Position numbers and translations under genes: made by a program
Notes under the pieces: generated by a model
Seen by the model: the letters and a program-made list of their open reading frames with translations, nothing else
Database searches by the model: none
What the model was told of the DNA's origin: nothing
Source: a virus
DNA length: 24,970 nucleotides
Reading direction: 5' to 3' (one strand)
IMG/VR virus record: IMGVR_UViG_3300049203_000061
Span: 1 to 24,970 of that record
In this document: one piece after another, positions 1 through 24,970 of the stretch
Numbering within the stretch: position 1 is the stretch's first letter
Layout: each line of letters starts with the position of its first letter

Positions 1-77
1 GCTGCGAAGGCGGCAGGTGCGGAGACGCCCGGCGCCTTGGGCGCGATGTCGGGCATGAAGTCATCGAGGTCGATCAT
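1..77 (-). CDS. Partial 5' end of a phage structural protein
   Basis: Only the first 25 codons lie in the window; the protein starts MIDLDDFMPDIAPKAPGV and runs off the left edge. The ATG overlaps the stop of the preceding adaptor gene as ATGA, the coupling used all along this operon. In phages with an N4-gp56 capsid the adaptor gene is often followed by a small conserved virion gene with a similar acidic start, so a head-tail or tail component is inferred. Too little is visible to name a function. Confidence 0.6.
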   Translation of the reverse strand, partial: MIDLDDFMPDIAPKAPGVSAPAAFA

Positions 78-763
78 GCGGAATTCCCGGTAGCGGAGTT
101 GACTTGCGCGGCCTGGGCCGGCGCGCCGATGGCATCAGTAAATGCCTGATAGTGCAGCGCCGCGACGGCGCCCTGGCTGTATTCGGAATCCTTGGTGTGC
201 GCGCGGTAGATCATCCAGTTCAGGATGGCGTTGATGAATTCGGGGCGCATGTCCAGCGTGTCGTCGGCAGATAGCACGGTTGGCGCGGGTTTCGATACCA
301 GCATCTCCACCACAGCGCCGTCGATGGCTGGCGGGTAGACATAGAACGTGGTGGGCGAGCGCTCGTCGACCATGTAGTGACGCGTGGGCGCGGCGCGCAT
401 GTTGTGCCATTCCGGCTTTGCGTCATCGATCTGCTGGCGGTCGGCGATACGGATGGTGCGGCCCGGCAGCCCATCGCTACCTATGTTTCGAATCACGTCC
501 ATGACCTGCGCCGCGCCTTCCGATGCGCGCTGGAAGGTGCCCGGCGCCAGTGCGACGCGCTCCGTGATGGCGCGCGCGGCGGGTCGGCGCAGCACGATCT
601 CGGTGGCGCCGTCGTTCATCCAGTCGATCGCCTCGGGCTCGGACCAGCGCACGCTTTTCATGTCGAGCATGATGTTGCGGAACCGGCGCAGCAGGTCGCC
701 AACGTGGATGCCGAGCCCGTTCTCGGTGGAGCCGATGCTGTTGCTGTCGACAATGATGGTCAT
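74..763 (-). CDS. Phage adaptor protein (DUF6682-like, head-tail connector)
   Basis: A 229-aa protein starting MTIIVDSNSIGSTENG. The region around SVRWSEPEAIDWMNDGATEI, the following Arg/Ala stretch and the FYVYPP segment resemble the phage adaptor family DUF6682, a probable connector between portal and tail. I chose the ATG at 763 because it follows the tailspike stop by 8 bases and has a GAGACG ribosome-site-like sequence; an in-frame ATG at 802 would overlap the tailspike gene. The C-terminus is Ala/Gln-rich. Its position after the tailspike and before another small structural gene fits a neck component. The family call is from memory of conserved patterns and should be confirmed by profile search. 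Confidence 0.72.
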   Translation of the reverse strand: MTIIVDSNSIGSTENGLGIHVGDLLRRFRNIMLDMKSVRWSEPEAIDWMNDGATEIVLRRPAARAITERVALAPGTFQRASEGAAQVMDVIRNIGSDGLPGRTIRIADRQQIDDAKPEWHNMRAAPTRHYMVDERSPTTFYVYPPAIDGAVVEMLVSKPAPTVLSADDTLDMRPEFINAILNWMIYRAHTKDSEYSQGAVAALHYQAFTDAIGAPAQAAQVNSATGNSA

Positions 764-771
764 GAGGCGTC

Positions 772-2616
772 TCAGTAGGTGGTGCGGCTGATCTCGACCC
801 ATTTGCTCAGGGTCGGCATGTACTTCAGCGTCATCGCCTGAATATTGCCGGTCGCATTACCAAACGTCACGCTGGTGGCATTTCCTGCGAATTTGACATT
901 GGTGCTCAAGATCGTCACCGGCCACGTCATTCCGACTAGTTCAAGGTGAAAAGTCTTATCCAGCCCGGCGATGCCCAGCACGCAGTTCGCCCGTGGCGCG
1001 CCCGTGCCGTGCACCTGCATGAATCCGGAGGTGGGCGTGAGCGTCATGCCATCGGCGTTGTAGTTCAGCGTGACCAGATCCGAATACAGCCGGCCGTATT
1101 TGATCGCCTTGTTAGTGTCATCGAACGTGGCGATCGGAGCGCCACCCGTCAGGCCGTTGATGGTCAACAGCGCAACGTCGGTGAACGTGAATTTCCAGCC
1201 CTTGAAGAAATTGACGCCGGTTGCGTCCTCGAACCGGTAGTTGTACGTGCCGAGCGAATAGACCTTGTTGGTGCAGTTGTCGAAGTGGGCCAGGGACGAT
1301 ACGGAGGCGGCCGGGTTCGTGCTGCTCGTGGAACGCAGCAGCACGCCATATGCAAAACCCTCGAAGTAGTTGTAGCCGATCTTCTCGCTGACGACGCCAT
1401 CGCCGCAATCGATGCCGCTGCCCGATCCGACGGTCGCCGCCTGCAACTGGTTGCCCGAATAATAGTTCGCGCCACCATTGCTGATCTTGAAGGGGGTGAG
1501 CGCCGTCACCGTGTTTTTGAGGAGCTTGCACGACTGGATGCCGTTCGTGCTCACGTCTTCCACGGCATGCACCCATGCGTAGCTGCCGCCGCCCAGGCCG
1601 ATCACGTTCCGCTCGATGACGTGCGTGTACGCGCCCGAAACGCTCTGCGGGGGATCGGTATCCGGATCGACGTCGTCCAGTTGGATCGCGCTGCCCTGCA
1701 GGTTCACGGCGGGCAGGAACTGGTTCCCGTGGATATGGCAGTTGGCCGCGTACAGCAGGATTGGCGTCTGGCCGGAACCACCGGGGCGCCACATGAAGCC
1801 GGACACGTCCGAATACGAGCCCGCGACTTTCAGCAGCGGGAAGGTGCCGCCCGTCGTCTTGATATACGAACCTTTGGACGAGCCGCCGCGCAGGATGGCG
1901 CAGGTCATCGTCTTCGGAATGAGCAACGACTTGTTGATGATGAATACGCTGTCGCCGTTATCGGTCAGCATCTTGGCGCGGCCCGACGCGGCGCAGAAGT
2001 TGATCGCTGCCTGGAACGCGGCCCAATCGATTTCATCGGTCAACGCGGCGGCATGCGGGTAGACCGCCTGCGCCGCCGCCAGTGATCCGAATCGCTCGGA
2101 CAGTGGATGCGATACCCCGTCGGCGATCGCGCCGAACTGTTTGGGGGTAACCTTCTCGCGCAGTTCGTCCTGGATCGAGCGCAGCACCGCGCCCGCGCCC
2201 GCCTGGATGAAGCCCAGCAGGCTCGCGCCGAGCGACGTTGCAAGGGCAGACACTTTGGCTTTCGCATTGCCGAACCACGTGGCGCCGATGCGGGTCGCGC
2301 CATCGTCGGCATCGAGTGCTGCTTCCAGTTGCTCAACGTCGTTGTTGACGACATCGTTCGGGTCGTGCATCAGGTAGTCGAGCTTATGGCCGACGCGCAG
2401 GCCGTTGATCATCACGTAGATGTCGTAACGGCCATTCGGTGCGTAGAACGAAACCACGCCCGTGCGGTCGGTGCGCAGGTCGTCGATCGCATCCTGGCCC
2501 TCGGCATCGGAAAACACGACGGCCGGCGTTTCGGTGCCGGCCACCATGACCAGCATGGGAGCCAGGGCGATGATGTCGCCCCGCAGGTTCTGGACTGGTT
2601 CTTCGAACTTCTGCAT
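772..2616 (-). CDS. Tailspike protein with pectate-lyase-like beta-helix
   Basis: A 614-aa virion protein. Residues about 1-75 look like the small beta-rich N-terminal module found in many tail fibres (AGTETPAVVFSDAEG, then TGVVSFYAPNGRYDIYVMI). Residues about 135-165 hold the linker IQAGAGAVLRSIQDELREKV followed by the hallmark TPKQFGAIADG (FGA at 161-163), the usual entry to a right-handed parallel beta-helix of tailspikes. The rest (200-560) is rich in Asn, Gly, Ser and Thr with short repeating strands such as HIHGNQFLP and IERNVIGLGG, consistent with beta-helix coils. Such proteins bind and often cleave surface polysaccharide. Catalytic residues cannot be assigned by eye. The ribosome site AAGGAG lies upstream of the ATG. 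Alternative: a non-enzymatic receptor-binding fibre. Confidence 0.85.
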   Translation of the reverse strand: MQKFEEPVQNLRGDIIALAPMLVMVAGTETPAVVFSDAEGQDAIDDLRTDRTGVVSFYAPNGRYDIYVMINGLRVGHKLDYLMHDPNDVVNNDVEQLEAALDADDGATRIGATWFGNAKAKVSALATSLGASLLGFIQAGAGAVLRSIQDELREKVTPKQFGAIADGVSHPLSERFGSLAAAQAVYPHAAALTDEIDWAAFQAAINFCAASGRAKMLTDNGDSVFIINKSLLIPKTMTCAILRGGSSKGSYIKTTGGTFPLLKVAGSYSDVSGFMWRPGGSGQTPILLYAANCHIHGNQFLPAVNLQGSAIQLDDVDPDTDPPQSVSGAYTHVIERNVIGLGGGSYAWVHAVEDVSTNGIQSCKLLKNTVTALTPFKISNGGANYYSGNQLQAATVGSGSGIDCGDGVVSEKIGYNYFEGFAYGVLLRSTSSTNPAASVSSLAHFDNCTNKVYSLGTYNYRFEDATGVNFFKGWKFTFTDVALLTINGLTGGAPIATFDDTNKAIKYGRLYSDLVTLNYNADGMTLTPTSGFMQVHGTGAPRANCVLGIAGLDKTFHLELVGMTWPVTILSTNVKFAGNATSVTFGNATGNIQAMTLKYMPTLSKWVEISRTTY

Positions 2617-2646
2617 GCTGCTGGCTCCTTGCTGGTGGTGATGGTG

Positions 2647-3258
2647 TTACTGCTTGGCGGCGATCAGTTCGCGCAATTTCTTGACGCCAGTGCGCGCATG
2701 CGGCGCTTCGCCGTAGAGCTTGGTGTACTGATCGACCAGAGCGGTGCGCTCGTCCTCGGTGCTGGCGGCCTGCTCGCCGGCTGCGGCGATGCGATCGAGC
2801 TCGGCTTCGATCTTGCCGTCGCGCTCGTCGACCGGCAGGGCGTTCCAGGCTTCGACGGTCAGGCCCGACGATTCATGTGCGGCTGCGACGACGTCGCCCA
2901 GTGCATAGGTCTTGCCGTGGATGTCGAACGATGCCGGGAAGTCGCCGCCCAGCAGGACGGACGACGCGAAAGCTGGCGACACATCGGGCAGAGGCGCCGG
3001 GCCGGTGGCCTTGATGCCGTCCGCGTATTCCTTGGTGATGATCGTGTCGGCAACGCTGCCATCCGCCGGGATGCCGTTGCCACGGTACAGTTTGAAGCCC
3101 TCCGTGATCGACAGGAAGCGGTCGACGTGGTCTTCGTTGGCGACTTCGCACACGTGCGCGCCATCGGTGTACGGCTTGAAGTGGTAGTCGATCCCGCCCA
3201 ACGGGATGATCGAGCCGCCGACGCGGTGCAGTTTGGATTCGATGCGGGTGAACGACAT
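2647..3258 (-). CDS. Putative virion protein with C-terminal HeH/SAP-like motif
   Basis: A 203-aa protein starting MSFTRIESKLHRVGGSII. The middle contains YALGDVVAAAHESSGL and VEAWNALPVDERDGKI, a pattern recurring in small phage head proteins. The last 30 residues (YTKLYGEAPHARTGVKKLRE) resemble the short helix-extended-loop-helix (HeH/SAP) motif that occurs at the C-termini of phage capsid-associated proteins. It has a clear AAGGAG site 6 bases before the ATG. It sits between the 160-aa candidate virion protein and the tailspike, so a head or neck role is likely. No enzyme motif is visible and the exact role is unknown. Confidence 0.65.
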   Translation of the reverse strand: MSFTRIESKLHRVGGSIIPLGGIDYHFKPYTDGAHVCEVANEDHVDRFLSITEGFKLYRGNGIPADGSVADTIITKEYADGIKATGPAPLPDVSPAFASSVLLGGDFPASFDIHGKTYALGDVVAAAHESSGLTVEAWNALPVDERDGKIEAELDRIAAAGEQAASTEDERTALVDQYTKLYGEAPHARTGVKKLRELIAAKQ

Positions 3259-3298
3259 GCTGCTCTCCTTGGGATTGTTCTATGTCGTGGAAGGGAAA

Positions 3299-3318
3299 AC
3301 GGGGCCGGCTGGCCCCGT
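3299..3318 (-). terminator. GC-rich hairpin after the 160-aa gene, probable terminator
   Basis: On the transcribed strand ACGGGGCC and GGCCCCGT form a perfect 8-bp stem around a 4-base AGCC loop. The stem begins about 10 bases after the stop codon and runs into TTTTCCC. The U-tract is short and partly inside the stem, so it may terminate only partially or mainly protect the 3' end of the upstream message. Confidence 0.6.
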
Positions 3319-3328
3319 CGGGTGCTGC

Positions 3329-3811
3329 TTAGAACACGAACGTGCTGTTGACCGGGGCCATGCTGACCAGCAGGCGCAGGCGGCCGGCGGCGGCGGTGGC
3401 CGGGCCGGTGACGATCTTGGCGCCGATGGAACGGTCGGCCGCGCTGGCGGTCAGCGTGAAGCCGGTCTTCAGCGTCATCGCAGCCACGGCGCCGGTCTGC
3501 GCGGCGGTCGATGCCGAGAACATCTCGGCGCCCACGGTGCGGGCGGAAACACCATCGCCCGGCGTGCCGGACATGATGCCGACGTCCAGCGTGATAGTCG
3601 GCGTGCCGTTGGTATCCAGGTCGTCCGGCAGCAGCACGGCGTCCGTGATGGTGTGGCCAGCCGGCAGGATGCCCAGGTCGATGACGTTGTTGGCGACCAG
3701 ATCGGCAACCAGCAGATCGACGAAAAAGCGGTTGACGACGACATCGCCGTGGCAATCGCCGTTGATGGTGTTCCGCACACGCTTGGCGAAATCGGACAGG
3801 ATAGTAGCCAT
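3329..3811 (-). CDS. Putative capsid-associated (decoration-type) protein
   Basis: A 160-aa protein (MATILSDFAKRVRNTINGD) directly downstream of the major capsid gene. It is rich in Ala, Thr, Val and Gly with beta-prone stretches such as TPTITLDVGIMSG and RLRLLVSMAPVNSTFVF, and has no enzyme motif. Small beta-rich proteins encoded next to the major capsid gene are frequently head decoration or cement proteins; that role is inferred from position and composition only. AAGGA lies upstream of the ATG. The gene is flanked by strong GC hairpins on both sides (3843-3862 before it, 3299-3318 after it), which would give it an expression level separate from its neighbours. Confidence 0.68.
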   Translation of the reverse strand: MATILSDFAKRVRNTINGDCHGDVVVNRFFVDLLVADLVANNVIDLGILPAGHTITDAVLLPDDLDTNGTPTITLDVGIMSGTPGDGVSARTVGAEMFSASTAAQTGAVAAMTLKTGFTLTASAADRSIGAKIVTGPATAAAGRLRLLVSMAPVNSTFVF

Positions 3812-3842
3812 GATATTTTCCTTGAAAGAGAAAGTGTCGGAT

Positions 3843-3862
3843 GGCCCGGATCACTCCGGGCC
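3843..3862 (-). terminator. Strong hairpin just after the major capsid gene
   Basis: GGCCCGGA and TCCGGGCC pair perfectly over 8 bp around a GTGA loop, starting 7 bases after the capsid stop codon. It is followed by a pyrimidine-rich stretch (ACTTTCTCTTTC) rather than a run of U. It could be a partial terminator or a 3' stability element for the capsid message. Confidence 0.5.
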
Positions 3863-3869
3863 GGGTCCA

Positions 3870-4970
3870 TTACGAGTTCGGGTCCTTCGCTGCGACGTCG
3901 ATCGACAGCACGCCGAAGTCGCGGCCGTTGAAGCGCGTCTTCTTGACACCGAAGATGCAGCCGGCGGAAACGGTCGGCTCGTTGTCGTAGTCCTTCATCT
4001 TCTCCTTCCAGGTGTAGCGCATGCCGCCCGAGGTGCCGTAGGCGACGACCGCAGCCTGGCGGCCCAGCAGCAGGCAGCGCGATGCGCTGACGGTGCCGCC
4101 CGCACCGTAGTCGCTGAAGCGAATCACCGAGCGATGCTTGTGCAGCACGGCGCCGCCGATCATGCCCAGGCCGCCCTTGAAGATCGGGTTGTTGCGGCCT
4201 TCGGCGGCGGTAGCGGCCTTCTGGATGTCCAGCCACGAACCGGTCGTCGCATCGTTGCGCAGGTCGTATTCGTTGTCCGGGTTCATCAGGAACACGTAGT
4301 TGCCTTCCGAACCGGTCTTGACCGGAACCATGTTCGCCGTTTCCGGGTTGCGGGCCTGCATCATCTCGGCCTTGTTCAGCGCGCGCTCGATCACGGCGCG
4401 GTTGATCTTGTCCGTGGCCTGCAGCGTGGCCTTGCTGGTGGCGACGCCGCCATACAGCAGGTGGTCCGAGTCCGGCGCCTGGAACGCGTTGCCGGCGAAG
4501 CCGGTGTAGCCCAGCGGGCGGATGAAGTCTTCGTTGATGCCGCGCGCACCAGCGAGGTACATGAAGAACAGTTCGTCGGTCAGGCGAGCGAAGTAGTCGG
4601 CCAGCAGGTCTTTCGCGGTCGAGCGCAGGTCGTGCACGGTGCGCTTGCGGGTCATCTCACCGCCAGCCGATACCGGCTTGCGGACCTGGTCGATGTAGAC
4701 CTCGTCCTGGTAGTACTTCTGATTCTCTTCGCTGCCTTCGGCGCGGTCATCGCCGTCGGTCGGCTGGCCGCGCAACTGGACGCACAGGTCGAACTTGACG
4801 CGATCGCCCGCGCCCGATTCGAGTTCCGTCTTGCGGTGGATGATGCTGTTGTTGCTCGTGCCGATGAAGCGCTGCTCGAAGTACGATTGCGCGCGCTGGT
4901 CGATCCACAGGCCGGTGGACCATTTTTGTACGGTCTGCGGCGAAGCCGAGCCGAAAGTCGTGGTGCTCAT
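3870..4970 (-). CDS. Major capsid protein, N4-gp56 family
   Basis: A 366-aa protein whose whole length fits the N4-gp56/DUF4043 family of major capsid proteins. The N-terminus (STTTFGSASPQTVQKWSTGL) leads into QSYFEQRFIGT and GDRVKFDLCVQLRG, the conserved early region. The centre has LADYFARLTDELFFMYLAGARG, and later YVFLMNPDNEYDLRNDA and FKGGLGMIGGAVLH, which are typical of this fold. It forms the icosahedral shell. It is preceded by its own sigma70 promoter (5039-5067) and a long leader hairpin (4971-5019), and followed by a GC hairpin. The ribosome site AGAAAGG lies 9 bases before the ATG, at the junction of the leader stem and bulge. Confidence 0.93.
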   Translation of the reverse strand: MSTTTFGSASPQTVQKWSTGLWIDQRAQSYFEQRFIGTSNNSIIHRKTELESGAGDRVKFDLCVQLRGQPTDGDDRAEGSEENQKYYQDEVYIDQVRKPVSAGGEMTRKRTVHDLRSTAKDLLADYFARLTDELFFMYLAGARGINEDFIRPLGYTGFAGNAFQAPDSDHLLYGGVATSKATLQATDKINRAVIERALNKAEMMQARNPETANMVPVKTGSEGNYVFLMNPDNEYDLRNDATTGSWLDIQKAATAAEGRNNPIFKGGLGMIGGAVLHKHRSVIRFSDYGAGGTVSASRCLLLGRQAAVVAYGTSGGMRYTWKEKMKDYDNEPTVSAGCIFGVKKTRFNGRDFGVLSIDVAAKDPNS

Positions 4971-5019
4971 AGGAGTGCCTTTCTAAAGGGTTGAATTTGA
5001 AAATTCGACCGGCACTCCT
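4971..5019 (-). promoter_or_regulatory. Long hairpin leader ending at the capsid start codon
   Basis: The capsid mRNA leader can fold into one extended hairpin. A lower stem pairs AGGAGTGCC (5019-5011) with GGCACTCCT (4979-4971), 9 perfect pairs. An upper stem pairs 5010-5001 with 4998-4989, 9 of 10 positions, around a 2-base tip. The only unpaired part is a 9-base bulge on the 3' side (CTTTAGAAA, 4988-4980). The 3' strand of the lower stem abuts the ATG directly. The ribosome site AGAAAGG straddles bulge and stem, so folding should affect initiation. Confidence 0.7.
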
Positions 5020-5038
5020 GCGCTGGTTGATGTGCGCG

Positions 5039-5067
5039 ATTATATGGCTACATTTTACGCGTGGCAA
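5039..5067 (-). promoter_or_regulatory. Sigma70-type promoter for the major capsid gene
   Basis: On the minus strand a -35 box TTGCCA (5067-5062, 5 of 6 matches to consensus) is separated by exactly 17 bases from a perfect -10 box TATAAT (5044-5039). Transcription should begin near 5032, giving a leader of about 60 bases made up almost entirely of the hairpin. The region is AT-rich compared with its surroundings and lies in the largest gap of the structural module. Confidence 0.8.
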
Positions 5068-5097
5068 CAAAATTAATGATTGAAAGCAACACAAGGT

Positions 5098-5292
5098 TCA
5101 CGATGTCATGATGCCCTTGGCGGCTATGAGGCCGATGCCTGGCGCCTCGTCCGCCACTTTCTTGACGGTCGTGGAGCGCGGCGCATCGACCGCGAGTCGG
5201 CCGGACTGGCCCGACTTCTTCTCGAACGTCACGGTGACGTCGCCGATCTGCAGTTGCTCGCCGGGTTTCAGGTCGATGCGCATCAGGGCCAT
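5098..5292 (-). CDS. CsrA-like small protein upstream of the capsid gene
   Basis: A 64-aa protein that aligns by eye with carbon storage regulator CsrA, which is about 61 aa. Shared features in order are GEQLQIGD (CsrA GETLMIGD), VTVT, a Gly-containing turn, RLAVDAP (CsrA RIGVNAP) and a following V-K-K where CsrA has V-H-R. CsrA is a dimeric beta-barrel that binds GGA motifs in mRNA leaders and controls translation. The key arginine of the second RNA-binding segment appears replaced by lysine, and the N-terminal TRR is not conserved, so RNA binding is plausible but unproven. The tail after residue 45 is divergent. Ribosome site weak (GAAAGCG). It lies between the scaffold-like and capsid genes; a small structural protein is the main alternative. 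Confidence 0.6.
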   Translation of the reverse strand: MALMRIDLKPGEQLQIGDVTVTFEKKSGQSGRLAVDAPRSTTVKKVADEAPGIGLIAAKGIMTS

Positions 5293-5316
5293 GTGTCGCT
5301 TTCAGTAGTGATTTTG

Positions 5317-6264
5317 TTAAGCGCGGAGATAGCGCGCGCGCTGGGCTTCGGACAGGCCGGCAACAGCCGCTTCGTACGCTTCGACGTCGCCCGACTTCTG
5401 CAGGGCGTTCAGGGATGCGAACTCGCCGCCGCTGGTGTCGTTCATATCGGCCGCCGGCAGGGTGCCGATGTTCAGCGGCGCGGCCGGCTTGGGTACCTTG
5501 TGCTGCGTGACCTTGGCGGGCGGCGTTTGCGTCGTTGCGGCCGGTGTCGGCGTCTCGCCCATCTCCACCTGCACCATACGGTGCGCCTTGGCCAGCGCCT
5601 TTTCGTTGGACAGGCCCTGGTTGCTAGGCATGCTGGCCAGCGCCATGATCGTTTCGTTCAGGAGCTTGTAGCGTTCGCCGGTCTTGTCCGCGTATTCCTC
5701 GTGCTTGGCGAGGAAGGCATTGCAGTCGGCAACCCACTGGTTCTGGACGCGCTGGTCTTCCATCTTCTGGGCGAGCTCAGCTTCGCGCACCTGTGCCTTG
5801 AGGTCGAACTGCTTGTCGTTCAGGGCGTCCAGTTGGGTCTGGTATTCCTTGCCGGTGACTTCGCCCGTCTCCCACTTCTCGATCAACGCGGCCTTGTCGG
5901 CGGCGATCTTGTCGAGTTGTTCCTTGGCGTCGGCGGGCGCCTGGACGATCAGGATCGGTGCGGGTGCCGGCGCTGCTTGCGGTTGCGGTGCAGGTTCAGC
6001 AGCAGCGGCGGGCGCGGGTTCCGCGTTGGCGTCGGCAGCAGGGGCCGCGTCTGCATCTGCAGCGCCAGCAGCGGGCTCATCGCCAGCAGCAGGAGCGGCA
6101 GCAGTTTCAGCTTCGGCAGGCGCTGGCTGTTCAGCGGTTTCGACGGCAGGTTCGGCATCCGGGTCGACAATTTTTTTCTCCTCTTCTGCGTCGCCTTTGT
6201 AGGCGAGCGCAGCTTCTTCTTCAGCGGTCAGGCCGTGGTCATCGTTCACGATGTCATCATTCAT
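5317..6264 (-). CDS. Putative scaffold-like head assembly protein
   Basis: A 315-aa acidic protein between portal and capsid genes, the normal place for a scaffolding protein. Residues about 35-110 are a low-complexity run of Ala, Pro and Glu. Residues about 110-195 are highly charged and helical (KEQLDKIAADKAALIEKWET, then LNDKQFDLKAQVREAELAQK), consistent with a coiled coil. The C-terminal 60 residues (NALQKSGDVEAYEAAVAGLS and onward to RARYLRA) form a helical end resembling capsid-binding tails of scaffolds. Scaffolds steer shell assembly and then leave. Sequence identity with a named family is not obvious; the call rests on position, composition and predicted helices. AAGGAG precedes the ATG. 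Confidence 0.7.
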   Translation of the reverse strand: MNDDIVNDDHGLTAEEEAALAYKGDAEEEKKIVDPDAEPAVETAEQPAPAEAETAAAPAAGDEPAAGAADADAAPAADANAEPAPAAAAEPAPQPQAAPAPAPILIVQAPADAKEQLDKIAADKAALIEKWETGEVTGKEYQTQLDALNDKQFDLKAQVREAELAQKMEDQRVQNQWVADCNAFLAKHEEYADKTGERYKLLNETIMALASMPSNQGLSNEKALAKAHRMVQVEMGETPTPAATTQTPPAKVTQHKVPKPAAPLNIGTLPAADMNDTSGGEFASLNALQKSGDVEAYEAAVAGLSEAQRARYLRA

Positions 6265-6277
6265 GGGGTGCTTCTCC

Positions 6278-8557
6278 TTATTGTGGTTGTGCTGCGACTG
6301 GTGCCGGACCGGCCGGCGGTTGATCTGGTGCGGGTGCCGCCGCCTGCGGCGGGATGCCCTGCGCGGCGGCCGGCGGCAGGTTCAGCGGCACAGGCAGGCC
6401 ACCTTGCCATCCGCCCTGCTGCAAGAGCCCGTCGCCCACGCGAGCGATCGTCGGCGCCTGGATCGCCTGCGTGGCGGCGCTCATCGCGCTGTTCGCTGCG
6501 GTCATGTTGTTGTTGAGCATGACGGAGCGCGCCACATCGACGTCCGCGTGCTTCTTGGCCGCGCTGGCTTCCTTGTCCGCGATGTTGGCCGCCTGCTCAC
6601 GCATGGCCAGTTCGGCTTGAGCCTGAGCCATCTGCGCCTGCTGCGCCTTGGCCTGCTCGGCCGCCATGTCCTCGGGCGTCGGCTCCAGCGCGTCCGGGTC
6701 CTTCTGGCCGTTGATCGAGCGAATGCGCTTGACGAGTTCTTCGCGGTTCTCGATGTCCAGCGTGTCGGCCCACAGGTCCAGTATCTGGACGGTGATCTCG
6801 GGCGGCAGGCGGGTCATGAGTTCGCCCAGTTGCTCGTTCGACGCCTGGCGCATGGTGGCGCGCCAATCCGCCTCGGATACGATGAAGTCGGCCTTGGACC
6901 GCGTGATGTCGTTTTCCGGCAGGCCGTCGTTCATGGTGACGAACTCGGGCACGCCGCGCATGTTGGTGACGCGGAACTGCTTTTCCTCGGTGGCGAACTG
7001 TTCGACCAGCGACAGTTTCTTCTCGCCGTGGATCTGGTGTGCCAGGCGCAGGTTGTCGAACGGGCCGGACGTGGTGAGCGAGCCCTGCTCTTGTCTCGCC
7101 TGCACGGCCACGCCGGATGTCGCATTGGTCTTGCGGCCCATGAGTTCGTCGGTGACGCCGCCCACCTGCTGGATCATGCCGACGTCGTGCGCCAGCATCT
7201 GCATGTGCGCCTGATCCATGCCGCGTTCGGAATCGGTCTTGATCCGGCCCAGACCGCCCTGAGCGAGCCGCACCACGCCATCCGGACGGTTCACTTCCGT
7301 CATGAACTCGTCCGGCTTCATGTCGGGCGACAGGGCACCGTCCTCGATGTAGACCTTGTTCGTGTTCAGGATGTGCAGCGCCTTCGATGCGCGCTTGTTC
7401 ACGCCGTCCTGGATCGGGCGCAGGTTGCGCACAAAGCCGTAGGGCGCGCCGTTGCGGCCGCGTCTAAAACACCAGATCGGCGTCAGGCTGAACCCGTTGT
7501 GGCGGTAGATCGACGGGCCTTCGTGGATCAGGAAGGAGGGCGTCATGATGGCCACGCGCATGCGCATCATCGGCTTCGTGACGGTCGTGGCCATGCCCAG
7601 GTCGATCTGCTCCTGATGGCGCGGGTCGTTCTCGTCGAAGATCTGGCCGTTGAACGGGCCGCCGCGCAGCTTCTTGACGTCCTCGGGATTGCGGTATTCG
7701 GCCTGGATCAGACGCACGCGGCGGCGCTTGAACTCGGACAGGCTGCGGCCGGTCGCCGTCTCGCGGTCGGCCTCGGCGCCATCCATCGCCGGGTCGCCGT
7801 CCACGCCGTCGTAGCCGGTCAGCACCGTGGATTCCTGCACCGAACGAGAAATCTTGTCGGCCGCGCCGGGGATGTGCTTGAACATGGCAATGGCCACGTC
7901 CTCATCGACCCAGCGGATGCGAAAGCGGTAGCGGTGGTCGTCGTCGGTGATCTTGCTGCCGGCCGAATCATAGATAACATTGCGCCAACTTTCGCTGCGC
8001 TCGTAGATCGGTTCGCCGTCGTCCTCGTCCTGCAGGCCGCATTCGAGCCAGCCCACGCCCACCTTGGCGGAATCCTCGAACGCGGACGAGCGGTGAAAAC
8101 CCGCATAGTTCACGTCCGACAGGTACTTCATGTATTTCGATTTGCGCTCGGCCGGCTTGGCGTCTTCCTTCCCGCGCGGCAGGATCTTGTCGTCGGTGCG
8201 CCCGCGCTTCTCGCTGCCAAAAATCCAGTTCAGCGTGACGGCCAGCACGTTATAGGTCGTGGCCGGCTGGCCGCGCTCGTGCAGGATGGCGAGGTCTTCT
8301 TCGGACAACTGGATGCCGTCGTAGTAATCCTCGTCCAGCGCCTGCTCGTAGCGGTTGTCGGCCTGGATGTCCAGTTCGCGCCGGTAGAACGACATCAGTT
8401 TCAGATGCAGTTCTTCGAGCCGTTCTTCCTCCAGGCGCGCGGCGCTGCCTTCTTCGGTTTCAGGAAAGAGGGCGGCGTCTTTGGCTACGCCGCGGTCGGC
8501 TGGGGCCGCCTTGACCAGCTTGTTCCGCTTTGGATCGGTAAAGTCAAGGCTTTCCAT
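6278..8557 (-). CDS. Portal protein, P22-type
   Basis: A 759-aa protein matching the large P22-like portal family in length and pattern. The N-terminal third has DIQADNRYEQALDEDYYDGI and an early conserved WIFGSEKRGRTD segment. The middle has WCFRRGRNGAPYGFVRNLRP and the long helix around RASKALHILNTNK. Residues near 470-500 (GRKTNATSGVAVQARQEQGS) form the highly conserved signature of this family. From about residue 630 the protein is a Gln/Ala-rich helix (AEQAKAQQAQMAQAQAELAM) and then a Pro/Ala/Gln tail, in the position of the P22 barrel. It forms the dodecameric DNA channel at one capsid vertex and docks the terminase. GGAG lies 6 bases before the ATG. Confidence 0.92.
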   Translation of the reverse strand: MESLDFTDPKRNKLVKAAPADRGVAKDAALFPETEEGSAARLEEERLEELHLKLMSFYRRELDIQADNRYEQALDEDYYDGIQLSEEDLAILHERGQPATTYNVLAVTLNWIFGSEKRGRTDDKILPRGKEDAKPAERKSKYMKYLSDVNYAGFHRSSAFEDSAKVGVGWLECGLQDEDDGEPIYERSESWRNVIYDSAGSKITDDDHRYRFRIRWVDEDVAIAMFKHIPGAADKISRSVQESTVLTGYDGVDGDPAMDGAEADRETATGRSLSEFKRRRVRLIQAEYRNPEDVKKLRGGPFNGQIFDENDPRHQEQIDLGMATTVTKPMMRMRVAIMTPSFLIHEGPSIYRHNGFSLTPIWCFRRGRNGAPYGFVRNLRPIQDGVNKRASKALHILNTNKVYIEDGALSPDMKPDEFMTEVNRPDGVVRLAQGGLGRIKTDSERGMDQAHMQMLAHDVGMIQQVGGVTDELMGRKTNATSGVAVQARQEQGSLTTSGPFDNLRLAHQIHGEKKLSLVEQFATEEKQFRVTNMRGVPEFVTMNDGLPENDITRSKADFIVSEADWRATMRQASNEQLGELMTRLPPEITVQILDLWADTLDIENREELVKRIRSINGQKDPDALEPTPEDMAAEQAKAQQAQMAQAQAELAMREQAANIADKEASAAKKHADVDVARSVMLNNNMTAANSAMSAATQAIQAPTIARVGDGLLQQGGWQGGLPVPLNLPPAAAQGIPPQAAAPAPDQPPAGPAPVAAQPQ

Positions 8558-8575
8558 GCTTCTCCGCTTTCAGGT

Positions 8576-9031
8576 TCAGGCTTGCGCCAGAGGTTTGTAG
8601 TCGACGACTTCGACCGTGCGCCGCGTGCCGTCGTCAAACGAGAACGTGGCGTCGGCCGTGATGATCGAACTCATCGGGTTGTTCGGCATCTTGATCAGGT
8701 CGCCCAAGTGCGAATTCACCAACTCGGCCACCTTCATCGCATTCGACATGCAGTCTTCCATTCCCAGCATGTACAGAAATTCCTTCGACATGCGGGCGAG
8801 GTAGGCCGCGCCGTTGTGCTCAGGATTGTACCGCCAAGCACTTGACAATGCTATACAGCAAGGTTTGAAGTTGCCGCGCCGACGGTAGCGTGGGACGATG
8901 ACGAGGCAAGGCTCGTAGTCCTGCTGGTCGGCGTTGTAAATCCACGAGCCTATGATCACGAGGTCGCCGGATGGGCGCATGAAGTTGTAGCGCGTGAGGT
9001 CGAGCGCCGGGATGCGGGCTGGCTGGTTCAC
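8576..9031 (-). CDS. Conserved phage protein of unknown function
   Basis: A 151-aa protein beginning at a GTG that overlaps the previous stop as GTGA. The sequence includes TRYNFMRPSGDLVIIGSWIY, YEPCLVIVPRYRRRG and a helical section FLYMLGMEDCMSNAMKVAEL. I do not recognise the family. It lies between terminase and portal, where phages often carry small non-essential genes. No signal peptide, membrane segment or catalytic motif is visible. Confidence 0.68.
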   Translation of the reverse strand: MNQPARIPALDLTRYNFMRPSGDLVIIGSWIYNADQQDYEPCLVIVPRYRRRGNFKPCCIALSSAWRYNPEHNGAAYLARMSKEFLYMLGMEDCMSNAMKVAELVNSHLGDLIKMPNNPMSSIITADATFSFDDGTRRTVEVVDYKPLAQA

Positions 9032-9336
9032 TTACCGCCCCCATTCACGATGTACTTCACGTACTCACGAGCGGCTTTCAGCACATCGCCATGCCCCTCC
9101 AGGTGCGTCGTGCGCAGTGCCATATCCAGCGCCTGCGCGCGGATCTCTGGCCTGGCGTTGCAATACTCGGGCAGGATGGGCAGCACATGCTCGGAATCGA
9201 CGATCGACAGGTCCGGCCCGATGTCGAAGGCATAGCGCACCTTGTCGCCCACGAACTGGATGCCAGCCACGCGGGCGGTGATGGTGACGAGGTCGCCGAT
9301 ATTGTGGCGGGACGGCAGGGTGATGTCGTTGCTCAT
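9028..9336 (-). CDS. Small phage protein of unknown function
   Basis: A 102-aa protein (MSNDITLPSRHNIGDLVTIT). The first half looks like a compact beta domain (GDLVTITARVAGIQFVGDKV followed by RYAFDIG). That pattern is seen in small phage proteins which describe a property plus its valid range, but it is not a named family I can assign. The second half is helical. AAGGAG lies upstream, and its ATG overlaps the stop of a 23-codon ORF as ATGA. Confidence 0.68.
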   Translation of the reverse strand: MSNDITLPSRHNIGDLVTITARVAGIQFVGDKVRYAFDIGPDLSIVDSEHVLPILPEYCNARPEIRAQALDMALRTTHLEGHGDVLKAAREYVKYIVNGGGK

Positions 9337-9404
9337 TGCGTTTCTCCTTGGTTGTCGTTCTGTTCGCGCTCGTTGTCGCGGCGCGGGCGGATTGCGTGGT
9401 CCAT
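9333..9404 (-). CDS. Possible 23-codon coupled mini-ORF
   Basis: The peptide starts MDHAIRPRRDNEREQN and ends with TGA overlapping the next ATG. An AAAAGG site sits at good distance before its own ATG. The peptide is strongly charged, with no hydrophobic core, so it may serve to couple translation rather than act as a protein. Evidence is only the ribosome site and the ATGA junction. Confidence 0.4.
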   Translation of the reverse strand: MDHAIRPRRDNEREQNDNQGETQ

Positions 9405-9415
9405 TGCTTACCTTT

Positions 9416-9697
9416 TTAATAAGTGCTGATGTGCTGGTATTCGGCGCTGAATTTGTCTTCGTCCATGACGGTCAGGCCGTGTTCGCTGCGGACAACCCAT
9501 TGGCCGTCGCGCACCTCTACTGCTCCAGCATCTCCGTCCCTGTAAATTCGAACCAGAATCCCGGCGCCGCGAAAATCGACATTTGCTGTGCGTTTCTTGG
9601 AATCGTCTTGCAGTACGAAGTGGAACAGGGCTCGCAGGTCGTCCAGTCCCGCGAAGTGGAACGCTTCGAACACTGGCTGTCTTGGGATGACTTTCAT
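9416..9697 (-). CDS. Small phage protein (MKVI-R-PV type)
   Basis: A 93-aa protein starting MKVIPRQPVFEAFHFAG. I chose the ATG at 9697 because AAGGAG lies at ideal distance, whereas upstream in-frame starts would lie inside the large terminase gene. Proteins beginning MKVI-R-PV followed by an aromatic-rich strand and ending with WVV..E.G...MDEDKF..EYQ are frequent in proteobacterial phages, with no established role. Here that ending is seen as GQWVVRSEHGLTVMDEDKFS. It probably folds as a small beta-rich domain. Confidence 0.75.
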   Translation of the reverse strand: MKVIPRQPVFEAFHFAGLDDLRALFHFVLQDDSKKRTANVDFRGAGILVRIYRDGDAGAVEVRDGQWVVRSEHGLTVMDEDKFSAEYQHISTY

Positions 9698-9720
9698 GGT
9701 TTTCTCCTTGTGGTTTTGGT

Positions 9721-11280
9721 CTACCCGGCCCGCCATGAGCCGGTGCTCTTGCGCTTCCAACTGCCACCAGCCTGCTCGCGGTAGCCTTGAGCGTGCTGTC
9801 GCAGGGCGTCGGCCGCCTCGGTATGGATGTCTTTCAGCGGCGTATCGGTGAAACATTGCGTTTGCATGTTCCATTTTTTCTTGTACATCTCGATGTGGAC
9901 GATGCCTTCCTTGCATCCTTCCTCGTCGAACCAGTAGGACGAGAAGGCATCGCGCGTCGCTTGGATTCCGTGCTGAAGCTCAGCCACACGCGGCACGATG
10001 ACGATGTTGCGCAGGCCCAGGTTGGTCAGCATCTGTTCTGGTGACTTGCTCTCATCCTCGCCTTGGCGGACGTGATTGCCGTCGTGGGGCAGGAAGTGCT
10101 GACCCCATACCCAGCCGGTTTCCTGCATCTTCCTGACGAAGTGCGCATACGGCTCACCCCATCCCTCAATGAACTTGATGAAGTGGTTGCGCAGGCCAAC
10201 GCGCTGGTGGAACCAGATCGCGGTGCCGTCGCTGTGGCCGATGTCCCAGAACGTGTTGACTGGGATGCCTGGCATGTAGGGCACCTTCGTGAACCGCTTT
10301 TCCTTCCGCGCCTTGGCGATCTGGACAGCGTAATAGGTGCCGGCCGTCGACTGCTGGAATGCCTCTTCCGGCGTGGACGGGTATTCCTGCCACATCTTCG
10401 ATTCTTCGCCGGCGAAGTCGTTGTCGCGGGTCGAGATCCACCACGCGCGCTGCGCCGGACTGATCGTCTTGCCAATCTTGGCCTCGATCTGGTCGAAATA
10501 CTCGTGGTCACGGTCGGAGATGATGACGCCAGCCGGGTCGATCTGGTATTCGTCGGCATCGTGCCACGGGAAGAAGTGGAACCGATATTCCTTGGGGGTC
10601 AGTTCCTTCCCAGCCTGCATCAGTGCCTCGGCGCGCTGGCTCATCTTGTAGAACGCGCCGTCGCGCCCCTCGGCGGTCGACTCGATGAAGATCACGCCGC
10701 TGTTCGGAACAGCCGGGATCGTACCGGTGATAACCTCTTCGGCCCGGTGCGGAAACTTGGCGCAGATCTTCCCGAACTCGGAGATGTGCAGGTAATGGAT
10801 CGTGTCCGAACGCATCGACGTGCCAACCGTCAGCACGGAGCCATTTGCCAGTTCCATTTCGTGTGCGTTGCACGTTACCAGTGGCACGGTCGCCTTGAGC
10901 ACGTCCGGCAGGCGGTCATAGGCGAACTTGATCTTCTTGAACACTTTCAATGCCGCATCGTCCGTGTGCGCGATGACGCCACAGCGCACGTTCGGCGTGA
11001 ACAGCGCATAGTCCAAGAACAGAATCTGGATCAGCGTCGTGAAGCCCAACTGCCGCGCCTTAAGGATGATGTTCCGGTGGTGCAGCTTCTTTAACAGCCG
11101 TCGCTGGTAGCGGTTCGGCTTGAAGCGTACAACCAGCCCTTCATCGTCCTCGTTATCGCTCTCGGCCTTGGTCTTGATCCAGTACAGGTTCGACAGGCGC
11201 CACATTGGATCGGACATTGCCGCCGCGAATTGCGCCGACGTCATTTCTTCAATGGGCGGCAATGCCACGGCCTGGATCAT
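9721..11280 (-). CDS. terL: Terminase large subunit
   Basis: A 519-aa packaging motor. The ATPase domain has the degenerate Walker A ARQLGFTT (residues 75-82), a Walker B region IHYLHISEFG (161-170) with the catalytic glutamate at 168, and the coupling motif IESTAEG (199-205). The C-terminal RNase H-like nuclease is marked by FWDIGHSDGTAIW with D346, by FLPHDG with D400, and by EAADAL with D491; these three acidic residues fit the metal-binding set. It cuts concatemeric DNA and pumps it through the portal. The ATG overlaps the small terminase stop as ATGA. The Walker B block uses the I-S-E form common in this subgroup. Confidence 0.95.
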   Translation of the reverse strand: MIQAVALPPIEEMTSAQFAAAMSDPMWRLSNLYWIKTKAESDNEDDEGLVVRFKPNRYQRRLLKKLHHRNIILKARQLGFTTLIQILFLDYALFTPNVRCGVIAHTDDAALKVFKKIKFAYDRLPDVLKATVPLVTCNAHEMELANGSVLTVGTSMRSDTIHYLHISEFGKICAKFPHRAEEVITGTIPAVPNSGVIFIESTAEGRDGAFYKMSQRAEALMQAGKELTPKEYRFHFFPWHDADEYQIDPAGVIISDRDHEYFDQIEAKIGKTISPAQRAWWISTRDNDFAGEESKMWQEYPSTPEEAFQQSTAGTYYAVQIAKARKEKRFTKVPYMPGIPVNTFWDIGHSDGTAIWFHQRVGLRNHFIKFIEGWGEPYAHFVRKMQETGWVWGQHFLPHDGNHVRQGEDESKSPEQMLTNLGLRNIVIVPRVAELQHGIQATRDAFSSYWFDEEGCKEGIVHIEMYKKKWNMQTQCFTDTPLKDIHTEAADALRQHAQGYREQAGGSWKRKSTGSWRAG

Positions 11281-11966
11281 TCGTCATCCTCGGGCGCTGC
11301 GACCGGGCGCAGCGTCTTGCCGGACAACTGATGCATGAAGTCGGCCAACGGGTTGGCCGGAGTTTCCGTTTCAGTCTTGATGCCGTACGCCTCGCGCTCC
11401 ATCGAAACCAGTACGCGTAGGGTTTCGGCCAGCTTCTTCATGCTATCAACGCGGCCCGGAAGGCTCATGGTCCTGTCGAATGCATCCAACAGCTTCTGGC
11501 GGCGGCGCTCGGCGGCCTTGTCGGCAGGGTCGTCGCCATAGATTGGCGGCCCAATGACGAGTTCTGCCAATTCCTCGAACTGGTCCTGATTCCATGTCTG
11601 GCTTTCCAGTTCGCGCAGCATCTCGATGGCGAGCGCCCGATTGCGTGCGATGTCAGTCCGGTGAGCCATGCGGACATCTGCAATACGCACGGCATTGGCC
11701 TCGACGATCACTCGATCAGTTTCCACGCGTTCCTTGGAAACCTCCTTGGAAACCTCGCGTTTGGATACCAGCGCGTCTGCCTTGGCCTGAATCTTCGCCT
11801 TGAGGTCACGCTCCCATCCGTCCCTCTTGGCGCGCTTGTTGATTGCGGCATGCGTGATGCCTTGCGACGCGGCGATCTCGCGCACGGAAAGCAGCCCAGC
11901 GCGATAGTCGCGCTCGATCAGCTCCCAGTCCACCTCCTTGCGCGGTGACTTATCGTTCTCTGCCAT
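11277..11966 (-). CDS. terS: Terminase small subunit
   Basis: A 229-aa protein with an N-terminal helix-turn-helix at about residues 24-50 (GLLSVREIAASQGITHAAIN, then KRAKRDGWERD), the pattern typical of phage small terminases that recognise the packaging site. A charged helical middle follows (residues 55-130), then a C-terminal section ending DFMHQLSGKTLRPVA that may contact the large subunit or portal. It is immediately upstream of and overlaps terL. The ribosome site is modest (CAGGG). Confidence comes from both the motif and the position. Confidence 0.9.
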   Translation of the reverse strand: MAENDKSPRKEVDWELIERDYRAGLLSVREIAASQGITHAAINKRAKRDGWERDLKAKIQAKADALVSKREVSKEVSKERVETDRVIVEANAVRIADVRMAHRTDIARNRALAIEMLRELESQTWNQDQFEELAELVIGPPIYGDDPADKAAERRRQKLLDAFDRTMSLPGRVDSMKKLAETLRVLVSMEREAYGIKTETETPANPLADFMHQLSGKTLRPVAAPEDDE

Positions 11967-12010
11967 GTGATGCCCTGCTATGGAATGATGTGTTGCGGAA
12001 TGCTAACACG

Positions 12011-12310
12011 TTACATGCCGTTAGGAAACATGGAGGCTTCGCCGCTCCTGGCGGTGCCGTCCAGGTTCAATGGGACCTTCGTGCGGCGGCTGGCGATGCC
12101 AATCTCGTTGCAGATGATCAGGTTGACGCGGCCGTCGTCGTGCACGTGGCAGATGTCGGCGCGGAAGGGCTGGTTGTGGTCGTGGGTCTTTTCGCACTGC
12201 AGGGGCCAGTAGTGGACGATCTGGCCGACTTGCGGGGCGCGGCGCCTGGCTTGATATTCGGCTTCTAGGGCGGCGCTGTACTTTTCGAGAGATAGATCAG
12301 GGGATGGCAT
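12011..12310 (-). CDS. Conserved small phage protein of unknown function
   Basis: A 99-aa protein (MPSPDLSLEKYSAALEAEYQ). After a short helix it has VGQIVHYWPL, ADICHVHDDGRVNLIICNE and a final TKVPLNLDG segment. This arrangement of a barrel-like strand set with an HDDGRVNL turn recurs in small phage proteins, but no function is known to me. GGAG lies 7 bases before the ATG. It is the last small gene before the packaging genes. Confidence 0.7.
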   Translation of the reverse strand: MPSPDLSLEKYSAALEAEYQARRRAPQVGQIVHYWPLQCEKTHDHNQPFRADICHVHDDGRVNLIICNEIGIASRRTKVPLNLDGTARSGEASMFPNGM

Positions 12311-12357
12311 TTCAGGACTCCGTTATTGTTCTGAAACGCCATCGTATTGCCTTTCCT

Positions 12358-12387
12358 CAGTGCATTGGTTGCTACCGAGATACACTG
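12358..12387 (-). other. Hairpin between the 59-aa and 99-aa genes
   Basis: CAGTGTAT and ATGCACTG can form an 8-bp stem (one G-U pair) with a 14-base loop, starting 4 bases after a stop codon. There is no U-run, so it is not a clear terminator; it could be an mRNA processing or stability element. No convincing promoter was seen in this 80-base gap. Confidence 0.35.
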
Positions 12388-12390
12388 TTC

Positions 12391-12570
12391 CTATTCTTTC
12401 TCCTTGTCACGTGCGCGCGAGCGGCGGTCGCCCTTGCGGCGGTCTTCCTGCCCGGCCGGCAAGTCCACCTTCGCGCGGCGGCGGTCCGGCCCGTATTTCG
12501 CCTGCTGCTCGCGCAAGCTGATCTGCGCATCGATCACCTTGAACAGCGCCTCCATCTTTTCGTCCTTCAT
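12391..12570 (-). CDS. Small highly charged protein, unknown function
   Basis: A 59-aa protein starting MKDEKMEALFKVIDAQISLR. It has an acidic/amphipathic N-terminal helix and a strongly basic second half with repeated DRR units (GPDRRRAKV, EDRRKGDRRSRARDK). Such a charge pattern suggests nucleic acid binding or a partner-binding helix, but this is inference. AAGGAG lies 9 bases before the ATG. It stands alone between the helix-turn-helix genes and the packaging module. Confidence 0.6.
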   Translation of the reverse strand: MKDEKMEALFKVIDAQISLREQQAKYGPDRRRAKVDLPAGQEDRRKGDRRSRARDKEKE

Positions 12571-12614
12571 GGTGCATAGCTCCTTGGGATGTGCCGGACG
12601 CGCCGCCGGCGGGC

Positions 12615-12800
12615 TTATTGCTTTTCGTTATTCTCCTTCTTCGCGTCGCGCTGCGCCATCAGTTCGCGGCATTCGCGGCTGTTGTACAGCGCCGAGGGCG
12701 TCAGGCCGTTGGCTTTCGCGGCCTGGTAGCGGGTCAGCGTCGGGTCGGCGCGCAGCATGGCGATCGCGCGCGCCACCTGCTCGCTTTGGCGTGCGCTCAC
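12615..12800 (-). CDS. Small helix-turn-helix protein
   Basis: A 61-aa protein with a GTG start that overlaps the previous stop as GTGA. Residues about 22-42 (LTRYQAAKANGLTPSALYNS) read as a helix-turn-helix of the kind found in transposase-like and small phage regulators, preceded by a helix (QSEQVARAIAMLRADP) and followed by a charged tail. It probably binds DNA. It is encoded directly after another winged-helix protein near the switch from accessory to packaging genes, so a regulatory role is possible. Confidence 0.7.
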   Translation of the reverse strand: MSARQSEQVARAIAMLRADPTLTRYQAAKANGLTPSALYNSRECRELMAQRDAKKENNEKQ

Positions 12801-13252
12801 GCGGCCCCCAGGGTGAAAAGCCAGTGGTTCGGCGCCTGGCGCAGGCGCTGCACGGTGTCGTCGGCCTGCGCAAGGCGCACGTGCTTGACGTAGCGCTCGT
12901 CGAACTTCTTGCCGGCCTGCGCGTTCGTGATGGCGCGCGTCACGTTCTTGCGCCAGCGCTTGCTGTAGTAACCGGGCGGCTTCTCGGTCGGTGCTGGAAC
13001 GTCCTCGCCCGGCCCAGCGAACCAGACGGCGGCCGGGTTGCCCACGGTCGGGTTCCACTTGCCGACATGCGCCATGCCGTCGGCGCGCAGCTTGCGCAGG
13101 TGCTTGCAGATGGTCGGCTCCCACATGCCGGTCTTTTCCGCGATGTAGGCGACCGTGCCGCGCCGCCCGCGCTTCATCTTCGCCCAGGTCTTCGCCTCGG
13201 GCTCCAGCAGCAGGGCGCGCACTTCCTCGATTCGGCTCGGGACTGGCATCAT
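12797..13252 (-). CDS. Winged helix-turn-helix DNA-binding protein
   Basis: A 151-aa protein; I chose the ATG at 13252 that overlaps the upstream stop as ATGA, and longer in-frame starts would sit inside the preceding gene. Residues about 32-68 (GTVAYIAEKTGMWEPTICKH followed by LRKLRADGMAHVGKW) fit a winged helix-turn-helix. Next comes a segment NPAAVWFAGPGEDVPAP and a basic C-terminal half (YYSKRWRKNVTRAI). It likely acts as a transcription factor or replication accessory protein; which of these cannot be decided from sequence. The HTH gene next to it is translationally coupled. Confidence 0.7.
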   Translation of the reverse strand: MMPVPSRIEEVRALLLEPEAKTWAKMKRGRRGTVAYIAEKTGMWEPTICKHLRKLRADGMAHVGKWNPTVGNPAAVWFAGPGEDVPAPTEKPPGYYSKRWRKNVTRAITNAQAGKKFDERYVKHVRLAQADDTVQRLRQAPNHWLFTLGAA

Positions 13253-13935
13253 TGATCCTTTACGCTGGCGATGATGGCGGCGAGGTTCAGGCTGTTGATG
13301 TTCATGCACTCGAATCCCTGAGTTGCATTTCGTACCGCATCGAACGCCTTTTGCTGCACAGTTTCGGCGATCGCCATGTCGCGCGCGGCGCGGTCGTTGA
13401 ATGCCTTGTCGTGGAGGCTGCACACGGCCCTGTAGTCGTCGATTGTGACCACCTGCCCGTTGTCGATCGCGTGGCGCAGGGCCGCGTTTGCGACGGCTGC
13501 ATGCCCTTCGTCGACGCCACCGAGCGCTTTAACGTATTCAACGTGCAGATCAAAGGCGCTTATCTTCGTCACCGGGTACTGCTTCGCCGGCGCCGGCCAG
13601 CGGCAGTCGCTGAAGCCACGGTCATGCGCGACGACGCTGCATTCGACGCCATGCTGGTTTACGACCTTGTCCCCCACGAACACCGGCTTGCCGTCGATGT
13701 GGCCGAGTGGGGTCATGACAAGATCGCGGCCTTGGGCGCTGGCAAAATCAGCAATCCCGTCAGCGCCCCACGACTCGATGTAGTCGGAGTTGTACTCGGT
13801 GACGTAGCCGATGAGCGGGAATTTTTCATTTACAGCATCCCACTTGAGAATCACGGCAGTCGAACCAGATATGCAGGCATACGGCGCGCCAGCCTTGGCG
13901 TGCTCCAGGTTGAATGGTTTCGTTTCTTTCATCAT
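13249..13935 (-). CDS. Conserved phage protein of unknown function
   Basis: A 228-aa protein starting MMKETKPFNLEHAKAGAPYA. The opening KPFNLEHAKAGAP followed by a Gly-rich beta region is a recurrent N-terminal module in phage accessory proteins, usually unannotated. Residues 75-105 (LGHIDGKPVFVGDKVVNQHG) form a second beta segment of the 'property displayed to user' kind seen in small phage genes. The C-terminal 90 residues are helical. AAGGA precedes the start, which directly follows the upstream stop. Confidence 0.68.
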   Translation of the reverse strand: MMKETKPFNLEHAKAGAPYACISGSTAVILKWDAVNEKFPLIGYVTEYNSDYIESWGADGIADFASAQGRDLVMTPLGHIDGKPVFVGDKVVNQHGVECSVVAHDRGFSDCRWPAPAKQYPVTKISAFDLHVEYVKALGGVDEGHAAVANAALRHAIDNGQVVTIDDYRAVCSLHDKAFNDRAARDMAIAETVQQKAFDAVRNATQGFECMNINSLNLAAIIASVKDQ

Positions 13936-14301
13936 TTATCCTTGTTGTGAATTCATTGCCATGCCGACGCAAGCCGCAGCGCGCAGAATCGTGAGGCGCA
14001 CGTCGAGATCCGGATTGCGGCCGTACATGGTCCAGAAGGGTGGGAATGGCGAATCATCGCCGGGCGTCCAGACAGCGACACCGCGCCGCTTGTCGGCGCC
14101 TGTGTGGTAGCCGAAGTCCACGCGCAGGCCAACGATGCACGCCAACATCATCGAGTCCGATCCGTTATTTCTCGGGTTCCAGATGAAATCGCCGTCCTCG
14201 TTCATCAAGACGAGGAACGCCCCATCGGTTCGGCCTTTCGGCTGTACCTTGAATCCGGCCGCCTTCGCCGCCAACTCCAGCAGTTCGCGGTCGGTGCTCA
14301 T
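13936..14301 (-). CDS. Conserved small phage protein of unknown function
   Basis: A 121-aa protein beginning MSTDRELLELAAKAAGFKV. The start DRELLELAAKAAG, then W-x-P-x-N-G near FIWNPRNNGSDSMMLA and a variable C-terminal part, is a widespread phage accessory pattern without a known role. The ATG overlaps the upstream stop as ATGA. No catalytic or membrane features are visible. Confidence 0.7.
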   Translation of the reverse strand: MSTDRELLELAAKAAGFKVQPKGRTDGAFLVLMNEDGDFIWNPRNNGSDSMMLACIVGLRVDFGYHTGADKRRGVAVWTPGDDSPFPPFWTMYGRNPDLDVRLTILRAAACVGMAMNSQQG

Positions 14302-14705
14302 GGCTCAGTCTCCAGCATCATGTCGGCGTAGTGCCAGCGCCACGCGAAGAACTTCTTCTGGCGCATCTCCTGGCGCCACGCCTCGGCGCGCAGGCGGGCC
14401 GGCTCGAAGCGCTTCCAGAACACCTGGACGTCGTCGCTGGCGGCAGCCGGCGGCAGTGTTCCTTCCTTGATCATGGCGAATTCGGCGCGCTCGGACGCGT
14501 CCCAGTTTTCCGGCACGGCCGGGATCTTCGGCGGCATGTCCTCGACGTCCAAGCGGAACCACTCGGGTGCGTTCGGCGCGTGCGCGGCGTACCACTGACG
14601 AAGCGAGAGCCCGTCTTGAGCGTCCGAGAAAATCCCACCCAGCCCATCAGCCGTAGCCGCGCGCGGAAACGCCGGACCGCCATCCTTGAGCGTGATGGCC
14701 ATCAT
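14298..14705 (-). CDS. Conserved phage accessory protein
   Basis: A 135-aa protein; the ATG at 14705 overlaps the upstream stop as ATGA and is preferred over longer in-frame starts. It has the recurrent phage signature GGPAFPRA, a Gly-rich stretch, then GLSLRQWYAAHAPNAPEW, and ends in WRWHYADMMLETEP. Proteins with this GGPAFP..GLSLR.W.A pattern are common in phages of many Gram-negative hosts and have no assigned function. A charged, Trp-rich insert fills the middle. Confidence 0.72.
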   Translation of the reverse strand: MMAITLKDGGPAFPRAATADGLGGIFSDAQDGLSLRQWYAAHAPNAPEWFRLDVEDMPPKIPAVPENWDASERAEFAMIKEGTLPPAAASDDVQVFWKRFEPARLRAEAWRQEMRQKKFFAWRWHYADMMLETEP

Positions 14706-14911
14706 TGCCCCTCGTCGCCAGCGCCGTACACCTTGGCGCGGTGCTCGGCTTCCATCGCGCGCATCCACGCCTCATGGTCCATCTGCGCGCGCGCCTCGAC
14801 TTCCCCATGCGCCCACAGGATCACCAGCACCAGCACCATGATCAGCACGGCCACAGCGACGGCCACGCCCAGTTCCACGTAGCCGTTCGCGTACAACTCG
14901 GCATATCCCAT
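14702..14911 (-). CDS. Small single-span membrane protein
   Basis: A 69-aa protein with one clear hydrophobic segment at about residues 12-34 (VELGVAVAVAVLIMVLVLVI) and a charged C-terminal half (EVEARAQMDHEAWMRAMEAE). Few charges precede the segment, so topology is uncertain. AAGGAG lies 7 bases before the ATG. No holin, spanin or lysis partner is recognisable beside it, so a lysis role should not be assumed; it may instead act at the host membrane during early infection. Confidence 0.65.
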   Translation of the reverse strand: MGYAELYANGYVELGVAVAVAVLIMVLVLVILWAHGEVEARAQMDHEAWMRAMEAEHRAKVYGAGDEGQ

Positions 14912-14937
14912 TTCATTTCTCCTTGTTATCGAAAGGA

Positions 14938-15090
14938 TCAGCGGTATTTCCGCTGCAGTTCCTCGGCCTGGACCAGCGCCCAGCCCAACTGCTCGCGGAT
15001 CTGCGCCGGGGTCGGCGGCGGCCCGCCCTGCGTGCGGCGGTCTTGCAGATACTGCTTCAACTGCTCTTGCGTCGGGCGGGTCGTGGTCAT
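14938..15090 (-). CDS. Small unknown protein (50 aa)
   Basis: A 50-residue protein starting MTTTRPTQEQLKQYLQDRRT and ending in AEELQRKYR. It is helical on both sides of a Gly-Pro-rich turn (GGPPPTP), suggesting a helical hairpin. GGAG lies 7 bases before the ATG. It sits in series with other tiny genes. No known family is recognised. Confidence 0.58.
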   Translation of the reverse strand: MTTTRPTQEQLKQYLQDRRTQGGPPPTPAQIREQLGWALVQAEELQRKYR

Positions 15091-15111
15091 GGCTGTCTCC
15101 AGTGGTTGTGG

Positions 15112-15309
15112 TTATTCGGCCAGCGCGGCGTCAATGGCGCGAACGGCGCGGTCGTGCAGGTCGCCGTCGCCTTCTTCGTTGAACAGCGCCTGATGCGCAA
15201 GCGCCAGCGCGGCGCGCAGCTCGGCATAGGTCGGCAAACCGACATTGCTCAGGTGCGCATCCGCCGTTGCGATGGCTTCCTGCTGCGCTTCCGTGAATTC
15301 TTTCGACAT
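15112..15309 (-). CDS. Small helical protein of unknown function
   Basis: A 65-aa protein (MSKEFTEAQQEAIATADAHL) that appears almost entirely helical, with heptad-like spacing through ALALAHQALFNEEGDGDLHD and RAVRAIDAALAE. The start is supported by a GAGAGAAAA-type purine-rich site. Its origin is not clear; similar small helical proteins are frequent in phage early regions. Confidence 0.6.
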   Translation of the reverse strand: MSKEFTEAQQEAIATADAHLSNVGLPTYAELRAALALAHQALFNEEGDGDLHDRAVRAIDAALAE

Positions 15310-15327
15310 GATTTTTCTCTCGGGCTG

Positions 15328-15347
15328 GCGCCCACCTAAGCGGGCGC
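15328..15347 (-). other. GC-rich hairpin between small genes
   Basis: GCGCCCGC and GTGGGCGC pair over 8 bp (one G-U) with a TTAG loop, just after the 107-aa gene's stop. No U-run follows. It may be a stability element or a weak terminator. Confidence 0.4.
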
Positions 15348-15357
15348 GGGTTTGTGT

Positions 15358-15681
15358 TTAGGCGGCGCGACAACGTCCGCAGAGTGCATCCGCCGCGATC
15401 TTTCGAGCGTCCGCGCTGGCGGAGAACAACGTCGTCGCTTCCGTGACCTCGACGCCACAGGAAGGGCAAGCCCAATTGAGCGCCAGTCCTTCCAGAGTCC
15501 GCGCGATCCTGAACCCGGCATCAGCCAGGCCCATGTCGTTCGACTTGCCGCAAACCGCGTGGCAGGTCGAGCAGTCAGCGTGTTTGTTACCGTCGCGCGC
15601 CAGGACGCCGCCGCTGACCTGGGCGCAATCCCCATTCATCTTGCGGGCCAGTTCGACAGTAAGTAGCAGCGCGGCGGTCAT
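15358..15681 (-). CDS. Cys-rich, zinc-ribbon-like small protein
   Basis: A 107-aa protein with eight cysteines in ordered pairs: CSTCHAVC in the middle, CPSC at about residue 72 and CGRC near the C-terminus. This suggests one or two zinc sites. The start at 15681 lies only 3 bases after the U-run of an intrinsic terminator and has a poor ribosome site; an in-frame ATG at 15639 is the alternative. Its transcription must depend on read-through of that terminator or on an unseen promoter. Function unknown. Confidence 0.6.
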   Translation of the reverse strand: MTAALLLTVELARKMNGDCAQVSGGVLARDGNKHADCSTCHAVCGKSNDMGLADAGFRIARTLEGLALNWACPSCGVEVTEATTLFSASADARKIAADALCGRCRAA

Positions 15682-15684
15682 CTC

Positions 15685-15703
15685 AAAAAGCCGCTTACGC
15701 GGC
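15685..15703 (-). terminator. Intrinsic terminator with U5 tail
   Basis: GCCGC and GCGGC form a perfect stem around a GTAA loop and are directly followed by TTTTT on the transcribed strand. The stop codon of the 51-codon gene lies in the loop. It closes the small cassette that begins at the promoter 15900-15928. Confidence 0.75.
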
Positions 15704-15850
15704 CTCCGCAGTTTGGGACACCCAAGAGCAGGTGTAGAGGGATGCGGCCAGGATTTTGGCCTTGGATGGGGTGGCGGCGGAAACCGCCACGGTGCCGAGG
15801 GATTCCCCGGCCATGTTCCAGAAGGTGACGTTGAAGTTTTTGGTTTTCAT
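15695..15850 (-). CDS. Small independently transcribed gene (moron-like), 51 aa
   Basis: The protein starts MKTKNFNVTFWNMAGESLGT and ends in CSWVSQTAEAA; it is rich in Ser, Thr and Ala and could fold as two strands and a helix (SKAKILAASLYTC). The ATG is preceded by AAAGGGCAGGA. It has its own sigma70 promoter with a palindrome and its own terminator, unlike its neighbours, which overlap in a polycistronic run. That architecture is typical of phage morons, genes inserted between operon members that often alter the host or lysogen. The product is unknown to me; no membrane segment or signal is visible. Confidence 0.68.
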   Translation of the reverse strand: MKTKNFNVTFWNMAGESLGTVAVSAATPSKAKILAASLYTCSWVSQTAEAA

Positions 15851-15892
15851 GATCCTGCCCTTTCAGTATTCGCCGCGCCAAGTGCGCCGCCA

Positions 15893-15910
15893 CGTATTAA
15901 ATATAATACG
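15893..15910 (-). promoter_or_regulatory. 18-bp palindrome over the -10 box (operator candidate)
   Basis: CGTATTA-TATT-TAATACG is a perfect 7-bp inverted repeat with a 4-base centre. It contains the -10 box of the promoter at 15900-15928 and reaches the predicted start point. Position and symmetry are those of a repressor operator; a chance AT-rich palindrome is the alternative. Confidence 0.55.
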
Positions 15911-15928
15911 ATGCGAAAGAACTTTCAA
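15900..15928 (-). promoter_or_regulatory. Sigma70-type promoter of the 51-codon gene
   Basis: A -35 box TTGAAA (15928-15923, 5 of 6 to consensus) and a -10 box TATATT (15905-15900, 5 of 6) are exactly 17 bases apart on the minus strand. The AT-rich patch contrasts with GC-rich flanks. Expected start near 15893, leaving a leader of about 40 bases before the ribosome site. Confidence 0.75.
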
Positions 15929-15942
15929 GGTTTATTTGAACA

Positions 15943-16185
15943 TTACTTCGCAGGCGGGCGCAGGTGTGGCGCATGCGCACAGCCCTTGCAGGCAGAGTCG
16001 GTGGCGCTGGCGTCATACTGGCATTCGGTCGACATCACGAAGGGGATCGGGACCATGCGCGGGATTCGATCGCTTGATCCGTCTTCGTAATCAAAAATGC
16101 CCGTATGCCATCCGTCCTGCACGAGAATCGGTGCGTTCGCCACGGGCCGCTTGCCGTTGTTGCAGCCATAGGTGAAATCAGTCAT
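15943..16185 (-). CDS. Small Cys-containing protein of unknown function
   Basis: An 80-aa protein (MTDFTYGCNNGKRPVANAPI) with an aromatic, beta-prone middle (DGWHTGIFDYEDGSSDRIPR) and four or so cysteines, including CKGC near the C-terminus. It overlaps the preceding gene by 8 bases and has a GGAAGGCGG site. No family recognised. It is the last gene before the independent cassette. Confidence 0.65.
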   Translation of the reverse strand: MTDFTYGCNNGKRPVANAPILVQDGWHTGIFDYEDGSSDRIPRMVPIPFVMSTECQYDASATDSACKGCAHAPHLRPPAK

Positions 16186-16603
16186 GGGAACCGCCTTCCG
16201 TGTCTTCGCCGTCCAGCGGTGGCAGGTGCGCGGCCAGCACCTGGATGACCTGCTGGTGCGCCTGCGGCTGTCCGGACCGGCTCAACGCCAGCGCGGCGTG
16301 TTCCAGCGCCACCTCGGCGTCGAGCGGCAACTTGGCGTGCGCCAGGTCGCGGCGTCGTTCGATGGGCGCCTTTCCATACCCGGCGCAGTAACTGCATCGT
16401 GCGCGTTGTTCCGCCGTGCATTCGCACGGTTTTAACGGCGTGGCGCTGGCTTCGATACGCTCCTCGAAAGCAGCTCGCAACCTCTCAATTTCGGCGCGCA
16501 AATCGGCGATTTCTTCGTCGCGCGCCGCCTCTTCCCCGGTATGACATCCGGGGTTGCGCATGCAGCCGATTCGCTGCCACCAAAACGGGATTTCGTTGCT
16601 CAT
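16178..16603 (-). CDS. Coiled-coil protein with Cys-rich knuckle
   Basis: A 141-aa protein. A short start (IPFWWQRIGCMRNPGC) is followed by a charged helix (EEIADLRAEIERLRAAFEER) that reads as a coiled coil. A cysteine cluster (CECTAEQRARCSYCAGYGKA) resembling a zinc knuckle comes next, then a helical C-terminal half. AAGGAG lies 5 bases before the ATG, which overlaps the upstream stop as ATGA. It may bind nucleic acid or a partner through the knuckle; no named family. Confidence 0.68.
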   Translation of the reverse strand: MSNEIPFWWQRIGCMRNPGCHTGEEAARDEEIADLRAEIERLRAAFEERIEASATPLKPCECTAEQRARCSYCAGYGKAPIERRRDLAHAKLPLDAEVALEHAALALSRSGQPQAHQQVIQVLAAHLPPLDGEDTEGGSHD

Positions 16604-16932
16604 GCCTTCTCCTTTTCGATAGCGGCGTCGATCTCGCTGGTGATGCGCGTCTGCGCGCTAAGGTCCGACCGCCTGTTCCATATGTCGGCACACATATCCA
16701 ACGTCGGGCAACCCGGTCCGTCCATATCTGCCCGGCTCATGCGCACCTTGTTCGCCATCAGCCAGCGGAACCGCTCTGCATCTGCGCGCAGCCGCTCGAC
16801 TTCGGCGATCAGTTCAAGCACAGTAGCGGGGTCCGCCTCGAACTGGAATGCTTGCAACTTGTCCATCATCACGAAGATGTCGCCGCCTTCCTCGGCCGCC
16901 AGTGCCAGCGCCTTAAGCTTTTCGATGTCCAT
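16600..16932 (-). CDS. Phage accessory protein with AERFRWL motif
   Basis: A 110-aa helical protein starting MDIEKLKALALAAEEGGDIF. The phrase VERLRADAERFRWLM followed by a variable region and ending in IDAAIEKEKA is common to a large class of small phage accessory proteins of unknown role. Its start directly follows the upstream TGA. Confidence 0.7.
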   Translation of the reverse strand: MDIEKLKALALAAEEGGDIFVMMDKLQAFQFEADPATVLELIAEVERLRADAERFRWLMANKVRMSRADMDGPGCPTLDMCADIWNRRSDLSAQTRITSEIDAAIEKEKA

Positions 16933-17193
16933 TCAGTTTTCCTCGTCCTTAAATTCGCCGCATACGTGCTCGCGCGGCGTCATGATGTGGCCGGCGCCGG
17001 GCGTCAGGCTGCTGCTTTCGATGTCGAGCATGGCGAAGCGTTCGGCGCCAGAAACTGGCGCACTCTTGATGCACTCGCCGACCAACGAGTTGTGCCAGCG
17101 CCACCAGTCGCACCCGGCGCAGCACGGTCCGCGCTCCTTGTAGAAGGCGTCGACGATCGCCTGGGTGCGGTCGTGTCTCGAAACGGTGGTCAC
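16933..17193 (-). CDS. Small Cys/Trp-rich phage protein
   Basis: An 86-aa protein with a GTG start overlapping the upstream stop as GTGA. The core CCAGCDWWRWHNSLVGEC with a distant HVCGEF gives a four- or five-cysteine set likely to hold zinc or an iron-sulfur centre. Similar small proteins occur in phage early regions without known function. Confidence 0.68.
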   Translation of the reverse strand: MTTVSRHDRTQAIVDAFYKERGPCCAGCDWWRWHNSLVGECIKSAPVSGAERFAMLDIESSSLTPGAGHIMTPREHVCGEFKDEEN

Positions 17194-17954
17194 TTGGCTT
17201 CCTCCTGCCCACTGTTCAAAGGTGTAGGGGCGGCAGCGATAGCATCAGCAGCGCCGTTCCATGCGATGCACCATGCACAGGGTTTGCCCGCGAGTGCGCC
17301 GTTGTCGTCGTCCCAAATTCCTGGCCGGGAATGGCAATGGCCCGGCGCGTTCCCGTTGTTTCCCCGGCCCATATTGTGCGGGAATTCACGAACCACGGCT
17401 TCCAGAAGCTTTCGCCATGTCGAGTCGCGCACCTCATCTGGCGCTGTTCCAGCGGTGCGACCGTCGATGTAGGCGATAAGGGCATCGCGTGCCTTCTGGT
17501 AGCGCGCCATGTCGTAGCCGGCAATGTTCGATGCTTCCGCTTCGTCCAGAAACCGCGCGAGCACTTCAGAGAACGTCGGATCACTGTCGATGCTCGCCGT
17601 CTTCCGTTCTGCCAGCTCGCGCTCAAGCTGGCGGATACGCTCGGCATACGGGGCGATGGCGTCAAGCTGGCCTTGGCGGAATTGGCGCTCTGTGTAGCCG
17701 TACGACAGTTCCGTGAAACTACCTCCTTTCCAACCAATCGCAACCGGGCGGGGCAGCGGCGGCAGTTCTTGACCCATAGGGGCGGAGACGGGAGCAGTGC
17801 GGCGGGCGCGGTCTTCTTCGAGAATTCGCTTGATCTTGCGCAGCGTCGCTTCGGTGTACGCGCCAGGGCCGCGCCAGCCCATGATGCCTGCGATCTCGGC
17901 GTCGCTTACGCCCGGCGCCGCGCGCTCGGCTTCCTTGTTCAGATCGCGACTCAT
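17190..17954 (-). CDS. Modular phage accessory protein, unknown function
   Basis: A 254-aa protein; the ATG at 17954 overlaps the upstream stop as ATGA and is preferred to an in-frame start 60 bases earlier. Residues about 15-55 (GVSDAEIAGIMGWRGPGAYT) form a small helical module. A linker of Pro and Ala follows, then a coiled coil (YAERIRQLERELAERK) and a C-terminal Cys/His region (GHCHSRPGIWDDDNGALAGK, CAWC). The piece-by-piece make-up resembles the 670-aa protein nearby. No catalytic motif was seen. Confidence 0.68.
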   Translation of the reverse strand: MSRDLNKEAERAAPGVSDAEIAGIMGWRGPGAYTEATLRKIKRILEEDRARRTAPVSAPMGQELPPLPRPVAIGWKGGSFTELSYGYTERQFRQGQLDAIAPYAERIRQLERELAERKTASIDSDPTFSEVLARFLDEAEASNIAGYDMARYQKARDALIAYIDGRTAGTAPDEVRDSTWRKLLEAVVREFPHNMGRGNNGNAPGHCHSRPGIWDDDNGALAGKPCAWCIAWNGAADAIAAAPTPLNSGQEEAK

Positions 17955-18160
17955 TGATCGTCCTCGTCGTGGTAAATGTTCTGCGGCGCACCATCGGCAT
18001 CTTCGATAATCCAAGATTCATCTGGCTCGTTACCCGTGCCGATTCCGCCGATTACGACATCGCGCGCCGCTGCGATTTTTATCGCATCATCCAGGCTTCC
18101 CGCCTGCACTTCGGTGTAGGCGCTAACCGTCACATGGCAGTTCAGTTTGAACGTCTTCAA
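17951..18160 (-). CDS. Small phage protein, TTG start
   Basis: A 69-aa protein whose TTG start overlaps the upstream stop (TTGA), with AAGGAG 7 bases before it. The sequence KTFKLNCHVTVSAYTEVQAG followed by SLDDAIKIAAAR fits a small beta-alpha module found in several phage proteins, where a strand pair is followed by an A-x-S-x-x-x-A-I helix. The acidic C-terminus (EDADGAPQNIYHDEDDQ) is unusual. Function unknown. Confidence 0.66.
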   Translation of the reverse strand: MKTFKLNCHVTVSAYTEVQAGSLDDAIKIAAARDVVIGGIGTGNEPDESWIIEDADGAPQNIYHDEDDQ

Positions 18161-18714
18161 TTCTTCTCTCCTTGCGTGTCGTGAGATGCCGCCTTGGCTG
18201 CTGGTTTGTCTTCGCCTATTGGGTTCAGCACTGCGAATTCGCCATACTTCGCTATCGCGGCCTTGTTGTACGCATGTGCAGCCTCGTCTATCGTGTCGAA
18301 CATGCCCAAGCGCTTATCCTTGCCGTTGAGTCTGATAGTTGCGGCCCACCTTCTAGAAGATTCCTGGTAGACGCCTTTTCGGCCACTTTTGTTAGTCGGC
18401 GGCCGGTTAGCGATATTCTGCGCATTCGTCGCAATACGCAGATTGCTTATGCGATTGTCCGAGCGATTCCAGTTCTCGTGGTCTACCCTGCCACTGGGCC
18501 ACTCGCCGTAGTGCATCGCCCATGCCGCCCTGTGAGCCTGGAAAGCCGTCCTGCCGACATAAAGATCGACATAGCCGTCGCGATTGAGATATCCGGTTTC
18601 GCCGCCTGTTTTGAAGCCGTTCCGCGTCGACTTGATGCGGTAAAACTTCCCCGTCTTACTGTCGTAGCGGAACACCTCGTTAAGCTTCCTCAAGTTCTCG
18701 GCCGTTTCCTTCAT
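18157..18714 (-). CDS. HNH endonuclease with AP2 DNA-binding domain
   Basis: A 185-aa homing-type endonuclease. Residues about 55-105 form the HNH module: H61 in QAHRAAWAMHY, D78-H79 in RVDHENWNRSDNRISNLR, with N91 and N97 following. Residues about 109-164 (KSGRKGVYQESSRRWAATIR, then LGMFDTIDEAAHAYNKAAIA) form an AP2/ERF-type DNA-binding domain, the standard partner in phage HNH enzymes. These proteins make double-strand breaks or nicks and can spread as selfish genes. The gene looks richer in AT than its neighbours and uses AGA codons, in keeping with recent acquisition, yet it is neatly coupled by ATGA to the upstream gene. Confidence 0.9.
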   Translation of the reverse strand: MKETAENLRKLNEVFRYDSKTGKFYRIKSTRNGFKTGGETGYLNRDGYVDLYVGRTAFQAHRAAWAMHYGEWPSGRVDHENWNRSDNRISNLRIATNAQNIANRPPTNKSGRKGVYQESSRRWAATIRLNGKDKRLGMFDTIDEAAHAYNKAAIAKYGEFAVLNPIGEDKPAAKAASHDTQGEKN

Positions 18715-20723
18715 TGGTCGCTCCCGCTGTTCTGGTGGCCTTGGGATGCGGACATGGCGGCGCGCAGGTCGTCGGCCAGTTCGATCAACGTGCTGTGGTA
18801 CTCGCGGCCTGCCTCGCCAAACTCGAACACCAGCGCGCCGGTATCTGGCTCCGTGTCCGCATGGTCCTGCAAATATTGCTGCGCGCGCTGCTCGATAAAT
18901 CGCACGGCGAAGTCATCCCGCACGTCGCCTGCTTGCGCTGGAGCGGCGAGAGATTTCACGTAGTTGACCAGATTCGCGCCCACGTCCTCGGTGGTGCGGC
19001 GCACGCCGTAGACCACTTCCGCGAACTCGCGTACCAGCCGCATGAATTCCCCGTGGTCGAATTCCTTCTCCCCTTGAGCGGGCAGCGGTGCGCGGGCGAG
19101 GGCTGCGTGAACGAATGCGATTGCGTCGGCGGTGTGAAGTTCGTCGCCGGACTTCGTGATGACGAACGTGCCGTTGATGGTCCAGCCAAGGCGCTTGACG
19201 ATTGCCAGCGTCACTTCACGCAGCGAAGGGCCGACCGGCGTAGCATCCAGGCTGGGTGCTGGGGCGCGGCTGTCGTGTGCCTCTTCGTGGTCCCAACTTG
19301 GCGCGGCGTAGGGGCAGTCGCTGCAGTGGTTGCTGTGATCGCATTTGCCGCCACTCTGGCATACATGGGATGCGCCTTGCTGGGCGAGGGCAAAAGCTGC
19401 GCACGCCTCGCCGTATGCCTCCATGTCCTCGGCGCGGTAGTGCAGACCATAATGCATTCGTGTCGGCGCGGGGAGCGACGGACGTTTGACTGGCGCAGCA
19501 TCCCGGCTGGGCGCGCCCTGCTGGGCGAGGGCTGCGCGAATCACATTAACCATTTCATCAACCACATCCTGGCTGTTGCCGTTCGCCAGCGCCTCATCGG
19601 CCAAATCTGAAAGCGCTTCAGCGACCTCCCCCGGCAATGGCACCGCTTTCTGGCTAGATTCCTGGGTGCGATGACTGGCAAGCCAATGGGATTCTTCCAT
19701 CGTCAAACCACAGGACGAGCATGCAATTTTGCTCGCGCTTGCCGTGGTGGCCGCTTGCTTGACTGCGGAGGGTGCGCCAGTCAATTGACCGTCAATTGAT
19801 CCGGTTGCCGTGGTGGCCGCAGGGGATGCGTCGTTGCAGCCGATAGCCGAAGGGGAAACCTCGTCGTAATCGCTCAGGTCTTGGCAATCTGGGCACGGCG
19901 TTGTGGCGTCCTCAACGTAGATCATCGCTTCGCCGCCGCAGCGTTTGCATTCCTCGTCGTCAGCCGCCCCGTCCTTCTGGCTGACTGCGGGCGCGGCAGC
20001 AAGGCGCTCATTCTCAGCGAGAAGCATTTCGTTTCCGCGCTTCGCTACTACCAATTCACGCTCAAGCCGTGCAACTTCGGCTTTCCAGATTTTGTCGGTC
20101 GTCGCTTCGGGCGCGGCTTGCTGGCTGACTGCGGACGATGCACTGTCGCCTGGTTTTACGCGCCACTGCACGCCCCGTTCAGTCCAGTCGGGCCGCGTGT
20201 CGTCCTCCCAGTCCCACCCCGGCGCACGGGACTGAATGGTTGCGCCATTTTTGAATGCCTCGACAACCTCTGCCCTCGCCCGGATAAATCCAGATTTCTC
20301 AGCGACTGCGGGCGATGCGAGGTCTTTAACCAGTTCAACCACGATGCGGATTCGCTCTTTCGTCTTTTCCTCGTCGGACCAAATCAGGGCATCATCCAGT
20401 CTGCTCAGAATTGAAACGATCTGTTTCCATGATTGTTCATATGGCGATGCGAGGGCGGCGCGGCCCAGCACTTCATCGATCTGCGCCATTGCTTCTGCGT
20501 GGCCCTTGGGGTCAGCCCGGCGCGACACGGCCTCATAGATCAAGCCATCGGAGGGCGCTTCGGTAACGCTCGGCTCTGCGCGGCGGGCGAGGAGTTCGCG
20601 CACATCAGCCAGCTTCACATATTCGCCCTCGTAGTCGTCGCGGTCCATCGTGCAACGTTCAACGCCAACGCTATAGCGGGGCAGCTTGTCCAGGTCTACG
20701 CCTGCGGTGTTCTGGTTATCCAT
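18711..20723 (-). CDS. Large mosaic phage protein with zinc-binding segments
   Basis: A 670-aa protein assembled from short modules. Residues 1-48 match a phage module (LPRYSVGVERCTMDRDDYEG, LADVRELLARR). Next come a helical part and a segment around GATIQSRAPGWDWEDDTRPD. A zinc-ribbon-like ECKRCGGEAM..CPDC and a second Cys pair (IACSSCGL) follow, then helical blocks ending in RAALAQQGA. A Cys-rich piece (CQSGGKCDHSNHCSDCPYA) comes next, and the C-terminus is a long helical domain. The modules are joined by Ala/Ser/Pro linkers that recur (SAVSQ, PAVSQ, SAVKQ, PAVAE) and are repeated at DNA level. Such proteins occur in accessory regions of proteobacterial phages with no known role. AAAGGA precedes the ATG. 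Confidence 0.72.
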   Translation of the reverse strand: MDNQNTAGVDLDKLPRYSVGVERCTMDRDDYEGEYVKLADVRELLARRAEPSVTEAPSDGLIYEAVSRRADPKGHAEAMAQIDEVLGRAALASPYEQSWKQIVSILSRLDDALIWSDEEKTKERIRIVVELVKDLASPAVAEKSGFIRARAEVVEAFKNGATIQSRAPGWDWEDDTRPDWTERGVQWRVKPGDSASSAVSQQAAPEATTDKIWKAEVARLERELVVAKRGNEMLLAENERLAAAPAVSQKDGAADDEECKRCGGEAMIYVEDATTPCPDCQDLSDYDEVSPSAIGCNDASPAATTATGSIDGQLTGAPSAVKQAATTASASKIACSSCGLTMEESHWLASHRTQESSQKAVPLPGEVAEALSDLADEALANGNSQDVVDEMVNVIRAALAQQGAPSRDAAPVKRPSLPAPTRMHYGLHYRAEDMEAYGEACAAFALAQQGASHVCQSGGKCDHSNHCSDCPYAAPSWDHEEAHDSRAPAPSLDATPVGPSLREVTLAIVKRLGWTINGTFVITKSGDELHTADAIAFVHAALARAPLPAQGEKEFDHGEFMRLVREFAEVVYGVRRTTEDVGANLVNYVKSLAAPAQAGDVRDDFAVRFIEQRAQQYLQDHADTEPDTGALVFEFGEAGREYHSTLIELADDLRAAMSASQGHQNSGSDQ
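19741..19820. repeat. 14-bp direct repeat in the linker region of the mosaic gene
   Basis: GCCGTGGTGGCCGC occurs at 19741-19754 and again at 19807-19820. A related unit TGGCTGACTGCGG lies at 19978-19990 and 20122-20134, and its core GACTGCGG also at about 19761 and 20304. TGCTGGGCGAGGGC is repeated at 19378-19391 and 19519-19532. All fall in linkers of the 670-aa protein. Confidence 0.75.
19780..19799. repeat. Two palindromes TCAATTGA at 11-bp spacing
   Basis: GTCAATTGA is present twice in tandem (19780-19788, 19791-19799). Each contains the 8-bp palindrome TCAATTGA, with centres 11 bp apart, about one DNA turn. They lie inside the 670-aa gene. Confidence 0.6.
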
Positions 20724-20910
20724 TGTTCTGTCCTTTCTCTGCGGTCTGCTTCCTCTCGTCCGGCTGACCCCACCATTGGCCGATCATCGTCACCGAAAGA
20801 ATGTGCATCTCGTGGGCCGTAAGGCGGCAGCCGGTGCCGCGCTGATGGGCGCGAGCCAGTTTGTTGAGAATGTCCTGAATCTGGTCATGAACACTTCGCT
20901 CATGCTGCAT
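20716..20910 (-). CDS. Small helical phage protein
   Basis: A 64-aa protein (MQHERSVHDQIQDILNKLAR); an in-frame ATG 12 bases upstream (20922) is an alternative start. The pattern helix, GTGCRLTAHEMHILS, then GQWWGQPDERK matches a small class of phage proteins with R-L-T-x-x-E followed by W-W. It overlaps the following gene by 8 bases. Function unknown. Confidence 0.62.
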   Translation of the reverse strand: MQHERSVHDQIQDILNKLARAHQRGTGCRLTAHEMHILSVTMIGQWWGQPDERKQTAEKGQNNG

Positions 20911-21139
20911 GGTCGCCCCCATTCAGGGTGTTAGCTGATCCCTTGGTCTGGCCCTGCTCGGCCCACTTGGATTTGTATTCAGCGATGAACTCGGGTTCGA
21001 AGCTCGACTGCCAGCCGCACGTCGGGCACTGAAACTGGCTGCCGTTGAAAGGCGCGCGCGGCATGGTGCGGCAGTTGGTGTTGCCGCAATACGGCGCATA
21101 GCCGGGCCGGGTCATCAGGTTGTTGCGAACAATGCTCAT
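20900..21139 (-). CDS. Small zinc-ribbon-like protein
   Basis: A 79-aa protein with two Cys pairs, CGNTNC near residue 18 and CPTCGW near residue 38, spaced as in a treble-clef or zinc ribbon. The C-terminal half is a helix and ends GSANTLNGG, nearly the same as the tail of the preceding gene. ATGA overlap at its start. Possibly a nucleic-acid-binding accessory factor; not a named family. Confidence 0.7.
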   Translation of the reverse strand: MSIVRNNLMTRPGYAPYCGNTNCRTMPRAPFNGSQFQCPTCGWQSSFEPEFIAEYKSKWAEQGQTKGSANTLNGGDHAA

Positions 21140-21168
21140 ACGCCGCCTTCCTGGGTGTTAGCTGATCC
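20926..21168. repeat. 16-bp direct repeat at the 3' ends of two adjacent genes
   Basis: GGGTGTTAGCTGATCC occurs at 20926-20941 and 21153-21168, 227 bases apart. Both copies are read in the same frame and encode G-S-A-N-T near the C-termini of the 79-aa and 351-aa proteins. It may be a site where recombination joined or exchanged small genes. Confidence 0.75.
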
Positions 21169-22191
21169 AGTCTGGAGAGCAGCACGGTCAATGCGCTCGA
21201 TTTCAGCCAGGATCAGGGCCCCGGCCTTAATGAGGTTGCGGCGCTTGCTGCTTGGCTTCCACCATTCCGACGCCCACGGCCAATCCATCGGCGTGCGCTC
21301 GAAGTGGACTTCATCAGGCACCATTTCACTGCCCGCGAACGCATAGCAGCATGCGGCAACTGCCATTTCTCCGATGTTATGCTCGTCATCGTGCTCTGGC
21401 GTCCAACCTTCCTGCTCGACTTGTCGGCGGCGCTCGGCCAGCACGTCGCGCGCGGCGGCGGTCTGCACCTCCTCCAGCGCTGCATGGACGCCGACACCGG
21501 CAAGAGCGGTGATTGCCTTGCGAGCTGCATTCTCGGCACGCACGACTGCCTTTTCGTCGCCTCGACCACCCTTGCCGATGCCGCGAGCGTGCAGGTGCTC
21601 GGTGCTGGCCCACTTATCGGCAGCATCCAGTGCGGCGCGCAGCAGCTTCGCGCGGTCTGGCGTGCTGGCGTTCTGTGCGCCGGCAGGAGCTACCGGAGCG
21701 GCGAGATAGAGCGGTAACCATTTCCAGCCCTTGTAGACTTTCGTGTACTCAGGGTTCGACGCGACAGTCCCTAGTTCAAGTTTCTGCTTGCCGTCGATGC
21801 TCTCGAAGGTGATCCATGCCACCGGCTCGGCCTGCGCCTGTCTTGCCAGGTGACGTGGCGCTGTGGCGATGTCGCTCAATAGGTCGAGAGCCGTGTTGAT
21901 GCGCTGCTTCGCGCCATCGTCGGCGGTCCATACGGCTTCGAGCAAAATGTCCCGCACATGCTGGTAGCGGTCGTCGTCTGCCAGTTCGCTCGAATACTCT
22001 GCTTTCGGTTGGCGTGCCAGGTGGGCGGCAATCGCAGCGCGCTCGATCAGTCTGGCGAACAGTCGGATGCCCGGAAAGTCCTCGTCGGTTGGCGGGTAGG
22101 TTGTGGCCTCTTCAAACAGTTCGGCCAACTGCTCATCCGTCAGATCGCCGGTCGGCTTCTCTGCTGCGGCCGTGGTTTCGTTTTTGCTCAC
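21136..22191 (-). CDS. Modular phage protein with conserved C-terminal domain
   Basis: A 351-aa protein with a GTG start overlapping the upstream stop as GTGA. It has an N-terminal acidic part (LTDEQLAELFEEATTYPPTD) and two copies of a HLARQ linker. A module AEPVAWITFESIDG leading to WKWLPLYLAAP resembles the 'PVAW...LPLY' segment found in many phage accessory proteins. The C-terminal 100 residues (DVLAERRRQVEQEGWTPEHD, then WPWASEWWKPSSKRRNLIKA and GALILAEIERIDRA) form a well-conserved phage domain of unknown function. The make-up again suggests piecewise assembly. Confidence 0.72.
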   Translation of the reverse strand: MSKNETTAAAEKPTGDLTDEQLAELFEEATTYPPTDEDFPGIRLFARLIERAAIAAHLARQPKAEYSSELADDDRYQHVRDILLEAVWTADDGAKQRINTALDLLSDIATAPRHLARQAQAEPVAWITFESIDGKQKLELGTVASNPEYTKVYKGWKWLPLYLAAPVAPAGAQNASTPDRAKLLRAALDAADKWASTEHLHARGIGKGGRGDEKAVVRAENAARKAITALAGVGVHAALEEVQTAAARDVLAERRRQVEQEGWTPEHDDEHNIGEMAVAACCYAFAGSEMVPDEVHFERTPMDWPWASEWWKPSSKRRNLIKAGALILAEIERIDRAALQTGSANTQEGGV

Positions 22192-22595
22192 TGGTTTTCT
22201 CCTTGGTTATCGTCGGCCCGGCGCGCCGGGTGTTCGGTTGCATCGTGCAGTTGCTGCCAGCGCACGGCCGCGCGCCAGACCGCATGCACGCGGCGCGTGA
22301 TCGGGTGCAGGAACTCGCCGTTGTCCAGGCGCACAACGTTGAATGAGGCCAGCTTCGCCGCCGCGTCGAACGCCTCGACCTCTTCCGGCACGGGCCGCGC
22401 ACGCAGATCCTCAAGCACGCCCTCGACATCGAGCACGCGCAGCGCCTTGACCGCTTCCGTCAGGATATCGGCCCGGCGCATGTCGTCGCCTTGCCGCGCA
22501 TCGGGAATGTCACGGCTGATACTGTCGATCGCCGCGTCGCGCAGCGCTTCCACCACGCGCACCGACAGCACCACGTCCAGCGCGCGCGGCGTCAC
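22188..22595 (-). CDS. Phage protein of unknown function
   Basis: A 135-aa protein with GTG start overlapping the upstream stop as GTGA. It is helical with charged repeats (ALDVVLSVRVVEALRDAAID, DDMRRADILTEAVKALRV) and a short beta pair near FNVVRLDNGEFLHP. No family recognised. Confidence 0.66.
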   Translation of the reverse strand: MTPRALDVVLSVRVVEALRDAAIDSISRDIPDARQGDDMRRADILTEAVKALRVLDVEGVLEDLRARPVPEEVEAFDAAAKLASFNVVRLDNGEFLHPITRRVHAVWRAAVRWQQLHDATEHPARRADDNQGENQ

Positions 22596-22789
22596 TTCTG
22601 CCTCCGTGCCAGCGCCAGCGCCTCGCGCACCTTCTGCACGGTTTCATAGGTCACCGCGCCCTGGTTCTGGATGTCCTGACTGACCGCCTCGCAGGCGCCC
22701 AGCAGCGCGTCGAATGGGCGGTTCTGGCTGGCGATGCCCGGCGCCGGCTCGCTGACGTAGAACCGCGTCGTGAATTCCGGGGCTTTCAT
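22592..22789 (-). CDS. Small phage protein of unknown function
   Basis: A 65-aa protein starting MKAPEFTTRFYVSEPAPGIA, with an N-terminal strand and a helical C-terminal half (TYETVQKVREALALARRQK). ATGA overlap upstream and GTGA downstream tie it into the operon. Confidence 0.65.
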   Translation of the reverse strand: MKAPEFTTRFYVSEPAPGIASQNRPFDALLGACEAVSQDIQNQGAVTYETVQKVREALALARRQK

Positions 22790-22932
22790 GCCGACACCTT
22801 GCGGCCCGCCACCCAGGCGCCGAACAGGGAATAAACGGCAGCATCGCCGCCAGCCTGGCGCAGCACGCGCAGCGCGCCACGGAACGTCAGGGCCAGCGTG
22901 CTCGTGCCCCCGGTGCAGTGGATCAAGTACAT
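22786..22932 (-). CDS. Small protein of 48 aa
   Basis: The protein starts MYLIHCTGGTSTLALTFRGA and has an Arg/Ala-rich helix followed by a hydrophobic end (YSLFGAWVAGRK). I chose the ATG at 22932 for its AAAGGAG site. The reading frame continues upstream to a TTG at 23010 through an AT-rich stretch without a ribosome site; that stretch is better read as leader or remnant. It opens the chain that runs down to 20716. Confidence 0.6.
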   Translation of the reverse strand: MYLIHCTGGTSTLALTFRGALRVLRQAGGDAAVYSLFGAWVAGRKVSA

Positions 22933-23024
22933 GATCGAATCTCCTTTCGTAATTTCTGGAAACACGATCATTGTATTACATTCGACGGGTTTTCGTGCAA
23001 TTACTTTCAAATATTTTTACGATG
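22933..23024 (-). promoter_or_regulatory. AT-rich gap with possible promoter
   Basis: This is the longest gap in the right-hand part and is much richer in AT than its flanks. A TACAAT box (5 of 6 to the -10 consensus) lies about 30 bases before the ribosome site, but the best -35 candidate (TTGCAC) is weak and 19 bases away. TGTA-A-TACA is a small inverted repeat here. A promoter is possible, not secure. Confidence 0.35.
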
Positions 23025-23516
23025 TCACATCTCGTGCACATCCAGTCCATGTACGGTTTTAAGGAGGTGCTTCTTGATCCGGTACACCGGCAAATTCTTG
23101 GTGGCGATGCTTTTCGTGTCCTCGACGACAAGATGCCCATCGCACTGATAGGTGAAATCGGCGATGAAGCGTATGGCCGGCTTCATCTTGCTGTCGCCCA
23201 GCAGGCGCACGGCGGGCGCGAGTTCGAACACGACCTGGCGCTGCAGGTCGGCAATCTCGCCGGCCGCCAGCATCAGCTTGAGGACGGCCCAGCGCCGCAC
23301 CTCCTTGCGGCTGTCGAACTCGATGCCGTCGACTGTGACCTTGTTGTTGCGGTACTTGCGCGGCTTCGGCTCGTCTTCTTGCAGCGTCGCCAGCGGCGTC
23401 AGCATGTCGGCTTTTCTCTCGCGCAGCGAGGGGGGCAAGGGCGACTTCTGGCGCTGTTGGGTCCGTGCCTGGAACTCGGCCAGCATTTCCGGCGTCCACC
23501 TGATGCCCTTGGTCAC
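23025..23516 (-). CDS. DUF1064-type nuclease (PD-(D/E)XK-like)
   Basis: A 163-aa protein. I chose the GTG at 23516, which has GGAG 6 bases before it and follows the upstream stop by one base; longer in-frame starts would overlap the upstream gene. The pattern KYRNNKVTVDGIEFDSRKEV, a helix, LQRQVVFELAPAV, IRFIADFTYQCDGHLVVEDT and K(S) is that of DUF1064 proteins, proposed PD-(D/E)XK nucleases with the acidic residues at AD, E and DTK. They occur in phage replication or recombination modules, and a resolvase-like or structure-specific role has been suggested. The active residues look intact. Confidence 0.82.
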   Translation of the reverse strand: MTKGIRWTPEMLAEFQARTQQRQKSPLPPSLRERKADMLTPLATLQEDEPKPRKYRNNKVTVDGIEFDSRKEVRRWAVLKLMLAAGEIADLQRQVVFELAPAVRLLGDSKMKPAIRFIADFTYQCDGHLVVEDTKSIATKNLPVYRIKKHLLKTVHGLDVHEM

Positions 23517-23517
23517 G

Positions 23518-24588
23518 TCAATCTCCGCAGAAACAGGCGATCGCATCATCGTCGCCATCGATGCCGGCAAACAGGCTGCCCTGCTGGGTAGCGTATTCCA
23601 GCATGCGCGCATAGCCAGGCCGGTCGTTCCTGAACCGCGCACCGTCGGGCTTCGACGACAGGCCCATTGCTTCCATGCTGGCCCACCACACGGCGCGCTG
23701 CGGTTCCTCCTGGATCATCGAGAAGACTTGGTGCGGGCCTTTCAGGAAGCACAGGTCGCAATTGCCCCATGGCGTCGTGCCGTTGCGGTTTGGCAGGCCC
23801 AGGTCAAACGGCTGCGCGCGCCAAAACGCGGCGACGTCCTGCTTCGTAATGCCTGCTTCCGCCAGCGGGATGATCATCGTTTCCGCCTTGATCTCGGGCG
23901 ATGGGCGCGCGCGGATCTTGGCGATGCGGCGCGGCTCATCGGCCCGGATGCCCACCATCTGGTCCCAGCCATCCTCTTGCCAACCCAGCGATTTCAGGTA
24001 CTTATGGCCCGTGCGGATTTTCAGCTCGACGGTGCAAAAGCGCGTCACCGGGTTCGGCAGATAGTTGCGCTTCCGAATGATCGCCTCGAATGGCTCGCCG
24101 TTGCGGCTGGCCGTCTCGAACGTGACTTCGGCATAACCCTGCTCATCGTCGCGGTACTCCAGCCACTTGATCGGCACACCCCAATGCTGCTCGATGTCGC
24201 GTACGAACTGCAGCGTTTCCTCGCGTTCCTTGCCGGTGTTTTCGAACAGCGCCAGCGTGTTTTCAGGCAGTTTGCCGCCATTGGCCTGCATAACGAGCCA
24301 CAACATATAAGCCGAGGTGCGCCCGCCCGACACGCCGATGGCGGTGCGATCGTCGTCGTCGATCTTGAAAGGATTACGTGTCACCGGCTTTGCGATCAAT
24401 GCTTCTACGACTTCAGGATTCCTCCCAAGCAGCCCCAGCAAACCGGATTTTGTTCCATCGTTCTGCTTCCATTCCTCGAAGCTGATACAACCTTCATGGG
24501 TTGCCATAAGCTCGCCCGTCAAATTCAGGAATTCATTCCTTGACAAGAATCCAGCGCCCAGAATCATGCTTTCAAGTTCGTTATTCAT
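23518..24588 (-). CDS. PAPS-reductase-like PP-loop ATPase
   Basis: A 356-aa protein. After an N-terminal extension of about 80 residues comes the PP-loop SGGRTS (87-92), within AIGVSGGRTSAYML. Then follow the family pattern FENTGKEREETLQFV, a RFCTVELKI block with C185, and a C-terminal NCDLCFLKG (C277, C280) plus a final CFC (C352, C354). PP-loop enzymes of this family activate substrates with ATP; members reduce PAPS, thiolate nucleic acids or act in DNA phosphorothioation. The cysteines could hold an iron-sulfur cluster, as in DndC-like members. Which reaction is performed cannot be told. Phages carry it as an accessory gene. Ribosome site AAAGAG before the ATG. Confidence 0.85.
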   Translation of the reverse strand: MNNELESMILGAGFLSRNEFLNLTGELMATHEGCISFEEWKQNDGTKSGLLGLLGRNPEVVEALIAKPVTRNPFKIDDDDRTAIGVSGGRTSAYMLWLVMQANGGKLPENTLALFENTGKEREETLQFVRDIEQHWGVPIKWLEYRDDEQGYAEVTFETASRNGEPFEAIIRKRNYLPNPVTRFCTVELKIRTGHKYLKSLGWQEDGWDQMVGIRADEPRRIAKIRARPSPEIKAETMIIPLAEAGITKQDVAAFWRAQPFDLGLPNRNGTTPWGNCDLCFLKGPHQVFSMIQEEPQRAVWWASMEAMGLSSKPDGARFRNDRPGYARMLEYATQQGSLFAGIDGDDDAIACFCGD

Positions 24589-24603
24589 TTGCTCTTTCAG
24601 TAG

Positions 24604-24864
24604 TTATTGTTCAGTGCCTGGAATACCAAGCTGGCGCGGGTCGCGCTCGATGGCAACGTAGATGACGCCCTGATCGCAATCCTGCATGCCGGCGCGCACA
24701 GCCGCCGCGCTGGCGCGCTTGCAAACCTCGGACCACTGCCCGTCAAAAATGCAGCCCTTGCAGCGCCTGGCGGGCGCCGGCTGGTCGCGGTAGGCCATCG
24801 ATTCCGGTTCCAGCACGACGGCATCGCGCCGGCCGCGCCATTTTTCAAGGTTGACGTTCCTCAT
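24604..24864 (-). CDS. Small Cys-rich phage protein
   Basis: An 86-aa protein starting MRNVNLEKWRGRRDAVVLEP. It has CKGC near residue 35, then two further cysteines (EVCKRAS, DCDQG), a likely metal site. The ATG at 24864 has AAAGGA upstream and overlaps the preceding stop by one base (TGATG), so the longer frame upstream is not used. Function unknown; the next gene downstream is the PP-loop enzyme. Confidence 0.68.
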   Translation of the reverse strand: MRNVNLEKWRGRRDAVVLEPESMAYRDQPAPARRCKGCIFDGQWSEVCKRASAAAVRAGMQDCDQGVIYVAIERDPRQLGIPGTEQ

Positions 24865-24970
24865 CACTGTCCTTTCGGCGCCAGCCGGATCGCCATCCGG
24901 AACAACCACGACGCCATGGCGCGGCGTGCATGGTAGATGTGCATTGCCTCGGTGATCGACAGCTTGATCA
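24864..24970 (-). CDS. Partial 3' end of an unknown phage protein
   Basis: Only the last 34 codons are in the window, ending IRLAPKGQ. The readable segment (SITEAMHIYHARRAMASWLF) is an amphipathic helix. The TGA overlaps the next ATG. The product cannot be named. Confidence 0.5.
   Translation of the reverse strand, partial: IKLSITEAMHIYHARRAMASWLFRMAIRLAPKGQ

Follow-up and report, generated by a model that had tools for sequence, protein, structure and literature searches.

Comparison with related phages indicates that an early promoter in this viral genome probably belongs to the resident backbone rather than to the gene it precedes. In the reading we favour, a probably repressible promoter with its operator and leader would express any small accessory gene that occupies an exchangeable slot, with a hairpin marking the far edge. 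The window referred to below is the whole stretch of DNA that was analysed, 24,970 bases (positions 1-24,970 of IMG/VR record IMGVR_UViG_3300049203_000061).

All long genes of the window run from right to left on the minus strand, small early genes first and terL (11280-9724) after them, followed by genes for the portal (8557-6281), a CsrA-like protein (5098-5292; Pfam E = 9e-6, just under the cut-off, and at the same place as csrA in Burkholderia phage JC1) and the major capsid protein (4970-3873). This order is common to JC1, a Bcep22-like podovirus (Lessievirus; PMC9144972), and TerL is 57-62% identical to that of phages such as Erwinia PEp14, Pseudomonas Itty13 and JC1. Given both observations, the genome can be assigned from its sequence to the Bcep22-like podoviruses. 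Its host lineage is most likely proteobacterial.

A number of other features can be placed on the same strand. Besides the promoter under study, the window has one more strong promoter, at 5039-5067 (TTGCCA-17-TATAAT, 11/12 consensus matches); it lies between the CsrA-like and major capsid genes and is retained in the closest relative (contig L008, see below). Some ten relatives have a promoter resembling it (mostly TTGCAA-17-GATAAT) about 6.2-6.6 kb beyond the start of terL. Just 3' of a 160-aa gene downstream of the capsid gene, a hairpin GACGGGGCCAGCCGGCCCCGTT followed by T's (3282-3319) is a likely terminator, present in the same form in L008. At 23521-24588 a PAPS-reductase-like protein is encoded (PHROG 424, E = 7e-53), of a kind common as phage auxiliary or DNA-modification gene. 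Within the run of small genes lies an HNH endonuclease gene (18160-18714; PHROG 99), possibly a homing endonuclease, and the ORF list of L008 holds no homologous gene at that place.

The promoter under study was found where an earlier note on this DNA had placed it, on the minus strand, with a -35 box TTGAAA (15923-15928) and a -10 box TATATT (15900-15905) separated by 17 bases, both boxes being identical in L008. It matches the consensus at 10 of 12 positions. On the coding strand of the whole window, 9/12 or better is reached by this site and just one more (0.3 per 1.6 kb in shuffled sequence), and L008 has both. An operator-like inverted repeat, CGTATTA-TATT-TAATACG (15893-15910, minus strand), covers the -10 box, as in repressor-controlled promoters. 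The earlier note had called it an 18-bp perfect palindrome: the location and the 7-bp arms hold and the arms are perfect, but the centre of CGTATTA-N4-TAATACG breaks the symmetry. Shuffling gives an expectation of 0.25 AT-rich 7-bp inverted repeats per window (loops up to 8), against two independent sites observed, and by a rough estimate the chance that one falls over the -10 box is a few per cent. Allowing up to three mismatches, the window holds one copy of the full palindrome. Judging from the spacing, transcription would start at about 15893, so the palindrome would span the DNA from about -17 to +1 and lie outside the RNA; such a placement, together with its symmetry, suggests a repressor site. 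The ribosome-binding region AAAGGGCAGGA (15853-15863, minus strand) is conserved in L008.

The main evidence for a resident block comes from that closest relative, a 64 kb contig retrieved by a search with the protein encoded upstream of the promoter. In a DNA alignment, 145 bases at 98% identity take in the last part of the upstream gene, the promoter, the palindrome and the leader and reach as far as the start codon; the intergenic block itself (15851-15942, minus strand) is identical at 91 of 92 bases. Directly past the start codon, L008 carries an unrelated 82-aa gene without similarity to the 51-aa gene found here (15695-15850, minus strand; ATG at 15850, stop at 15697-15695). A conserved promoter with different genes downstream is thus seen, as in PeSL-type modules (discussed below). 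The earlier note had looked to relatives lacking the gene for the exact insertion edges of a cassette; here the control DNA is kept and the place of the 51-aa gene is taken by another gene, so there is no empty site.

The second occupant of the slot, a 107-aa cysteine-rich gene (15358-15681, minus strand), is likewise absent from L008. Its protein has a distant relative in Vibrio phage EniLVp02 (35%), and the neighbour search matched no viral contig. Just past the last slot gene in both genomes stands a conserved 8-bp hairpin, GCGCCCGC-UUAG-GUGGGCGC (15328-15347, minus strand; UUCG loop in L008, no U-tract), and it is here that homology to L008 returns (36/40 bases). One copy of this hairpin was found in the window. 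Beyond it lies a 65-aa gene (15112-15309, minus strand) which is absent from L008 at this place.

Judged by sequence identity, the two phages form a mosaic pair, since the protein of the gene ending just before the block is only 76% identical (the gene itself 83% overall) and terL only 61%, against a near-identical block. Genes near the block reach 97% identity to L008. Given this figure and the much lower value for the terminase, it might be argued that the near-identity of the block could stem from recent exchange of the whole early segment without selection. The block stands before a different gene in one close relative, which makes the slot an observation on a single genome pair; the early locus is not shared by the other terminase relatives (L015-L032).

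The reverse comparison starts from the 51-aa gene, for which homologs were found in Streptomyces phage SF3 (gp870, 73%) and in IMG/VR contigs L003/L004 (57% over 44 aa). Neither the palindrome nor the terminator is present at these homologs. SF3 has a stop-codon hairpin formed by the same Glu-Ala-Ala codons, though without the U's, the U-tract being missing from the homologs; L003 has a different promoter-like sequence upstream. No related terL was found in SF3 or L003/L004. Since L008 has the block but not the gene, and SF3 and L003/L004 the gene but not the block, the sequences indicate that gene and promoter travel independently, which contradicts a self-contained cassette.

That the 51-codon frame with its ribosome site, listed in the earlier note, is a translated and selected gene is well supported by these homologs: the three sequences agree throughout at 20 of about 49 positions, TCSWxSQ close to the C-terminus among them, and comparison with SF3 gives a dN/dS of about 0.36, which points to purifying selection. 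The protein has no match in PHROGs, Pfam, NCBIfam or PADLOC, none among plasmids, and nothing in the GTDB genome scan. Its AlphaFold model is confident (mean pLDDT 89) and shows a beta-beta-alpha-beta arrangement. Fold searches return the SF3 homolog first; a large number of small phage proteins with this shape, all uncharacterised apart from one named RNA polymerase inhibitor, follow at weak E-values, as does PaaB (E = 0.45). These matches are too generic to indicate a function. We also rejected the WD-40 matches of a PDB sequence search, which span just 14-15 residues of repeat proteins. The strand order resembles that of T7 Gp2, though no kinship is claimed. The protein would most likely be a protein- or nucleic-acid-binding modulator.

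At the end of the gene, the intrinsic terminator with five U's proposed earlier is present as GCCGC-GTAA-GCGGC-TTTTT (15685-15703, minus strand); a strict search of this strand yields it and one further candidate, against about 0.5 per 25 kb in shuffled sequence. Its strength is doubtful: the hairpin takes in the last codons of the gene, with UAA as the last three bases of the loop, and in vivo activity is consequently uncertain. The ATG of the next gene (15681) follows just 13 bases past the stop. Terminators just 3' of stop codons would be masked if a ribosome closely trails RNA polymerase, while B. subtilis, whose transcription runs ahead of translation, tolerates them (review of coupled expression, PMC7858274). 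In a proteobacterial host the candidate terminator may therefore be leaky.

The palindrome was also sought elsewhere. Among viral contigs the exact 18-mer occurs in only one other, that of L008, and there once in 64 kb; with no second copy in L008, no phage regulon is visible around it. The search for CGTATTA-N4-TAATACG at promoters, which the earlier note had proposed, gave five matches besides L008 across viral and genome contigs, mostly without a -10 box at the right place. The exception is a Eubacterium MAG (L045, 1588-1623), where the palindrome lies exactly over a good -10 box and directly before an XRE-family HTH gene; a scan of 398 genomes sampled from its family gave no second case. 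L008 itself encodes two weak Cro/C1/YdaS-like HTH proteins, one of them just before two genes resembling replication genes (the replication role being our own reading), and nothing ties either to the palindrome.

In four relatives (L020, L026, L028 and L030) a longer palindrome, GGAGTGGTTNGCTANAATAACCACTCC, with arms of 8-10 bp, lies across the -10 box of a promoter situated about 2.6-2.8 kb ahead of terL; in three of them tRNA genes follow this promoter directly. By this count, which ignores kinship, symmetric operators on the -10 box appear to be a recurring feature of the group. It is tempting, if quite speculative, to extend this to a promoter class of Bcep22-like phages with a symmetric operator on the -10 box, comprising the slot promoter, GGAGTGGTT...AACCACTCC in the four relatives and CATTGTAATACAATG in L008. 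Lineage-specific repressors would then coordinate accessory genes and phage tRNAs, and the promoter blocks would serve in addition as recombination arms, through which newly acquired genes would be controlled from the outset.

How do these results bear on other explanations? The earlier note had read the region as a moron-like cassette. Promoter, operator, 51-aa gene and terminator would then have been inserted together and would be transcribed independently, perhaps in a lysogen. Parts of that reading survive, namely that the gene is an accessory one specific to its lineage, that it lies in a polycistronic run of early genes, and that a separate promoter with an operator-like repeat precedes it; the compact size, the candidate terminator and the absence of the gene from L008 also favour it. 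The single inserted cassette does not survive: the promoter block is found without the gene in L008, and the gene without palindrome or terminator in its homologs, so no promoter arrives with the gene. The note itself had named occurrence with non-conserved promoter and terminator as what would speak against it, and SF3 and L003/L004 display exactly this. Moreover, the GC content of the gene (59%) is close to that of the window (62%), and ten related records yielded no tyrosine integrase except in SF3 (L008 also being without one), even though JC1, a more distant relative than L008, lysogenises stably (PMC9144972). We therefore regard an inserted cassette as improbable.

Somewhat less remote, though still doubtful, is an ordinary internal promoter which boosts the downstream operon of small genes and packaging functions. 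The palindrome would then be an accident of an AT-rich -10 box in GC-rich DNA, the near-identity a result of recent recombination, and the terminator weak or inactive. JC1 fits this, with a promoter-like TTGCAA-17-TATAAT about 4.9 kb before terL (4.6 kb here), as do the overlap of the hairpin with the stop codon, the single palindrome in L008 and neighbouring genes of up to 97% identity. Nonetheless, relatives have further symmetric repeats centred on a -10 box (the four promoters with 8-10 bp arms), and a hairpin with five U's is rare for the minus strand. It might also be argued that a regulator encoded by the host recognises the palindrome, and that the phage would in this way read the state of its host. 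The single site in the L008 contig, with no second phage copy, and the Eubacterium palindrome before an XRE-family gene agree with this. However, the latter is the only match in 398 genomes sampled from its family, and the host lineage here is most likely proteobacterial; we consider a host regulator unlikely.

Returning to the resident promoter, the following mechanism would account for the observations. A fixed early-region promoter with operator-like palindrome and untranslated leader would reside in the Bcep22-like genome, and the slot would open just behind the start codon, holding the 51-aa and 107-aa genes here and the unrelated 82-aa gene in L008, with the conserved hairpin as its other edge. 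Accessory genes may be swapped by homologous recombination within the shared block and near the hairpin, which would place each incoming gene under the same promoter. A repressor, possibly a phage protein of the Cro/C1 type, would bind the palindrome and block RNA polymerase. Partial termination at the stop-codon hairpin might be lifted once a translating ribosome covers it, so that some transcription would continue into the genes ahead of the terminase. The 51-aa product would be a small accessory protein of beta-beta-alpha-beta shape.

If this holds, the near-constant upstream block marks a slot from which new small genes of Bcep22-like phages can be collected in a systematic way, and a foreign gene could acquire regulated expression without a promoter of its own. 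It also illustrates that a neat promoter-gene-terminator unit in a single genome is no proof of a moron, since relatives can separate resident control DNA from cargo.

Several known systems share elements of this arrangement. In JC1, as in the window genome, terL is preceded by a series of small genes and by a promoter-like site (PMC9144972), but its TerL is only 57% identical, and its promoter sequence and slot genes differ. Phage morons and prophage accessory loci (PMC7067206) resemble the slot in having a small gene that is missing in a close relative, a separate promoter and a candidate terminator, whereas the slot promoter appears to be part of the backbone and not of the insert. In cluster K mycobacteriophages, the SAS/ESAS elements (PMC3203893) likewise precede small genes of diverse families as conserved sequences, in some cases with inverted repeats; each genome has many copies of them and the repeats of ESAS measure 17 bp, whereas the slot has one site only, its 7-bp arms lying across a sigma70-like -10 box. 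A further parallel is offered by the PeSL (promoter early-stem-loop) modules of T4-type phages (Arbiol 2010; Comeau 2014; as summarised in PMC4503421), in which a conserved promoter and stem-loop border exchangeable small genes. According to that summary PeSLs occupy many sites in another virus family, with the stem-loop adjoining the promoter. The slot is one site whose shuffling is deduced from one genome pair (one palindrome in the L008 contig, one full copy and one hairpin in the window), and its hairpin lies beyond the slot and has no U-tract. Overall, the arrangement seems similar in principle to these promoter/stem-loop shuffling modules, in that shared regulatory DNA can act as a recombination arm, as it would at the slot.
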